The notes under the pieces: model-generated
What the model saw: the letters and a program-made list of their open reading frames with translations, nothing else
Database searches by the model: none
Told to the model about the DNA's origin: nothing
Program-made: the position numbers and the translations under genes
Origin: Pseudobdellovibrionaceae bacterium
Lineage (GTDB): Bacteria; Bdellovibrionota; Bdellovibrionia; Bdellovibrionales; Bdellovibrionaceae
DNA: 64,000 bases
Direction: 5' to 3'
Assembly: GCA_016785955.1 (NCBI GenBank)
Contig: JAEUWH010000113.1
Coordinates: 62,001 to 126,000 of the forward strand
Part shown: positions 1 to 64,000 of the stretch, piece by piece
How the letters are laid out: the number at the start of each line of letters is the position of its first letter
Numbering within the stretch: the first letter of the stretch is position 1

Positions 1-840
1 GCTCGTATCCACGCCCACTGCGTGCATGTATTCTCGGATGCGCACCGTCCTCACGACTTAAGTGCCTCGTTTATTTGTGGAAAAAAGGTCACCCACTCTG
101 CACATAAAAATCTTTTACAAAAAAGTGGCCTCTATCATGCCATCGTTGTTTCAGGTGGACACTTTTTATTCATAGAATCGCTCCTTAAACGTATACAGTT
201 ACCTTATCTGGCTCGCATGGTTGTCTTACTCTTTTACTACTTAGCCACACATCTACAGGCCCCAGGCTTGCGTTGTTTAATGCAATTAAATCTTGGACAC
301 ATCAGTCAACGATGGCATCTGAAATTGTCGTCTCCGGTCCTGTGCTTTTATTCGGGACTTGCGTGCTTAGCAATCAACGTAGACCTATGGCAATCTCTTA
401 GTTTTTGGCTAAGCTTGGCCGTGTCACTGGCATTGGCCTTTGCTCAAGAACTAAAAACCCAAAACAACAAAGCCATTTCCTTTTTTCTTCCCCTGATCTG
501 CATTTATATTTTTCTGATTCCTTTCAATTTCACCAATGGCTACCTCCATCCCTTGAATCTGGTTCTGGGTGCCATTTTTCTGTATCCATTTTGTATATTC
601 CTATTGTTTTCCGCAGGCCTCATTTTAGGTTCACGCGCTTTTCCAACTCTGTCTTTTGACTCTCTCTTAGAACCGCTAAACAATATGGTGTTCCTATTTC
701 TCAAATACTCGACGCAGATCGTGCCAAATAAAAATTTTGGTTCATTTGATTTATTTTATTTATGGATTTACTTATTGATTTCGATTGTCAGCTTTCACAT
801 GCTGACCCTGCATTTCCGAAGGGAAACCATCCGTGAATAG
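1..840 (+). CDS. ComEC/Rec2-like competence-domain membrane protein (5' end outside window)
   Basis: The frame is open to the left edge, so the gene probably starts outside; the first in-window start is GTG at 22. The segment SGLYHAIVVSGGHF followed by rows of hydrophobic helices and a PGLRCLMQ motif resembles the competence domain of ComEC/Rec2, where 'GLxHLLAISGLHVG' precedes the transmembrane core and a conserved 'RA.lM' motif. ComEC forms the inner-membrane channel for single-stranded DNA during natural transformation. No metallo-beta-lactamase domain follows, so this is a short ComEC form or a domain relative. About six hydrophobic segments are visible. Family call fairly likely; role in DNA uptake is inference. 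Confidence 0.6.
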   Translation, partial: ARIHAHCVHVFSDAHRPHDLSASFICGKKVTHSAHKNLLQKSGLYHAIVVSGGHFLFIESLLKRIQLPYLARMVVLLFYYLATHLQAPGLRCLMQLNLGHISQRWHLKLSSPVLCFYSGLACLAINVDLWQSLSFWLSLAVSLALAFAQELKTQNNKAISFFLPLICIYIFLIPFNFTNGYLHPLNLVLGAIFLYPFCIFLLFSAGLILGSRAFPTLSFDSLLEPLNNMVFLFLKYSTQIVPNKNFGSFDLFYLWIYLLISIVSFHMLTLHFRRETIRE

Positions 841-1075
841 TTTCATATTTTTCTGCCTTTTCTTTCTGTCCACGCAGTGGCTTGCTTCCGATCCCTCACG
901 CATGATACACGCTCCCAAGCCAGTCACAAAAACAACAAATAAAAAATCCCCTCTGAACGTCAGAAAAATCTATGGAAAAAACAAGATTCATGGAGGCCTC
1001 AAGATATTTACAGAAAAAAAAAGGCGCCTGAAGATTCAGACGCCAAAACAATCAATGATGAAAAAAATTTCTTAA
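833..1075 (+). CDS. Small lysine-rich exported peptide, unknown function
   Basis: GTG start at 833 overlaps the last codons of the ComEC-like gene. The 80 residues begin with a credible signal peptide (MNSFIFFCLFFLSTQWLAS) and continue as a very basic low-complexity tail rich in K, T and P. The last third runs through the terminator of the opposing alanine dehydrogenase gene, so its C-terminus may not be under protein-level selection. No family recognised. The overlap and signal peptide favour a real gene; composition and short length leave doubt. Confidence 0.4.
   Translation: MNSFIFFCLFFLSTQWLASDPSRMIHAPKPVTKTTNKKSPLNVRKIYGKNKIHGGLKIFTEKKRRLKIQTPKQSMMKKIS
1014..1044 (-). terminator. Rho-independent terminator of the alanine dehydrogenase unit
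   Basis: Inverted repeat GGCGcCTGAA-GA-TTCAGaCGCC at 1023-1044 (ten pairs, one mismatch). It is followed on the minus strand by nine T's (A-run at 1014-1022 on the plus strand). It lies about 40 bases after the ald stop codon. The T-tract is only on the minus-strand side, so it acts chiefly on ald. Confidence 0.8.
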
Positions 1076-1082
1076 TTCAAAA

Positions 1083-2189
1083 TTACACTTTGTATGGACG
1101 ATATTCCATTTGCAGATCACGTGCGACCGGTTCGTAACAGACGTAACCATTGTACACATTCAAACCTTTTAACAAGTTTTTATCTTTAGCAATCGCATCT
1201 TCCACACCCAAAGCGGCCAGCATTGAACCGTATTTCAAAGTTACGTTGGTCAACGCATATGTTGATGTTCGAGGCACCACGCCGGGCATATTCGGCACGC
1301 AATAATGAATCACCCCATCGATTTCAAAAGTCGGGTTTTGATGAGACGTAGGACGGCAGGTTTCAATACAACCACCTTGGTCAACCGCAACGTCTACCAC
1401 CACAGATCCCTTCGACATTTGCGACACTAATTCTTTGCTTACCAACGTGGGAGCTTTTTGACCCGTGATCAATACACCACCGATAAGCAGGTCACAGTCA
1501 CGAACAGACTCTTCAATGTTTTTAGTATTCGAAAATAAAGTCATCGCACGACCCTGGAAAATATCATCTAAGTATTCCAAACGAGCCGTATTCACATCCA
1601 AAATTGTAACGTTCGCCCCAAGGCCCATCGCCATTTTCGCCGCGTTAGTTCCTACGACGCCACCACCGATGATCGTTACTTTGGCTGGCTTAACACCCGT
1701 CACGCCACCCAACAGAACGCCCTTACCACCATGATCTTTTTGCAAGTAATAAGCACCGATTTGTGTCGCCATACGACCAGCGACTTCTGACATGGGCTTT
1801 AACAAAGGCAGTGAATGATCGGGCAATTCAATAGTCTCATACGCCACGGCCTTCACTTTTCTTTCCGCTAAAACTTTAGTTAGCTTAGGTTCCGCCGCTA
1901 AGTGCAGATAGGTGTATATAATTTGGTTTTCTCTCATCAAGTCGTATTCATCAGGAAGTGGCTCTTTCACTTTCATGATCATGTCGGCTTTTTTGTACAC
2001 TTCGGCTTTCGTGTCGATGATTTTTGCTCCGGCTTTCTCGTATTGTTCATTCGTGATCATTGACCCTACGCCCGCGTTGTTTTCAATGATGACAGTATGA
2101 CCTTCTTTTACGAATTGTTTTACACCGGCTTCAGTGATACCCACACGGTTTTCACTGATTTTGATTTCTTTAGGCACTCCGATAATCAT
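1083..2189 (-). CDS. ald: Alanine dehydrogenase
   Basis: NAD-dependent L-alanine dehydrogenase (L-alanine to pyruvate plus ammonia), cytoplasmic. The 368-residue length is standard. The N-terminus [10 protein letters not shown] and R15, K75 (MKVKEP) and H96 (YTYLHLA) match the substrate-binding and catalytic residues of the family. A Rossmann motif [13 protein letters not shown] gives NAD binding near residue 175. A small basic-protein gene ends 13 bases upstream and probably shares the transcript; a clear terminator follows. Amino-acid catabolism suits an organism feeding on protein, but that link is inference. Confidence 0.95.
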
Positions 2190-2202
2190 AATGTGTCCCT
2201 AC

Positions 2203-2346
2203 TTATTTTTTAGTGGCTTTTTTAGCCGTTTTCTTTTTTGTTGTTTTAGCTACGGGTTTATTTTTTTTGGTCGCTTCATAAGCGTCCTTGCTGGATTTAC
2301 CTGATTTTACTAAATCGGCGATTTCTTGTTTTCTTTTTTTGTTCAT
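2203..2346 (-). CDS. 47-residue histone-H1-tail-like basic protein
   Basis: ATG at 2346 is preceded by a strong Shine-Dalgarno (AAGGAG about six bases upstream) and the frame runs 47 codons to TAA at 2203. The product starts MNKKRKQEIADLVKSG, then has a short helix-like stretch and a C-terminal tail of AKKxTKK-type repeats like the DNA-binding tails of histone H1 and bacterial H1-like proteins. About 40% of residues are Lys/Arg with no Cys. It is 13 bases upstream of ald on the same strand, so the two are probably co-transcribed. Nucleoid binding is inference from composition; the gene itself is well supported by its ribosome binding site. Confidence 0.7.
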   Translation of the reverse strand: MNKKRKQEIADLVKSGKSSKDAYEATKKNKPVAKTTKKKTAKKATKK

Positions 2347-2364
2347 TCGATACTCCTTTTTTCA

Positions 2365-2422
2365 ATTCTACTTTTTAAGTGTACTTTTAATTATAGATTC
2401 TACTTTTAATTCTACTTTCAAA
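2365..2422. repeat. Imperfect short tandem repeats, consensus TTCTACTTTTAA
   Basis: Four imperfect copies: ATTCTACTTTTTAA (2365), GTGTACTTTTAATT (2379), ATTCTACTTTTAAT (2397) and ATTCTACTTTCAAA (2409), 12 to 18 bases apart, in the AT-rich gap upstream of the small basic gene and ald. They surround the likely promoter. They could bind a regulator, or be chance AT-rich drift. Confidence 0.4.
2390..2421 (-). promoter_or_regulatory. Candidate promoter for the basic protein-ald unit
   Basis: On the minus strand a perfect TATAAT lies at 2395-2390, about 45 bases before the ATG at 2346. A TTGAAA at 2421-2416 could be the -35, but the 20-base spacer is longer than the usual 16-18, so only the -10 is convincing. 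Confidence 0.35.
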
Positions 2423-2633
2423 TATATTTTTAATTATTTTGATAACATAATTCATACCTAAATCAAACAATTGCTCTAGCTAGGTACACTCTTCATTTTT
2501 AGTTTTTTTATCATCACGGATCTCCGAAGCGAAGGCAACAGGATCGACTTAGCCTCTTGCGTAAAAGTAGGTCCAGGACATTCAAGAAAAACAGAATCAC
2601 CAAAATTTTATCCGACCGTCCCGATGAATGAAT

Positions 2634-3539
2634 TTAGGTCAGCGCCCAGCTGGAAAACTTCTTCACCTCTTCCGAGATATCCGCCCCCAGCTCGACATGC
2701 CGATATTTTTCCTTAGAATTTTTGATCAACTGAACCAGCTTGTTCATCAAATCATGACCCGCTTTGTGCAAAACCACATGTCCCATCAAAGGCATTTCCA
2801 AGGTCACAAGATCACCGAGGGCATCCAAACACTTGTGCCGCACGAACTCGTCAGGATAGCGCAATCCCCCGGGATTCAAAATCTTTTGTTCATCCAAAAC
2901 AATGGCGTTGTCCATACTGCCACCCTTAGCTAAACCCTTGGCCTGCAATGCTTCCACGTCTTTTAAAAAACCAAATGTTCGCGCCGGAGCCAACTCGCGA
3001 GCATAGGAAGACTCGTTCACGTCAATATCGATTTTCTGCATGCCAATTTGAGGATGCGGAAAATCGATCGTCACGCTGAGGCGCAAACCATGATAGGGCA
3101 AAACATAGGCTTGCTTATCCCCTTCCGTCAGAAATATGGGCTCTTTAATATAACAATATTCCCGCGGCTGATCCTGCTCAATCACGCCCGCTTTTTGAAT
3201 GGCATTGTAAAAATCGATTGAACTACCATCACATATGGGAATCTCAGGCCCATCTAACTCTATAATTAAATTATCAATTCGCAGCGCCGACAACGCCGAC
3301 AAACAATGCTCGATCGTCGCCACCGAAAATGCACCACCGCCAATCGTAGTCTGGTACGAAGTCGCTTGCACATTTTCACTTTTTACTTTTAACGAAGGTT
3401 TTCCAGGTAAATCCGATCGCACAAAATGCACACCCGTATCGATGGGTGCCGGTCTAAAAGTCAGTGAACATCGATCTCCCGAGTGGATCCCGATCCCTTC
3501 TACTATCGCTTTGGTTCGAATCGTCTTTTGTAAAAACAA
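2634..3539 (-). CDS. lpxC: UDP-3-O-acyl-N-acetylglucosamine deacetylase
   Basis: Zinc amidase for the committed step of lipid A synthesis, cytoplasmic. The 301-residue protein keeps the zinc ligands H78 (TIEHCLSAL), H235 and D239 (RHKCLDALGDL) and the catalytic H262 (KAGHDLMNK), matching H79, H238, D242 and H265 of the E. coli enzyme. It is nine bases downstream of ruvB and ends the ruvC-ruvA-ruvB-lpxC run. This is not its usual place with cell-division genes, so its expression may be tied to recombination genes here. The gap 2347-2633 downstream and beyond holds no other gene that I can see. Confidence 0.96.
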   Translation of the reverse strand: MFLQKTIRTKAIVEGIGIHSGDRCSLTFRPAPIDTGVHFVRSDLPGKPSLKVKSENVQATSYQTTIGGGAFSVATIEHCLSALSALRIDNLIIELDGPEIPICDGSSIDFYNAIQKAGVIEQDQPREYCYIKEPIFLTEGDKQAYVLPYHGLRLSVTIDFPHPQIGMQKIDIDVNESSYARELAPARTFGFLKDVEALQAKGLAKGGSMDNAIVLDEQKILNPGGLRYPDEFVRHKCLDALGDLVTLEMPLMGHVVLHKAGHDLMNKLVQLIKNSKEKYRHVELGADISEEVKKFSSWALT

Positions 3540-3548
3540 AGTGCCTCA

Positions 3549-4544
3549 CTAGGTATGGGTATCTGAAAACAATGTCTTTTTCGCATAATCCGTCAGAATA
3601 CGGCCACGCGGTGTCTTTTGCACAAAACCTTCCTGAATCAAAAATGGCTCAAACACGTCTTCCAACGTATCTTTATCTTCACTCAGCGCCGCCGACAAAG
3701 TCTCGATACCCACCGGACCGCTGTTATATTTTTCATAGATCAAAGTCAAAAGCTTTCGATCCATCATATCCAAACCCAGTTTATCCACGCCCAATCGATT
3801 CAATGCCCCTTCGGCCAGAACGGCATCCACTATGCCGTTCCCCTGCACATCGGCAAAATCACGAACTCGCTTCAGCAGACGATTGGCAATTCGTGGGGTG
3901 CCGCGACTGCGCCCGGCAATTTCTTCCGCGCCCCCCTCACCCACTGTCATTTTCAACAATCCCGCATTTCGACTTAAAATTTGCTGTAATGATTTGCGAT
4001 CATAAAACTGCAACCGTTCGACAATTCCAAAACGATCCCGAAAGGGCGCATTCAAGGCCCCCGCGCGGGTCGTTGCACCCACCAAAGTAAAGGGACTCAA
4101 TTGAAATTTCATCGATCGAGCACCGATCCCATCGCCGGTAACAATATCGATGTAATAATCCTCCATCGCAGAATACAAGTACTCTTCCAAGGTGCGGTTT
4201 AAACGATGGATCTCGTCAATAAACAAAACCGAGTAGGGTTTCAACGAAGTCAGGAGCCCTGCTAAATCCCCTTTTTTCTCGATGGAGGGCGCCGACGCCA
4301 CTTTAAAATCAACACCTAATTCATTGGCAATAATTCGCGCCAGTGTCGTCTTACCTAATCCTGGCGGGCCAAACAACAGCACATGATCCAGTGGCTCTTG
4401 ACGTTTTTTGGCCGCTTGAATGTAGACTTTTAATTTATCTTTTATATCCTCTTGGCCGGGAAAATCTGAAAATTGCTGCGGGCGCAGCTCGTTTTCCCAT
4501 TTTTTTTCGTCTTCAAAAGAGACTGATTCTAATATTCTTTCCAT
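3549..4544 (-). CDS. ruvB: Holliday junction branch-migration ATPase RuvB
   Basis: AAA+ motor of the RuvABC resolvasome; a hexameric ring that pumps DNA through the RuvA-bound Holliday junction. Walker [10 protein letters not shown] (K65), Walker [10 protein letters not shown] (D110/E111) and sensor segment GATTRAG are present, followed by the arginine-finger region and a C-terminal winged helix. The 331-residue length is normal. It starts 16 bases after ruvA and is followed at nine bases by lpxC. Confidence 0.98.
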
Positions 4545-4560
4545 ATTACACCTGACTTAA

Positions 4561-5133
4561 TTACACCTGAGTTAGTTTGGCCAAGCCGCCACGAATCGAT
4601 TCTTCGACCGAAAGATCTTTAGGCAATTGACTGACATACTCGTCAACTAGTTGGGGTCTGAATCCCAAATTAATTAACGCCGACGACACCTGTGAACGCT
4701 GCACCGATTTTTCTACGGTCTTATCAGGAACGCGAACCAGCTTGCCTTTTAAGCTGAGCACAATTTGCTCGGCGGTTTTCTTACCCACACGAGGCAATTG
4801 CGACAACGCTTTGGCGTCCGAGTTTTCAATCATATCCACCAATCTATCGTACGGGGCACCGGACAAAATACCGATCGCCATTTTCGGCCCCACACCATTG
4901 ACCTTTAACAGTGATAAAAACAGATTTTTTTCTTCGCGATATTGAAACCCAAAAAGCTGTATCACATCTTCACGCACATGGGTATAAATCCAAACCGAAA
5001 TAGTTTTAGAACCTTCAGAGATAAGGGCTAACGTCTGCGTAGAGCAGTATATTTCATACCCGACGCCTTGAACATCCAGAATCAGATATTCGGGCTGCAG
5101 CTCAACCACCTCTCCTCTTAAAAAACCGATCAT
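4561..5133 (-). CDS. ruvA: Holliday junction DNA-binding protein RuvA
   Basis: Binds four-way junctions and loads RuvB. The 190-residue protein shows the N-terminal OB fold (MIGFLRGEV), two helix-hairpin-helix motifs (VNGVGPKMAIGIL and LPRVGKKTAEQIV) and a C-terminal three-helix RuvB-contact domain. Eleven bases after ruvC. Confidence 0.97.
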   Translation of the reverse strand: MIGFLRGEVVELQPEYLILDVQGVGYEIYCSTQTLALISEGSKTISVWIYTHVREDVIQLFGFQYREEKNLFLSLLKVNGVGPKMAIGILSGAPYDRLVDMIENSDAKALSQLPRVGKKTAEQIVLSLKGKLVRVPDKTVEKSVQRSQVSSALINLGFRPQLVDEYVSQLPKDLSVEESIRGGLAKLTQV

Positions 5134-5144
5134 GTTATCCCCTG

Positions 5145-5666
5145 TTATAACGACTTTTTAGCTTGCTCGATCGCCACATTCATTTTGTGAACGAAATGAT
5201 GGTGGTAGGCAAGAGCTAATGCATCGGACGCATCCAGAAAGTCAAAGTGCCCTATTTTTAACACAAACTTCAGGACCTCGGCGACTTGCAATTTATCCGC
5301 ACCACCCGAACCCGTGACTGTTTTTTTGACTTCTCTTGGTGTGTACTCAAAAACTGCACAGCGGCTCTCCATTGCTTTAGCAACACAAATCCCACGGGCA
5401 TGACCTAATTTGAAAGCAGAATCAGGATTTTTACCTAAAAATAACTTTTCAACCACGACCGTATCCGGTCTATATTTCTTTAAAAGATGATCCAAATTTT
5501 GCGACAACAGCAGCAATCGTTCATTAAACGTCAGTGTACCCGTTTTAAGCTGAATAATACCATGAGAAATTGCTCGTGGCTTATCCGTGGCCGCATCAAT
5601 AACGCCAAAACCTGTAATTTGGGAACCGGGATCAATCCCTAAAATAATAGACATTATTGAATTCAA
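5145..5666 (-). CDS. ruvC: Holliday junction resolvase RuvC
   Basis: RNase H-fold endonuclease that cuts Holliday junctions. The first catalytic Asp is in ILGIDPGS, the second acidic residue in VVVEKLFLG and the last pair in DFLDASDALALAYHH. The frame can start at TTG 5666, close behind GAGGTG, or at ATG 5654 (MSIILGIDPG), which matches the family start but lies 15 bases from that site; the choice is open. First gene of ruvC-ruvA-ruvB-lpxC, divergent from the TPR gene. No inverted LexA-type box was spotted in the 62-base gap. Confidence 0.96.
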   Translation of the reverse strand: MNSIMSIILGIDPGSQITGFGVIDAATDKPRAISHGIIQLKTGTLTFNERLLLLSQNLDHLLKKYRPDTVVVEKLFLGKNPDSAFKLGHARGICVAKAMESRCAVFEYTPREVKKTVTGSGGADKLQVAEVLKFVLKIGHFDFLDASDALALAYHHHFVHKMNVAIEQAKKSL

Positions 5667-5728
5667 TCACCTCAAAGCTTTTTTGGCAAAATCCTTGAAA
5701 GATTCATGACTGAGTGTAGTATAAAAAT

Positions 5729-6550
5729 ATGGCTTCGTACCCGAAGGAAATTATCGAAAAATATCGTGGTGTATTGAAAAAGACACCCGATTCACAAGTC
5801 TTTGCCCCTCTCGCCGAGGCTTATCGCGAGAATGGCGAACTCGAACTCGCTGAAAAAGTATGCAAAGAAGGTCTCCGTCGCCATCCCACTCATACCAGTG
5901 CGTGGGTGATTTTAGGTAAAATCCTGAAAGATAGAAAAATCTGGGACGAGGGTTTAAAGGCATTGACCCAAGCCCTAAAACTTTCTGGCGGCAATATTTT
6001 AGCCCATCAGCTGATGGGCGATATTTATTTAGAAAAACGAGACACCAGTAACGCCATAAAATCTTATAAAATGGTTTTGCTTTTAAATCCCAACCACACA
6101 AAAGTTAAAAAGATTCTCGAGCGTATTGAAAGCCTTTCGGCAAAAGATTATGCCGACGATTTATTCGAATTCAAAAAACTTTCGCTTACCCCGGAAGACT
6201 CGTCATCAGTTTTAAATTTTGAAGGCACCCGCAGCCAGGTGATCGAACCCAATCGTTCAGAAATGGAGCTGACATACCAACGAACCTTGCAAAGAATCAT
6301 TTCCCTGATCGACGCCTTTATCGCACGCAATCAGTTGAAACAAGCCGCCGTGCTGCTGGAAAACAGCTTAAAGGATTATCCCGAAGACAAAGACTTGCTA
6401 TATCGACAAAAAGTTTTAAAAACGCGAACACAACCCAGCTTTATCGTCTCTGAAGTTCCCGAAGCTGCAGAAGATATTCGCAAACGTGCAAAACAAGCCA
6501 AGCTGGAAAAACTAAATAAAATACTGCAACGAATTCACGATTATCGATAG
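5729..6550 (+). CDS. Tetratricopeptide-repeat protein
   Basis: 273 residues without signal peptide. Three to four TPR units cover about residues 20-135 (for example LAEAYRENGELELAEKV and LMGDIYLEKRDTSNAIKSY), then a linker and a second helical-repeat segment near 190-225 (ARNQLKQAAVLLENSL). It ends in a basic coiled-coil-like tail. Likely a cytoplasmic protein-interaction scaffold; partner unknown. No Shine-Dalgarno is visible and the frame is closed just upstream (TAG at 5717), so ATG 5729 is the only good start. A TATAAA at 5720-5725 abuts it. Confidence 0.85.
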   Translation: MASYPKEIIEKYRGVLKKTPDSQVFAPLAEAYRENGELELAEKVCKEGLRRHPTHTSAWVILGKILKDRKIWDEGLKALTQALKLSGGNILAHQLMGDIYLEKRDTSNAIKSYKMVLLLNPNHTKVKKILERIESLSAKDYADDLFEFKKLSLTPEDSSSVLNFEGTRSQVIEPNRSEMELTYQRTLQRIISLIDAFIARNQLKQAAVLLENSLKDYPEDKDLLYRQKVLKTRTQPSFIVSEVPEAAEDIRKRAKQAKLEKLNKILQRIHDYR

Positions 6551-6580
6551 TCTGCCTGTCCTTACCCCACCCTGAAGCTG

Positions 6581-9370
6581 CTAAAATGTTCCAAAGGATA
6601 AATGGAATTCGTATGGTTCATCACCTGGTTTACGATCCAACTTGTATCCAAATTCCATGTTCAGCGCCCCCATGATTGTATTGTATCGTAGACCGACTCC
6701 GACAGAGTCTCGATACACATCGTCTTGCTTCAAATCCTTAATTACGACCGCGCCACCATCATAGAAAACACCACCATAAATATTACCGTGAATAGGAAAA
6801 CGCACTTCCGATTTGAATAAGTACTGCTGAGCATTGGTGGTCAAAGAATAGCTAGAAGGATTCACTCCCAAGTCCACTTGCGAAGGTAAAAACTCTTCGG
6901 CTCGGTATCTAAACCCTCGAATTGTCGAGCCTCCACCTAAGATAAAACCTTTCTTCGAGTATGGCACTCCACCATCGGGATTTTTATTAAGATTTTCCAA
7001 ATACCCATAACGCAGATTATGGGCCCACACCCAATTTTTAATGAACGGCCAGTAATGAGTGAAGGAACTCATAAACCTAACATATTCAATAGTATCCGAG
7101 CTTCCCAGTGCAGGATTTGAGTATTCCAGATTCAATCGCGCAAAGATACCCTTTGTCGGTAAAAAAGGATTATCACGAAAATCAATATCAATAGTGGGAC
7201 CGATCGAGGCAATATTTTGCTGTTTAATGATTTTGTTAGTTTCATTTTCATCGGGCGTACTGACATCGTCACGTAAAAAGAAATCTCGATATTGTTCTAA
7301 ATTATAAATCTCGAAAATCCCGGTCACGTGACTCGTGAAATCCTTTTCCAACGCGTAAATATATTGATTACTCTCGACCCCTTGCTTTACGTCTAAATCA
7401 CTGACATATCGCGATCGCGACACATTCACGCGTCCGCGTAATCGGGATTCAAACAAATACGGCTCGACGTAACCAAAAATAACTCTTAGCTCGGGATATT
7501 TAATATCTGCAATATTGTAGTTGCCTTCAAATCGACTTGATACGCCACGCCCCGTACCCATTAGATTTCTGTACCCTAAACCAGTGTAGCCACGCAATGT
7601 TCCATTTCGTTCGTTCGTGGCCCCAAAACCCATGGTGAACGTACCCGGGTCGCGTTCCGTAACCTTAACCACCACAGTGCGGTCGGCTACGCTTGTTCGC
7701 TGTTCAAGAGTTCTTATCTCGACCGTGTTGAAGTATCCTGTTTTTTGAAGACGCAATACCGATTCTTCCAACTTGGAAGGCGTCAAAATATCTCCTCGCT
7801 TGAACTCAAGTTCGATCAAAATAATTTCGTCTTTAGAATACAAATTTCCTTCGGTTGCAATACTGGCCACTCGCACTTTTGGACCTTCATACACCCGATA
7901 AAACAACTGCGCCTTTGTATTGTCAGAATTGTAGGTCACCAAATTGTCTTTTTCATTTAATATGGCCACCTCAAGGTACCCTTGCTCTTGATAATAATTT
8001 TTAACGAGCCCAATTGATCGCTCTAATTTTGAAAGCTCTAACGGTTGACCCTTTTTTAGGTCAATTAAACTCATCAATAAATCGTTCGGTATCGAGTTAT
8101 TGCCTTCAAACGCCAAACTTTCCACAATTGTCAGCGGACCTTCTTCGATATTAACATAGAGGCTGATTTTATCTTTCTTGGCATTGTAAACAGTACGAAA
8201 ACTGGGAACATCAAATGCTAAATAACCTTGGTTTTGCATCTCAATTTCAAAATTAGCCACGACCTTTTCCAATGCCTCACGAACATAGATCCGATCAGAA
8301 ATGATATCTTCCGAAACCTTAGCAAAGAGCTTTTCATAAAAGCGGCTCTCTTTTTTAAAATTACCCTGAAAAAATATTTTCTCTATATGAACCTTGGGAC
8401 CCTCATTAATTTTAAATAAAACTTTTCGTTCAAATTTTTTTGGTTCTTGCAATTCACTCTGAATTTCCACTCGCGCGTAGCCTTCGCCAAGATAAAAATT
8501 CTTTAATCGAAATGCCAGCTCTGCCGAAACATTAGGATTAGTCGAAGCATAATTATCAACGTCCAGCACCCGATTCAGCCTGTATCTAGAAAACTCATTG
8601 TACCCGACAAAATCAAAACTAAATTTATTAGTGTTATTCAGATGAACAACCAAATTGACTGCTGAATCATTTTCAGAAAAACCAGTTTCAATTTTAACTA
8701 CTTCGCCTTGCAACACCTTGTTATCTTGAAAGTAATCTTTAACTTCTTCTTTTAACTTCTCTATCAGTTCATCGGTATAATAGTTTTTTTCAAACTTTTT
8801 TAGTTTTTTCCCCAGCTCAGATTTTAAATCAATATTCGAAGTTTTGATTTCAATTGATCGAATACGGGTTGGATTACTTTCAACAATTGTAATATCAACA
8901 TTCACATTTTGATTTACCGAATCGGGAATTTCGACATTCACGGTGGCATTAAGAAATCCAGAATCAATATAAAATTTACGAACTTTTTCGGCTCCCTCTA
9001 ACACACTATCTGTATCCAAGATATCGCCCTCGGAAAACCCCAATATGTTTTTCAGTTGCCCATCAGAATGAGCACGATTACCTTCGATAGAGATGTTTTT
9101 GATTCTGGTTGATTTCACCAAGTTAATTACGATCGTGTCATTTTCCAAATACATTTCGATTAGTTCGTTGTTGGTTTTCAAGTGAATAGAACGAATAATG
9201 TCATCGACCTGCGCAAACGTAAATCCATTAGGTACCAAAGACTTATATCGTTCAAGAACCTCAGCTTGAATGTCCGGAGGAACATTCGTAAACCTCAAAC
9301 CATAACTTTGGGCCCATGCATATTCCAAGAAAATCATGAAGAGGACAAAAACCACGCACTTCTTTGTCAT
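6581..9370 (-). CDS. tamA: Omp85-family outer-membrane assembly protein (TamA-type), multiple POTRA domains
   Basis: 929 residues with signal peptide ending ...EYAWA. POTRA-like units begin near residues 22 (partial), 91 (IKNISIEGN), 170, 245, 328 (IEKIFFQGN), 412 (VESLAFEGN) and 497 (VASIATEGN), so six to seven. About 350 residues of Omp85 beta-barrel follow, with the IRGF lid-lock motif at about 818 and a terminal Phe. Its ATG overlaps the stop of tamB by four bases, marking it as the TamA partner rather than BamA. It is much longer than E. coli TamA (three POTRAs). Role: insertion of outer-membrane proteins and/or the outer-membrane end of a TamB bridge. The exact TamA/BamA naming is inferred from the neighbour. 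Confidence 0.85.
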   Translation of the reverse strand: MTKKCVVFVLFMIFLEYAWAQSYGLRFTNVPPDIQAEVLERYKSLVPNGFTFAQVDDIIRSIHLKTNNELIEMYLENDTIVINLVKSTRIKNISIEGNRAHSDGQLKNILGFSEGDILDTDSVLEGAEKVRKFYIDSGFLNATVNVEIPDSVNQNVNVDITIVESNPTRIRSIEIKTSNIDLKSELGKKLKKFEKNYYTDELIEKLKEEVKDYFQDNKVLQGEVVKIETGFSENDSAVNLVVHLNNTNKFSFDFVGYNEFSRYRLNRVLDVDNYASTNPNVSAELAFRLKNFYLGEGYARVEIQSELQEPKKFERKVLFKINEGPKVHIEKIFFQGNFKKESRFYEKLFAKVSEDIISDRIYVREALEKVVANFEIEMQNQGYLAFDVPSFRTVYNAKKDKISLYVNIEEGPLTIVESLAFEGNNSIPNDLLMSLIDLKKGQPLELSKLERSIGLVKNYYQEQGYLEVAILNEKDNLVTYNSDNTKAQLFYRVYEGPKVRVASIATEGNLYSKDEIILIELEFKRGDILTPSKLEESVLRLQKTGYFNTVEIRTLEQRTSVADRTVVVKVTERDPGTFTMGFGATNERNGTLRGYTGLGYRNLMGTGRGVSSRFEGNYNIADIKYPELRVIFGYVEPYLFESRLRGRVNVSRSRYVSDLDVKQGVESNQYIYALEKDFTSHVTGIFEIYNLEQYRDFFLRDDVSTPDENETNKIIKQQNIASIGPTIDIDFRDNPFLPTKGIFARLNLEYSNPALGSSDTIEYVRFMSSFTHYWPFIKNWVWAHNLRYGYLENLNKNPDGGVPYSKKGFILGGGSTIRGFRYRAEEFLPSQVDLGVNPSSYSLTTNAQQYLFKSEVRFPIHGNIYGGVFYDGGAVVIKDLKQDDVYRDSVGVGLRYNTIMGALNMEFGYKLDRKPGDEPYEFHLSFGTF

Positions 9371-12300
9371 CTAAAATCCCTCTTAAACTCGAGATCTAAA
9401 CCAAAGACACTTTGTGATTGAGTTTCCACACCCTTGGCCTCTTCACTTTCTCGCCCCTCCCAATTTCCAATCGCTGATAGATTATTATTAAAAAAGTATT
9501 GGACTTTAACTTCCGTAGTAGAATTCACAATAGCACGACTGGCCGTTGCTTGAATGTTATTGGTTATTCGCTTGGTCGCAGTCGCTTTCAATACGCTGGC
9601 ATTTTTAGAGGTATCAAACTGATTGACGAACTGAATCTCTAAGCCAAGACGATTCTTTAAGCCTTTGGTTAACGCCGACTGCGACAACACCGCCGCTCCG
9701 ATTTCATATCCCGTTTGTGCTGCTTGATCTTTGCCTTGAACATTTTGCTCAAGCTGCGATGAGGTCACCCCAAGCGCTAGCAACGAAATAATTTCGTTTT
9801 CCGCCAATGGAGGCGAGCTGGTCATCTTGATATTTGCAGTTTTTGCAGGCCCTTGAAGTAAAAGATTGATATCGTAGTCATTCACACGAGCCGAAGCTGT
9901 AATATACACATCAGGATTAATTTCTGTTGGGCTCGCAAAATTAATTAAACCACTTTGTAGTTCAAATTGCTTGTCTTTAAAATACAGTTTTGTTCCTTTC
10001 TCCATTTCCACTTTACCGAAAATCAAAATATTAGAAATGGGGCCTTTTAGCTGCACATTTCCGTTGGCATAGCCTTCCACTAGTGAATTCTTGATCAAGT
10101 ATTTATTATCCAAGAAGACATTAATATCTAAAGCAATCGGATCAAATGTTTTTTCTTTTAATGACTTCGGCAAATAGATACTTTGTTTTGTCGTTGGCCC
10201 GCCGTCATCACCACCAAGTTCTTTCTCGAAAATGCCACTATTGATATTATATGTTCCCGCAATCAGAAATGGAAACCACTTGCCCGACATAACTAAATTA
10301 GCATTTCCTCCCGTACGAACCTTTTCCGGAATATTTAAATTTACATTCTCTGCGCTAATATTCAAGAACAGTGGGACCTCGTTTGGACCTATAATTTCGA
10401 TCTGACCATCAGACTTTAAAGTTCCACCTGCGAAATTGGATTTTAAATTCTGTACAAAAATTTTTGACTGTGAAAACACCAGCGTGGTATTGATTTTTTC
10501 AAATGGATGCGGAAAATTTTTAATTTTTACATAAGCATCCCGCACCAGTGCTTGACCTAAAATACGTGGTGCCCTAACAGGTCCTGAAATGCGCGCGCCT
10601 AGTTCAAATGGACCGCTCACTTCTTCTAAAAATGGAACCAAAAAATGTAGTATTCGCAATTCCGACTTGGCACTCACTCGAATATTCAGTCGATCAAAAG
10701 TAAATTCATTTCCAGAAATTTCTACGATATTATCTGGTCCAATAAGACGCAATTCCGAGATAGAAAACTCACCTTTTGAGCAATCAATGCGACCTCTTTC
10801 CGCCAACGCCAATCGCAATTGCCCCCGTTGCAACGTTAAATCATCAATAGAAATTTGCCCATCCAGATCACTCAGATCCGAACTGGAGGCACTCAAAACG
10901 GTCTGTCCCGTTAAATTACCGAGGTAATCATCCTGAATACTCTCGGCGCCAATAAATGGAAATAATACCGTGTAGTCAAAATTTTTAAATTCAGAGTTGA
11001 GTACAACCTTGGATGCACCCTTTTCAAATGGCCAACGAACTAGCGCATTTAACTTTTCATTAAACAACCGCATATTCCATTCCATCACGGCTTTGTTTAA
11101 ATCTAATTTAATCTCGCTCGCTTCTAACTGTTTTTCACCGATCAACACCTCTGGGGAATTAATTTGAACACTCAGTTTAGGATCGTCGATGGGACCTTTT
11201 GTTATGTAGTTAAAACTAATATCACCGAAAATAGGAACATTAAGACTCTTAACAAATTCACTTTCTTCCCAGCGAAATCCTTGCCCCGAACCGCTCAGAT
11301 TGAACGTCTTATCCGCATTCAAAGCACCTTCAATGCTTAAGCGGGAACCACGCTTGGCTAAATAACTATTAGAGAACACCGAGTTTCCATTTTCGGCAAG
11401 GATACTCAATTTAAGATCAGTAAAATGCTCGGTGTGCATCAGGACGTCTCGAAATTCAGCCTCTAGTCGATAGTTTAATTTCCAAAAATCTAGCGGCCCA
11501 GAAAGCTTTACCTTGGCCGTCCCCGAGCCATCGATTGCAAAAGGAATGGGTACGACATTTTTAGTAATCGTCAGAATATCTTTCAATTTAGAACCTTCGA
11601 AATCAATAGCTCCATGAATTTCAGATCCCAACAAATTAAGATCTAAACTTCCGTTATATTTTGATGACCCGATTAACCCCTTCATCTCGACTAACGACAA
11701 TGTCCCTTCTTTATAATTCAGCATACTTTCCAGGTTGCCAAAATTATACTTCTCTAAACTAAAGTCAGCGGCATTGACTTTCATACTGAACGTGGCTGCG
11801 TGCGAATCCCCTTTTGTACTCCCATCCAGACTTAGCTCTCCTTTAAAATCCAAATTTGCTAACGAAACAATATTTTTAAAATCGATTTTCGATGATTTAA
11901 ATTTTATATCAAATCCCTTTGCATACTCAACGACGCCGTCGCTTTCGGCAGTATTATCATTAATCGTCGCCACTCCTTTGTAGGCAATTTTTTCTAGATC
12001 AGAAAAAAACTCACCCGTCGCGGAATAATCACCAATTTCAACAATGCGCGATTTGGGATCATGCATTTCTGAGGACACTCGCAACCCTTTACCTTTGATC
12101 TGGGCCTTACAAAAGATATTAAACTTATTTATGCTGCCTTCACATTGAACCTGTGGGACTAACACCGTAAAAACCGGAATCTCCTTTAAATCCAACGATT
12201 GGAATAATTTCTGAATATCAAAATGCTCCGACGACACGCTAGATTTAAATTCATGTGGTTCTTTCAATAAAATCATCGAATCCGAAAGCTTTACCTTGCC

Positions 12301-13332
12301 GGCAGGATGAATCAGTTCGATATTAGAGAACGTTACCCGGTCCTTTTTGAATTCACTTTTTATAATCGCAGTGCCTAAATCAAATTTATCAAAAATAATA
12401 TTTTCGGAAGTTAAGTCAATATTTCCATCTATCGAGTGAGTACCATTGAAATTCAATGTTCCCGCAATATTTACACGCCCTTCCAGTTTTTCTTTAAGTT
12501 TGCTGATATTAAAATTTTCAAGAATGCTTTTGATTTCTTGCAGATTTACGATACTAGATACATTCGCTTGCCCTGCAATCGAACTATTTAACTGATTCAC
12601 ATCGTGAATCACGCCGTCTATTCGCAGACGATTCTCTTTAACTTTAAGATCCACTTCCCGAACCAACAAATTTGTTTTAGAAAACAAAAGGTTCATATTT
12701 AATTCGACAGGAACAGAAGAATCGTCTTTGTCATTTTTTACGACACTGTTCTTAATTCCCGCACGGACCAAGAACTTGTTGTCCAGATAACTTGTTCGAA
12801 CAAAAGATTCATTGATACGGTAATAAATTTTATGTTTTTGGGAATTTAATTTCAAATTCAAATTATCAATACGAAATCTTTGTATTGGAATCATATTTAA
12901 CACATCGTATAGTTGTGAAATATTGAATTCCGTTTTTGACTTGGGCTCAGCTAATAGTGGGTCTAACTCGACCTCTAGCTTTAGTTCAGCCACACTCAGT
13001 AAGTTAAAACTTAGCTTACCCAACATAAGTTCGAACAAGTTAAATTTTAAATCAACCTCATTGACTTCGAAATCTTTCAGCGTCGAATTCAGACTCGTTT
13101 TAGTTCTAATTTTAATATTACGAATCTTCAGCCGTGGATCAAAAACTTCAAAATCAATTTTTTCAAATTGAATTTCAGCGTATTCATTTGAATCAGACAA
13201 TTTTTTCAAATGATCATTGGCATATTCGGTCACAATTGGAAAGACGACTGTTTTCAGAACAACATAGATCAGAAGTAATATCCCGATTGGCAGACCAAAA
13301 AGCCAAATTTTTTTCTTCAAGAGCGACTCCAC
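9367..13332 (-). CDS. tamB: TamB-like translocation/assembly module protein (AsmA-like bridge)
   Basis: 1321 residues: one N-terminal transmembrane anchor (about residues 8-30), a long beta-rich repeat body typical of AsmA/TamB lipid-bridge proteins, and a C-terminal DUF490/TamB_C domain with the tell-tale GKVEMEKGTKLYF and PPLAENEIISLLALG segments. Such proteins span the periplasm as a hydrophobic groove and serve outer-membrane protein assembly and phospholipid transport. It overlaps the upstream helical-repeat gene by 16 bases and tamA by four, a tightly coupled operon. Confidence 0.92.
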   Translation of the reverse strand: MESLLKKKIWLFGLPIGILLLIYVVLKTVVFPIVTEYANDHLKKLSDSNEYAEIQFEKIDFEVFDPRLKIRNIKIRTKTSLNSTLKDFEVNEVDLKFNLFELMLGKLSFNLLSVAELKLEVELDPLLAEPKSKTEFNISQLYDVLNMIPIQRFRIDNLNLKLNSQKHKIYYRINESFVRTSYLDNKFLVRAGIKNSVVKNDKDDSSVPVELNMNLLFSKTNLLVREVDLKVKENRLRIDGVIHDVNQLNSSIAGQANVSSIVNLQEIKSILENFNISKLKEKLEGRVNIAGTLNFNGTHSIDGNIDLTSENIIFDKFDLGTAIIKSEFKKDRVTFSNIELIHPAGKVKLSDSMILLKEPHEFKSSVSSEHFDIQKLFQSLDLKEIPVFTVLVPQVQCEGSINKFNIFCKAQIKGKGLRVSSEMHDPKSRIVEIGDYSATGEFFSDLEKIAYKGVATINDNTAESDGVVEYAKGFDIKFKSSKIDFKNIVSLANLDFKGELSLDGSTKGDSHAATFSMKVNAADFSLEKYNFGNLESMLNYKEGTLSLVEMKGLIGSSKYNGSLDLNLLGSEIHGAIDFEGSKLKDILTITKNVVPIPFAIDGSGTAKVKLSGPLDFWKLNYRLEAEFRDVLMHTEHFTDLKLSILAENGNSVFSNSYLAKRGSRLSIEGALNADKTFNLSGSGQGFRWEESEFVKSLNVPIFGDISFNYITKGPIDDPKLSVQINSPEVLIGEKQLEASEIKLDLNKAVMEWNMRLFNEKLNALVRWPFEKGASKVVLNSEFKNFDYTVLFPFIGAESIQDDYLGNLTGQTVLSASSSDLSDLDGQISIDDLTLQRGQLRLALAERGRIDCSKGEFSISELRLIGPDNIVEISGNEFTFDRLNIRVSAKSELRILHFLVPFLEEVSGPFELGARISGPVRAPRILGQALVRDAYVKIKNFPHPFEKINTTLVFSQSKIFVQNLKSNFAGGTLKSDGQIEIIGPNEVPLFLNISAENVNLNIPEKVRTGGNANLVMSGKWFPFLIAGTYNINSGIFEKELGGDDGGPTTKQSIYLPKSLKEKTFDPIALDINVFLDNKYLIKNSLVEGYANGNVQLKGPISNILIFGKVEMEKGTKLYFKDKQFELQSGLINFASPTEINPDVYITASARVNDYDINLLLQGPAKTANIKMTSSPPLAENEIISLLALGVTSSQLEQNVQGKDQAAQTGYEIGAAVLSQSALTKGLKNRLGLEIQFVNQFDTSKNASVLKATATKRITNNIQATASRAIVNSTTEVKVQYFFNNNLSAIGNWEGRESEEAKGVETQSQSVFGLDLEFKRDFR

Positions 13333-14363
13333 TCGGCCAACAAAACATCCGAGCTTCTGTAGTTGGGTTTAACCTCAACCACCGCCTGAAGAACTTCAAT
13401 CGCTGTGTTTCTTTCGCCTAAATTCCAAAGGGCCTGGGATCGCATAAATGTACAGGCCAAAAATGTGTCTGGCAGATGCGAGAAGTTTTTTTCAATCGAG
13501 GGCAATAGGGACAAAATTTCCAAATTTCTTCGATTCAGTAACAACACCTCTAAATACAACCATACATTCTCATTAATCACCTCTGGACTATGGAAAAGTT
13601 CTAACGCCAACTCATTCATCTCTAAAGTTAAGCACAAGATAACTAAATCTGCCTCAAAACCTTTCATTTTATTCAATTCACGTTTTAGGAATCGCCCCAA
13701 ACCTTGCTGAGCCAACATAACATCCGGGTCAACTTTGGGTTTCAAATCTAAACGTGATTTTTTGTGTCTGTATTTGTCAAAAACACTTTCCGCATCACGT
13801 TCTTTAAACTTCATCGTGATTTTAAAAATTTCAAGGTCACCAGGAAATATTTTTTCTAGTTTACGAATAGTATTTTTTGCAGGCTCGTTCAAATTCTGAC
13901 TGCTAAAGAGTTCGAACTTTTGAATCAGATCTTTACGTAGTTTATTCAGCTTCTGAGTATTTAAATCACGCAGTCTCTTTCGTCGCTCGCGCAGCTCGGG
14001 CCAATAAGGATCCCCAAACTTCGTCAACGCCGCTTCCACCCAACGTTTTTCGTCTTCGTTAAAGTAAGCATAAATAATCTTTTGCAATTCTTTAGAAACC
14101 AAAGGAAAGCTCTTTACGATCGCCCAAATCAGAAATGCCGGCTCGATCTTCAACGCTTCATCTTTGTAAAACTTCTGAAAAAAATATAAAATCAAATCAC
14201 ACCGACCCGCTTTTAAAATAAACAGGCAAAATGTATTCATGTTTGCATCCGACCATTCGTAGTCTGACGAAATCATCTTCTCGTAGATCCACTCTGCGAT
14301 AAAAGATGGCGGATGCCCTTGATTTAAATGAATATGAATCTCATCATCCAGACTTAACGCCAA
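13317..14363 (-). CDS. Helical-repeat (TPR-like) protein leading the tamBA operon
   Basis: 348 residues, no signal peptide or membrane segment. Mostly alpha-helical; the centre (about 130-185) is highly charged and likely coiled. The C-terminus has TPR-like units (for example AIEVLQAVVEVKPNY near 325). The gene's last 16 bases overlap tamB, so the products may work together, but a cytoplasmic location would place it on the other side of the membrane from most of TamB. No family recognised. Nothing notable was seen in the 136-base gap to efp. Confidence 0.75.
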   Translation of the reverse strand: MALSLDDEIHIHLNQGHPPSFIAEWIYEKMISSDYEWSDANMNTFCLFILKAGRCDLILYFFQKFYKDEALKIEPAFLIWAIVKSFPLVSKELQKIIYAYFNEDEKRWVEAALTKFGDPYWPELRERRKRLRDLNTQKLNKLRKDLIQKFELFSSQNLNEPAKNTIRKLEKIFPGDLEIFKITMKFKERDAESVFDKYRHKKSRLDLKPKVDPDVMLAQQGLGRFLKRELNKMKGFEADLVILCLTLEMNELALELFHSPEVINENVWLYLEVLLLNRRNLEILSLLPSIEKNFSHLPDTFLACTFMRSQALWNLGERNTAIEVLQAVVEVKPNYRSSDVLLAEWSRS

Positions 14364-14499
14364 ATATAGTCTCCCAATTTAATTTTGCAGAATTATCTTG
14401 TGATTAATGAGACTTAATTTGTTGCGTCATTGTAAATCGGACGAAGGAACGAGGCAAAAATTGTAGGGCCATCGAATACAAATCGTGCCCCACCGAAGA

Positions 14500-15066
14500 C
14501 TATTTTTGACTCACGCGCTCGACGTAATCACCAGACGAAGTATCGATACGCAAAACATCCCCTTCATTGATATGTAACGGAACATTCACTTTCAAACCAC
14601 TTTCCATAATCGCCGCTTTCGTAGCACCCGTGACCCGATCACCTTTAACACCCGGATCTGTTTGCGCCACTTTCAAATTAACCGCTTTAGGCACATCCAC
14701 CGCGACCGCTCGATCGTTATAAATCAAAATAACCACTTTTAAGTCATCATGAAGAAAGTTTGTATTTTCACCAATTTCGGCAGCTGTCATAGTGATTTGC
14801 TCGTAATTAGTCTGGTCCATAAAATTATAGCCGTTCTCGTCTTTATACAAGAAGGTCATTTCTTTATTTTCAACATTGGGGACTTCAAAGCGCTCGCCCG
14901 ATTTGAACGTCAATTCTCGGTTTTGACCCGTCAGCAAGTTTTTAAGTTTGGTACGGGTAAATTGATTCCCTTTACCTGGTTTAACATGCTGAAAATCCAC
15001 TACAGAAAATGGTTCATTTTCAAATAAAATTCTTAGGCCTTTTTTAAAATCTGATGTTTCGTACAT
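14500..15066 (-). CDS. efp: Translation elongation factor P
   Basis: 188 residues, three-domain EF-P. It relieves ribosome stalling at polyproline stretches. The loop that reaches the peptidyl-transferase centre reads VKPGKGNQF, with K32 at the tip, the position lysylated in E. coli-type EF-P. The C-terminal EF-P signature is present (VTGATKAAIMESGLKVNVPLHI). No modification gene (epmA/epmB) is in the window. Apparently monocistronic, with AGGGG before the ATG. Confidence 0.96.
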   Translation of the reverse strand: MYETSDFKKGLRILFENEPFSVVDFQHVKPGKGNQFTRTKLKNLLTGQNRELTFKSGERFEVPNVENKEMTFLYKDENGYNFMDQTNYEQITMTAAEIGENTNFLHDDLKVVILIYNDRAVAVDVPKAVNLKVAQTDPGVKGDRVTGATKAAIMESGLKVNVPLHINEGDVLRIDTSSGDYVERVSQK

Positions 15067-15237
15067 ATAACCCCTATACTAAAGACCTAGAACTATTCAC
15101 AAATTCAATCGCCGTCAATTAAAGAGTTCAGTGACTTCGCGGGTAATCTTGCCAAAGTCGAGTTCTACACTATCTCCACAGCTAGCCTTAACAATCAATA
15201 CCGCCACGCCGATAAAAACTCATATACGGGAGAAGAA

Positions 15238-17865
15238 ATGAAGATCTATTTTCGCCATAAAAATCAAATTGTCGCGGTACTCGAGCCACATATCAACAAA
15301 TCCTATACCGTTGGCCGCGGACTAAATTGTGACGTTCAAATTCCAGTCCCCACTGTTTCTCGTTTTCAAGGTGTTCTGTATTTTGAAGAAGGCCGTTGGC
15401 ATTTTCGTAATGAGGGTGGCTTAAAAAACAGCGTCACCACCCTAAGCGATTCCGTCAGCGTTGACCTTAAAACAGGCCTGTCCATCTCCTTAGATACATT
15501 TTTAGCCAGTGAAAAAACTCATATTCTAGAAGAAAAAAAAGAAAACTCATACAGCTACATCAAAGCCACTGCCTATACATTAATCATTTTTTTTATTGCG
15601 GGCATCGCCACATATTTTACGTTCTATTTTCAAGGAAAATTTGACTCGAAATCCCTAATGGGCTTTGCCGAGAATAAAATTTTAAAATTTGAATTGAAAG
15701 TCAAAAAAGATCTACTCGAAAAAATAAAAAAAGAGGCCGATCTAAAAGAGGAAGATTTCAAAGAAACGGTCGGATTCTGTACCGGTTTCTTAGTGGAAAA
15801 AAATATTTTACTCACCGCTCATCACTGCATCAGCCCACCGCCAGGTTTGTCGATCGAAAAAGATTTTATTCTGAAAACATACGACAATCGAGAAATCACA
15901 CCTAAACGAATTTTAGGTTTTGATTTTACCAAAGACTATGTTTTCTTGGAAATCGAAGGCTTTAACGATAATCCATTTTTTAAAATCACTGAAAAAACCG
16001 AAATTGGCCAAAAGGTATTCACAATTGGGAATGTTGCCGGAGAAGGCCTAGCCATCCGCGAAGGTATCATTTCGGGCGAAACAGAAGATCCCAATGACCC
16101 AAGCGTCAAGTATGTTCGCTTTTCAGCTGCAGCCAGCCCTGGAAATAGTGGTGGCCCTTTGCTGAACGAAAAAGGAGAAGTCGTCGCATTGGTTTCCAGG
16201 AAAAACATGGCCGAGAACTATAACATCGGTATTTCATATAATGATCTCAGAAATGGTTTTAATAACTTTGTCCTAAACAAAGAGCCAAAAGAAATTATTT
16301 TTGATTCAAAAACGTCCGATCTGAACTTTGGCGGAATCGAGTATTACCTATCCAAATCATTCCGTTTGCCATTAATCGAAAAACTAGATAACAAACCACA
16401 TCTTTTGGAAGTACTAAATAAATTCATCGTCAAAATTCAAGTACCCTTCAATTTTGACCAAGCCCACGAAATGTATTTTCAAAAATTTCATGAAGTCGCA
16501 AAAGAAAAAATCCTAGCGGTCAATCAAATGGTCCGCAAAGAAGATCTTCCGGGAACAGACTGGGAAACACAAGCAACAAAGGACTTACCTTACGTCATAC
16601 CTTCAACAACCAGTGATCCGCACCTAGTATTTAAATCTGTTAACGACAAACTGATTCCTAAATCAATCGGACTCATTGGAACCAGCGGACAGATGGGTTA
16701 TGAAATGACTTTGAATGACTGGAAAAAAGAAAAAGTCTATTTGTACAACGAGGGCTATATGGCCACTAAAGGCTCTCTTATTGAAGAGCGCTTTCAAGTT
16801 CCTAAAGAAGACAACTATCTTGTTTACTCTTCCGTAAAAGACTCAAAAGAGTCAATTGATATATCTAGATATTTTATTGCAAGTCCCGATTTTTCGATTG
16901 TCTATAACTACCATGAAAAGGACTTCAAAAAACGAGAAGCCAATACACTGAAAACAATGAAAGACGTGTTCATTGGACCAGAGGGCGCCATTGTTTCACT
17001 ACGTTATTTCCCATTTTTAAGACCAAAAGCAAAAGCCGATTTCAAAGTGAAGGACTTTCCATCGGGCATAAAAAAAGTGAAAACATACAAGGATCAAAAC
17101 AATCGCAGCTGGGAATATTACGTCGCTGACTTTTATGATTCCTTCTATATTGAGCTATTTTGCATGAACACCCTTACTGCGACTCATTGTTTGAGCACCT
17201 TTCAAGAAGGTTCTGTTGATCGCATGAAAGAAGAACTGGTCAAAAACTTTGTTAACTTTGAGCTTAATGAAAAGTATGCCATGATGGATTTCTTCATGTT
17301 ACCTTCTTTGCCGTCCACGGATCTTAGTCAATATATTGCCGAATCGTCTTACCTGAAAGGATTCGAACTGAATGAAACGAAAGATCATGTCAGTATTAAC
17401 CTCAAAGATTTTAACCAAACGTTGAAGTTAGGAAAAAAAGACTCAATTGTTGGTCTCAGATTTATCCCTGGCGTAGTATTTAACCAAACACTTGGTCGCG
17501 GTATCTGGAGTGGCTTTGGGGTACAATTTATTCGAAAAGATAAATTCAAAGGCGAAACAAAATATGAACTCTGCACGACCGGTATTCAATTCGAAGAACT
17601 GAAATACAATGCCATGTTAACGAAAGATCAAAACTTACAAAAATCATTCCGTGGACTCGCATCAGAATTGACCACAGACATCGGCAAAGGCTTTAAGAAC
17701 AAAATGGCCCAAAATAAAGATGCGGTTTGGAAAAAAGATTTGGGTAAGGATGAAAAGGAATGGAAAAAACAAGCTTACGGCACATGCCACACACTGTTTA
17801 AAGATACCGAAAAAACAGATTTGTACCGAACAGAATTTGAATTCACTCCGTTTAAAGCAGAATAA
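15238..17865 (+). CDS. FHA domain-transmembrane-trypsin-like serine protease fusion
   Basis: 875 residues; ATG preceded by GGGAGAAG. Residues 1-90 form an FHA domain (VGRGLNCDVQIP...TVSRFQ; G26, R27, S41, R42; the usual His after SR is absent), which would read phosphothreonine in the cytoplasm. A single transmembrane helix lies at about 111-131. Residues 175-340 are a trypsin/DegP-like protease with H196 (LTAHHC), D233 (TKDYVFLEI) and S304 (SPGNSGGPL), predicted periplasmic. The remaining ~530 residues match nothing I recognise, with a few Cys that could form disulfides. Cytoplasmic phosphosignal sensing linked to periplasmic proteolysis is inference. Divergent from efp. Confidence 0.85.
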   Translation: MKIYFRHKNQIVAVLEPHINKSYTVGRGLNCDVQIPVPTVSRFQGVLYFEEGRWHFRNEGGLKNSVTTLSDSVSVDLKTGLSISLDTFLASEKTHILEEKKENSYSYIKATAYTLIIFFIAGIATYFTFYFQGKFDSKSLMGFAENKILKFELKVKKDLLEKIKKEADLKEEDFKETVGFCTGFLVEKNILLTAHHCISPPPGLSIEKDFILKTYDNREITPKRILGFDFTKDYVFLEIEGFNDNPFFKITEKTEIGQKVFTIGNVAGEGLAIREGIISGETEDPNDPSVKYVRFSAAASPGNSGGPLLNEKGEVVALVSRKNMAENYNIGISYNDLRNGFNNFVLNKEPKEIIFDSKTSDLNFGGIEYYLSKSFRLPLIEKLDNKPHLLEVLNKFIVKIQVPFNFDQAHEMYFQKFHEVAKEKILAVNQMVRKEDLPGTDWETQATKDLPYVIPSTTSDPHLVFKSVNDKLIPKSIGLIGTSGQMGYEMTLNDWKKEKVYLYNEGYMATKGSLIEERFQVPKEDNYLVYSSVKDSKESIDISRYFIASPDFSIVYNYHEKDFKKREANTLKTMKDVFIGPEGAIVSLRYFPFLRPKAKADFKVKDFPSGIKKVKTYKDQNNRSWEYYVADFYDSFYIELFCMNTLTATHCLSTFQEGSVDRMKEELVKNFVNFELNEKYAMMDFFMLPSLPSTDLSQYIAESSYLKGFELNETKDHVSINLKDFNQTLKLGKKDSIVGLRFIPGVVFNQTLGRGIWSGFGVQFIRKDKFKGETKYELCTTGIQFEELKYNAMLTKDQNLQKSFRGLASELTTDIGKGFKNKMAQNKDAVWKKDLGKDEKEWKKQAYGTCHTLFKDTEKTDLYRTEFEFTPFKAE

Positions 17866-17886
17866 AAACCACCTCTCGAGGTGGTT
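17864..17886. terminator. Bidirectional hairpin between convergent genes
   Basis: AACCACCT-CTCG-AGGTGGTT at 17867-17886, eight perfect pairs. On the minus strand it continues as TTTTTATT, giving a rho-independent terminator for the exported toxin-like gene ending at 17956. On the plus strand the following TTCTCGG is weaker, so termination of the FHA-protease transcript is less sure. Confidence 0.65.
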
Positions 17887-17955
17887 CTCGGTGTCCATAA
17901 AATGTAGAAGTTCAGATCTGCTCTGACAGTCGCCCTGTTTTGATCAAAATTATTT

Positions 17956-18798
17956 TTAATATTCATGTAAAGAAATTTTAAAAACACTTATAATTTCTTT
18001 ACCATCTTGATTTTCGATTTTATAAAAAACTCGCCATCCATCACTAAGACGAAAAGACCTTGCACCTATGACCTTCTCGTAAGGTTCATCATGATAACCA
18101 GGAATTTTCCTAACTTCTAAAAGCCCTTGTTTCTTAACACTGTCTTTCCATTTATCAAAATTTTTTAAAACCGCTTTAGGGACTCTAAAATTTTTTATCA
18201 ATTTCGCAGCATCGTGTCCTATTTCAATAGTATCAATTAACTTTACAGACTTTACTACGGCTGCTGCTTTGACCATAGACTTAGCCACTTTTAGCTTGCC
18301 CGGTCCCACAATTCCAAAAAAGGCAGCACAAGCAACTTTAACAGTTTCATTTTGGTTTAACTCTCTAGATGCCAGTTTGGCTTTTTTTAAATTATCGAAT
18401 AAGGCTACTGGATCACCGGCTAAGGGAAACTCTGAAAAATCTGGCAAGCGTCTCCTGTAAAAACCTGAAAACCTAATTAACTCGCCCCATATATAAATAG
18501 CATTATCACTTTGCAATCTTGAAGCCGATTCTGCTGCTATTTCTGAATACTTATTTTTCAAAAACTGGATGCACTCTGTTTTTTTTTGACATTCGTGCAA
18601 GACAAAATCCTGTAAGCGCCATGTATCCATCAATGGATCTACTAACTCTTGCTCAGCACACTCATAGAACTTACTATTCTCAAAATAGTTTTTAAAATCT
18701 GGAATACCTTCCAAGTGTAAATGACTTTTTTTGCACTCTTGAGCGAAGCCTTGACCTAAAAAAAAAATACTAAATAATAGAAAACAAATTTCCTTCAC
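17956..18798 (-). CDS. Exported protein with C-terminal RelE/ParE-like toxin-fold domain
   Basis: 280 residues with a signal peptide cut near A19 (GQGFA/QE). The N-terminal half carries five Cys (C22, C47, C70, C76, C157) that could pair outside the cytoplasm; a Gly/Ala-rich amphipathic stretch spans 155-185. The last ~70 residues (GYHDEPY at 234-240, ARSFRLSDGWRVFYKI, ending ISLHEY) resemble RelE/ParE/HigB mRNA-interferase folds, which show 'HDhPLkG..RSiRl..yRaiY' and a terminal HxY. Type II toxins are normally cytoplasmic and paired with an antitoxin; no antitoxin or immunity gene adjoins this one. An effector delivered to another cell is possible but unproven. The fold call rests on pattern memory. 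Confidence 0.6.
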   Translation of the reverse strand: MKEICFLLFSIFFLGQGFAQECKKSHLHLEGIPDFKNYFENSKFYECAEQELVDPLMDTWRLQDFVLHECQKKTECIQFLKNKYSEIAAESASRLQSDNAIYIWGELIRFSGFYRRRLPDFSEFPLAGDPVALFDNLKKAKLASRELNQNETVKVACAAFFGIVGPGKLKVAKSMVKAAAVVKSVKLIDTIEIGHDAAKLIKNFRVPKAVLKNFDKWKDSVKKQGLLEVRKIPGYHDEPYEKVIGARSFRLSDGWRVFYKIENQDGKEIISVFKISLHEY

Positions 18799-18973
18799 TT
18801 GTTTAGTTTAGCATTTTCTAATTTTAAAACTGAAGAAAGAAATTTATAAATATTCCTGGATGAACGTTTGGGTTTTCTATTCAAATGAGGACAGTGTCAT
18901 TACCAGCCTGGTCTATTTCGATTACTGAATAGGCACTTTTAAGCCAACACGAATCACTCGATTGATGCAGCTC

Positions 18974-20068
18974 CTATGCTACGTTTTCCTTGCTGTTACC
19001 CAAATCCAACTCGATACAAAACGTCGTATTCTTCTTACTGGCATCGTAAAAGAAACGACCATTAGAATCCTCGACCATTTTCTTAGAGAGACTTAATCCT
19101 AAGCCTGTTCCACGTCCAGGATCTTTCGTGGTAAAAAATGGATTCATGATTTTTTTTGCAACTTCTGCCGGGATCCCGTTACCTGAATCCACAACACTTA
19201 TACTGCACAGATCTTCATGCTTGGTAATATTTATTTGAATCCACTTGTCTTCCATATTTTCGATTGCATCAACGCTGTTATTGACTAAATTTAGCAAAAC
19301 CTGTGATAACTGCAAAGGCCTGGCATTGACCAAAATGGGGTCTTTGTAATTGAAAATAAACTTAACTTCATGTTTTGTCAGCTTTTGTGAATACAGCTCT
19401 CGGGACTCGTTTATTAATTGCACGATATCAAACGTTTCAATGGGGTCAAAGCTACTTTCACGCGCCAATTTTTTCAGACCGTTGATGATGTTTGAAATAC
19501 GAAAAACAGTTCGTTCGATCGTTTGCAACTCTTTGATGACAACCTCAGGAGGATCATTGCGCTCGATTTTTTTTTGAGCGATTGTCAGTCGTCCTAAAAT
19601 AATTGTTAAAGGGTTGTTTATTTCATGAGCAATACCGCTGGCCATTTCCCCCAACGAAGCCAATCGACTGGACTCGGCCAACCGCGTTTGGGCTTGTTTC
19701 ATCTGAGTTATTTCAAAAAGAATCGCGACATAATTTACAATTTCTTTTTTTTCATTCACAATAGCCGAAATAGTCGATTGTACCCAATACGTTTCGCCAT
19801 TCTTTTTTTTATTTTGGATTTCACCCGACCAAACCTTACCTTGCCTCAGGGCATTCCAAAGATTATCAAAAAACTCCTTAGGGTGGGTTCCACTATTCAA
19901 AATACGATGGTTCCGACCAATCAATTCCGGCAATGAATATCCCGAAATAGTACAAAAGTTCTCGTTAGCAAAAACAATTTTACCGCGAATATCAGTGATG
20001 CTAACAATCGCCGTTTGGTTCAATGCCGACACTAGCTGATCGAAATAATTACCTTCTATCATAGACAT
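18974..20068 (-). CDS. Soluble PAS-domain sensor histidine kinase
   Basis: 364 residues without membrane segments. A PAS domain with PAC extension covers about 10-125 ([15 protein letters not shown]). The HisKA box [10 protein letters not shown] (H148 phosphoacceptor) and an HATPase with N-box [11 protein letters not shown] and G-boxes DSGNGIP and GTGLGLS follow. Similar to NtrB/ZraS-type kinases in the HEINNPL box. No response regulator is adjacent, so it is an orphan. It follows uup by 72 bases on the same strand, without a clear terminator. The 175-base gap downstream to the toxin-like gene holds nothing I recognise. Confidence 0.9.
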
Positions 20069-20140
20069 TTATTCGGATACTAATAACTTAAATATAAGTC
20101 GGGATTCCTTGAACTTGCGTATTTCAAAACAAAAAAAATA

Positions 20141-21913
20141 CTATTTTTTAAGGTCTAGCTCTTGCCAACGCGAATATAGAATGTTTATTTTTTCACTCAT
20201 ACTTTGTATCTCGACGAAAATCTCGTACGTGCGCTTGGAATCCGCCATCACGACCTCACTTTGAGATTCCTTCTGCAACGACTCTAACTGCGCCTCTAAC
20301 TTTTGGATCTCGGTTTCGATGCCTTCCCATTCACGCACTTCTTTAAAACTTAGCCCCTTTTTCGTATTTTGTTTCTTCATATTTTTGGCCGCTATTTTCT
20401 CTTGTTCTTGCAAAATATCGGCACGGAAAAAATACTCTTCCCATTGAAAATAATCGCTAAACAACTCGATGGGATGGGGCGGGTTTACGTACATGATTTG
20501 ATTACAGGTCGTATCCATAAAGTAACGATCATGGCTGACCAAAATAATTCCACCCGGAAAATCAGCCAAGGCCTTTTGCAGCGACGTCAACGATTCAAAA
20601 TCCAAGTCATTCGTCGGTTCATCTAAAAGCAACAATTGGCTTTCTTCCAACATCAGCTGGGCAATCCGAATTCGACTTTTCTCGCCGCCCGACAGTTTGG
20701 CCACGGGCAATTCCATCTGATCATAATTAAAACCAAATCGTTCAAGATACGTTTTTGCATACACATGCTCGCCTTGATATTTGACGTAGTCTCCTTGCGG
20801 ACAAATATTTTTTAAAACTGATTCTGATAGATTAAGAGTTTGCTTGGTCTGTTCGAAATAAGAAACCTTAACTCCATCTGTTAACTGCACCGTGCCTTTG
20901 TCCGGCGCCAACTCGTTCAAAATCAATTTCAGTAAAGTACTTTTCCCCGATCCGTTACGCCCTAATATTCCCAAACGAGTCGTACCCATAACCAGCATAT
21001 TAAAATTCTCGAAAATGCGGCGGTCCCCATACGAGAAATCCAGATCTTTGATTTCTAAAAGCTTCTTAGGTGTACGTTTCTCGCCAAAATCAAATTCGAA
21101 AGATTTCGAACGCACTTTCATTTTCAAGTCTTCAAATTCACCCTTGATAACGGCATGGTTTTGAATACGAAATTTTTGTTTCGTTTGCCGAGCAATCGCC
21201 CCTCGTCGCAACCATTCCGTTTCGCGCGTCAACGTATTTTTCATCTTTTCAATGGTCGATCGTTGCTGCGTAATCAACTGTTCTTTTTTTTCTAAATGAA
21301 CGGCCAAATCCCCTTCTGTCACGAGCAAAAATTTGGGGTTTTTTTTATCCAAATCAAAAATCTTGGTGCAGGTGCGTTCTAAAAATAGGCGATCATGCGT
21401 GATCAACACATAACTCAGCTGGGAGTCTTTCAGAAAGTCCTCGATCCAAATAATCGAATCTACGTCCAAATGATTGGTCGGCTCGTCCAGGAAAAGTACA
21501 TCTGGCTTTTTTAACATTTCGGCGGCAATTCCAATTCGCTTCTGTAAACCTCCCGAACACTCGGAAAATTTAAGGTCTTCGTTCAAGTTAGTTAGTTCCA
21601 ACTTCGAAAGCGTCTGCAAAAGTTCAGCGTAATCAGGCTCTATTTCAATCAGATGATGAAACCATGATTTCGAATCATCCATTTCCACCGTTTGTTGTAA
21701 AAAGCCCACCTTCAAGCCCTTGCGATGGACAACGTCTCCCGAATCCGGTTTAATCATTTGCGATAAAATTTTAAACAAGGTCGATTTGCCCGCACCGTTG
21801 GGACCAATAAGACCCACTTTATCATTTTCAAATATCCCGCAACTTAAATCAGAAAATAACGTGCGACCACCATAGGAGTGGGTTAAGCGATTGGCTGAAA
21901 TTAATAAACTCAC
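20141..21913 (-). CDS. uup: ABC-F ATPase, Uup type
   Basis: 590 residues with two ABC ATPase cassettes and no membrane domain. Walker A motifs GPNGAGKST and GRNGSGKST; signatures CSGGLQKR (altered from LSGG) and LSGGEKSR; Walker B FLDEPTNHLD and LLDEPTNDLD. The C-terminal coiled coil after KKGLSFKEVREWEGIE matches the Uup DNA-binding tail. ABC-F proteins act on ribosomes; Uup also affects precise excision and branched DNA. Its ATG overlaps the uvrC stop by four bases, which fits a repair-linked role. Confidence 0.88.
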   Translation of the reverse strand: MSLLISANRLTHSYGGRTLFSDLSCGIFENDKVGLIGPNGAGKSTLFKILSQMIKPDSGDVVHRKGLKVGFLQQTVEMDDSKSWFHHLIEIEPDYAELLQTLSKLELTNLNEDLKFSECSGGLQKRIGIAAEMLKKPDVLFLDEPTNHLDVDSIIWIEDFLKDSQLSYVLITHDRLFLERTCTKIFDLDKKNPKFLLVTEGDLAVHLEKKEQLITQQRSTIEKMKNTLTRETEWLRRGAIARQTKQKFRIQNHAVIKGEFEDLKMKVRSKSFEFDFGEKRTPKKLLEIKDLDFSYGDRRIFENFNMLVMGTTRLGILGRNGSGKSTLLKLILNELAPDKGTVQLTDGVKVSYFEQTKQTLNLSESVLKNICPQGDYVKYQGEHVYAKTYLERFGFNYDQMELPVAKLSGGEKSRIRIAQLMLEESQLLLLDEPTNDLDFESLTSLQKALADFPGGIILVSHDRYFMDTTCNQIMYVNPPHPIELFSDYFQWEEYFFRADILQEQEKIAAKNMKKQNTKKGLSFKEVREWEGIETEIQKLEAQLESLQKESQSEVVMADSKRTYEIFVEIQSMSEKINILYSRWQELDLKK

Positions 21914-23802
21914 TCTGTAGTCTCCTGACTTTCATCCTCGTTCAGTTGCAATAAAATACGTTCGGCGAGGAGGCGATTAAAACCTTTAATACTGGCAATT
22001 TCTTCTGGGCTAGACATCTTAATAGCATCTATCGATTCATAACGTGTGAGTAAAGCTTTTTTACGTTTTTCACCCAAACCAACAATGTAATCCAGCTCAC
22101 TCGTTAATGTTCGCTCGTCACGCAATTTACGATGGTACGTAATCGCAAACCGATGGGCCTCATCCCGAATATTCACCAAGATATTCAATCCATCCGCCTG
22201 CGCCCGAAAAAACACAGGATTCTGTCGTCCCGGTAAAAATACTCGTTCTTCCGAGGCCTCCACATCAGGCGACTGAAAGTCTCTCTTGACTCGGGCTTTG
22301 GCCAGCCCCACCACGGGAATATGATTTTTTCTTAATTCATTTAAAATCTTTACAGCCTGGTTCAATTGGCCTTTACCACCGTCCACCACAATCAGCTGAG
22401 GTTCATCCCATTCCGAGTGCTGAAACCGCCGTGCCAGCACTTCATACATCGAAGCAAAATCGTTTTGTCCGTCCACTGTCTTAATCCTATAGCGACGATA
22501 ATGATCTTTAGCGGGCAGGCCGTCCTCAAATACCACTTGCGATGCCACAACCTCGGTCCCTTGGAAATTTGAAATATCATAACATTCTATGCGATGAGGA
22601 CGTGTCAGTAATTCCAACTTATTTTTTATCTCGTCCAAACCGACAAACTTTTCTTCATTTTCCACCAGTCGCTTTTCAAAATGGGAAATAGCATTCTGCT
22701 TGCACATTTCCAAAAGCTTGCGACCCTTTTCATCCGTCGGAAAACGAACTGAAATCTTTCGACCCGCTCGAAATTCGAGTACATTTTCGAGTAATTTATT
22801 GATATCACCCCCAAAATCACTGCCGATCAAAACATCCTCGGGGATGATGTTTTCTTCATAGTACTGATTGATGTACGAGACAAACCATTCCCGTTCATCT
22901 TCCATGGTGTCGGCAGGGTTGACCTCTAAAAACTGCGACCTGTTGCCAATAATACGTCCACTACGAAAATGCAGTGTTTCTATTACACACCCACGCTCAT
23001 CACCATAATATGTAAATACATCTTGGTCTTTTTCGTTGGCTTCGTTAATGACTGCCTGTTTTTCCAAAATCACTTTGATGGAGTCTATGGAATCACGAAT
23101 TTTCGCGGCCATCTCAAATTTTTCTTCCTCGGCCAGTTGATGCATCCGTTCCGTCATGTGTTTAATGACTTTTTTGTTCTGGCCCCGTAAAAAATGAAGC
23201 GCGCCTTCCACGTCCAGCGCATACGTCTTTTGATCCACGTACCCCACGCACGGTGCTGTACAGCGGCCAATCTGATAAGTCAGGCAGGGACGCTTGCGTG
23301 TAGAAAACACACCATCCGAACAATCCCGAATCTTGAAGGTACGATTTAAAAACTTAATTGTACCAAAAACCGCAGCTCCACTGGTATAGGGTCCGAAATA
23401 AACATGTCTATCTTCCCGTTTCACTTTACGACTTAAATACAAGCGCGGGAACTGGTCCCCTAACGTCAACTTGATATAGGGATACGATTTATCATCACGT
23501 AAACGGATGTTGTATTTTGGTTTATTTTTTTTTATGAGCGACGCTTCCAGCAAAAATGCTTCCACCTCGGTCTTTGTTAGAATGTACTCGACGGAATGAA
23601 TGTTTTGAATCAACGCGCGGGTTTTGCTGTTATGATCCAGATTTTGAAAATAACTGCGCACCCGATTTTTTAAATTTTTCGCTTTGCCCACATAAATAAT
23701 TTTTTGGACGTCATTTTTCATCAAATACACGCCACTCTGGATCGGAAAATCCTTCACCAGATCTTTGAGTTCATCAAAACGGACTCCGCGGCGCTCGCTC
23801 AC
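21910..23802 (-). CDS. uvrC: Excinuclease ABC subunit C
   Basis: 630 residues, full length. The N-terminal GIY-YIG nuclease (GVYLMKN...[14 protein letters not shown]) makes the 3' cut. Then come a Cys-rich stretch, a UvrB-binding UVR motif ([15 protein letters not shown]), the RNase H-like nuclease for the 5' cut ([14 protein letters not shown]) and a helix-hairpin-helix C-terminus ([13 protein letters not shown]). Overlaps uvrB and uup by four bases each. Confidence 0.97.
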
Positions 23803-25847
23803 TCGGCGTTATCCCCAGTCACATCGCGCGCGTTCATTTCCATAATTTCTAACCGACGAATTTCATCGCGAATCTTTGCCGCGTCTTCGAACTCTAAATT
23901 CTTGGCCATTTTTCGCATTTTTTCGCGTAAAAGCCCAATTTCTTTTTGTAGGTTTTCAGTCTTGATCGGTTGCCCTTGCGCCGATTTCTGTTTGTACTCG
24001 TCTTTAAGCTGTTTCAAATTCAGCGAGCCATCAAACATTTCACCGATCCCTTCACTGATTTTTTTATGAATGGACGCCGGGGTGATTCCATTCGCCAGGT
24101 TGTGCTGCATCTGAATACGACGACGGCGTTCCGTTTCAGACATCGCCTTTTTCATCGACTCGGTGATATTGTCTGCATACAAGATAACTCGTCCGTTAAT
24201 ATTGCGCGCGGCCCGCCCAATGGTTTGGATCAACGAACGCTCGGAACGCAAGAAGCCTTCCTTATCGGCATCTGTGATAGCCACCAGACTGACTTCTGGA
24301 ATATCTAAACCTTCCCGCAATAAGTTAATACCAATCAAAACATCAAACACACCTAATCGCAAATCACGAATAATTTCCGTGCGCTCCAGCGTGTGAATTT
24401 CACTGTGCAGATATTTCACTTTCACGTTCATGGATTCAAAATACTCGGTCAGATCTTCCGCCGAGCGCTTGGTCAACGTCGTGATCAAAACTCGTTCCTT
24501 CTTAGGGACACGCTCGCGAATTTCTTTGAGTATATCATCAACCTGGAACTTAACCGGTCGGACCTCCACCAGGGGATCAATAAGTCCTGTCGGGCGAATG
24601 ATTTGCTCGACAATAATGCCTTCACTTTTTTCAAGTTCATAGCTTGCCGGCGTCGCCGAAACATAGACAACCTTATCCATGTTTTTCTCAAACTCTTGAA
24701 AATTCAAGGGTCGATTGTCCAGTGCCGACGGCAAACGAAAACCATGCTCCACCAACGTCATCTTGCGGGCACGATCGCCTCGATACATAGCCCCCAGTTG
24801 CGGCACAGTGATGTGCGACTCATCAATGAACGTGATGAAATCTTTCGGAAAATATTCAATCAACGTCGGCGGCGCCTCCCCCGGCCCTCGTCCCGTTAAG
24901 TGGCGCGAATAATTTTCGATCCCTTGGCAAAACCCCATGTGTTCCATCATTTCAATATCATAATACGTGCGCTGTTCCAGGCGCTGTGCCTCCAAAAATT
25001 TACCTTGAGTTTTAAGCTCCGGCAAACGATGCAAAAGTTCTTCTTGAATAGATTTAATGGCCCGTTTTTGATTTTCTTCCGACGTGGCATAGTGACTGCC
25101 GGGGTAAATTCCAATTTGATCCATTTCACCCACGATTTCGCCTGTCAACGGATCAAACCAAGAAAGTCGTTCGATATAGTCTCCAAAAAATTCAACACGA
25201 ATAGCCTTGCTGTCCTCGTAGGCCGGAAACAGCTCGACGATGTCTCCGCGCACACGAACCGTACCCCGGTGAAAATCAACATTGTTGCGTTCATACTGAA
25301 TGCGAATCAATTCCCTAATAAAATGATCGCGTTTCATCTCGGTATCACGCACGACGTGAACCATCATGTCTTCATAGGCTTCCGGGCTGCCCAAACCATA
25401 AATGCAAGAGACACTGCTGACAATGATCACATCCCGTCGATCAAACAGTGATCGCGTCGCAGAATGGCGCATGCGATCGATCTGATCATTGATCGCCGAG
25501 TCCTTCTCGATGTATGTATCCGTTGAAGGAATATAGGCTTCGGGTTGATAGTAATCATAAAAGCTCACAAAATATTCCACCGCATTTTTAGGAAATATTT
25601 CTTTAAATTCCGAATACAACTGGGCGGCCAAGGTTTTATTAGGAGCCAATATCAACGCCGGCACATTCATTCTTTCGATGACATGAGCCATGGAAAATGT
25701 TTTTCCACTGCCCGTGACACCCAACAAAGTCTGATGCTTTATACCCTTGCCAAAATGATCGACAATTTGTTCGATGGCTTTAGGTTGATCACCCGAAGGT
25801 TTGTAGTCTGAAATCAATTTAAAATTATTAATGTGCTTTTTTCCCAC
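23799..25847 (-). CDS. uvrB: Excinuclease ABC subunit B
   Basis: 682 residues. Damage-verifying helicase of nucleotide excision repair. Walker [10 protein letters not shown], beta-hairpin region [11 protein letters not shown], helicase motifs DESH and QTIGRAARN, and a C-terminal UVR domain ([17 protein letters not shown]) that binds UvrC. The start is a GTG at 25847 placed directly after a TAA of an upstream short frame; no good Shine-Dalgarno is seen. First gene of uvrB-uvrC-uup. uvrA is not in the window. Confidence 0.97.
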
Positions 25848-25984
25848 TTAGCCGCCAAATTCTTTTTTAAACTCTTGAAAAGGATCTTTACTGTACATCA
25901 ATTTAAGAAACGAAATCGCAAGGGGTTTAGAAATTGATCTACAAAAAGAAATAAAAACTCCGGATTATTTTCTAGGACCGCAGG

Positions 25985-26302
25985 CTAAGACTTTTTACTT
26001 CCACCCAAACATTCTGGACTGCGAAAGTCGATCCGACTTTTTTCCTGCTCCCACTCGGAAAGAGTATACGCTCTAATTGATAAAGCATGAAGCCCTTTTT
26101 TAAACTCGTCGTTCAACAAAGAATACACCCGTTGATGACGCATCACTTTTGATAGGGCATCAAAGTCACGAGAAACCACGATCACTTTAAAATGACTTTC
26201 CGCCCCTTCTGGCACACTATGATTTGCAGATTCATCTTCAATATATAAATAGACCGGAGACAGCGATTCACTCAGCTTATCGTTTAATCTTTGACTTCGC
26301 AT
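25985..26302 (-). CDS. bolA: BolA family protein
   Basis: About 105 residues from ATG 26302 (a TTG at 26314 in frame is less likely). The core SHFKVIVVSRDFD...RHQRVYSLLNDEFKKGLHALSIRAYTLSEWE, shown here in parts, is the BolA class II KH-like fold, with the conserved His in RHQ and 'gLHALsi'. BolA proteins bind [2Fe-2S] clusters with monothiol glutaredoxins and influence cell morphology genes. The start overlaps the end of the upstream gene by 26 bases, making the third gene of a parA-unknown-bolA set. Confidence 0.88.
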   Translation of the reverse strand: MRSQRLNDKLSESLSPVYLYIEDESANHSVPEGAESHFKVIVVSRDFDALSKVMRHQRVYSLLNDEFKKGLHALSIRAYTLSEWEQEKSRIDFRSPECLGGSKKS

Positions 26303-26909
26303 ATTCCAGACCAATTTTTGCCAAAGCCACCGGAGTGGAATTCAGAACATTCTTTTCAATACTTTTTGCTTTCGTCAAAGTCTTGGCCGCCAATAGCTGA
26401 GCTAAAGGATGTCCCACCGGCAAAGACTCAAATGTACCGTCATTCACCCAATCACCCGCAACACGCTCTACCAAATCAAACGCCTTTGGCGCTTTCTCTT
26501 TGATCAGAAAACTACCGGGAAACCTGAGTTCAAATTTAGACGGCTCAGAAAATGACTGAAACGATTCCGGAGATGGCTCTTTATCGTCGCCTTCAAAGGA
26601 GGCCCGTCTGGAAGCGTTCGTTTCAGAAAAGTCCATCTCATCTTGCTTACTCTCACCACTCCCCTCGGCCATATCAGCACCGATTTGCCCTGATGTTTTT
26701 TCGAGTGTTTCCCGATGAGATCCCAGATTATGACTGGGACGACGTTTTTCTTTCTGTGGCAAAATATCGGTTGCGGAAATAGGTTCAACTTCAAGCTCAG
26801 GCGCAACGTCCAGTTCCTCTGATGGCTTTGCTTTTACATTGATGTCGTGTGATTTCTTGCCATTTTTTTTCTTTTTCTTATCTTTATCGAAATCCTTTAT
26901 AGATGGCAT
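26277..26909 (-). CDS. Unknown protein between ParA-like and BolA genes
   Basis: 210 residues; ATG preceded by AAGGAGAACCT inside the end of the parA-like gene (13-base overlap). The first ~125 residues are low-complexity: a basic DKDKKKKKNGKK start, then an acidic, Ser-rich disordered linker. Residues ~125-210 look folded and helical (FELRFPGSFLIKEK...GHPLAQLLAAKTLTKA). It is not ParB: no HTH or CTPase motifs. By position it may be the partner or cargo of the ParA-like ATPase, whose activators often have a basic N-terminus; that is inference. Confidence 0.75.
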   Translation of the reverse strand: MPSIKDFDKDKKKKKNGKKSHDINVKAKPSEELDVAPELEVEPISATDILPQKEKRRPSHNLGSHRETLEKTSGQIGADMAEGSGESKQDEMDFSETNASRRASFEGDDKEPSPESFQSFSEPSKFELRFPGSFLIKEKAPKAFDLVERVAGDWVNDGTFESLPVGHPLAQLLAAKTLTKAKSIEKNVLNSTPVALAKIGLEYAKSKIKR

Positions 26910-27871
26910 AGGTTCTCCTTTTGAAACTCGAGCAGCTCTAGTGTTACCAAGTGGTAGTCTTCCTTCGCTGAAGATTTAGTCGAATAAATCGACTTAGAGG
27001 TAGCCAAAGTATTTTTCGCATCTGAAGAAACGCGAATGTAACTTTTAAGTAAAATATTGGGATATTTTTGAATAAAAAGCTCAAGGTATTCACCGCTCAT
27101 TTTTTCACGTGCATCATACTTTGTAAAAAGCACTTTAATATCCGCATGAATTTTAAAATCCTTCTGAATATCCTGCAATTCTTGATAATTTTTTTCAAAA
27201 CCCAAAATCGAAAATTTATCAGGATTAACCGGCAACACCACTAAATCACTCGCAACGGTCACCGCCGTATTCGTTGCCGATAAAGCCGGAGCCGTATCGA
27301 TAATAATTAAATCATAATTTAAACCGACTTGGGCCAATTGGCTTTTAATGGATTGAGACCAATTCCGATTTGAATTAATCAGGGCTCGTTCCAAAACTGA
27401 ATTGTTCAAACTCGAAGGAATCAGATCAATGTGCGAATTGATGGTTTTAATCGCCGCTTCAATCGAAACTTTTTTTTCGAAAATATCCAACCAGACCGCA
27501 GCATTCTCGTCCGAATGCCCTAAAGCAAATGTCAAGTTAGCCTGCTGATCCAAGTCCACGAACAAAACTTTCGCTCCCAACATCGAAGCACGCAATCCTA
27601 AATTCAACGCCGACGTCGTTTTGGCGACCCCGCCCTTCAGCATTTGAAATGAGACGACTTTTTTAGGATATTTATATCCACGTTGATTTAAATATTCACG
27701 CACAAGTTCGGCCGGAATATAACTGAGCTGATGACTGGTTCCAAAATTCTTGGCGAAATCCGCTTTCAGCTGTGGCAGAGTAAGTCCTACGACATCGGCC
27801 AGATCAATGGCCGACAAACACACAGCCGACTTGGCCGTTAAACTGGATGCCTCTTCAATCATTCGAATCAT
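26897..27871 (-). CDS. ParA/MinD-like ATPase with N-terminal extension
   Basis: Start chosen at ATG 27871 behind GGGGGTGG; a TTG at 27892 is in frame. About 90 N-terminal residues resemble the HTH-like region of plasmid ParA proteins. Then comes the deviant Walker A KGGVAKTTSA (the usual Gly before Lys is Ala), switch I FVDLDQQANLT and Walker B LIIIDTAPALS. These ATPases form dimers on DNA or membrane to position cargo. No parB or parS site is near, so this is probably an orphan positioning system rather than chromosome segregation. Downstream genes overlap it, ending in bolA. Confidence 0.88.
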   Translation of the reverse strand: MIRMIEEASSLTAKSAVCLSAIDLADVVGLTLPQLKADFAKNFGTSHQLSYIPAELVREYLNQRGYKYPKKVVSFQMLKGGVAKTTSALNLGLRASMLGAKVLFVDLDQQANLTFALGHSDENAAVWLDIFEKKVSIEAAIKTINSHIDLIPSSLNNSVLERALINSNRNWSQSIKSQLAQVGLNYDLIIIDTAPALSATNTAVTVASDLVVLPVNPDKFSILGFEKNYQELQDIQKDFKIHADIKVLFTKYDAREKMSGEYLELFIQKYPNILLKSYIRVSSDAKNTLATSKSIYSTKSSAKEDYHLVTLELLEFQKENLCHL

Positions 27872-27925
27872 CGCCACCCCCTTACTCTTCAATGACGCTA
27901 TTACATTGATAGTCGTTGGTAAAGG

Positions 27926-29566
27926 TTAAATTTTGATAAAGAATTTAGAGTTGTCCTTTTCGATTTCAAACTTGGTTTGGATGAAACGTTTAATGTAATT
28001 ACGTATGGCTTCTATTTCATTTTCTGCATAATGCTCATCTATAGATAAGTCTTTCAGAGGAATCTTAACATGACCACTCGCCAGATCGGATTGAACAGCA
28101 AAGTAAACTAATAACTCTACCGTGCCCTCTTGCAACTTAGAAATTTCCACCGAGCGAATATACGGACGATCTGATACACTGTTATCGTGTAAATGCTGAT
28201 GATGTTCGACCGTCAATTCATAGCGTTTACTGTCTTTAGACATAAACTCTTCAGACCTCCCCACCATGGCCGAAAACAAAGCGTCCAAAAATTTCCACTG
28301 ATATGTGTAGGCAAATGAACAATGGAACCCATCTTCAAATTTATAAAAAAGTGTATCCTGGTGCCCTTTCGGTACTAGGCGATCGTAGTTCATCTCTGGA
28401 AATACAATAGGGTCCACTTTTGTCGCAAACACGTAGAACTGTTCCGGCAGAATAGTCTGTTCATTAAAAAAATCATAGTCGTTTTTAAAGTCACCCGTAT
28501 AGAAATCTTTAGACAAATAAGTCTGCCAACCCGGTTTGTACGAATACGACTTCTCAAACCACGCCCAGGCACCACGAATCCAACGTGGCGTCAGGCTGAA
28601 TAACGACCCCCAAAACGAATCTAACTGAAAATTCTTTTTACTTTGCAGATCTTCTAGTCGCTGACTGCTCCACAAGTCCATCAAATAAGGACGTAGTCCT
28701 GAATTCATTTGCGCCAAAAAAGACCCTGGCAAATCGACCACCGGACAAAACAAAAATGTTTTATCAAAATACTTTCTTTCTTTCTTTTGATTCACCAAGC
28801 TAGACAACAACACACCGTTGGCTCCCAGGCTAATCCCCATGAGATGAATTTTATCAACCAACTTAGATAGAGTGGGATGCGCACGAATATGCTCAATCAA
28901 GTACAAATTCTCAAACGCCTCTTTAGCGCCACCAATCATAACCTTATCATTGTTATGAAAATGCTCGCCGCTGGTCGAGTTCTCCAGAACCACGACATGA
29001 AAATCGTTCAACTCTGTAAGCAAAAAAAGCAAATACCGTTCGGCAATCATTTCGTCCACATTGGCATAGATACCTGGACGAATAACAATGAGATCTCGCT
29101 TGGATTCAGATTTAAATCCCCACAACACACGTGTTTTATGAGCCTCTGGAAATTTTAAAAATGAATATTTAAAAAAAGGATGATGATGAAATGAACCCTT
29201 TTGGGAAAGTATTTTTAAGGCGTTCAGTGTATTATTTTTCGAATACACCGGATGACATCGCTGAATGAATTCATCTAATATCACCTGTTTCTTACGTGCA
29301 AGAGGCTCGTTATACAATGCCTCCCGAAACTCAGCCAAAGAACAAAGACTTTGCTGATCCCAAGTGGTCCCGGGATGCCAACCAATCAATCCTTCCAGTA
29401 AAAACCGCACAGCCTGTGGGTAACGTGATTTCACCTGAGGATTCAGCTTATGGTCCATCTCCATCGTAATAAAATCGTTCTCAAACGACTTCCAAAAGGC
29501 CTCACTGTGAGCCACAGCATATTGGGCGCTGGCAATGGAAATTACAAAATAAAGTAACTTTAGCAT
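27926..29566 (-). CDS. Secreted alpha/beta-hydrolase-fold protein
   Basis: 546 residues with signal peptide (MLKLLYFVISIASAQYAVA). A nucleophile elbow MGISLGANG, a possible acid in ATKVDPIVFP and a His in EDGFHCSF, in the right order, form a plausible Ser-Asp-His triad. Residues ~460-546 form a separate charged C-terminal part. Probably a periplasmic or secreted esterase/lipase-like enzyme; substrate unknown. It ends close to the parA-like start and begins two bases from the helicase stop, so it is likely co-transcribed with the helicase. Confidence 0.75.
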   Translation of the reverse strand: MLKLLYFVISIASAQYAVAHSEAFWKSFENDFITMEMDHKLNPQVKSRYPQAVRFLLEGLIGWHPGTTWDQQSLCSLAEFREALYNEPLARKKQVILDEFIQRCHPVYSKNNTLNALKILSQKGSFHHHPFFKYSFLKFPEAHKTRVLWGFKSESKRDLIVIRPGIYANVDEMIAERYLLFLLTELNDFHVVVLENSTSGEHFHNNDKVMIGGAKEAFENLYLIEHIRAHPTLSKLVDKIHLMGISLGANGVLLSSLVNQKKERKYFDKTFLFCPVVDLPGSFLAQMNSGLRPYLMDLWSSQRLEDLQSKKNFQLDSFWGSLFSLTPRWIRGAWAWFEKSYSYKPGWQTYLSKDFYTGDFKNDYDFFNEQTILPEQFYVFATKVDPIVFPEMNYDRLVPKGHQDTLFYKFEDGFHCSFAYTYQWKFLDALFSAMVGRSEEFMSKDSKRYELTVEHHQHLHDNSVSDRPYIRSVEISKLQEGTVELLVYFAVQSDLASGHVKIPLKDLSIDEHYAENEIEAIRNYIKRFIQTKFEIEKDNSKFFIKI

Positions 29567-29568
29567 AC

Positions 29569-31563
29569 TTATAACTTTTTCGAGTCTAACGATTTTAAAA
29601 AATCAGCCACCAGTTGCGTTCGTTTTTCTCCGCTCACTGGACGAACCCCACGCGGATACGTCTTAAACAATTCTTGATTCGCATCCAACAAAAATCGAGA
29701 CATGGCTACCCGTCGAAACGCCCCATTTTTCTTTCGTTCCAAGCATTTGGTCATCAAAAGATACTCTTGTGCCCGCGTAATCCCCACATAAAACAATCTA
29801 CGTTCTTCATCCACATCCTGCCCCAAATTTTTATGCGGCAACAAATCCTCTTCGATACCACACAAAATAACCACCGGAAACTCAAGCCCCTTGGACGCAT
29901 GCAGGGTCATCAGCTGAACTTTATTTTCTTCCTCATCCCCCGACAACATTTCATCACGCAACATCAACCGATCCAGGAATTCCTTTAACACGAACAAATT
30001 CTGACCGTTTTTATTTAAAGATGAAAATAAAATTCGGGCAAATATCTCGACCAAACCCCATTTACGTTCTCCGACCGAGGCATCATCCGATAAGCTGTAG
30101 ACATACTCACGATAACCAATATCCCGAAATGCTTCTAAGAATGAGGTCTCCGTCGCCCCCGGCTCAACCATTTTTTTGGGCAGTTCTGACAGAAAATAAA
30201 ACAACCCATCCAAACCTTCACCCGCCTTAGGAATGATCCCTTGCTCGCGCCAACGCTGACATGACTCGTGAAAACTGATGCCGTTCAATTTAGCAAAGTC
30301 ATTCAATTTTTCAATCGTCGTTTCCCCAATCCCGCGCGGGGGCACGTTGATGATTCGCTTCAAGGTGACATCTTTAGCCTGAATCGCCTGGCGAATAAAA
30401 GCCACCAGATCCTTTACTTCTTTTCGCTCGAACAGTGACGATCCACCCGTGATCGAGTAATCAATACGGTTTTTCTTCAACGCACTTTCCAACCAGGCGC
30501 CCTGAGAATTAGATCGATACAGAATAGCAATATCTTTCGGTGCGTACCCTTCTTTTATGAAATTTAAAATTTCGGCGGCGACAAATTCACTCTCGGCTTC
30601 TTCGTTTTCCAGAATGAAAAGCTCTGGAATATGGTCTTTGATTTTTTTACTCTCTGATTTTAAAACTTTTCCATGTCGTGATTTATTTTTACTGATCACA
30701 TCATTCGCAAAATTCAGGATCGAGGAAATTGAACGATAGTTACGCTCTAGTTTAATCACTTCGCAGCTTTTAAAATCTTTCGGAAAGTTCAAAATATTTT
30801 GAACCTCGGCCCCACGCCAACCGTAAATCGATTGATCATCGTCACCCACCACCGCGATATTGCTATGTCCCCCGATTAAATGACGAATAAGTTTCATTTG
30901 TGTCATATTGGTATCTTGAAACTCGTCCACCATGATCTGCTTATACTGCGCTTGCACCTCGGCTTTGATATGCGGAAATTTATTAAATAACTCCAGCGGT
31001 TTCAGCAAAAGACTTTCAAAATCCACCACACTCAGCAAATTTAATCTTTTTTCATATTTAGGCGCCAAAATCTCGGCCATCTGATGATACTCATCATCAA
31101 TTGTAGAATTATTTTTTTTATTACGAATGTTTTGAATCAAGTTATAAAGATGCTCCAGATCGTACTTGTCCCGACCAACGACCTTGGTTTCCTTCAGCAT
31201 CTCTTTAAGAATGGCGAATGAATCCGACGTGTCGATGATGCCAAAATTTTGGTCCAGCTCTAATTCTTTGTGATATTTTTTGATTAACTGAAGACCAAAC
31301 GAGTGAAACGTCCCGGCCGATATCTTTTTTGCGGCCTTGCCGACCTTGACCGTCACCCGATGCTTTAACTCACGCGCCGCTTTATTGGTAAACGTCAACA
31401 CCAAGATTTCCTCGGCTTTAGAAATCCCTTCTGCAATCAAGCGACCCGTGCGCGAAACTAAGACTGTTGTTTTTCCGGAACCAGCACCCGCCAAAATTAA
31501 AAGAGGCCCATAATTATGGGCCACGGCTCGTTGCTGCTCGGGATTTAATCCAGAGTACCACAT
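29569..31563 (-). CDS. UvrD/Rep/PcrA-family DNA helicase lacking the C-terminal Tudor domain
   Basis: 664 residues, superfamily 1A 3'-5' helicase. N-terminal LNPEQQRAV Q-motif, Walker A LAGAGSGKTT (K31), Walker B VDEFQDTN, QSIYGWRGA, LERNYRS, and the late motifs LMTLHASKGLEFP and FYVGITRAQEYL are all present. The protein ends about 50 residues after the last motif, without the Tudor-like C-terminal domain typical of UvrD and PcrA; such a domain sits in the gene six bases upstream. Rep is likewise short, so Rep-type is an alternative name. Confidence 0.92.
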   Translation of the reverse strand: MWYSGLNPEQQRAVAHNYGPLLILAGAGSGKTTVLVSRTGRLIAEGISKAEEILVLTFTNKAARELKHRVTVKVGKAAKKISAGTFHSFGLQLIKKYHKELELDQNFGIIDTSDSFAILKEMLKETKVVGRDKYDLEHLYNLIQNIRNKKNNSTIDDEYHQMAEILAPKYEKRLNLLSVVDFESLLLKPLELFNKFPHIKAEVQAQYKQIMVDEFQDTNMTQMKLIRHLIGGHSNIAVVGDDDQSIYGWRGAEVQNILNFPKDFKSCEVIKLERNYRSISSILNFANDVISKNKSRHGKVLKSESKKIKDHIPELFILENEEAESEFVAAEILNFIKEGYAPKDIAILYRSNSQGAWLESALKKNRIDYSITGGSSLFERKEVKDLVAFIRQAIQAKDVTLKRIINVPPRGIGETTIEKLNDFAKLNGISFHESCQRWREQGIIPKAGEGLDGLFYFLSELPKKMVEPGATETSFLEAFRDIGYREYVYSLSDDASVGERKWGLVEIFARILFSSLNKNGQNLFVLKEFLDRLMLRDEMLSGDEEENKVQLMTLHASKGLEFPVVILCGIEEDLLPHKNLGQDVDEERRLFYVGITRAQEYLLMTKCLERKKNGAFRRVAMSRFLLDANQELFKTYPRGVRPVSGEKRTQLVADFLKSLDSKKL

Positions 31564-31569
31564 GTAAAA

Positions 31570-32001
31570 TTATGGGCGATTATGAATCAGAAGTTTAACT
31601 TCATCCGAAAATACAACTTCAATTTTATCTGGTTGCACAGAACGAACAACACCGACTCCGAATTTTGGGTGATTGATCTTATTCGCAATTTCAAACTTAG
31701 CTTTTAAACTATATGGTTTTTCTTCCATCGATGACAAAGAACTTAACAACTCTTGATATTCCGACTGATGATTAGATTTTCTTTGATTCGCACTGGGCGA
31801 GCGCGGAGTACGGGCCGTCGTTGCTTTTTTAGCTTTAGGTAAAGTGAATGTACTTTTTGAATGACACACTTCACACTCAACTTTTGCCGACGTGGCTGTT
31901 TTATGCGCCAACACCTTGTGATAGCGATCGACATCACATTTTTTACAAAATGTGTGAAATGATTTCGCCACCGGTGGCAGTTCTGTTATTGCGTCAGCCA
32001 T
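31570..32001 (-). CDS. Zinc-ribbon protein with UvrD/PcrA-like Tudor C-terminus
   Basis: 143 residues. N-terminal zinc ribbon with C19-x2-C22 and C43-x2-C46; a basic Ser/Pro/Lys linker (about 55-80); and a C-terminal KINHPKFGVGVVRSVQPD...VVFSDEVKLL segment like the Tudor-like tail of PcrA/UvrD ('V.H.kFG.G.V..v.gd.i.V.F..g.k.L'). In UvrD/PcrA this tail contacts RNA polymerase. The gene stands six bases before the helicase that lacks this tail, so it may supply the domain in trans. The domain match is by eye; the shared role is inference. Confidence 0.7.
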   Translation of the reverse strand: MADAITELPPVAKSFHTFCKKCDVDRYHKVLAHKTATSAKVECEVCHSKSTFTLPKAKKATTARTPRSPSANQRKSNHQSEYQELLSSLSSMEEKPYSLKAKFEIANKINHPKFGVGVVRSVQPDKIEVVFSDEVKLLIHNRP

Positions 32002-32027
32002 GTTATCTCTCCATCACTCGAAAGTGT

Positions 32028-32903
32028 CTAATATCCCTTAGGTTTATATAGGTCTAAAGGCGCCTTTAGATCGTTCGCAAGAACTTCGGACGCGTTTAGG
32101 TAAAAGGGACCTTCATTATTCTGAATTTTGCTCTGAATTTCAATCATTGATTTTTCATTTTTTGGATCGATCAAAAGCCCCGTTTTTTCATACTGCTCTA
32201 AGAATTCCAGGTCGGCTTCTTTGGTAAAAAACAACTCCCAACTGCTGGCATTCACCTGGGCACGATAGGTCACCGTCTTGGCATGAGAATGCACCGGCGC
32301 ATAAGCACCAATCACTTCCAAATGTCCATAATGCGAGTGCAGCTTTAACGCCGGACTACCCCACTGAGTCATGCCCGAACACTGTTCGACATTGGCATAC
32401 CAAAGGCCAAACGCTTTAGATAAAAACCCAAGTCCATAAAACTGATCGCTCTTATCCAAAAAACTATTCACAGAGCATAAATTATGAGCAACCCATTCCC
32501 CTTTATGCATAGTCGGAATAATAATAAAAAGCGAAAGTGGAACATAGTCGATGTCACCAAAATCTGGAAGTTTAGCTTTCAGAAGCGCAGGTAACTTATC
32601 TTTTTTGTACGCAAATCCGCACACAAACCCTGGCATCACCGCGCAGTCATAAAACACCCAACGCGGCATTGGCATCGCCGAAGGCCCAAAGGCAATATTT
32701 TCAATATGATAAATATATTCCGCAAAAGGAAGTTCAGCCAAGTCCAAAGGATCTTTAAAAATGGGGGCCTTAGAAAACCAATCCAAGCGATGACGCTTGC
32801 CCGGCTGGCTGATCGAGTTTTCATCCCGAACATAAACGTAAGGGCGAATATCGGGATTCTGAAGCCAAGGAACTTTGTGCTGGAAAATTTGATTTACGTC
32901 CAC
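32028..32903 (-). CDS. Conserved-looking protein of unknown function
   Basis: 291 residues, no signal peptide or membrane segment. Rich in aromatic residues and Gly/Pro turns (PMPRWVFYDCAVMPGF, SKAFGLWYANVEQ), suggesting a compact beta-rich enzyme fold; a loose likeness to acetoacetate-decarboxylase-type barrels is too weak to name. It starts ATG 32903 and ends 26 bases before the zinc-ribbon gene, likely in one transcript with the helicase genes. Confidence 0.65.
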   Translation of the reverse strand: MDVNQIFQHKVPWLQNPDIRPYVYVRDENSISQPGKRHRLDWFSKAPIFKDPLDLAELPFAEYIYHIENIAFGPSAMPMPRWVFYDCAVMPGFVCGFAYKKDKLPALLKAKLPDFGDIDYVPLSLFIIIPTMHKGEWVAHNLCSVNSFLDKSDQFYGLGFLSKAFGLWYANVEQCSGMTQWGSPALKLHSHYGHLEVIGAYAPVHSHAKTVTYRAQVNASSWELFFTKEADLEFLEQYEKTGLLIDPKNEKSMIEIQSKIQNNEGPFYLNASEVLANDLKAPLDLYKPKGY

Positions 32904-32990
32904 ACTCTAATTATGGACGGAAAATAATTCTAAGTCCAAATGTATATTGAGAGGACCGGCGGCATACAACCCGTTAAAAAACAGATTTTG

Positions 32991-33320
32991 CTATTGCCCG
33001 CACACCTGAGCATATTGAGCGTTAAATTCATTTAATTTAGCTGTCATCAATTCAGACTGTTTGTTGTAAAATTCAGCATTTACTGAATCACTCACACTTA
33101 ATTCTTTATATTTTTGTATCCCAGCCGCCACATTTGCCGGAGTCGCCGGAATTTGTCCCATCGTGGCCGACAACCCAGGAACCAAATTAGCCTCTTTATT
33201 TTCACAGTTAACGGAAAGGGCATGTGCGGTCGGCTGACTCACGCTCTTATCGCCATCCGATTGCTGACATGCGACTCCAAAAAATAGCACTAATCCTAAA
33301 GCCAAAGCAGTCAATTTCAT
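32991..33320 (-). CDS. Small lipoprotein
   Basis: 109 residues with a lipoprotein signal: MKLTALALGLVLFFGVAC, Cys as residue 18 after V-A. The mature part is helical with no known domain; two further Cys (VNCEN, QVCGQ) could form a disulfide. GGAGGG precedes the ATG. Probably outer-membrane anchored. The 287 bases upstream to the fumC end hold no gene I can support; an AAGAGA-AAA-TCTCTT hairpin there lacks a T-run. Confidence 0.8.
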   Translation of the reverse strand: MKLTALALGLVLFFGVACQQSDGDKSVSQPTAHALSVNCENKEANLVPGLSATMGQIPATPANVAAGIQKYKELSVSDSVNAEFYNKQSELMTAKLNEFNAQYAQVCGQ

Positions 33321-33607
33321 AACAAACCCTCCAAAGACAAGATATTAAACCAAATCCACAGGCAAAACAATATTCGCCTCAAAAAACTTAAAACACCGCC
33401 CAATTACTTAATAAAAAATGAAAATATAATAGTTTTGTAAAAACTTGTGACAGAAAAAAAATACAGACTGGGGAGGGTCTTCCGTTAGGAAGCTCACTAG
33501 AATTCAAATTTTTATAGAGCATACTTCAGATGAGGATTTTGAATTTCCAAGAGATTTTCTCTTTACCTATCGCAATCCCCACCTTCGCGGCACGTCGCCT
33601 GATGGCC

Positions 33608-35032
33608 CTAGTTTTTTAACGGGCCCGTCATTTCTTCTGGCTTCACATACTGATCAAACTGCTCAGCCGTCAAAAGACCCGACTTCACCGCTTCCTCTTT
33701 CAAGGTCGTTCCATTTTTATGTGCCGTTTTGGCAATTTTCGCTGCGTTGTCATAACCAATATATGGATTCAACGCCGTCACCAGCATCAATGAATTATCT
33801 AAATGTTTTTTGATTTGAGTCGTATTGGCCTCAATACCGTCTAGGCAGTTCACGCGGAAGCTGTCTAGACTGTCTGATAACAATCGAACACTGTTCAGAA
33901 CATTATGCACGATCACGGGTTTGAATACGTTCAACTCGAAGTGTCCGTTTAACCCACCCACAGTCGTTGCCACATCGTTACCAACAACCTGTGCACACAC
34001 CATAGTCATCGATTCACTTTGAGTGGGGTTTACTTTTCCAGGCATGATAGAACTACCGGGCTCATTTTCCGGTAATAACAATTCGCCAAAACCACTGCGA
34101 GGACCACTGCCTAACAACCGAATATCATTAGCTATCTTCATCAACGAAACGGCCAATGTACGCAGAGCGCCGCTCACTTCGACCAAAGCATCATGGGTGG
34201 CGAGTGCTTCAAATTTATTTTCAGCGGAAACAAATGGAATTCCCGTCTCTTTCGACAGAACTTGGCAGACCGTCACCGAGAAATCTTTGTGCGCATTCAG
34301 CCCAGTACCCACAGCGGTTCCGCCGATGGCCAGCTCATGCAGATGCGGCAACGTATTTTTCACACGAGTAACCCCGTGCTTGATTTGAGTCGCATAACCC
34401 GAAAACTCTTGGCCTAATGTTAATGGTGTTGCGTCCATTAAATGCGTTCGACCAATTTTTACGATATTTAGAAACTCATTTTGCTTTTTCACCATCGACG
34501 CGTGGAATTGCTCCATAGCGGGCAGAAGACGGTTGTGAATTTGATCCGCCACTGCAATATGCATCGCCGTGGGAAACGTATCGTTAGACGACTGCCCCTT
34601 GTTAACATGATCATTAGGATGAACATCTTTTGACGGCAAGGTTAAACCCATCATTTGCATCGCCCGATTGGCCACGACTTCGTTTGTATTCATATTTGTT
34701 TGCGTCCCCGATCCGGTCTGCCAAACAACCAAAGGAAAGTGGTCATCCCATTCACCCTTAATAACTTCGTCACAGGCTTTTACGATCAAATCCGATTTTT
34801 TTTCATCCAACAAACCCAATTTCGTATTCGCCAAGGCCGCTGCTTTTTTTAGCAATCCAAGGGCTTTAATCATTTCTCGAGGAAACCGCTCGCCACCAAT
34901 TTTAAAATTTTCTATAGACCGCTGAGTTTGCGCGCCCCACAAAGCACTGGCCGGAACTTTGACATCCCCCATTGTATCTTTTTCGGTGCGAAATTCTTTG
35001 TCATTTTTTATATCATCTAGTCTTTTTTTCAT
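33608..35032 (-). CDS. fumC: Fumarate hydratase class II
   Basis: 474 residues, TCA-cycle enzyme converting fumarate to malate. The superfamily signature [15 protein letters not shown] is near residue 335, the active-site His in [20 protein letters not shown] and the substrate site in [14 protein letters not shown]. Iron-independent class II by homology. Preceded by GGAGAAATT. A short hexanucleotide repeat lies in its upstream region. Confidence 0.97.
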
Positions 35033-35077
35033 AATTTCTCCTCAATTTTCTCTATCAATGATCTACATTAGGTCTCG

Positions 35078-35099
35078 ATCTGTATCTGTATCTGTATCT
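35078..35099. repeat. Hexanucleotide tandem repeat (ATCTGT)x3.7 upstream of fumC
   Basis: ATCTGT repeated three full times plus ATCT, about 46-67 bases upstream of the fumC ATG. Copy-number change would alter promoter or leader spacing; no variation can be shown from one sequence. Confidence 0.6.
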
Positions 35100-35140
35100 T
35101 AAATCTACTTCGATTTCTTTCTTACACTTTTCTTAAATTT

Positions 35141-35956
35141 TTAAATATTTCTATGCACCATGCCGACGCCCACATGAGCCTGATCAGTAGGATAAATGAC
35201 TAACTCCTGAACATTCACATGCGGTGGCAAGTTCACACACCAACTGATGGACTCGGCAATATCATCCCCACTCAGAGGCGTCATTTTCTCGTACACTTTA
35301 TCAGCTAAATCTTTATTACCCAGCCTTACCGTTGAGAATTCCGTATTGACCATACCCGGCTCAATGTTTGTGACACGCACATTCCTACCCAACAGATCTT
35401 GCCTCATGGCTTCGCCTAGTGCTCGAACAGCAAATTTAGTGGCGCAATAAACTGATCCCCCTGGGTAAACCCAGCGCCCCGCAACGGAACCCAGATTCAC
35501 CACATGCCCCGACTTCTTTTCTGCCATAGTTTTAATCACTGGCAAAGCAAACCGCAGCAAGCCTTTCATGTTCACTTCAATCATGGCTTCAGCATCGCTC
35601 CATTGCAAATCTTGAATTTTATCGGTGCCCTTAGCTAACCCTGCATTGTTGATCAGGATATCTACCGATTCCAACAACACCCGATGCTCTTTTTGCCACA
35701 CCTTAACATCGGCGGAATCAGCCAGATTCAACTTAAATACTTTAACCGAAATTCCAGGATAAGCCTTCTCTAGAGAGCTTTTTAGCTTTTTCAAAGCCTC
35801 TAGGCGACGCGCCACCAAAACCAAAGAGCACCCGTCTTTAGCCAATCGCCGCGCACACGCCAACCCAATTCCCGCACTAGCACCCGTGATCAAAGCCACA
35901 CGCTTAACAGATTTTTTACCATTTCTATTTTCTTTTGATTTTCTATTTGGACTCAT
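35141..35956 (-). CDS. Short-chain dehydrogenase, YdfG-like
   Basis: 271 residues. Classical SDR: TGASAGIG cofactor motif, NNAGLAKG, catalytic Ser in NLGSVAGRW and YxxxK in YCATKFAVRAL. The segment from NNAGLA to IEPGMV...TEFSTVRLG and the tail (LPPHVNVQELVIYPT) follow E. coli YdfG closely, an NADP-dependent 3-hydroxy acid/serine dehydrogenase. A lysine-rich ~18-residue N-terminal extension precedes the fold. Precise substrate unproven. Confidence 0.9.
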   Translation of the reverse strand: MSPNRKSKENRNGKKSVKRVALITGASAGIGLACARRLAKDGCSLVLVARRLEALKKLKSSLEKAYPGISVKVFKLNLADSADVKVWQKEHRVLLESVDILINNAGLAKGTDKIQDLQWSDAEAMIEVNMKGLLRFALPVIKTMAEKKSGHVVNLGSVAGRWVYPGGSVYCATKFAVRALGEAMRQDLLGRNVRVTNIEPGMVNTEFSTVRLGNKDLADKVYEKMTPLSGDDIAESISWCVNLPPHVNVQELVIYPTDQAHVGVGMVHRNI

Positions 35957-36163
35957 AAAATTTTGAAAGCCTCTTAATTCTATTTGCTTGACTGAAGTTG
36001 CAGTTGAAATTTATCTTTTCTTTTATAGTTCTCGCCCGAATAGGGCAATAAATTTAGCACATTATTGTTTAGCACAACTTTTTAAGTGCCGTTTTTTATT
36101 TGAAGTTTTTTAAGTAAAGTTTTTAGGCACAGTTGTATGCACAAACAGCTATAAGGAATAGAA

Positions 36164-36250
36164 ATGGAAATCAGTTCGATTAATCGCTATCACGTCTTTG
36201 TTCTTTGTGTGGTTTTATTTTTCACCGTTCGTATGTTTCTTAAAATCTAA
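36164..36250 (+). CDS. Possible 28-residue membrane micropeptide
   Basis: ATG at 36164 is preceded by AAGGAA seven bases upstream and encodes MEISSINRYHVFVLCVVLFF... with one hydrophobic segment and a basic end, stop at 36250. It lies in the 328-base gap (35957-36284) between the SDR and SpoIID-like genes, opposite to both. The rest of that gap is AT-rich with a short GCCC-GAATA-GGGC inverted repeat and the G-run noted separately. Real translation is uncertain. Confidence 0.35.
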   Translation: MEISSINRYHVFVLCVVLFFTVRMFLKI

Positions 36251-36264
36251 CAATGGATCCCTTC

Positions 36265-36274
36265 GGGGGGGGGG
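36265..36274. repeat. Homopolymer run of ten G
   Basis: Ten G's in a row in otherwise AT-rich DNA, 11 bases past the stop codon of the SpoIID-like gene (minus strand) and 14 past the micropeptide stop. Long G-runs are prone to slippage; this could also be a sequencing weak point. Not inside a supported coding frame. Confidence 0.75.
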
Positions 36275-36284
36275 TATTTGGTTG

Positions 36285-37415
36285 CTAAATCAGACGCTCA
36301 GAGGCCACTTTTTTCAAGACTGCACCAGGATAGTAAAAAGACAAAATATCTCGAAAACTTTTTTTCATCAAACCCATCTGCCGACTTCCCCACTGACAAA
36401 GACCAACACCATGCCCATATCCTTTGCCTACAAATTCGACTTGATTTCCCACAACACGCGCTTCAAACCACGTGCTTTTCATTCTTGTGGAGCCAATCTT
36501 CATTCTTAAATCCTGAGCACTCCATTGCTCCCGAGTGAGATCTGGTTTCTCGACCGTAATTGCATAGGCCCTCCCCCGCGGATTAAATGTATTCACCAAT
36601 TGTTTAAAAGTACCAAAATATCTTTCGATTTCATTTTTGCTCGTTTTCAAACGCCAGACACGGCCTTGACAATACGGGTCCTTCACCTCGGCATCAAACT
36701 GCGTGTCACCAAAAACCCGCTTCGCCGAAGACGTCTGACCACCACATTCCGAATGATAATAAGCCTTGAAAATATTTTTATGTTGGTCGAATAAAACCAA
36801 GTCCTTGGTGGCCTCTAATAATGGCTCTAGCCGAGTGTCGGTAGTATGCTTATAAACTTGATCTTTTATTGACGCTTCGACATCAAACACCAACGCCTTT
36901 CTTCGCTCGGACATAAACAAGACGTACGAGCGCGCCGCAACGATCTGCGCCTTTAGTGTTTCCTCAGGCCAACTCACGGGAACCTCCGCGGAAACTACAC
37001 CGCGCAAATAATCGCGCAATCGAACGTAAACGATGACATCAAACCCGTTTGGACGTTTATATAATTGCAAAAAATCACCGACACTTCGAGCCGCGACACT
37101 CAAGCCGTCACCCTTCAAAAACACAGATTCCGATTTTAACTCAGAAGACGCTCGATCATTTTTTATCAGAAGAAAACCATGATTCCATTTTTTTTGAAAT
37201 TGAATCTCAAGAAAGTTGATCGGTCTTTTAGTGACCGAAACACCTCTAAACAATTCCGCTTTGTTTACGATTTCCAGACCCGCGCCCTGAATCTGCACCA
37301 GTTTCAAATTTTCAAAAATTCGCACTCGAATCCAAGACTCGTCAACACTGATGGCCCGTGCTGAAAACGAAATCACAAAGGCAAAAAAAAACGAAAAACA
37401 CGAAGTCACTTGCAT
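36285..37415 (-). CDS. SpoIID/LytB-domain exported protein (peptidoglycan-acting)
   Basis: 376 residues with signal peptide (...FVISFSARA). SpoIID domain from about residue 125: YLRGVVSAEVPVSWPEETLKAQ (in parts), with the catalytic-type Glu in SAEVP, AARSYVLF, YYHSECGGQT and the C-terminal GYGHGVGLCQWGSRQMG...FYYPGAV. SpoIID is a lytic transglycosylase that cuts glycan strands stripped of stem peptides. In a non-sporulating bacterium it likely takes part in wall remodelling or, in a predator, prey wall cutting; that is inference. Its end lies next to a ten-G run. Confidence 0.9.
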   Translation of the reverse strand: MQVTSCFSFFFAFVISFSARAISVDESWIRVRIFENLKLVQIQGAGLEIVNKAELFRGVSVTKRPINFLEIQFQKKWNHGFLLIKNDRASSELKSESVFLKGDGLSVAARSVGDFLQLYKRPNGFDVIVYVRLRDYLRGVVSAEVPVSWPEETLKAQIVAARSYVLFMSERRKALVFDVEASIKDQVYKHTTDTRLEPLLEATKDLVLFDQHKNIFKAYYHSECGGQTSSAKRVFGDTQFDAEVKDPYCQGRVWRLKTSKNEIERYFGTFKQLVNTFNPRGRAYAITVEKPDLTREQWSAQDLRMKIGSTRMKSTWFEARVVGNQVEFVGKGYGHGVGLCQWGSRQMGLMKKSFRDILSFYYPGAVLKKVASERLI

Positions 37416-37499
37416 AGAAACAGACTAGTTCTAGCCCCGGCGAGGATCCAGTCTAGTTCACAAAAAAGGCACCAAAGCCTAGCCTCTCAAACACCCAGA

Positions 37500-38063
37500 C
37501 TAGCCCGAGAGCGAGGCCATCCAGCGTTTAAAATCATTCCATATATAACGCTTGCGCGCTTTATCACTGGGATCATTCATCGGCGTCAGCGTCTCGAGAA
37601 TTGAATGTGGACCAGAAGCATAAATGGCGTCTTGAGTACCGGTTTCCTGACGAAACAAAACAACTTTAAGTGGCGACACCCATTGCGATAGCATAGAAAA
37701 TAAATCACGCTCTCCATTTGGAGACAGCCACGCAATCAAAAGACAACGATCAGTTCCTCCTAATGCTTGATTCATTTTCGAGATCAACTCGGTCTGATTT
37801 TGCAGATGTCCTTGAAATTCAGAATGCGTACTAAAGAAAACAAAAAGTGTTTGAACCATCGCCTTCTTTTCCAAGTCATCAAGTGAAAAGTCCACCCACG
37901 TTTGAGCTTGTGGCCAATAATAAAATTTAAAAATTTTGGTTCGATCCACACTCTCTTGCACAGCCTCGATCGGTACACTATTTGACTGAAAAATATGCGA
38001 CACACCAAGAACTTGATGAGTATATTTTAAATAATTTTTAAGGTTTTCCGCAGTGAATTTCAT
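37500..38063 (-). CDS. Protein of unknown function
   Basis: 187 residues, soluble, no signal peptide. Mixed alpha/beta with hydrophobic strands (MVQTLFVFFST, RCLLIAWLSP, PLKVVLFRQ) suggesting a Rossmann-like or similar layer fold. No catalytic motif recognised. It lies 84 bases upstream of the SpoIID-like gene on the same strand and is divergent from ilvE. Confidence 0.65.
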   Translation of the reverse strand: MKFTAENLKNYLKYTHQVLGVSHIFQSNSVPIEAVQESVDRTKIFKFYYWPQAQTWVDFSLDDLEKKAMVQTLFVFFSTHSEFQGHLQNQTELISKMNQALGGTDRCLLIAWLSPNGERDLFSMLSQWVSPLKVVLFRQETGTQDAIYASGPHSILETLTPMNDPSDKARKRYIWNDFKRWMASLSG

Positions 38064-38148
38064 AAGCCGTGGAAAATAACTAAAGGCTTATTCTTTTATT
38101 TGCAATAATATAGTGATTATGTCAGATTTAGTTCACATCGAGGACTAA

Positions 38149-39228
38149 ATGAGTACTGGGAATTATTCTTTTTCAATGACAAAAACCAGCAACCCCTTGT
38201 CAAAACCGCCTCCTAATACGGCTCTTGGTTTCGGCAAATACTTTACCGATCACATCGCTGCATCGGATTATTCTGATGGAAAATGGCACACACACCGAAT
38301 TGTACCCTACTCAAATTTAAGTATGGATCCTGCCGCATGCGTCTATCACTATGGGCAGGCACTGTTTGAAGGCCTCAAAGCCTTTCGCCAAAAAAATGAT
38401 AAAATTGTTATTTTTCGACCGCAATTTAATGCCTCCCGAATGGCACATGGTTGCCAACGCCTATCTATGCAAGCGCCACCTGAGGATCTTTTCATTCAAA
38501 CACTTGCTGAACTTGTATCGGTGGAACGAGACTGGGTGCCAACTGAACGTGGCTCGGCTCTGTACATTCGTCCAACTTTAGTCGGAACGGAAGGCTTCTT
38601 AGGTGTCCGTCCCAGCAATGAATATCTTTTTTTCACTCTATTGTCTCCGGTAGGTTCTTACTACTCGAACAATCATCGCAGCGTGCGCATTTGGGTAGAA
38701 ACAGAACATGTACGCGCAGCCCCCGGCGGCCTAGGCGCGGTGAAGGCCGCGGCGAACTATGCCAGCTCTTTGTATGCGGCTTCTGAACAAAAGAAACGTG
38801 GGTACGATCAAGTTTTATGGTTAGACGCTGTCACCAAAGATCAAATCGAAGAAGTGGGTACGATGAATGTATTTTTTGTTTTCAAAAATGAAATCGTCAC
38901 CCCAGCATTGAACGGCTCAATTTTGCCGGGCGGTGTGCGCGAATGCGTATTGCATCTCTTGCGCGAATGGAAACTGCCTGTATCAGAACGAAAAATTACG
39001 ATGTCCGAGCTTAAGGAACAATACGCTCGTGGCGAATTTCTAGAAATGTTCGGAACAGGTACGGCCGCGGTGATCACGCCGGTTGGCGAGCTTCAACACA
39101 AAGATTTCACGTATAAATTAAATACCGGTGGCGAGACACTTTCCACTCGGCTTTATGAAGAAATCACTAAAATACAATACGGCGACATCCCAGACCGACA
39201 TCAATGGCTGATGGCATTGGATAAATAA
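38149..39228 (+). CDS. ilvE: Branched-chain amino acid aminotransferase
   Basis: 359 residues, fold type IV PLP enzyme, last step of Leu/Ile/Val synthesis and first of their breakdown. PLP Lys is K199 in GLGAVKAAANYA; other conserved parts are QALFEGLKAFR, IRPTLVGTEGFLG and EVGTMNVFFVF. Length and sequence fit the class II type shared with eukaryotic BCATs. GAGG lies six bases before the ATG. Two bases separate it from the next gene. Confidence 0.95.
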   Translation: MSTGNYSFSMTKTSNPLSKPPPNTALGFGKYFTDHIAASDYSDGKWHTHRIVPYSNLSMDPAACVYHYGQALFEGLKAFRQKNDKIVIFRPQFNASRMAHGCQRLSMQAPPEDLFIQTLAELVSVERDWVPTERGSALYIRPTLVGTEGFLGVRPSNEYLFFTLLSPVGSYYSNNHRSVRIWVETEHVRAAPGGLGAVKAAANYASSLYAASEQKKRGYDQVLWLDAVTKDQIEEVGTMNVFFVFKNEIVTPALNGSILPGGVRECVLHLLREWKLPVSERKITMSELKEQYARGEFLEMFGTGTAAVITPVGELQHKDFTYKLNTGGETLSTRLYEEITKIQYGDIPDRHQWLMALDK

Positions 39229-39230
39229 TC

Positions 39231-40520
39231 ATGACGACTTTAAATCCTTTACGAAATTTGAAAACCACAAACACCTGGAAAAAAAATGACGCCCTAGTTT
39301 TATTTGGCGAATTGTTTCAACGTGGCTATGCCAATGGGCTCGTTGACGAAGCCGAAAAACATGAAATGCAAATTATAAAAGGCACAGTAGGTCGCCGAGA
39401 AAAAGACGATCTGAGGCCTTTGAATGCCGAAGAACTTTCAACCGTTCAGGGCCCTATTATTAATGTTCCTTTAGAGGCCGGTTTTGATATGGATAAAAAC
39501 TCATCCGGAATCAGCCCCACAGAAATGATCAAGGACATTAAGCTCAGCCAATGGGAAGAAACCACACTAGACTTTCAGGCTATTGAAGAATGTCGTAAAA
39601 ATGGAGTGGCTCGCTTTAAAAAACAACTCACACACTATGTCGCGGAATTAGAGAAACACATTATCCCAGGACGTAGTTTTTTAATCGCCCACCTTATGGC
39701 TGGCGGTGTTCCGCGAGCCAAAATCATTATGCCTTTGATGAACCGCGTGTTCAAAGGCACAGAGGACCGCCACTTAGAATCCGAGAAATTTTGGACTAGC
39801 GATCTAGGACGCTTGTGCCAAATGAACTTTATCGAAGTTACCGCAGAAACACTTCGTCACCTTATTGAAGCAACGAAGAACTTTCGCGAAAAAGTGAAGC
39901 AAGCTGGTGGCCAGGTGACCTACCTAGCCTATGGATATCATGGAACAGAAATTTTGATTGATGGACAATTAAAATGGCAAACCTATCAGCCTTATCTTCA
40001 GGGCTGGGCCAAAAAAAAGCTAGAGGATATTGCCTCCGAGTTTTTTTCTCAAGGAATCCCTACATGTGTTTATAACTGCCCAGAAATTTTGACGAATTCG
40101 AGTTCTATATTTCAAGGCGTGGAAGTTTCTTTATACCCATTAATCCACTCTCTAGAAAAAAGTAACACGCCATCAGTATCGACGATTAAACAACAATGTC
40201 AGGATCTACTGAGACCGGGAAAAACACTGGATGATTTATTTAAAATAACAAAGACGTATTATTCCCAACCAGTCATCATTGAAATGAATAAAAATTTTGA
40301 GCAATGGCCATGTCAGTCTAACAGGCAACAAATGGAACTTATGTTAAAATGCTCGGATGAGTTAATCGAGCTTCACGCAAATCCTAAACAATTAATCACC
40401 AGCACACTCAGCGAAGTTGTTTTTAAGTCTTGCGGCACCCTGATGCTAAACGATGCCTTTAAACCAGACGCAGCCGTTCGATGGATTGGCCACGATGCCG
40501 TGGCTAAATATTATCAATAG
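39231..40520 (+). CDS. Protein of unknown function downstream of ilvE
   Basis: 429 residues, soluble, no signal peptide. Notable stretches are SFLIAHLMAGGVPRAK, YLAYGYHGTEILIDG and CVYNCPEILTNSSSIFQG, all Gly/Tyr-rich and looking like conserved active-site loops, but I cannot place the family. The tight ilvE coupling (ATG two bases after its stop) suggests co-expression, not necessarily a joint pathway. Confidence 0.75.
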   Translation: MTTLNPLRNLKTTNTWKKNDALVLFGELFQRGYANGLVDEAEKHEMQIIKGTVGRREKDDLRPLNAEELSTVQGPIINVPLEAGFDMDKNSSGISPTEMIKDIKLSQWEETTLDFQAIEECRKNGVARFKKQLTHYVAELEKHIIPGRSFLIAHLMAGGVPRAKIIMPLMNRVFKGTEDRHLESEKFWTSDLGRLCQMNFIEVTAETLRHLIEATKNFREKVKQAGGQVTYLAYGYHGTEILIDGQLKWQTYQPYLQGWAKKKLEDIASEFFSQGIPTCVYNCPEILTNSSSIFQGVEVSLYPLIHSLEKSNTPSVSTIKQQCQDLLRPGKTLDDLFKITKTYYSQPVIIEMNKNFEQWPCQSNRQQMELMLKCSDELIELHANPKQLITSTLSEVVFKSCGTLMLNDAFKPDAAVRWIGHDAVAKYYQ

Positions 40521-40565
40521 ACCTACGCACGTAAACCCATAGGACTTTTTCAACAGGCCCCATAC

Positions 40566-40596
40566 CTTATGAGTTAAGCTCTTGCTTAATCATAAG
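40566..40596 (+). promoter_or_regulatory. Strong hairpin before the P-loop/barrel gene pair
   Basis: CTTATGAgTTAAGC-TCTT-GCTTAATCATAAG: 13 pairs with one bulged G. It is followed by AGGGGTTTTAGG, which is not a clear T-run, so a weak terminator for the ilvE pair or a leader structure of the gene at 40616 are both possible. The Shine-Dalgarno AGGA (40605-40608) lies just outside the stem. Confidence 0.55.
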
Positions 40597-40615
40597 AGGG
40601 GTTTTAGGATATTGT

Positions 40616-41215
40616 ATGAGTAAAATTCGAGTCGCCATCACCGGAGGACCCTCGGGAGGCAAAACCACGTTGATTGAAACATTAAAGAAAGAATTTGGTT
40701 CCGAGATCACAGTTGTACCCGAAGCCGCCAGTATTTTATACAGCGGTGGATTTCCCAGGAAAAAGTCGATTTTAGGACGTATTTCTACTCAACGAGCCAT
40801 TTATTTTACCCAACGAGAACTCGAGACCATTGCCATTGGTGAATCCAGCAATTCACTTCTTGTCTTTGATCGTGGATCACTAGACAGCATTGCCTATTGG
40901 CCGAATGACGAAGACGATTTCTTTAAAAACATTCAGTCCAACAAACACGATGAGCTGAGTCGTTACGACTGGGTGATGCATTTAGACACGGCGGCCTCCG
41001 AAAATTACGATCTCTCTAATCCCATTCGTACGGAAACCCATACGGAAGCTCTACTATTGAACGAAAAAATTAAGATGGCTTGGAATGGCCATCCTCGTCG
41101 AATCACAATCAGCAGTAACGGTGACTTCTTAGTTAAGATCATGAAGGCGATTCAGGTTATAAAAAGTATTGTGAAAGGTAAATCTTACGAAGACGTATGC
41201 AAAATAGGCTTATAA
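40616..41215 (+). CDS. AAA_28-type P-loop ATPase/kinase-like protein
   Basis: 199 residues, cytoplasmic. P-loop GGPSGGKTTL (residues 9-18), VVPEAAS and LLVFDRGSLDS resemble the NadR/AAA_28 group of small nucleoside-kinase-like ATPases; the conserved RG after the Walker B Asp is typical. Substrate unknown. Its 3' end overlaps the outer-membrane barrel gene by 19 bases. Confidence 0.75.
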   Translation: MSKIRVAITGGPSGGKTTLIETLKKEFGSEITVVPEAASILYSGGFPRKKSILGRISTQRAIYFTQRELETIAIGESSNSLLVFDRGSLDSIAYWPNDEDDFFKNIQSNKHDELSRYDWVMHLDTAASENYDLSNPIRTETHTEALLLNEKIKMAWNGHPRRITISSNGDFLVKIMKAIQVIKSIVKGKSYEDVCKIGL

Positions 41216-42912
41216 AAATACTACTTTTACTCGTTGTTAGTTTTTCAAAAATTGCATGGGCAAAAGACCCGATTTACTTTCTGCCCGAAAAAAACAACCT
41301 ACAAATTTTACCTCAAAAGTTCGAGTATAATTTGTTAAACAAATCGACCATTAAAATTGGCGACATCGTTATCGACTCGAATAATCTCTCACTTGAACTT
41401 AGCCGTGACACTAAAGGCTACTCATTCATTTTTAATTGGCCTGCAGGATTGTTTCAATACGCCGAACTGGTTTTATTTAATAATTATGGCAAAGCCATTA
41501 AAACCTATACAATAAACAAAGACAATGTCGAGTTGGCCAAAGAAGCGGTTGAAAAAGATAGCCTACTGAGAACAGACAAAGCCATATTTAAAACCAATAT
41601 TGAAACAGTTCTTATCGAAGAAATTAAATATCTGCCTTTCTTCAAATTTTGTATACAACGCCAAGAAGAAAACACAAAAATTGATTTATGCTCGGTCGAA
41701 CTTTATTTTTCTTCTAAGGATGGGAAACCGACTATCAAAATGCGTTCAGATAGCAAAAAGAAAGCTCAGATTTTGGTGAATAATGCACACGTTGGCGAGC
41801 AAGGAATCATCTTTCTGAATGACTTAACGGAAAGTATTCATTTCCGTGGGCAAAGCGAGTCTGGGGCCCGCCTAGAAATCGAGACACGTCTAAAACCAGT
41901 CGACTTTAAAGATGTCGTCATCTCGGATGATGGCCAATCATTGATCCTGACTGGCCACGGGTCTTTTCCTGTTTCCGATAAAAATGTCACGAAGCTCGGC
42001 GATTCACTTTGGCAAATTCGCTTGCCTACCGATTTTCCGGTATTTTACATCCAAGGCGAAGGCGGAATTCCGTTTCGTCAGGAATTCTTTATTCGAGGCC
42101 AGTTACCAACCGAAGGTATGCGAACACAGGCTCTTGATCTAGTACACACGACCTATGCTTCTTCAGAAAAAATGACTCTCGAGCTGCCAAAAGGCATCAG
42201 TATTATTTCAAAAGAAGCAAATTCAAAAGTCTCACCAGTACGCAATCAAAAAGCAGACTGGACCGTCAGCAATCTTGAAAAAGGAGAAAACAGTAAACGC
42301 ATACTTTACTTGAAGAAAGACAATAGTGAATTTGCCGTTTACCAGTCAATATATCGTGCTCCCGCATTTGAAGCGCGATTAGGCCTTACCTATTTTTCTG
42401 CCGAAAAGCTAAGTTTCGGGAATCTTGGTTTAAACTATTGGATAGATAAACGCTCGGGATTGGGTTTAAATATTGATCAGACACTGACAAAATCAGATAC
42501 GATTGAAAAATGGTCTACGAATGAGTTCAGCTATCTTCACCGATTAAATGCTGGCCTTAACTTTCAAGATCCTTCTTTCTATGTATCGGCTCATTTGCGA
42601 TCGTCGACCATTGGAGACTTTTCATTCTCGCAAATAGGCTTTGGGATCGGTCAAAAATCTAGCTTTAATTCTTCGTTCTTTTTGAGCTTTGCAGATTGGT
42701 ATAACTGGAACTTCAATTATTATTTAGGTGCAAAATCAAGCGACGCCGAAATTAAAAGTGTTATGCAAATAGACTATCGCTTGTATTTAGCGCTCTCGCA
42801 TACCTATATGTTCCAATATGGTTTCAATATTCAAAACTTCTCGTTGGCAAACATGGGCGCAATGAAACCTACGCAAACCAACCTTACACTTGGCCTGACG
42901 TATTTATTTTAA
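41197..42912 (+). CDS. Predicted outer-membrane beta-barrel protein with periplasmic N-terminal part
   Basis: 571 residues with signal peptide (MQNRLIKILLLLVVSFSKIAWA). The first ~370 residues are beta-rich soluble domains (cell-envelope repeat-like). From ~385 alternating strands (ARLGLTYFSAEKLSFGNLGLNYW ... NLTLGLTYLF, in parts) end in a C-terminal Phe, the outer-membrane barrel signature. Function unknown. It meets the MFS gene tail to tail with a four-base overlap. The coupling to the P-loop gene is unusual. Confidence 0.75.
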   Translation: MQNRLIKILLLLVVSFSKIAWAKDPIYFLPEKNNLQILPQKFEYNLLNKSTIKIGDIVIDSNNLSLELSRDTKGYSFIFNWPAGLFQYAELVLFNNYGKAIKTYTINKDNVELAKEAVEKDSLLRTDKAIFKTNIETVLIEEIKYLPFFKFCIQRQEENTKIDLCSVELYFSSKDGKPTIKMRSDSKKKAQILVNNAHVGEQGIIFLNDLTESIHFRGQSESGARLEIETRLKPVDFKDVVISDDGQSLILTGHGSFPVSDKNVTKLGDSLWQIRLPTDFPVFYIQGEGGIPFRQEFFIRGQLPTEGMRTQALDLVHTTYASSEKMTLELPKGISIISKEANSKVSPVRNQKADWTVSNLEKGENSKRILYLKKDNSEFAVYQSIYRAPAFEARLGLTYFSAEKLSFGNLGLNYWIDKRSGLGLNIDQTLTKSDTIEKWSTNEFSYLHRLNAGLNFQDPSFYVSAHLRSSTIGDFSFSQIGFGIGQKSSFNSSFFLSFADWYNWNFNYYLGAKSSDAEIKSVMQIDYRLYLALSHTYMFQYGFNIQNFSLANMGAMKPTQTNLTLGLTYLF

Positions 42913-44177
42913 CAATCTCTGGGTTCATCCACCTTCATCAACAGATAGCCGCCGGCAGCGAAGAGTACGATTAATCCCATTAAACCGTATTCGGATTTTT
43001 TAACAATCAAGACCGTCAACGCAACGATGACTGGCCCTAAGACAGACGCAAACTTGCCGATCAAATTCATAAAGCCAAAATACTCACCACTTTTTTCCTC
43101 AGAAATCATTTTCGCAAACAGCGATCGACTCAGAGATTGCACCCCGCCTTGAACCAAGCCGATCACCGCCGCCAAAATATAAAAATGCATAGGCGTTCTC
43201 ATTTGTGATGCCAAAATCACCGTCAATGCGTACACGATGATACAAAATAAAATCGGCTTACGACATCCCCACTTTTTGGCAATGGCGCCATATACATAGG
43301 TCGCAGGAAAACCAACAAATTGAGTGATCAACAGGGCCGCAATAAGATCTTTAGACTCAAAATTTAAGGATATTCCATAATCAACCGCCATGGTGATCAC
43401 GGTATAAACGCCATCGATGTACAACCAAAATGCGACCATAAATAGGAACAGATTTTTATCCTGGCGAATTTCTCGCAGCGTACCTCGCAGTGACAAAAAA
43501 GACCGGCACGTAAGATCCCACCAACTTTGTTTACTACTGACCTCTTGCTTGTCCTCTTTCACAAAAAACATCAATGGCACCGAAAACACGAACCACCATA
43601 CGGCAACACTTATAAACGAAAACTGTACAGCAGCGACACCACTGGTAAAGCCAAACAATTCTGGCTTCAAATACATGAACACATTAATGGCAAATAAAAT
43701 TCCGCCACCCAAATATCCCATCGCATACCCCAACGACGAGGCAAAATCCAAGTTCTGCTTTCGCGCGACAGACGGAAGTAAGGCATCACAGAACACACAA
43801 CTGGCGTTATAGGCCATCATTCCTATCCCATAAACAAAAGCCGCAACAAACCAACTTCCTGCCGGAATAAAGGCTAACCATGCCGTCATCATGACCCCAA
43901 TAAGCATAAAAAAAATAAGAAACATTTTCTTTTGGTTTTTATGATCGGCAACAGCCCCTAATGTCGGTGAAATTAAGGCGATCAATAAGCTCGAGACACT
44001 GACGGTTGTTGCCAATTTTGCCGTGGTATCAACAGCCGAAAATCCTTGGCTCCAATAATTTTTGAAAAACACAGGAAAAAAACCCGCCATCACCGTTGTC
44101 GCATAAGCACTGTTTGCCCAATCATAGAACCCCCAGCTTAAAACTTTTTTGCGTTCATCCCGATCTAATGGCGTCAC
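42909..44177 (-). CDS. UMF1/Atg22-like MFS transporter
   Basis: 422 residues with about 12 hydrophobic helices. The N-terminal LSWGFYDWANSAYATTVMAGFFP is the hallmark of the UMF1 (Atg22-like) major facilitator group; Atg22 exports amino acids from the yeast vacuole. Bacterial substrates are poorly defined. Four-base overlap with the LOG gene upstream. Confidence 0.9.
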   Translation of the reverse strand: MTPLDRDERKKVLSWGFYDWANSAYATTVMAGFFPVFFKNYWSQGFSAVDTTAKLATTVSVSSLLIALISPTLGAVADHKNQKKMFLIFFMLIGVMMTAWLAFIPAGSWFVAAFVYGIGMMAYNASCVFCDALLPSVARKQNLDFASSLGYAMGYLGGGILFAINVFMYLKPELFGFTSGVAAVQFSFISVAVWWFVFSVPLMFFVKEDKQEVSSKQSWWDLTCRSFLSLRGTLREIRQDKNLFLFMVAFWLYIDGVYTVITMAVDYGISLNFESKDLIAALLITQFVGFPATYVYGAIAKKWGCRKPILFCIIVYALTVILASQMRTPMHFYILAAVIGLVQGGVQSLSRSLFAKMISEEKSGEYFGFMNLIGKFASVLGPVIVALTVLIVKKSEYGLMGLIVLFAAGGYLLMKVDEPRDC

Positions 44178-44704
44178 GAAATTTCCCAGAGAAAATCATC
44201 CATTGATTTTAACTTTTGAATCTTATTCAGATCTTCTGGCGAAATGTACTGCGACTCGACGGCATATTCAATAAAATCGAAAAATCTGTCAAAATACCCA
44301 GACGAATTTAAAAATGCGATCGGCTTATCATTGATCGCCAATTGCTGCCAGGTAATCATTTCACAAATTTCATCCAACGTCCCAAAACCTCCCGGCAAAA
44401 CCACAAAGGCATCGGCACGATCAAACATGATTTTCTTTCGCTCGTGCATAGAAATGACTTTTATCAATTCATCACAACGATCATTACCCACTTCCCAGTC
44501 ATACAAAAAATGCGGGATCACTCCGATAACTTTATGCCCACTGTCGATGAGTGCATTAGAAACTACACCCATAATACCCGTACTACCCCCGCCATAAACC
44601 AGATTATACTTATACTTTTGCATCCAAGAAATAAACTGTTCGGCTGTTCTTGCATGCATCTCAGAACCCGTTCGGGCCCCACAAAACAAAGCTACATTTT
44701 TCAT
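44174..44704 (-). CDS. LOG-family protein (TIGR00730-type)
   Basis: 176 residues. Rossmann-like fold with YGGGSTGIMG and the signature LPGGFGTLDEI, the nucleotide-monophosphate phosphoribohydrolase (cytokinin-activating 'Lonely guy') motif PGGxGTxxE. Often mislabelled lysine decarboxylase. Probable role: hydrolysis of nucleoside monophosphates. Ends in the start of the MFS gene; six bases from rlmE. Confidence 0.9.
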   Translation of the reverse strand: MKNVALFCGARTGSEMHARTAEQFISWMQKYKYNLVYGGGSTGIMGVVSNALIDSGHKVIGVIPHFLYDWEVGNDRCDELIKVISMHERKKIMFDRADAFVVLPGGFGTLDEICEMITWQQLAINDKPIAFLNSSGYFDRFFDFIEYAVESQYISPEDLNKIQKLKSMDDFLWEIS

Positions 44705-44710
44705 AAAACC

Positions 44711-45337
44711 TCAAACGTGATCTAATCCAATTAAGAAAATTTCTTTACTGATTTTTCGAGTCGATTCGGGCTTCAATGCTTCGACTCGTTTAAAATGTTT
44801 TTTCATTGAAATTTGGAACTCTTTAAAGTGTTCACCGTGAAACAACTTGCAAACAAACTTCCCCCCCGGGCGCAAATACTTTTCTGAAAAACCCAGAGCC
44901 ATTTCACATAATTCGAGAGAACGCATTTGATCGGTCAGTTTAATACCGGTCGTTTTAGGAGCCATATCAGACAAAACAACATCTACGGCCTGAATTCCAA
45001 GATTTTGCAATTCTTGAGACCAATTGATTTTAAAAATATCATCGTGGAAAAAGGTATAACGAGGGTCTTTGATAACAGTAACTTCCGTTAAATCAATTCC
45101 CACCAATCGCCCTTCGGCACCTAACTTCTTAAGGCAATACTGCGACCACGACCCCGGCGACGCGCCAAGATCCACAATCACATCACTTCTACGAATAACT
45201 TTATATTTTTCATCAATTTCTTGGAGTTTATAGACCGACCGAGCTAAATAGTCTTCTGATTTTGCCTTTTTAAAAAAATGATCTTTAGGATTATAGCCCA
45301 TATATAACGCATATCTGAGTTTGCTCGCCTTGTCCAT
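44711..45337 (-). CDS. rlmE: 23S rRNA (uridine-2'-O-)-methyltransferase RlmE/FtsJ
   Basis: About 208 residues from ATG 45337 (a TTG at 45346 is in frame). SAM motif VDLGASPGSWSQY and the K-D-K-E tetrad of 2'-O-methyltransferases (K in SVYKLQEI, D in LSDMAPKTTG, K in FVCKLFHG, E in SKEIFLIG). In E. coli it methylates U2552 of 23S rRNA. The N-terminal extension keeps the usual basic RNA-binding stretch. Confidence 0.94.
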   Translation of the reverse strand: MDKASKLRYALYMGYNPKDHFFKKAKSEDYLARSVYKLQEIDEKYKVIRRSDVIVDLGASPGSWSQYCLKKLGAEGRLVGIDLTEVTVIKDPRYTFFHDDIFKINWSQELQNLGIQAVDVVLSDMAPKTTGIKLTDQMRSLELCEMALGFSEKYLRPGGKFVCKLFHGEHFKEFQISMKKHFKRVEALKPESTRKISKEIFLIGLDHV

Positions 45338-45365
45338 TTCATTCAATTATGCTAGTCTGTCTCTT

Positions 45366-45521
45366 ATGGAAATCATTGTCGCCCTTGGAATCTTCTTCAT
45401 CCTTTTCACTGCCGTCTTTGTCGGGATCGTTTTCTTCTTTCCGGAATGGGTCGGCATCACTGGAAAAAAAGCCAAAGAAATTATCGAATCCCACACGGAA
45501 GAGAAAAAACCAGAACCATAG
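45366..45521 (+). CDS. Small single-span membrane protein
   Basis: 51 residues from ATG 45366: MEIIVALGIFFILFTAVFVG then a short segment (FFPEWVGITGKK) and a charged tail rich in Glu and Lys. An in-frame upstream start at 45321 would lie inside rlmE and is rejected. No clear Shine-Dalgarno. It diverges from rlmE with only 28 bases between starts, so the promoters overlap. No family recognised. Confidence 0.5.
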   Translation: MEIIVALGIFFILFTAVFVGIVFFFPEWVGITGKKAKEIIESHTEEKKPEP

Positions 45522-45591
45522 ACATCAACAAACGCCGGCTCAGTGTACGCAGGATGTGCGGCCTGCCTCTATACGCTAAACACCTATGAGC

Positions 45592-47514
45592 CTATTTCTT
45601 TTTAAACAAAACGGTCACAACGTCTTTCAAATCCATAGTAAAAATATTATCGTTTTTACGCGTTTTCTTGATCATTTGCTCGATCAGACTGAGTTCGCGT
45701 TTTGCGGCAAGAAATGTGTTATCCATCGCCAACGCTTTATCGAATGACTTCTTTGCGCTGAGATAGTCGTTAGTTGCTCTATAGTATAAGCCCATAACAT
45801 ACGGGTATAAGAAATCATATCGTTCGTCCGCTGGTATTTGCATTAGGTCAAATTCAATTTCTTTGATTACAGCTTTATCTTTCTTTTGCATATTCATTCC
45901 AAGCCGTGACCATGCAATGTAGATATTGTATTGAAATAACGTGCTTGTTAACTTACCCGCCTCGTTCAATTTCACCAGCGCGGACTGAAATTGCCCCAGC
46001 ATCAATTCTTTTTTCGCTTCATCCATCAGCTGACTGGCCTTAATTCGATTTTCGGCTTCATTCTTTTCAATCGCTTTCTTCAATTGAATTTTTGCTTCTG
46101 GATTCAAAGAATTAATAGCCGTTGATATCTTATTGAATAGCTCGTACCAAAGAGCAAAACTTTTGGCTTCCTTCTTTATTGGCTCTTGACCTAATAAAGT
46201 TTCGATTTCGCTCGCTGCAGACTCGGCATCATTATACTGAGTAAGCCCCAAACTTTCCAATAATTCAAAATCGGTCCTATTTTGAATTTGATTTTTCAAT
46301 CGTGACAAATAATCGAAATGTTCGTCCACATTATCGAATGAAACATTTTTCGAAAAATAGATAAGACCTTTAGTTACTAAAAAATGAAGCGCCTTATAAA
46401 GAGCGGCCTGATTATATTCTGAAACACTTAATAGCTCGCTCAGCGTGGTTCGTTTTTGCAAGCGGTCGTATAATCCATCCAAACTTTGAACTAAGCTCAT
46501 TTGAATACAGGGATGATCTGACTTCAATTGTGCATTTGGAATGATCTGATGCCCAGCCCACATGACATAAAGATTTTTAAGCCAATTGATAGGTAATTTA
46601 GAGGCGATCCAATCATGTAAATAACTCAACAACAATTCAGAATCAATACTTGGTTGGGTCAGCTCCACTTCACTTGCCGAAAAATTAAGTTTTACTGTTT
46701 TTTCCGAAATGGTCTTAGACAACCTGACATTCATCTGCTCGATCATTGTCAAATCTAAAGCATGTGGACTCATCAAATTAGAAGAGATCAATCGCTGGCC
46801 AAGTCTTTGATTATTTTTTGATTGCAATGCTTTTTGAATATCTGCGGGACTGACATAGCCACTCTGAATGAGTAACTCACCAATATAGGTAGACCTATCT
46901 TCGACATCCACAGCCACAATACTGCCATTTGAAAAAGCAATCCCCGATACGCTGCTATCATTAAAGTAGATATTTAAATAACCAGAGCTTTTGGTCTCGG
47001 TCAGCAAACTATAAATAAATGGTAAATCATAAGCAGAAACTTCTTCGATACTTTCAATTAATTTCCGCTTCTCGCGCGTGGAAACCATGTCTTTCGAGAA
47101 AATTTGATATAACATTTTACGAGGAGATTCCGGTTTAACAACCTCTTCCTTCTCTTTTACAATATTAAATATTTGTTCTAAATCAAAAGGTTTTTTTAAG
47201 AATGCAAAGGCTTGCGTGCGCTTGAGTAGATCTTGAATCGTCGACTTGTCGGTATATATACCAGACATCAGAATAACTTTAAATTTTCTATCTGGCTTAT
47301 CACGTTTAAGTTTGATAACAAACTCATCACCAGACATTCCTGGCAATAAACAATCGGCAAAAATATAATCAACTTTATGTTCATTAAGCAATCCATTCGC
47401 CTCGTCAGCAGTGCTTGCCATAATGACATCAAATGACTTTTTTTCCAAAGCTTCAGCTAATGACTGGCTTAGGGTTTTATCATCTTCTAAAATTAAAATC
47501 TTACTTCTTGCCAC
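45592..47514 (-). CDS. Response regulator with PATAN/DUF4388-like domain and TPR tail
   Basis: 640 residues. Receiver domain 1-120 with D54 phosphoacceptor (FADCLLPGM) and K108 (LKKPF). A PATAN/DUF4388-like region (TKSSGYLNIYFNDSSVSGIAFSNG, in parts) starts near 175; the middle (225-400) resembles MshE-N-like and winged-helix stretches. Helical repeats fill 480-620 (TPR). No DNA-binding or enzymatic output domain, so it acts through protein contacts. 105 bases after the STAS gene, likely one operon with the SpoIIE-type phosphatase. Five such multi-domain regulators are common in deltaproteobacterial relatives. Confidence 0.8.
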   Translation of the reverse strand: MARSKILILEDDKTLSQSLAEALEKKSFDVIMASTADEANGLLNEHKVDYIFADCLLPGMSGDEFVIKLKRDKPDRKFKVILMSGIYTDKSTIQDLLKRTQAFAFLKKPFDLEQIFNIVKEKEEVVKPESPRKMLYQIFSKDMVSTREKRKLIESIEEVSAYDLPFIYSLLTETKSSGYLNIYFNDSSVSGIAFSNGSIVAVDVEDRSTYIGELLIQSGYVSPADIQKALQSKNNQRLGQRLISSNLMSPHALDLTMIEQMNVRLSKTISEKTVKLNFSASEVELTQPSIDSELLLSYLHDWIASKLPINWLKNLYVMWAGHQIIPNAQLKSDHPCIQMSLVQSLDGLYDRLQKRTTLSELLSVSEYNQAALYKALHFLVTKGLIYFSKNVSFDNVDEHFDYLSRLKNQIQNRTDFELLESLGLTQYNDAESAASEIETLLGQEPIKKEAKSFALWYELFNKISTAINSLNPEAKIQLKKAIEKNEAENRIKASQLMDEAKKELMLGQFQSALVKLNEAGKLTSTLFQYNIYIAWSRLGMNMQKKDKAVIKEIEFDLMQIPADERYDFLYPYVMGLYYRATNDYLSAKKSFDKALAMDNTFLAAKRELSLIEQMIKKTRKNDNIFTMDLKDVVTVLFKKK

Positions 47515-47619
47515 ACTCTTTGATCGGGTTTTACAGCTTTGAACTTTAGAAATATAAGGTCAAAAACAGACTAGACGTCCCGACAGCCCGACCAACGCCT
47601 AGAGAGAAGCACGCATGGT

Positions 47620-48093
47620 CTACTTTTTGTTCAAAAACTTGAAATATTTAGACTCAATCACGTCCATCTCCATCGCATTACCGATGTCATCCAAGACTTT
47701 ACCAGGAGGGGTCACGCCCGCCTCTCCAAACTCGGTACCGTGTCGAAATAAAACGTTTTTTTCCGTACCGCTATCGTCGTTATAATAAGGAACATAGAAC
47801 GACAATACTCTGCCATTCGATGGCAAAAAACCATCCACCATATTGATTTGGTCAATAATAATTTTAGGACAATTGATGTAGGTCATCTTTGCTTTGGAAT
47901 TGGTTCCTAGCCATTTAATCCATTCACGAATACCACAAGAATTAATGCTTTTTACGCTGTTTAAATCAAATTCCATTTGATTTATTCCCGTTAAACTATA
48001 CTGGGTAAAATCGACATCCTCATCAATAGTACCTGCAATCACGATTTTCGCGGCATCGGCATTCTTATCAATTTTTAATTCGAATTTTGACAT
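47620..48093 (-). CDS. STAS-domain protein (anti-sigma-factor-antagonist-like)
   Basis: 157 residues. A STAS-like fold with motif SINSCGIREW, where S52 lies at the place of the phosphorylated Ser in SpoIIAA/RsbV (usual D-S-[ST]-G, here N-S-C-G). A ~50-residue C-terminal extension is unusual. It sits six bases after the SpoIIE phosphatase gene, its probable enzyme; the matching anti-sigma kinase is not in the window. So this partner-switch set is missing its third part here. Confidence 0.75.
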   Translation of the reverse strand: MSKFELKIDKNADAAKIVIAGTIDEDVDFTQYSLTGINQMEFDLNSVKSINSCGIREWIKWLGTNSKAKMTYINCPKIIIDQINMVDGFLPSNGRVLSFYVPYYNDDSGTEKNVLFRHGTEFGEAGVTPPGKVLDDIGNAMEMDVIESKYFKFLNKK

Positions 48094-48099
48094 TCAATC

Positions 48100-49938
48100 C
48101 TACCCATTTAAGTTTTTGATCCCAAAGAACGTAACGTCATCTACTAACGTCGAACCACTTCTGTAAGTTTGCATTTTATTTACAAATCTTTCAATAAAAA
48201 CCTCAACACTGGGATGATCACCTTGAGTTTCCACAATGGCCTTAAGAAATTCACGTTCGCCCCATGCCACTTCGCTGGCACTACGCACATCGGGAACGCC
48301 ATCCGTGTAAAAGAAAATAAAGTCTCCCGAATCAAAATCCACAGTTGTTTCATCATACTTGGTACTACGACCTTGCCCCAGTCGTGGATTATTTACGTCG
48401 TTAAGAGGAATAAGGTCCTTCTTTTTAACAGGCCCGCTTTTGTGCTTAATTAAATACGGAGATTCATGAGACGCATTGGCGTAAGTCAATTTTTTTGTGA
48501 TCGGATCGTAGCATGCGATAAAAAATGTCATCATCAATCGCCCCCGAGAAACCTCATAAATACACCGATTCAAATACTCCATCGCCGCGCTTGGCCCAAC
48601 ATCGAGTAGCTCGATAATCGCCGCCGCAGATTTAGCCGCACTTGTAATCAATGCCGATGGAGCGCCATGCCCTGTCGCATCCCCAATCCAAAAAAATACC
48701 CGATTATTAATTTTACAATAGTGCCACCAATCACCACCGCATTCACTCGCCGGTTCGTAAAAACCAGAAATAGCGATTTTTTCGATCATGGCGTTCGCTT
48801 CTGGAAAAAGAGTCTCCTGAACTGTCTTGGCCGTTTGCAGCTCGTTTTGCATACGTGCATTTTCAGCTGTTTGTTCCAATAACCTGGACACTTCTTTAGC
48901 CATCAAATTAAAATTTTCCGCTAGCACCCCTATTTCATCAGAGGTTTTAACTTGGACTTGAATATCAAATTGTCCTTGGCTGACTTTCTGAGTCGCCTCA
49001 AACAGCTGCGTGAGTGCATTCGTCACAGACCCAGACGCAAACAGCGAAACAACGGCAATAATTGCAACAAGAAGGACAAAAAATATAACAGATTTCTTCA
49101 ACAACTGATCCAATGCCGATAAAGCCAGGTCTTTCTTCACGGCGGCCAAAACATATGATTCACCAAACCCAACATCAGCAAAGGAAATAATCATTTCCTT
49201 TTTATTTTTATCAACCGTCTCTTCCACGCCCTGCTGAAATCTATTTGCTTTGTTTTTTAGAAACTTTATATCGTACACCTTCGTAATATCACGTTCAGAT
49301 ACCTGCGCCGAGCCCAAGACCACTTGTCCAAACTGATTAATAAGAAACAGTTGTTGTGCTGAACTACTCGAGAACGTATCGTAAAACTCCTCGGCTTTAA
49401 TAACGACAACAAAATAAATTGCCTTTTGTCCCGGCGCCGTCGGCGTCGTTTTTTCTAAGAAAAAAATTTTATCGTTTTGATCTAGACTATATAAAATCCT
49501 CTGATTTCCCTGTATATGCTGAGCTTCATACTGAACTTGGTTATCCAACTTGGGTCTAAAAACATCATACTCTGACTTATCTCGTGCAATCATTGATACA
49601 AAACTAATTTTTTTTGCGGTCTCATCGACATCGTACACAAGGATAGCATCGACACCATTTTCACTTTCAAAGTGACCAGAAGAAACACCGCTAAAAGATC
49701 GACTATTTACGAAATTTTGAAATACCGATTTGTTATTATTAATAACTCCCGCAATCAACACGCGCAACTGCTGCGACAATGCCTGAGACAAGTTTCCCGA
49801 CGAATCATAGATATAGGCGATTTTATCTTTAGAAAAAATACTCATCGCCAGAAAGACATAGATAGACAAAGCCAGACTGGGAATAAGTGTCAATAGAAGT
49901 AAAATTTTATACTTTAAAGAGAACGTTTTTTTTTTCAC
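48100..49938 (-). CDS. Membrane sensor with HAMP and SpoIIE-type PP2C phosphatase
   Basis: 612 residues. Transmembrane helix near 11-32, a periplasmic sensor (about 35-275), second helix (about 280-300), HAMP (to ~360), and a SpoIIE/RsbU phosphatase (from ~375) with GGDWWHYCK, IGDATGHGAPS and FFYTDGVPD metal-binding motifs. Reads an extracytoplasmic cue and dephosphorylates a STAS partner, presumably the next gene. First gene of this minus-strand set; divergent from the FecR gene. Confidence 0.9.
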   Translation of the reverse strand: MKKKTFSLKYKILLLLTLIPSLALSIYVFLAMSIFSKDKIAYIYDSSGNLSQALSQQLRVLIAGVINNNKSVFQNFVNSRSFSGVSSGHFESENGVDAILVYDVDETAKKISFVSMIARDKSEYDVFRPKLDNQVQYEAQHIQGNQRILYSLDQNDKIFFLEKTTPTAPGQKAIYFVVVIKAEEFYDTFSSSSAQQLFLINQFGQVVLGSAQVSERDITKVYDIKFLKNKANRFQQGVEETVDKNKKEMIISFADVGFGESYVLAAVKKDLALSALDQLLKKSVIFFVLLVAIIAVVSLFASGSVTNALTQLFEATQKVSQGQFDIQVQVKTSDEIGVLAENFNLMAKEVSRLLEQTAENARMQNELQTAKTVQETLFPEANAMIEKIAISGFYEPASECGGDWWHYCKINNRVFFWIGDATGHGAPSALITSAAKSAAAIIELLDVGPSAAMEYLNRCIYEVSRGRLMMTFFIACYDPITKKLTYANASHESPYLIKHKSGPVKKKDLIPLNDVNNPRLGQGRSTKYDETTVDFDSGDFIFFYTDGVPDVRSASEVAWGEREFLKAIVETQGDHPSVEVFIERFVNKMQTYRSGSTLVDDVTFFGIKNLNG

Positions 49939-50092
49939 ACTTTGATTTTAAAAGGAACTGTCTCAAAAGATAACTAAATTAAACTAGCTGGTCTTTAGAT
50001 GGGTTGGTAAGGACATTTTGATTAATCCAAAACAAATTGTCTGGACCTTTGATCGTTATGGTTTCTTAAATTTTGGACGATAAAGAAAAGTC

Positions 50093-52240
50093 ATGTCATT
50101 AAAGTTTAACAAAACGGATAGAACTATTTTAGGTTTTGCACTTACAATCGTATGTGTTTTTTCGTACTTTTTATATGACGATTCATTTCTTTTTAAGGAC
50201 CGGAAATCTCGCAATACCAAAATAGGAAATGTCAAAATAGCTGAAAACGATGTTCGTGTACGCGCCAGCGACAGCTTCACATGGAACCCCGCTCGTAAAT
50301 CTGAAACCGTCTTCGAACGTGACAGTGTCTTTACAGGCAAACGGTCACAAACTACGATTGACCTTGTTGACGGTTCAAAAATTTTCCTAAATGAAAACTC
50401 TCTAGTCACATTAGTTGCAAAAAATGGTCGGCTCGAGCTAAACCTACGATATGGAAATATCCAAACGGAAATCAATCCGACATCAAAATTGGATTTGAAG
50501 GCAGGTTCACAAAAAATTCTAATCGATAAAGAATCGAGTTCGTCGAAGCTGGAAATCAAAAAGCCTAAATATGGTCTCACCAAAATTAAGCTGGTTTCCG
50601 GTAAAGCCTCATTAAAGCAATCTGCGAACTCGGCCGTCGAAAAACTGGTACAAGATCAATCCGTCGTAGTCAAACCAACGGGTACCTTACAAAAAGCCGC
50701 AACAGGCGTAATCACCCTAATCACGCCAAATCAAACGCAGTTTTTCCAAAGCCCTACGGCAAAGGGATTTGACCTTGATTGGCACAGTCAAGGAACAGAA
50801 AAAAACGTCCTAACAATTTCTAAGGATAAAGACTTTACGATCATTGCCTACACCGAGCCCAATATCAAAACCAAGGTACATGTACCCAATCTAGAACCCG
50901 GCGACTATTTCTGGAGAGTCTCGGGCACAGACTTGAATAACACTAACATCCAAGCAGAAGCCCGGACTTTCAAAGTCCAAGCCCTCGAGAAACTTGCCAT
51001 CATTGATCCTCCAGCCGACAAACGGTTCGAAATCGAAGTCAAAGGCAATATAAATGCACACAAAGAGCCCATCAAAATTTCCTGGACGAACATATACGAC
51101 ATAATACAACTACAACTTTCCAAATCAGAAACATTTCAAGAGAACATTTTAGACAAAGAGTTCACAAAAATATTCTCTATAGAACACTCTCTTCCTTCTG
51201 GTATTTACTTTACTCGTGTGCGTGGCAAAAAAAACAACCTACACTCGGAGTGGAGCGACACTCGCACTTTCGAGGTGATCGTCAAACCTAAAGGTTTAAT
51301 TAAACCGGATACGCCTGTTCTCTTGACAAAAAAACTGATTTTTAATTCGATACAATCGCGATCGCCATCGTCGATCAGTCCTACCACTATCAAATGGAAA
51401 GAACCAAATAACGCGGAAAAATACGAAATCGAATTCTCTGTGCGTGATGCTAAGTTTCTTAAACCCACCAAATTTTCGTCAAAGAGCGTGCAATTCAATT
51501 TTATTCCCAAAACAAATGGACCACACTACTATCGAGTTCGCGCCATCAGCAGTGACAATGTCGCAGGTGACTTCAGCGACGTGGGTGAGCTACAAACTAA
51601 ACTCCACTCGCCGACTCTAGACAAAGTCCCGCCCGTCGTCATTCGAAGCGGCAATCCCGACAGCCCCGCCCCTTCTACTCAAATGAAACTTAACTGGAGC
51701 CCTGTCTATTTAGCCGAAAAGTACATCGTAGAAGTATCTCGTAACCCCGAATTTAAAGAGGTTCAAGCCATCGCCTCCGACACTACCTTTTTGAGCTATG
51801 AAACCAAAACACCAGGAAGTTTTTACTTTCGAGTTATCGCCTCTGATTCATCTGGTACGCAAAGGTCGGAACTGTCGAACATACAACCATCCACATATAC
51901 ATTTATCAAACGTTTATCTAAACCGATTCTGATCGAGCCAAAAAACAAAATGACGGTTTTCCTGCAAAAGGAAATCGAGCCATTCATCTGGCTAAATTGG
52001 GAATCAACGACTGATCAAAAAGATTTTGAACTACAAATCGGACTGGATAGAAAATTTTCTAAATTGATCACACGCCAAAAACTGACTGAAGCCAAGTTTT
52101 TAATTAAAACGAAGCTACCACTTGGGAAAATCTATTGGCGTGTTCGTCAATTGAGCCCGGATCCTAGTCGCATTTCTGATTGGACAGAGCCTCGGGAGTT
52201 CCAATTGATTCACAATAAAAACGAAGGTGTTTTTAGGTGA
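50093..52240 (+). CDS. FecR-domain protein with five FnIII-like repeats
   Basis: 715 residues; one N-terminal transmembrane helix (about 13-27). FecR domain at about 50-200 (VRVRASDSFTW, SKIFLNENSLVTL). Then five repeats with the FnIII-type end 'YxxRVxa': FWRVSG, FTRVRG, YYRVRA, FYFRVIA and IYWRVRQ near residues 280, 370, 480, 590 and 685. Predicted periplasmic. No anti-sigma domain or sigma gene adjoins. Its stop overlaps the GTG start of the PAS-HPt kinase, so the two are translationally coupled. Confidence 0.85.
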   Translation: MSLKFNKTDRTILGFALTIVCVFSYFLYDDSFLFKDRKSRNTKIGNVKIAENDVRVRASDSFTWNPARKSETVFERDSVFTGKRSQTTIDLVDGSKIFLNENSLVTLVAKNGRLELNLRYGNIQTEINPTSKLDLKAGSQKILIDKESSSSKLEIKKPKYGLTKIKLVSGKASLKQSANSAVEKLVQDQSVVVKPTGTLQKAATGVITLITPNQTQFFQSPTAKGFDLDWHSQGTEKNVLTISKDKDFTIIAYTEPNIKTKVHVPNLEPGDYFWRVSGTDLNNTNIQAEARTFKVQALEKLAIIDPPADKRFEIEVKGNINAHKEPIKISWTNIYDIIQLQLSKSETFQENILDKEFTKIFSIEHSLPSGIYFTRVRGKKNNLHSEWSDTRTFEVIVKPKGLIKPDTPVLLTKKLIFNSIQSRSPSSISPTTIKWKEPNNAEKYEIEFSVRDAKFLKPTKFSSKSVQFNFIPKTNGPHYYRVRAISSDNVAGDFSDVGELQTKLHSPTLDKVPPVVIRSGNPDSPAPSTQMKLNWSPVYLAEKYIVEVSRNPEFKEVQAIASDTTFLSYETKTPGSFYFRVIASDSSGTQRSELSNIQPSTYTFIKRLSKPILIEPKNKMTVFLQKEIEPFIWLNWESTTDQKDFELQIGLDRKFSKLITRQKLTEAKFLIKTKLPLGKIYWRVRQLSPDPSRISDWTEPREFQLIHNKNEGVFR

Positions 52241-54159
52241 TCTATTTCCTTTTTGATTCTTTACTTGAACCAACGTTTGTGCTGTCTGCCGAAGGGCATA
52301 TTATCTATTGCAACGAAACCGCTGCCATAGTCTGCGGCTCCACACCCAGAAAATTGGTTCGCGCCAAAATAAAACTAGCACAAGCCATTCAGTTTGCCGA
52401 ACCCCTAGACGCTCTGGCCAACCTTACTAACATCACAACCGCCACGCCTTACAAAGAATTAAAGTTCAGCACCGAGTCTTATGAAAATGGCAAGGCCCAG
52501 ATTACGATTCAACCCTACACGCCACAACCAGACGCAGTTGAATATATCGTATTTTTCCGTGACGTAACATTAGAAGAAAGGCTGCAAAAAAAATATCGTG
52601 CGGAACTTGAACAAAAAGAATCCTACATCCATGAGCTACAATCAGCACGAAACCAATTAGAACTTTATTCAAAAAATTTAGAATCGCTTGTAAAAAAACG
52701 CACAGCGGAAATTCAAGATCTAAACATCCTGATGAAAGCGCTTCTAGACAGTTTAAACCAAGCCTTTTTTGTGTTTGATCAAAATGGTATATGCGCACCC
52801 TTTTATTCACGCGCCTGCATTGATATGCTAGAGGTCGTTCCCAGCGGACAAAATATATGGGACGTTTTGAAAATTCCGACCGAAAAAGTTGAAGGATTTC
52901 AAAATTGGCTCCTGACGCTCTTTAGTGAAATGCTTCCATTTGATGACTTAAAGCCCCTGGGACCAACACATTTCCCACACACCACGAAATCAATTTCGCT
53001 TGAATACTTTCCCATCCGTAATGAAAACGATAAGATCGAAAAAATTGTGTGTGTCGGTTCAGATGTTACCGATTTGGTTCTAGCCCAAAACCAAGCGGAA
53101 CAAGATCGCGCCAAAGTCGATTCAATTTTAAAGATGATCCAAAATAAAAAAGAGCTACGTATGTTTCTGCTAGAAACAAAAAGCCAAATTGCATCTCTAG
53201 GCCAAGAGTTCGCGCAACTGGCAAGTCATCCTGACAACAATCGCGATTCTATCCTACGAATTCTCCATACAATCAAAGGCGGCGCGGCCACCTTTTCCTA
53301 CAATGCTTTAAAAGATACAGCTCATAAGTTAGAAGAGCATATGCTTCCCGAGCATGGACCCATGACCGAAATGAATACAGCCCACGAACTAAAAAAGGTC
53401 ATCGAGAGCGAAGCCTCATCTATTATTTCATTTTACAATGATGTCTTCGGTGAACTCCAACCACAAGAGGACGAGAACACCGTATTCAGCCCGCAAGACA
53501 TCCAAACCATTCTAAAATTTCAAAAGATTGACGACCTTCGCAACTATTTAGAAGAGAAGATACATTTTCAACCCGTCAAAAATTTAGTCAGCCAATTCGG
53601 CATTGTAATCGAAAAAACCGCCTTGTTGTTAGAAAAACCGGTTCAACCACTGCAGATTAGGAACGACTTGACGTTGGTTCCGCGGAAGGTCTTTGATCCT
53701 TTTTTTAGTAGCTTCATTCATGTCTTAAGAAATTCGGTCGATCACGGAATTGAAAGCTCGTCCATTCGCCAGCAATTGGGAAAAGATCCCGCCGGGACTG
53801 TCACTCTTGAGTTTAATCTCATCTACGAGGAAAAGAAATATTTGCAAGTTAAGTATCGCGACGATGGACAGGGTATTCATCCATCACAAATTCGCGCCAA
53901 GTTAACTCAAAAAAATATTCCCCACGCACACTTGTCTGACGATCAGGTGATCTACTACGTATTCAACCCCTCCTTCTCGACGCGCGATAATGCAACCGAG
54001 ACGAGTGGGCGCGGCATTGGATTGGATGCCGTTAAATATGAAGTTGATCAGCTGGGCGGAAAACTAGAGATCCGCACAGAATTGAACAAATACACTGAAT
54101 TTATTTTTCTGCTTCCTTATCCAAAAAAAAATACCGTAATTCTTTCCAAGTCTGCGTAA
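52237..54159 (+). CDS. CheA-like kinase with PAS domains and HPt, no CheW-type domain
   Basis: 640 residues, GTG start overlapping the FecR stop (GTGA). PAS at 5-110, coiled coil 112-165, second PAS-like region 165-285, HPt domain with H344 (LHTIKGGAATF), linker, then a CheA-type HATPase (VLRNSVDHGIES, YRDDGQGI, GRGIGLDAVK). The P5 CheW-like domain is lacking, so no chemoreceptor array docking. A CheY lies just downstream on the opposite strand and is a likely phosphoryl target. No membrane segment; input from the FecR protein must be indirect. Confidence 0.85.
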   Translation: MIYFLFDSLLEPTFVLSAEGHIIYCNETAAIVCGSTPRKLVRAKIKLAQAIQFAEPLDALANLTNITTATPYKELKFSTESYENGKAQITIQPYTPQPDAVEYIVFFRDVTLEERLQKKYRAELEQKESYIHELQSARNQLELYSKNLESLVKKRTAEIQDLNILMKALLDSLNQAFFVFDQNGICAPFYSRACIDMLEVVPSGQNIWDVLKIPTEKVEGFQNWLLTLFSEMLPFDDLKPLGPTHFPHTTKSISLEYFPIRNENDKIEKIVCVGSDVTDLVLAQNQAEQDRAKVDSILKMIQNKKELRMFLLETKSQIASLGQEFAQLASHPDNNRDSILRILHTIKGGAATFSYNALKDTAHKLEEHMLPEHGPMTEMNTAHELKKVIESEASSIISFYNDVFGELQPQEDENTVFSPQDIQTILKFQKIDDLRNYLEEKIHFQPVKNLVSQFGIVIEKTALLLEKPVQPLQIRNDLTLVPRKVFDPFFSSFIHVLRNSVDHGIESSSIRQQLGKDPAGTVTLEFNLIYEEKKYLQVKYRDDGQGIHPSQIRAKLTQKNIPHAHLSDDQVIYYVFNPSFSTRDNATETSGRGIGLDAVKYEVDQLGGKLEIRTELNKYTEFIFLLPYPKKNTVILSKSA

Positions 54160-54208
54160 ATGGATTGGCAAGAATATTTGGTAAGAACGCACCAATGTAA
54201 AAGAACTA

Positions 54209-54616
54209 CTACTTCTTGAAGTGCTTTTGATAAGCCGTTTTCAGTTTCTCTTCAAATACTTTTCCTGAAAATGGCTTCACAATGTATTGAGATACTCCCG
54301 CCATCACCGCTTCAGTGACCTGTTCTCGTTCCGCTTCCGAGGTCAGTAAAATAAATGGCAATTGTACAAATGTAGAGTTGGCTCGAACCTTTTTTAGCAG
54401 CTCGAGCCCTTTCATCTTGGGCATATTCCAATCCGAGATCACCAATTCGATGGGATTGGCCTGAGCATATTGATTTTCAATAATAGCCCATCCCTCGACA
54501 CCATCCTCTGCTTCCATAATCTCAGTAAAGTTCATCAATCGCAGCTGGTTTTTCACCAGGTCACGAATAGAAACCATATCATCAATGACCAGAACCCGCG
54601 TGTTAGTTGGAAACAT
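54209..54616 (-). CDS. CheY-like single-domain response regulator
   Basis: 135 residues. Receiver with DD pair (VIDDM), phosphoacceptor D62 (VISDWNMPKM), T/S in LLTSE and K114 (YIVKPF), very CheY-like in sequence. Convergent with the PAS-HPt kinase (49 bases apart) but on the other strand. Either a flagellar-motor-type regulator or the output of that kinase. Confidence 0.92.
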   Translation of the reverse strand: MFPTNTRVLVIDDMVSIRDLVKNQLRLMNFTEIMEAEDGVEGWAIIENQYAQANPIELVISDWNMPKMKGLELLKKVRANSTFVQLPFILLTSEAEREQVTEAVMAGVSQYIVKPFSGKVFEEKLKTAYQKHFKK

Positions 54617-54625
54617 AGAACCTCT

Positions 54626-55474
54626 TTAGAAAATCCAAATAAAATCAGCGCGCGGTCCATACTGAGGATGCGGTTTGACTTCCTTTTCTAATTCTTCATC
54701 AGAATAATCATTATGGTCAACTTGACTTAGGGTTAGGATCGAATTTATTCCCCGAGCACGCAGACGATCTGGCAAGCCTCCACCATATTGCAAGTGAAAC
54801 TCTCCCACAATAATCACAAATACATGCCCAGGATTTTGCGCCATATACCCAGCTGTTTGCCATGCCATGGTGTCATCCCAAACACTCTGTGCTGCAAAAT
54901 AGTTATCCAAAACCTGAGCGGACACATGTCCACCCATTGCCTCCGCAAATCGCTTTTTATATTCACTTTGTCCCATTTGAAATCCAGGTGGCATCAGGAA
55001 CCGTTCGTCCTCTGTTAACCCCTCGATTCCCACTTTCGCAATTCGACTTGTAAGCTGTCGCGGCGCGTTTATTGCCACAGTCGCTTCTCGGTCTGAAATT
55101 TGAGGGAAAAGCACCTGATCACGATAAAAAGTGAAGTCTTTAAAGTCGGTTTCTTTAACAAACTCAGCTTCGGTCAGTCGGCCAACTTTATAAAAATCTA
55201 AAACAGCTTGTTTAGGGTATGAAATAAATTCCATCCCAACCGAAACGGAATAACCCTGATGTTTTAAAGCCTCTAAAATATTCATTTGCCCAGCCTGAGC
55301 GGCTCTCTGATAGTGTTTTTCACCAATAATCACGACCATTCCTGGCTTTACCTGCGAGACCAGCGACGATAATGTGGCCACATGCATAGTGTCTCCCCGG
55401 TAGTAACCCAAAGGAATGGCCATGGTTTCAGCAACCCAAAGCACCGAAAAAATAAGTGTAGAAATTAAATTCAT
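54626..55474 (-). CDS. ChaN-like (DUF399) exported protein
   Basis: Start at ATG 55474, preceded by GGAGGG six bases upstream; longer frame starts upstream are rejected. 282 residues with signal peptide (MNLISTLIFSVLWVAETMA). ChaN fold: VVIIGEKHYQRAAQ, GMEFISYPKQAVLDFY, VAINAPRQL and VIIVGEFHLQYG. ChaN relatives bind haem at the outer membrane; here no lipobox is seen. Role in iron/haem use is family knowledge, not shown. Confidence 0.85.
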   Translation of the reverse strand: MNLISTLIFSVLWVAETMAIPLGYYRGDTMHVATLSSLVSQVKPGMVVIIGEKHYQRAAQAGQMNILEALKHQGYSVSVGMEFISYPKQAVLDFYKVGRLTEAEFVKETDFKDFTFYRDQVLFPQISDREATVAINAPRQLTSRIAKVGIEGLTEDERFLMPPGFQMGQSEYKKRFAEAMGGHVSAQVLDNYFAAQSVWDDTMAWQTAGYMAQNPGHVFVIIVGEFHLQYGGGLPDRLRARGINSILTLSQVDHNDYSDEELEKEVKPHPQYGPRADFIWIF

Positions 55475-55564
55475 GAAGCGCCCTCCATTGCCACAATTAA
55501 CCCATAAAGTGATGAAATTAAAACTTAAAAAATGAAAAAGGGGTTGCAAGCCCTATATTTCGTG

Positions 55565-55593
55565 TTGCTAAATGTACATGAATTTGCTACTAG
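55565..55593 (+). promoter_or_regulatory. Candidate promoter of rpmG-dcd
   Basis: TTGCTA (55565-55570), 17-base spacer, TACTAG (55588-55593), 36 bases before the rpmG ATG. Both hexamers are off consensus but spacing is good. Shine-Dalgarno AAGAGG lies at 55618-55623. Confidence 0.35.
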
Positions 55594-55628
55594 CATTAAG
55601 TTGTTATTTTTGAATTAAAGAGGTTTTT

Positions 55629-55808
55629 ATGGCTAAGAAATCAGGACGTATTATCGTAACTTTGGAATGCACAGAAGCTCGCGCAGCTGGTAAACCAGTA
55701 TCACGTTATACAACAACCAAGAACAAACAAAAAACTCCGGGTCGTATGGAACTTAAAAAATACAACCCAAATATGCAAAAACACACTGTTCACCGCGAAA
55801 CTAAGTAG
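55629..55808 (+). CDS. rpmG: Ribosomal protein bL33 (zinc-independent type)
   Basis: 59 residues: [17 protein letters not shown]... [22 protein letters not shown]...HTVHRETK, unmistakable bL33 of the large subunit. The usual Cys pairs of the zinc-ribbon form are absent (single C; NPNM in place of the second Cys pair), so it is the C-minus form. AGAGG is five bases from the ATG. dcd begins three bases after the stop. Apart from its usual secE/nusG neighbours. Confidence 0.95.
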
Positions 55809-55811
55809 TTA

Positions 55812-56348
55812 ATGATTCTTACTGACCAAAAGATTCTTCAGTGCCTATCCGAAGGTTCTATCAAAGTGGAACCTTTTCGCCGAGAGTGTTTGGGCAGTAA
55901 TAGTTATGATGTTCACTTGGGAAAAACCTTAGCGGTCTATAAAGACTCCATTCTGGACGCAAAAAAACACAACCAGATAGAAACGTTCGAGATTCCACCG
56001 GAAGGTTATGTTTTGACGCCGGAGAACTTCTATTTAGGTGTCACTCTTGAATACACTGAAACTCACAGGCATGTACCATTTCTTGAAGGTAAATCCTCGG
56101 TGGGTCGTTTAGGTATCGATATTCACGCTACGGCCGGAAAAGGCGACGTTGGATTCTGTAATCATTGGACATTAGAAATTTCAGTAAAAAAACCCGTTCG
56201 TGTCTATGCCGGTATGCCGATTGGCCAGATAATCTATTTCGAAATCGATGGCCAGTTATTGACTCCATACAACTCAAAAACATCTGCAAAATATAACGAA
56301 GTGAAGGCCATTCCTGTCGAATCAATGATGTGGAAAAATCAATTCTAG
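55812..56348 (+). CDS. dcd: dCTP deaminase
   Basis: 178 residues, trimeric dUTPase-like fold. Converts dCTP to dUTP (and ammonia) for thymidylate supply. Conserved LGSNSYDVHLG, FLEGKSSVGRLG and AGKGDVGFCNHWTLEI with the catalytic Glu in the last. Forms a unit with rpmG. Its last 27 bases overlap the convergent SGNH gene. Confidence 0.95.
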   Translation: MILTDQKILQCLSEGSIKVEPFRRECLGSNSYDVHLGKTLAVYKDSILDAKKHNQIETFEIPPEGYVLTPENFYLGVTLEYTETHRHVPFLEGKSSVGRLGIDIHATAGKGDVGFCNHWTLEISVKKPVRVYAGMPIGQIIYFEIDGQLLTPYNSKTSAKYNEVKAIPVESMMWKNQF

Positions 56349-56921
56349 TAATTTTTTAGAAACATGTTCGCCATATTTTCGAGCCATGTCCTTTGTCATA
56401 TGGACTCCATCCGCTTGATCGGCGAATACCTCTCCGCAGCTAATCACTGTAAATCCAAAGCTGCGAACTTGATCTAACAATGCATTTCGAATTTTAAAAT
56501 CGGTATCGACCGACAGGCGTGGTGGTTCAACAAATAGAACTCTTTGCCGGGCGATCTTTTCCAACTGCTTCTGGATCCTGGGGGCCATGACCTCGGCGTA
56601 CAGTTTCTTAGTTTGCACGCATTCTACAATATCGTTTGTCCCCAGAGCCACGATTAAAACATCGGCCACTCTGTATTGAAATGTCAAACCTAGCGCCTCT
56701 GGGTCATTAGATTTAACAGCCTCTTCATTTGGTCGCTTTTCAAAATTTAAAATTTTAAGATCTTCTTTTTGCTCCCACCATTCAGTCATGAATTGTAACT
56801 TTAAACCACTGAAAGCCAAAAAATGAATGGACGCTTGATCCGCAAAATTAGCTAGTACTGTTTGTCCAAACGTCAAAACTGAATGCGAGTCACCTATAAA
56901 ACTAATTTTCAAATTACTCAT
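56322..56921 (-). CDS. SGNH/GDSL hydrolase (cytosolic-looking)
   Basis: 199 residues without signal peptide. SGNH blocks: GDSHS (S12 nucleophile), GTND near 94 and DGVHMT near 172 for the Asp-His pair. Probably an esterase or acyl-transfer partner. Overlaps the upstream SGNH protein by eight bases and belongs to the MBOAT set. Lack of an export signal is odd for a cell-surface O-acetyl enzyme. Confidence 0.82.
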   Translation of the reverse strand: MSNLKISFIGDSHSVLTFGQTVLANFADQASIHFLAFSGLKLQFMTEWWEQKEDLKILNFEKRPNEEAVKSNDPEALGLTFQYRVADVLIVALGTNDIVECVQTKKLYAEVMAPRIQKQLEKIARQRVLFVEPPRLSVDTDFKIRNALLDQVRSFGFTVISCGEVFADQADGVHMTKDMARKYGEHVSKKLLELIFPHH

Positions 56922-57990
56922 AAATAGACTCTATTATTTTCTGAGAAAATAAATCAGCCCCCCAATAGGTCATATGGATTCCATCGGCCACGCGCAGTTT
57001 GACCGTTCTTTTTCCGGACTTAGACGTCGTCGTCCATGTATCTGTGTACTTAGACTTTTTAGTGAACCAATTTGCCACCGAAATAAATTGTGCGCAGGAA
57101 GCAGATTGTCCCTTGATTTCCTTACGAACAACCTCGTGAAGCGCGCGCATTTTCGCATCAAACGAGTCGGATTTCATTTTTAATGAGTCTACCCAATAAA
57201 CTTGCTTTGCCTTCATACACGCTTTTTGCAGCAACGTGCGAACCCGCAAACCGTATTCGGCTTTCCAATCTTTGGAGTCAAATGTAACTATTTTTTTCCC
57301 GATCATCAAATTCTGAGCATCGTTTGTTCCCAGAAAAATAACGACTTTATCAAACTGGCTTTTTGTATTTTCTAGGTACTGAATCCAATCAAACACATCG
57401 GGACGTGACAAACCCGTGCCTGATCTAGACTTGATTTCCATCGTCATATTTTTATCCCGACGAGCGATATTACGTTCAAAATGCTCTTGCAAACCGGATT
57501 TCAAAATTGAGTCCCCAATCACTAAAATATTTTTTCGATCTTCACCCAACTCGACATCCTTACTGTCTTTAACAATCCTCGTCGTTTCTGTGGTTTTATC
57601 GTCGTCAAGAAGATCCTCAATGACATCAAGATCAGAAACATCAAAATCAGCATCAGGAACCACCACACTCGGTTCGATGGCTGCAAGTTGGCGACGAGGA
57701 TCACCTAAGTCTGGCACTAACGGATTGACTAGATTCTCGTTCGCGACATCCAAATTTTTAGGAAACATCTGCGCGCGCAGACCATCACGAATGGAATTCA
57801 AATGAAACTGATCACCAATTTCTTTTAACGCTTCCGTAAGTTTTATAAACGGCGTGGTTGCGGCACTGACTTCTTTTTGCTTTAACCATTCGTCTATCGT
57901 GGACAAATTAAGCAACAAAGCAATACCAACTGTCCATTTAAGGATTCGGGTGGATTCAGAAATACCTTTATACTTTGTCTCTAGACTCAT
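56914..57990 (-). CDS. Membrane-anchored SGNH hydrolase/acyltransferase partner of MBOAT
   Basis: 358 residues. Hydrophobic N-terminal anchor near 17-29, acidic linker (about 110-150, DDDKTTE), then the SGNH fold: IGDSILKSG (Ser nucleophile near 158), LGTNDAQN and DGIHMTYWG. By analogy with PatB/AlgX-type partners, it would transfer an acetyl group from the MBOAT to a periplasmic glycan. Two bases after the MBOAT stop. Confidence 0.8.
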   Translation of the reverse strand: MSLETKYKGISESTRILKWTVGIALLLNLSTIDEWLKQKEVSAATTPFIKLTEALKEIGDQFHLNSIRDGLRAQMFPKNLDVANENLVNPLVPDLGDPRRQLAAIEPSVVVPDADFDVSDLDVIEDLLDDDKTTETTRIVKDSKDVELGEDRKNILVIGDSILKSGLQEHFERNIARRDKNMTMEIKSRSGTGLSRPDVFDWIQYLENTKSQFDKVVIFLGTNDAQNLMIGKKIVTFDSKDWKAEYGLRVRTLLQKACMKAKQVYWVDSLKMKSDSFDAKMRALHEVVRKEIKGQSASCAQFISVANWFTKKSKYTDTWTTTSKSGKRTVKLRVADGIHMTYWGADLFSQKIIESIYE

Positions 57991-57992
57991 TG

Positions 57993-59408
57993 TTAAAACC
58001 TAAAATAAATAAAAGGCGCAATACCTTCGGGCATCAGCGCAGTTACAATTGTTACCATCAAAGCAAATACAATCGCATAAGCATACGCCGGAAGCTGTAA
58101 CCAGCGATCAGAAATATTCCAAGACCTTAACGGTCGCATGAAATGAAAACTCATGCCTAAAACAAATAACGTCAGATAAAACGGGGTGAGTTTGTGGATA
58201 GGCTTTGAAAAATCAACAAACTGAATCAACATTTCATAGCTTTTTGTGAAAGTTTCGGCCCGGAAAAAAATCCAAGCAAAGCAGACAAAATGAAATACTA
58301 TCGTAATTTGTAAGGCATTTTTAAACCAAGTCTCTTTGGGCTTATCCCATTGAAATCGCTTTTCAAAAGCTAACCCCATCCCATGCAGTAGTCCCCATGT
58401 TATAAAATTCCACGAGGCACCATGCCACAACCCACCTAAACCCATAGTGATCAACAAATTTTGATATGTTCTCTTTTCTGAAACACGATTTCCACCCAAA
58501 GGAATGTACAGATATTCTCGCAACCAACGGCTCAATGAAATGTGCCACCGATTCCAAAAATCTTTCAGGCTAGCAGCTCGATAGGGCTGATTAAAATTCA
58601 ACGGGAATCGATACCCCAATAGATACGCTAGACCAATCGCCATATCGCTGTAGGCGCTAAAATCGCAAAAAATTTGAACAGCATAGCAATATACCGCAAA
58701 CACGATATCCACAGCCCCAAAATGATTTGGGTTTTCAAAAACGGGATCAACCACATCACTGCCAAGATAGTTCGCGATAATCGTCTTCTTAAACAAGCCC
58801 AAAATAATCAGGACCATCGAAAACAGAAAGGGTATCTCGTCGGTTTTTGGCGATTGCTTTAACTGCGGAATAAATTCACTGGCTTTCACGATTGGCCCCG
58901 CCACTAGATGCGGAAAAAACGAAATATATAAAAGCACATCCAACAACGAATTCTTATAGGTCATCTCTTTGCGATATATATCCACCAAATAGGAAATACC
59001 TTGGAAGGTGAAAAACGAGATCCCCAACGGCAAGACAAAGTTCATAAATATGTCATCCCCCCACGACGGACCATATCCGGCATGAGACAGGATCTCGATC
59101 ATAGTTCCCGCAAAGAAATCATAGTATTTAAAAATCCCTAACAAAGCCAAATTGGCCGCTACCGTGAAAATCAAAATTCCTTTCTTTACTTTGGGATCAT
59201 CCTCGACGCCTATCCACAATCCAAAAAGAAAGTTTAAAGTCGGACTCAAAATTAGAATAGGCAAAAATCGAAAGTCTAAAGTCGCATAGAAAAAATAAGA
59301 TGCTAGTAAAAGAAATAGTTTACGATAGGAATTATTATAAATTAATTCCCAGCTAAAATAAAAAACAATAGCAAAAAAAATTGCAAATTCCAGTGTAGGA
59401 AATAACAC
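57993..59408 (-). CDS. MBOAT O-acyltransferase, AlgI/PatA-like
   Basis: 471 residues with about ten membrane helices. MBOAT core: FWNRWHISLSRWLREYLYIPLGG with H289 and the invariant His329 in GGLWHGASW. AlgI/PatA-type proteins move acetyl from acetyl-CoA across the inner membrane for O-acetylation of alginate or peptidoglycan. First gene of a three-gene O-acylation set with two SGNH hydrolases. The acceptor glycan is unknown. Confidence 0.92.
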   Translation of the reverse strand: MLFPTLEFAIFFAIVFYFSWELIYNNSYRKLFLLLASYFFYATLDFRFLPILILSPTLNFLFGLWIGVEDDPKVKKGILIFTVAANLALLGIFKYYDFFAGTMIEILSHAGYGPSWGDDIFMNFVLPLGISFFTFQGISYLVDIYRKEMTYKNSLLDVLLYISFFPHLVAGPIVKASEFIPQLKQSPKTDEIPFLFSMVLIILGLFKKTIIANYLGSDVVDPVFENPNHFGAVDIVFAVYCYAVQIFCDFSAYSDMAIGLAYLLGYRFPLNFNQPYRAASLKDFWNRWHISLSRWLREYLYIPLGGNRVSEKRTYQNLLITMGLGGLWHGASWNFITWGLLHGMGLAFEKRFQWDKPKETWFKNALQITIVFHFVCFAWIFFRAETFTKSYEMLIQFVDFSKPIHKLTPFYLTLFVLGMSFHFMRPLRSWNISDRWLQLPAYAYAIVFALMVTIVTALMPEGIAPFIYFRF

Positions 59409-59483
59409 AAAATCTCCTACAAATTTATCGGACTTTTATGAACGGACGTTAGCTAGCCTAGGACCAGCTTTAACAAGAATTTT

Positions 59484-62400
59484 TTATTTACAGCTCTCTT
59501 CAGCCACAGATGGACTGGTACTGACCATATCAGAGATGATTCCCAAAATACGCGAAATCTGACTTCGATTGGCTTTTAATTGATAGCTATCCTGTTTATA
59601 GTTTGATTTCCAATCCAACCAATTGGTCACATTACGATCAAACAAGCACAAAAGTATAAACGGTTTATTACACTCGGGAATTTTCCCATACTTTAGTATG
59701 TATGTGAATAGCGCCTCAAGCTCCGACTCTTTGATATCTCCCGCTTCCAACTGCTTACGCGCCACTTTCTTTAAAAGCTGTGCAAAATGAGGATAGGCTT
59801 TGATCCCCTCGAGCTTATCAATATATCCGTCACTATTCCCATCAAACTTGATAAACAATGTCTCTCCATATTGAAGAATATGAGGCAACAAAGCCACATC
59901 AGACAGTGCAACTTTCATGTCCACGCGGGGTTTGTAACCAGCCGCTTTTAAGTTATTCAAAAATGCATTCGACCACTCAGCCGCTGGCTCTGACGCCGAA
60001 TAGGCCACATAGCTAGGCATCGAGTTCAGTATCGTTGCCATATTTCCTTTGTAAATCGCTTGTAGGCAGGACATATTCACAAGTGTATCTTTGTTCTCTG
60101 GTGTGAGTATACAGTCTGTCTGCCTAGGATCCTTGGCGGCCACGGTCACAGCTTTTTTAACCATTTCATCGATCACTAATCCCGACATAATGTAGTTCAC
60201 GAACTCGGCCAATTCTTCAAAACTGACAGAATCATTTCCATCTGATTTAGTTAGAAATAGGTTCGCCTCAATGAGCCGAGAGTCGATAAAATCCGTTCCC
60301 GGCGAGTCTGAAATAATATCCAAATCAACCAACGCCGGTTTCAAATCCAAGTAGGCGGCTTTCACTTCACACTCTGTCAGTAGTGTACCGACAGCCTTAG
60401 ACGATCCTCCGTCCCGTTTTGCGTATGAACGCAAAATCAATCCCGCCAAGAAACGATTCAAATTATATCGTTCTAAGGTTCGCTTGTCGTAAGTAGGATT
60501 TGCACGTTTAACAAAATAAATACGGTTGTCACCAGTGATCGTCAGTGGAAACGGTGATTGAAAGTTTTTTACAAATTCAGTCATACCTAATTTAAAATTA
60601 GGATTAGCAGAGTTCACGATCGACTGCTTAAAACGATTCAACATAAAACTGTAATCAAACTTCTGATTAATTTTATTTTCATAGGCTTGATGTACAAAAA
60701 TATTGATTCCAATATAATTATCTAACTCACGATAAAGCTGGTCCATATGGAAAGATTCAATACCATCAAATCGGGAAATCTTGCGCTTTAAGTCTTCGGG
60801 AACCAGAATTCGCGTCGTCAATGTTGTCAAAATTGAATCGACGGTGGTTTTTTTAATTGTCTTAGGAATGATTTCTAAATTAATTAATTCAGTTGCGATC
60901 GACTTCAGTTCATAGTTGGATATTCGTTTAGATTTCCTTTGTCCGATAGTATCCTTAAAAAAAGAAATTACATTAAATGCAAAATCCCTAATTTTAATTT
61001 GAAACTCTAAATCATTATATATTACCCGTGATCGGCTCAGAAAATAATAGTAGTCCCAAAAAATATTAAAGGCCTTGCTCCCTTGTTTAAATAACCGCGC
61101 CAAATCAACATTTGTAAGTTCAATCTGATCACATGCATTTTTTATTTGGTGATTTTGCTTGTCCAATAAAACATCAGTGCTTATTTGCGCGACACATGCG
61201 TACTCTAATAATTTCTTTTTAAGGCTATTTTCTTGTAACGCTGGATACAACTTTTCAAGTTCATCCATCATTCCAATAAAACTTTTTAAGCTATATCCAT
61301 TTTCGAACTTAAATTCATCCGTCAGCTGAGTAATCAATTCATCAAAATTCTTTACCGCCTTACCATAGAATGCGAAGGACTCGGACTGCTTGAGTAACTC
61401 TGGATGCCAGCTTAATCCGTAAAATTGATAATACGGAGTGAATTTTTCAACAATCTGTTTAATCAAATTTACTTTATTTTGAGCTCTTCGAAAATCATCT
61501 TTGCCAAATCCCTGATCCGAGCCACCAATCAAGACTTGCTTTAACTTCATGGCCTCCGCTATAAAACCTGGCGATGTCTTAAATACGGGCCAAATATTTG
61601 AAAAGCTTTTAAACAATTCTTCCATTTCCAACTTAGAAACTTGATTGGATTCTTTATAACTTAAAAGATCGTATAAAATTTGAAAAATCTCTTCGATCGT
61701 TCGCGCAGAATATGCTAGACGCAGACTAGTATATTCAGGTTCCAGATCTTTAATAAAATAGTAATAACGTAAAAACTGAATATAGGCGCGTGAACCCAAC
61801 AGTAAAAACAAATTCCATTCGTTATCTTTCAAAGACTCTTCATCACCACCCGTGATCGATTTTTTTAATTTCTTGATGAGCGGCAAATAGCTTGCAACCG
61901 TATCAACCCAAGCCAAATCAGAATCTACAAAACTCCCAAGCTGCGACGCCAATGATTGAAAGTCATCAAAATAATATATATTATCTTCTTTGTTAATCAA
62001 TCCACTGAGACGCTGAGACAACTTAACTAAATTTTCGTTAACCGCTTCAAAATCAAAAAGACTTACATCTGAAGACTTTAATTTGTTTTCCCAATTTAAT
62101 GTCAAAACCTTCATTGATGGGTTGATGTCCTGAGAAAGAGATTTTAAATCGCCCATTAAGCTAATCAGACGATCTAATTCCGTTGGACTGACAAACTCCA
62201 GATTTCCACCTAAAAATAATTTCTTAATTTTCATGAACTGTGTTTGCAATTCTGCTGAAATCACTTTTTGCTTAACATTCGCGCCGGTGTTTTCATCTAA
62301 AAAATTATCTTCTACAAATTGAGCGATTTCCCCAGGCGAACACTTTTCACGCACTTTACATCGCACTTTGGATTTAAACTCTTTAACCATAGAAGCGAAA

Positions 62401-62609
62401 CAATCCCAACTCGCCCCGATGGCTTCATGGCTGGCCGTTCCCGAAAAAAAATCTTTAAATGATTCACTTGCCGAGTTCAAACAACTGTCGGCCCGATATT
62501 CGGGAATTGCGGCTTCAGGCGGAGTCTCACCAATTTTTAAATTGCACGATAAAGAATAGATCGCCACAAGAACAATCGAAACTATCTTCAACGGCATTTT
62601 AGAAAACAT
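59484..62609 (-). CDS. Large exported EF-hand-repeat protein
   Basis: 1041 residues. Hydrophobic N-terminus to Cys22 (IYSLSC, imperfect lipobox, so lipoprotein possible). Canonical EF-hand loop at 923-934 (D923, N925, D927, G928, I930, E934), and a near-canonical one at 788-799 (K in place of the first Asp). At least nine further helix-loop-helix stretches, spaced 60-90 residues, look like decayed EF-hand units (near 135, 206, 254, 320, 362, 435, 495, 560 and 612). Several have 'GG' or 'D..' followed by E/D at the loop end. Overlaps the barrel gene by 11 bases. Function unknown; calcium binding at the last two is likely. Confidence 0.7.
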   Translation of the reverse strand: MFSKMPLKIVSIVLVAIYSLSCNLKIGETPPEAAIPEYRADSCLNSASESFKDFFSGTASHEAIGASWDCFASMVKEFKSKVRCKVREKCSPGEIAQFVEDNFLDENTGANVKQKVISAELQTQFMKIKKLFLGGNLEFVSPTELDRLISLMGDLKSLSQDINPSMKVLTLNWENKLKSSDVSLFDFEAVNENLVKLSQRLSGLINKEDNIYYFDDFQSLASQLGSFVDSDLAWVDTVASYLPLIKKLKKSITGGDEESLKDNEWNLFLLLGSRAYIQFLRYYYFIKDLEPEYTSLRLAYSARTIEEIFQILYDLLSYKESNQVSKLEMEELFKSFSNIWPVFKTSPGFIAEAMKLKQVLIGGSDQGFGKDDFRRAQNKVNLIKQIVEKFTPYYQFYGLSWHPELLKQSESFAFYGKAVKNFDELITQLTDEFKFENGYSLKSFIGMMDELEKLYPALQENSLKKKLLEYACVAQISTDVLLDKQNHQIKNACDQIELTNVDLARLFKQGSKAFNIFWDYYYFLSRSRVIYNDLEFQIKIRDFAFNVISFFKDTIGQRKSKRISNYELKSIATELINLEIIPKTIKKTTVDSILTTLTTRILVPEDLKRKISRFDGIESFHMDQLYRELDNYIGINIFVHQAYENKINQKFDYSFMLNRFKQSIVNSANPNFKLGMTEFVKNFQSPFPLTITGDNRIYFVKRANPTYDKRTLERYNLNRFLAGLILRSYAKRDGGSSKAVGTLLTECEVKAAYLDLKPALVDLDIISDSPGTDFIDSRLIEANLFLTKSDGNDSVSFEELAEFVNYIMSGLVIDEMVKKAVTVAAKDPRQTDCILTPENKDTLVNMSCLQAIYKGNMATILNSMPSYVAYSASEPAAEWSNAFLNNLKAAGYKPRVDMKVALSDVALLPHILQYGETLFIKFDGNSDGYIDKLEGIKAYPHFAQLLKKVARKQLEAGDIKESELEALFTYILKYGKIPECNKPFILLCLFDRNVTNWLDWKSNYKQDSYQLKANRSQISRILGIISDMVSTSPSVAEESCK

Positions 62610-64000
62610 AGTTTACCCCCGCATAGATTCGATCATTCGCACGATTCTGATTCAGAAATGACGACGCATCATCTTCGACATCAACAGAAATAAAATCGCC
62701 ACCCACCAAAATCGCCCAACTTTGAAAAGGATAAAATTGAAATTCAGTATTTACCAAAGATCCCTTCTGGCTAAAATCGCGCAGATACGAAAATTTTGTC
62801 GTAAAATCACGGTTGAATAATTTAAACAACTTTCCTTCTGTTTTAAACAGCATCGAATTATAAAAGTAAAATCGCTCGTCAAATAATGTGAAGCTGTCTT
62901 TCTCGGATCGAGCATTAATATCACTGATACCACCACCATATATTCGCAAATAACCCAACTGAATTTTCAAATCGCGGATTAATGATGATTCCAAATTGTT
63001 CTCGACCATCAATGAATACCCCTTCATTGCTCCTAGGCTTTGGATAACCCATTCATCTACGGGAATTTTTTCTTTGGGATTGTCTTCGATATAGGACGAA
63101 ATCACTTTAAAGTTTTCAAATGAGTAACCGACATCCAACGAGAGTACAGAATGATAAGTCACATCAGGAGACACCACAACCTTCACACTCTTTTCCGCTG
63201 CGGCAGCATAGCCCTCTCGTTTTAAAATCAAGTCATTCACGGGTTTGTAGCCAGCACTTTGGTTGGCCCAAAAACCACGCGAACGATCTCCCAGCAACAG
63301 ATTAAATCCAACCCCCGGCCGTGAAATCAAGTTGCGCGTTTCCGGCATTGAGAGGTCATAGGTTATCGTCTTAATACGTCCGTTAAAATCATATTTATTG
63401 GAGGGTACACGAAACCAACGACTATCTGACTTCAGTGTCCCACCTTCTTCACGAACATCTATACCCATATTTGGAATAAAAATGGGCGTCGTTAACGCAA
63501 GAAATTGAAAATCAGATCGCTTGTACTCGAAAAATGCGCCCATTAAACCTTGCTCTTCGGGACGCAGATAATCGATCGCATACTTTGGTTGCCACAAACT
63601 GGTTTTCCAATAACTATCTAAAGCACTCCACTCTACTTTTTTACGGCCTAAGACAACCTTAAAAAAACTTTCAAGACGATAGAAAAGAAAAATTTCTTGG
63701 ATCGAATAATTGGACGCCCCGAAATTATATTTACCCGCCTGTAAATCCGCACCATACCCCGCACGACCATCTGGACTTAACCCGGTCAAACCAAAACGTG
63801 CCGAAAAATATTGCTGTCGATTATACTTCTCCGCATCCGGCAATGTCGTAAAATAGTCCATGCTTTCCAAGCGAAGCACGCCAAAAAAATTATGCCCCGT
63901 TGATGATTTTGATGAACTATTCAGTGATGAAAATTGATTGGAATACAGCGAGGCATTTGCTTGAAACATAAAGCAGAAATTGACACAAACTAGTGATAAA
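62599..64000 (-). CDS. Outer-membrane beta-barrel protein (start outside window)
   Basis: The frame is open beyond the right edge: codons before the ATG at 63969 read as a signal peptide (LSLVCVNFCFMFQANA, cleavage after ANA), so the true start is outside. About 450 mature residues of alternating strands with aromatic girdle residues and a C-terminal Phe (YAGVNYVF). Porin- or channel-like; no named family. Its stop overlaps the EF-hand protein gene, so they are translated together. Confidence 0.75.
   Translation of the reverse strand, partial: LSLVCVNFCFMFQANASLYSNQFSSLNSSSKSSTGHNFFGVLRLESMDYFTTLPDAEKYNRQQYFSARFGLTGLSPDGRAGYGADLQAGKYNFGASNYSIQEIFLFYRLESFFKVVLGRKKVEWSALDSYWKTSLWQPKYAIDYLRPEEQGLMGAFFEYKRSDFQFLALTTPIFIPNMGIDVREEGGTLKSDSRWFRVPSNKYDFNGRIKTITYDLSMPETRNLISRPGVGFNLLLGDRSRGFWANQSAGYKPVNDLILKREGYAAAAEKSVKVVVSPDVTYHSVLSLDVGYSFENFKVISSYIEDNPKEKIPVDEWVIQSLGAMKGYSLMVENNLESSLIRDLKIQLGYLRIYGGGISDINARSEKDSFTLFDERFYFYNSMLFKTEGKLFKLFNRDFTTKFSYLRDFSQKGSLVNTEFQFYPFQSWAILVGGDFISVDVEDDASSFLNQNRANDRIYAGVNYVF

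Follow-up and report, generated by a model that had tools for sequence, protein, structure and literature searches.

How could a bacterium keep a RelE-type toxin with no antitoxin beside it, and why would such a toxin carry an export signal? The question is raised by an open reading frame on the minus strand (17956..18798) of the window, the 64,000-nucleotide stretch of Pseudobdellovibrionaceae DNA that was analysed here. The frame encodes a 280-aa protein with a signal-peptide-like N-terminus, a cysteine-bearing N-domain and a RelE-fold C-domain. It begins with GTG, has no clear ribosome-binding site before this start and no in-frame ATG, GTG or TTG further upstream, and is present as a single copy in its own genome (4.3 Mb in 124 contigs, near complete). 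Using sequence comparison and structural modeling, we arrived at an evenly balanced judgement that the protein may be an exported mRNA-interferase effector of the RelE/HigB type, directed against other bacteria, with its export serving as self-protection.

The C-domain comprises approximately residues 188-280 (17956..18237, minus strand), as delimited by AlphaFold2 modeling, structure matches and residue conservation. The model, computed from nine sequences, places a strand, two helices and four further strands in these residues with a pLDDT of about 85-95. Its best matches in the PDB (Foldseek, VIA-align) are chains of RelE, YafQ, YoeB and HigB (Z of 8-11 over 78-89 residues, rmsd 2-3), headed by the RelE of M. 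jannaschii (Z 11.1, 80 residues, rmsd 2.0), while the nearest solved sequence by profile is 6f8s, a 'putative killer protein' (E 5e-4). The first-pass annotation had placed a RelE-like C-terminus at residues 207-280 and proposed its structural comparison to RelE and HigB. The comparison returned a RelE fold at those residues with the predicted active site intact, but the domain proved to be wider than the annotated extent.

We compared the C-domain to 31 stand-alone relatives and found that it keeps P207, W217, G225, K231, G234, H236, D237, E238, P239, R247, S248, R250, R256, Y259, H278 and Y280; the same residues recur in the comparison to relatives from viral contigs. It also preserves the active-site residues seen in its closest stand-alone relatives (K231, H236-D237, R247/R250, R256, Y259, H278 and Y280). 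Going by the active sites of YoeB, YafQ and HigB, its C-terminal H-x-Y and basic residues would point to an RNase. These residues, and the name of the family to which its relatives belong, make an mRNA interferase more likely than the other activity first considered for the C-domain, gyrase poisoning.

Three further matches to the C-domain are found in the same genome, covering only the last 75-95 residues and lying in stand-alone frames of about 95 aa. The closest paralogue (L002, contig C96) has 46% identity (E 4e-15) and scores above the cut-off of NCBIfam TIGR02385 (RelE/StbE mRNA interferase toxin). It is the toxin of a complete toxin–antitoxin pair (L002:1194-1776, minus strand), whose XRE-type antitoxin (L002:1194-1505) overlaps it downstream (HTH_3, E 2e-9; weak HigA similarity) and might cross-neutralize the exported RelE domain. 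The C-domain itself remains under the Pfam cut-off (PF05016, 13-15 bits versus 23) and has no match in the NCBIfam search, which the paralogue passes. Because these libraries apply a score test and not a structural one, homology to the RelE family is shown via the paralogue and the fold, and the two together confirm the predicted membership in the RelE/HigB toxin superfamily (BECR fold). A chance resemblance is unlikely, considering the E-values, the high confidence of the model and the independent recurrence of the architecture in a second protein.

The stand-alone toxins are widespread and paired. The C-domain has a match in 30 of 60 related genomes and is present in 180 of the 369 genomes of the phylum. 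With few exceptions, the stand-alone toxins at the loci we inspected are followed by an XRE antitoxin that starts about 10-30 bases before the toxin's stop codon, and seven IMG/VR viral contigs (L050-L056) likewise carry stand-alone toxins with XRE antitoxins, partly with short gaps.

Type II toxin–antitoxin systems are recognized by an adjoining or overlapping antitoxin gene, and the frame at 17956-18798 has neither. No antitoxin or immunity frame fits into the 90-bp gap that separates it from a convergent plus-strand gene (15238-17865; 875 aa), which encodes an N-terminal FHA domain, a hydrophobic segment, a trypsin-like domain and a long C-terminal part. A terminator-like hairpin (17864..17889, minus strand) follows the stop codon of the exported RelE gene and separates it from its convergent neighbor. 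Two other minus-strand frames of at least 60 aa (17775-17987 and 17662-17898) are the only ones close to the 3′ end; both overlap this terminator and the convergent gene, and we rejected them as credible genes. The earlier claim that the toxin domain has no antitoxin therefore held, in contrast to its paired stand-alone relatives. Upstream, on the same strand, a PAS histidine kinase gene lies 175 bp away. Polymorphic toxins aimed at kin need an immunity protein, while a toxin aimed at prey does not; because of this, the missing partner would fit a prey target.

Residues 1-20 (18739..18798, minus strand) look like a Sec signal peptide by inspection, which agrees with the signal peptide proposed at first pass. 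They contain one Lys, a short n-region and a hydrophobic core, with A-Q ahead of the mature chain. By hydropathy, residues 4-15 are the most hydrophobic 12-residue window of the protein and are followed by GFA-Q-EC, so that cleavage would probably occur near A19/Q20. A similar segment begins the one full-length relative that our searches found (L039:3888-4769).

The N-domain (residues 21-187, 18238..18738, minus strand) spans some 165 residues. The five N-terminal cysteines that had been noted for the protein are five of six in total (5, 22, 47, 70, 76 and 157): one lies inside the signal peptide and five lie in the mature chain. All five of the latter recur in the relative, with an identical spacing of 23-6-81 from C47 to C157, and this conserved pattern suits an oxidizing compartment, where the cysteines could form disulfides. 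Residues 153-167 are hydrophobic, with a basic stretch following in each of the two proteins; that this region helps in membrane passage is a guess. Residues 21-187 have no family match in Pfam, NCBIfam or PHROGs, and these libraries also recognized no known inner-membrane entry or pre-toxin domain anywhere in the 280-aa protein. An AlphaFold2 model of the N-domain alone, computed from two sequences, has a pLDDT of about 40 and is unusable for assigning a fold. Two faint resemblances, to a LydA holin (Pfam, E 0.12) and to IL1RAPL1 (PDB, E 0.27), were taken as chance.

An export signal, conserved cysteines and the absence of a recognized entry domain could also describe a protein that is retained in the periplasm, its RelE fold having taken on a harmless task, for example RNA binding, protein binding or the scavenging of RNA from lysed prey. 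RNA from digested prey would indeed be a nutrient. We nevertheless regard this explanation as unlikely, because all the residues that are invariant in the toxin–antitoxin-type relatives have been kept, including the C-terminal H-x-Y. Scavenging in particular is disfavored, as RelE-type enzymes (RelE, HigB, YoeB) usually need the ribosome.

The second carrier of the architecture is found in a Pseudobdellovibrionaceae MAG (L035:1204-2085, equivalent to L039:3888-4769), and its protein is identical to that of genome G095, a member of the same order as the genome analysed here. It has 34% identity overall to the 280-aa protein and combines an export-signal-like start, the same cysteine pattern and a RelE C-terminus. 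The N-domain is matched in G095 with an E-value of 6e-102 when the profile is built from both proteins and 1.6e-29 when the window protein is used alone. Adjoining the second exported RelE gene is a RelE–HTH pair of another toxin clade (L039:4859-5674, minus strand; also L035:299-1114), whose toxin frame no longer follows the conserved sequence beyond the HDEP motif and looks frame-broken or mis-assembled.

Both carriers lack the same residue after position 240 of the toxin domain. In a maximum-likelihood tree of the toxin domain, they are sisters (92/86) inside an antitoxin-paired clade that includes L002, a placing that counts as moderate evidence considering that both carrier branches are long. 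The data suggest that a toxin from a toxin–antitoxin pair was probably joined to the exported carrier once and was then retained for a long time with its active site kept. A contrasting possibility is that a toxin was fused by chance behind an exported protein and has been drifting without function. There are only two members, the gene's GC is low, and the toxin that adjoins the relative's gene itself looks frame-broken, all of which would suit such decay. Yet the full architecture, the cysteine spacing and all key toxin residues are kept in two copies at 34% identity, and drift that far would be expected to break the reading frame or the active site. Consequently, we consider a decaying accident highly improbable.

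The N-domain was searched for throughout the order, class and phylum (369 genomes), employing a profile (A2) of residues 20-205. Across the 369 genomes, it was found only in G000 and G095, both times in proteins ending in RelE, and a pattern-limited scan of GTDB contigs found it only in the same MAG sequence. Other matches, with E-values of 0.005-0.1, were set aside as fragments, several with stop codons; the one intact frame inspected, in G007, resembles an alpha/beta hydrolase by eye. Among the C-domain matches listed for the 369 genomes, long frames occur only in the two known carriers. The next-longest readable frames, in G319, G365, G080 and G352, and those in G006 and G021, were rejected as fusions, being stand-alone toxins with chance open frames upstream. 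The search for homologues with varied C-termini, which the first-pass annotation had proposed as a sign of polymorphic toxins, thus produced two carriers and a single kind of C-terminus.

This outcome bears on whether the protein is a classical polymorphic toxin used against kin, with its immunity partner encoded elsewhere, for example as the XRE antitoxin of the C96 pair. The same genome does encode a related toxin (46%) whose antitoxin is intact, and among polymorphic toxins a Sec-exported Tox-RelE domain has been described (PMC3482391). Set against this, no immunity gene adjoins the exported RelE gene, no alternative C-terminus was found on the N-domain in its two carriers, and the C96 pair is a complete toxin–antitoxin module of its own. 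A kin-directed role is accordingly very unlikely in our estimate.

Exported RelE-fold toxins have already been described, and the 280-aa protein varies this known theme. Relative to TIGR02385 toxins of the RelE_StbE/HigB type, which have HTH_3, HigA-like antitoxins (L002 among them, at the identity given above), it has the same C-domain fold and conserved residues. Those toxins are single-domain proteins with an overlapping downstream antitoxin, whereas the 280-aa protein has two domains, an export signal and no antitoxin. The Tox-RelE domain of polymorphic toxins is listed as exported by Sec and the T2SS, with Imm54 as its partner (PMC3482391); it is a RelE-fold nuclease at the C-terminus of exported proteins, a position that the predicted RelE-fold domain also takes in the 280-aa protein, whose sequence suggests export. 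Unlike those proteins, the 280-aa protein is small, has no repeats, releasing peptidase or recognized pre-toxin domain, and is accompanied by neither an immunity gene nor swapped C-termini among the carriers seen; directly downstream, where polymorphic toxins have their immunity gene, the convergent gene ends 90 bp away.

Two other protein types invite comparison. Txp40 of Xenorhabdus nematophila (PDB 7xbj) is also a larger toxin protein with a RelE-type fold in its C-terminal part, and its residues 207-366 align with residues 178-280 of our model (Z 9.1, Foldseek and VIA-align). The alignment, which concerns the C-terminal parts, is loose (rmsd 5.8, 16% identity), and Txp40 is insecticidal. 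The ToxM membrane toxins share a BECR-fold toxin combined with a membrane or periplasmic element (PMC11980606). Their layout is an N-terminal cytoplasmic BECR toxin, a transmembrane segment and a periplasmic domain, together with a cotranscribed ToxR antitoxin, while the 280-aa protein has the reversed order and no antitoxin. The source of the ToxM data, a survey of RelE/ParE proteins from 2025, excluded many multidomain proteins whose antitoxin was unidentifiable or whose family was too small (PMC11980606), and the type described here would fall outside it on both counts.

The following mechanism would account for these features. An mRNA interferase of the RelE/HigB type, derived from an XRE-paired toxin–antitoxin clade, would have been fused to the end of a disulfide-type carrier domain with an export signal. 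The protein would be exported by Sec in step with its synthesis, would fold in the periplasm while its N-domain forms disulfides, and would leave the producer, for example through a type II secretion system, or be released in the prey compartment. The C-terminal nuclease would then reach the cytoplasm of another bacterium and cut mRNA on its ribosomes, while the producer, having no antitoxin, would be guarded by export. The genome encodes a type II secretion GspD (secretin) that scores over the curated cut-off. In B. bacteriovorus, Sec signal peptides drive and suffice for secretion, and a fusion secreted through Sec has been observed in the bdelloplast (PMC12622784); Sec is also described as important for sending degradative enzymes into prey (PMC2797640). 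The first-pass annotation had read the protein as an effector delivered to another cell and kept harmless to its producer by export, and that interpretation gains partial support from the RelE fold with its intact predicted active site, the export signal retained in the distant relative, the missing antitoxin and the genes for exported proteins that the gene's slot holds in sister genomes. The weak point is the step from the target's periplasm to its cytoplasm, for which Pfam, NCBIfam and PHROGs revealed no entry domain.

More tentatively, we propose that a predator-type bacterium has converted the mRNA interferase of a toxin–antitoxin pair into a weapon against prey translation that is exported and needs no antitoxin, with a new cysteine-bearing domain for delivery and with the producer safe only via export. 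Bdellovibrio-like predators kill by means of enzymes put into their prey, a lifestyle that this producer may share. We found no report, in the literature searched, of an exported nuclease-type toxin of toxin–antitoxin origin in such predators. If the protein is delivered, the way in which a predator stops translation in its prey becomes directly testable, and so does protein crossing from the prey periplasm to the prey cytoplasm. It would further illustrate an evolutionary path on which export frees a toxin from its antitoxin.

We compared the gene's location (17866-18973, from the PAS histidine kinase to the FHA/trypsin-like gene) to the corresponding loci of sister genomes (L070, L071, L072 and L073) and found this slot to be variable in the genus. 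The exported RelE gene is absent from all five sister genomes. Three of these (G001, G004 and G005) keep both flanking genes at 75-85% identity with another gene in the slot. In G004 and G005 this gene encodes an exported alpha/beta hydrolase, whereas G001 has a GDSL-like lipoprotein there (a sub-threshold Pfam match), with export judged by eye in each case. The G004 slot also holds an insertion-sequence-like frame, recognized by sequence only. G003 has no gene in the slot and lacks the kinase, and in G002 the flanking genes lie apart. The gene's GC3 has a z-score of -4.0 versus 25 other genes of the window. Because the slot is variable and the GC3 is low, the gene looks horizontally acquired, as an accessory gene in a swap-prone slot that favors exported proteins.

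The slot's contents also bear on a last explanation, that the protein is a tripwire for export failure: a working Sec system would keep clearing the toxin from the cytoplasm, but when Sec is blocked by stress, phage attack or damage, the toxin would accumulate and arrest its own cell. An antitoxin-free toxin safeguarded by export alone could be expected to act in this way, and RelE-family toxin–antitoxin modules have been linked to defence (PMC11980606). The gene is rare and accessory, though, the unrelated exported hydrolases in the sister slots do not point to a stress sensor, and the conserved cysteine-bearing N-domain would be left unexplained. We therefore find a tripwire distinctly unlikely and retain the exported effector as our preferred explanation.

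An origin from a phage or plasmid was also considered and rejected. The phage records gave no match, the toxin on one Legionella plasmid is of the stand-alone kind, and the IMG/VR viral contigs, with their paired stand-alone toxins, have no N-domain. A functional link to the PAS histidine kinase was rejected as well, the kinase staying in four of the five sister genomes while its neighbor changes. On the other side of the slot, the FHA/trypsin-like gene is kept in all five sister genomes with 62-85% identity.

Follow-up and report, generated by a model that had tools for sequence, protein, structure and literature searches.

Two genes in a Pseudobdellovibrionaceae genome raise the question whether a small zinc-ribbon protein is the lost tail of the UvrD-family helicase encoded next to it or has a role of its own. 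They are located in a stretch of 64,000 nucleotides (assembly GCA_016785955.1, contig JAEUWH010000113.1, positions 62,001 to 126,000), in the following called the window. A preliminary description of the locus had proposed that the Tudor-like tail, which PcrA and UvrD carry at their C-terminus, was split off from this helicase and is now part of the small protein, for which we use the name SM. Checking the open reading frames reproduced the coordinates, strands, reading frames and the gap of 6 bases given there, with both genes on the minus strand and SM being the upstream one (Table 1). In the same gene run a ParA-type ATPase gene overlaps a gene for a 210-aa protein of unknown family (26277-27892), and the window also harbors uvrB and uvrC (21910-25847), which overlap by four bases and lie about 6-10 kb from SM, a nearness that by eye was seen only in the genus of the window.

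Table 1: Features of the SM locus and its surroundings (positions refer to the window).
Feature	Position	Strand	Basis or remark
SM, 143-aa zinc-ribbon/Tudor protein	31570..32001	minus	ORF reading, family alignment
SM zinc ribbon, residues 19-46 (C19xxC22, C43xxC46)	31864..31947	minus	Cys invariant in 57/57 rows; Elf1-type ribbon, below cut-off, E 0.0058
SM Tudor, PcrA/UvrD-type, residues 102-143	31573..31698	minus	profile comparison with controls, structural match, PDB hits of family HMM
Rep-like UvrD-family helicase (SF1A) of 664 aa, lacking a Tudor tail	29569..31563	minus	domain models, PDB match, tree
Helicase C-terminal peptide GVRPVSGEKRTQLVADFLKSLD, conserved	29584..29649	minus	place comparable to DnaB-binding C-terminus of E. 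coli Rep
291-aa protein, directly upstream of SM	32028..32903	minus	no Pfam or NCBIfam match; SM neighbor in 16/19 Bdellovibrionales loci
UvrB motif FDPLTGEIV = PcrA/UvrD docking-hairpin motif, first position off consensus	25131..25157	minus	
Fumarase gene	33608-35032	minus	part of run with 291-aa gene, SM, helicase and further genes

SM consists of an N-terminal zinc ribbon, a low-complexity linker of basic character, a helix and a C-terminal Tudor domain. All four cysteines of the ribbon, which the preliminary description had already recognized, are invariant across the 57 aligned rows of the family together with H111, F114, G115, G117, F131 and L138, and among the aligned distant loci, 18 in number, inspection by eye found the H-x-x-F-G core and the two CxxC pairs kept in every one. 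A comparison of the C-terminal segment with real PcrA/UvrD tails using hhalign resulted in a probability of 95.4% (E 1.9e-8, score 45.2), with 100 column shuffles scoring at most 19.3 and the reversed profile 11.4. When the family HMM was searched against the PDB, the top three hits were UvrD C-terminal-domain chains, although with weak E-values of 0.021, 0.16 and 0.19. The AF2 model of SM (mean pLDDT 74) has a pTM of only 0.36, which makes the relative placement of the two halves unreliable, and it shows the C-terminus as a five-strand unit that is most similar in VIA-align to the Tudor domain of M. smegmatis UvrD1 (9dqs, Z 6.2, 1.3 Å over 43), followed by PcrA (5dma, Z 5.6, 1.5 Å over 41). 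A Tudor fold is thus indicated with moderate confidence; as these Z values stay below 8 and eukaryotic Tudors match the other half of SM at about equally high Z, it is the sequence evidence that bears the weight. The Pfam model PF21196 (PcrA_UvrD_tudor) is absent from the matches of the SM from the window up to E 10; at a threshold of E <= 1 two of the 57 members match it, the better one with E 0.0054. Since its cut-off is missed, we call the SM Tudor homologous to, but not a member of, this Pfam family. Taken at the level of sequence profiles, a relationship of the SM C-terminus to the PcrA/UvrD tail domain is supported, and this part of the original proposal holds.

The N-terminal half weakly resembles the zinc ribbons of Elf1 and TFIIS, as 46 of the 57 members match the Elf1/ELOF1-type ribbon PF05129 (Zn_ribbon_Elf1) at E <= 1 (best 3.9e-4) and 13 match a TFIIS-type ribbon at the same threshold. 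SM from the window does not reach the curated Pfam cut-off of Zn_ribbon_Elf1 (17.1 vs 29.8 bits), and the resemblance to Elf1 may be generic to zinc ribbons. Folded separately, this half gave a pLDDT of 77, and Foldseek and VIA returned small Tudor/SH3-like barrels mixed with eukaryotic ribosome chains, none of them prominent. Contig C24 of genome G000 (L034:2113-2724) encodes a further protein, one half of which resembles the SM Tudor. It is 203 aa long with a Lys/Ala-rich N-terminus, has no zinc ribbon and shows HKVLGWG in place of HPKFGVG, and many relatives give partial matches resembling it.

The residues that are conserved in the SM Tudor include those which have been connected to RNA polymerase binding in PcrA. 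There, H681, W684, K712 and L714 were mutated as a candidate RNA-polymerase-binding face and binding was reduced (PMC5397179), and K727 of B. subtilis PcrA has been reported as critical for RNA polymerase binding (PMC8318588). The four residues correspond by register to H111, F114, K136 and L138 of SM, the register of the last two being set by eye and from the HMMER comparison with E. coli UvrD. Three of these positions belong to the invariant ones, the aromatic F replacing W, and position 136 is occupied by K in 26 and by R in 31 of the 57 rows. This pattern of conservation supports a binding face that is intact in SM. The PcrA/UvrD Tudor (PF21196; 5dma, 7egs, 7egt, 9dqs) therefore shares with SM the fold, the sequence profile and the four-residue face, and probably also the RpoB hairpin as target, but it sits on the helicase itself whereas that of SM is found on a separate protein along with a zinc ribbon; the loop before the last strand appears shorter in SM than in PcrA, with the register set by eye.

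PcrA partners carry the motif [VIL]DxxTGE[VIL][VILT] in hairpins of RpoB and UvrB, as described in PMC8318588. RpoB of the source genome contains IDESTGEII, and in a survey of 20 genomes of the phylum, the 20th of which yielded a fragment only, D-x-x-T-G-E is kept in 18 of the 19 full RpoBs and the strict consensus in 13 of those 18. Such conservation would be expected anyway, since PcrA is also present. In addition to a normal rpoB, genome G058 has on contig C55 (L195) another, incomplete open frame that resembles RpoB and carries a docking motif that is degenerate (TGL). UvrB was considered as a general docking partner as well and is disfavored: the motif is present in UvrB from the window, yet TGE is kept in only two of 17 readable UvrBs and degenerate in the other 15, which makes the polymerase the likelier general target and docking on UvrB unlikely outside a few species.

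We then turn to the helicase. Its UvrD-helicase and UvrD_C domains are complete according to Pfam, and E. coli Rep (1uaa) is its best sequence match in the PDB, the alignment reaching residue 657 of the 664. It gave no match to PF21196, unlike the other helicase of the genome, and ends like E. coli Rep, so that the earlier reading of a helicase that stops without a Tudor-like tail was correct. As the NCBIfam scores for rep (TIGR01074, 532 bits, cut-off 951.45) and pcrA (525 bits) are both far below the cut-offs, we call the protein Rep-like only; E. coli rep also differs in having no SM-like neighbor annotated beside it. The second UvrD-family helicase of the same genome (L001) has 753 aa and pcrA as its best model (847 bits, cut-off 911), and by passing the PF21196 cut-off it is seen to possess a tail of its own. 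A quick, unrooted maximum-likelihood tree of 76 helicases placed 45 Bdellovibrionales Rep-like rows, including the helicase of the window, on one side of a branch (100 SH-aLRT) and grouped 21 PcrA rows with E. coli UvrD (99 SH-aLRT), apart from the Rep-like clade. E. coli Rep and eight Rep-like rows of another order fall outside both groups, at an open fork with a long E. coli branch. A record titled Streptomyces griseus (L094) carries the SM/helicase pair and is placed inside the Bdellovibrionales helicase clade, and its title is probably a labelling error.

None of the Rep-like helicase ends that were read carries a Tudor tail, and no fusion of SM and helicase was found among the ends read. 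A match in a 747-aa open frame of genome G049 is probably a PcrA tail. Most of the Bdellovibrionales Rep-like helicases read terminate in a peptide of the conserved form RPVSGxxRxxLVxxFLxxL or similar, and in E. coli Rep the C-terminal 33 residues are reported to mediate DnaB binding (PMC6614839). As Rep-like helicases of genomes lacking an SM row (L142, L143, L147) keep the peptide too, it is not SM-specific and gives no evidence for an SM site.

How closely SM and the helicase belong together was analyzed in 140 Bdellovibrionales genomes, counting Rep-like helicase rows at E <= 1.7e-137 and SM rows at E <= 1.6e-21. The helicase is present in 100 and SM in 108 of them; 93 genomes possess both, seven of the 100 helicase genomes are without SM, 15 of the 108 SM genomes are without a full helicase row (at least two of them, G029 and G113, carry helicase fragments) and 25 have neither. 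SM and the helicase are thus associated in these raw counts, which are uncorrected for relatedness and genome reduction. Of the 93 genomes having both genes, 73 show SM upstream of the helicase on the same strand and within 5 kb, the distance being no more than 250 bp in 60, and the two are unlinked in the other 20. Among the loci of the best 30 relatives, the window's own included, the helicase adjoins SM in 29 and is missing at L015. A scan of named contig records, using patterns from Bdellovibrionales only, gave 59 SM loci, nearly all titled Bdellovibrionales, with a helicase match downstream in 45; several of the other 14 end shortly past SM. In some genomes TauE-type and/or Exo_endo_phos-type genes are inserted between the two. 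The gene for the 291-aa protein is a more constant neighbor of SM than the helicase among the Bdellovibrionales loci tabulated, so that the adjacency of SM and helicase may be plain synteny.

SM is widespread across the phylum outside Bdellovibrionales, where a different neighbor is found. In two other orders, 63 genomes gave rows for SM and uvrC alike; the genes are arranged head-to-head in 61 of these, 59 times at a distance of at most 229 bp, and lie on different contigs in the remaining two. From the loci fetched outside Bdellovibrionales, 17 of 18 show SM facing uvrC, whose identity was confirmed by the family model in the window and at one locus. Both uvrC-linked orders also have, near SM, uvrC together with a gene for a family-4-like uracil-DNA glycosylase (below the cut-off), and otherwise the neighbors mostly differ between them. 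In Bdellovibrionales SM does not have uvrC as a neighbor, except that by eye the two are about 8-10 kb apart in three genomes of the genus of the window. A search of plasmids, phages and viral contigs gave no match to SM on mobile DNA. The preliminary description had named outcomes that would speak against it, namely a C-terminus of SM that does not fold as a Tudor/SH3 barrel, or an ordinary Rep with relatives that always lack the tail together with a pair that is not conserved. The C-terminus does model as a Tudor. That of the tailless Rep largely applies, the helicase being Rep-like, and that of the pair does not: the two genes are near neighbors in most Bdellovibrionales genomes having both, even if they are unlinked in a part of them and uvrC takes the place beside SM in other orders.

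From the domain homology, the conserved binding face, the conserved polymerase motif, the zinc ribbon and the two repair-type gene neighborhoods we infer that SM may be a free-standing RNA-polymerase-docking adaptor at the interface of transcription and repair, with the Rep-like helicase or the UvrC machinery as client, a reading to which we assign a probability of about 0.55. The Tudor domain would most likely dock on the beta subunit of RNA polymerase, at the D-x-x-T-G-E beta-hairpin to which PcrA/UvrD itself binds, and the zinc-ribbon half would bring or regulate a DNA-repair or conflict-resolution enzyme at the transcribing polymerase. In Bdellovibrionales the gene link suggests the adjacent Rep-like helicase as the probable local client and possible partner, and in the other orders UvrC, and with it nucleotide excision repair. 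Given these two gene neighborhoods, a Rep-like helicase in this genome and uvrC in related orders, SM may tie DNA repair to transcription. As Rep is said to have no interaction with RNA polymerase (PMC5397179), such an adaptor would give a Rep-like enzyme the ability that is built into PcrA. The neighborhoods fit a partner and a syntenic neighbor alike. Only tentatively do we extend the adaptor reading to a phylum-wide transcription-repair coupling factor, in which an Elf1-like ribbon and a UvrD-type Tudor, both modules of polymerase type, would be combined into a protein that docks on RNA polymerase in trans and passes sites of damage or conflict on to its clients, UvrC in two orders and the Rep-like helicase in Bdellovibrionales.

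It could also be that SM competes with or regulates PcrA by occupying the polymerase hairpin and thereby limiting PcrA recruitment, its gene neighbors being incidental. The same binding face is conserved in SM, PcrA-like helicases coexist with it, and UvrB and RNA polymerase of B. subtilis are described as competing for one PcrA site (PMC8318588), but we regard this as unlikely, as it would leave unexplained both the invariant zinc ribbon and the conservation of the neighborhoods with uvrC and the helicase. More doubtful still is a nucleic-acid-binding or regulatory protein that contacts DNA or RNA through its Tudor and its ribbon, with the divergent uvrC reflecting transcriptional control of this gene. 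The conserved head-to-head arrangement and the basic linker would suit such a protein, and PMC7585439 reports non-specific DNA binding by the Tudor domain of E. coli UvrD and cites a picocyanobacterial Tudor protein as one that binds RNA. Against it, a domain-model search with SM gave no match to known DNA-binding regulator families, simple patterns revealed no LexA-like boxes in 17 SM/uvrC intergenic stretches, and SM of Bdellovibrionales is not adjacent to uvrC at all. Rather improbable, finally, is that the helicase lost its Tudor and that the tail acts in trans as its dedicated subunit, for although the short distance of the genes and the homology of SM to the PcrA/UvrD tail would agree with this, an intact, tailed PcrA is retained separately in the same genome, the helicase falls into a Rep-like clade whose ends as far as read are all tailless, and SM occurs throughout the phylum, beside uvrC instead of the helicase in two other orders and in some genomes without the helicase. 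SM is thus probably not the lost tail of its neighbor, and the split-off origin proposed at the outset finds no support here; with the tree being unrooted, an ancient loss of the tail may nevertheless have taken place.

DinX is already known as another repair protein that has a UvrD-like Tudor, and this C-terminal Tudor (DUF3553, PF12073, in M. tuberculosis) has been proposed as a link to RNA polymerase (PMC6511836). Unlike SM, DinX is itself a DNA polymerase, which ends in the Tudor domain; DUF3553 is matched by 24 of the 57 SM members at E <= 1 (best 1.8e-4), and SM from the window is below its Pfam cut-off (14.3 vs 20.3 bits). What seems to be new is the free-standing zinc-ribbon form of the UvrD-type Tudor, spread through one phylum and linked to uvrC and helicase genes, and in the open-access literature, mostly judged from titles, we found no earlier report of an SM-like zinc-ribbon/Tudor protein. 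UvrD-dependent transcription-coupled repair is itself disputed (PMC8318588). In PcrA/UvrD polymerase docking and helicase activity reside on one protein, and a separate docking protein would allow them to be removed independently. The conserved linkage to uvrC gives the so far unannotated SM family a concrete and testable place in excision repair.
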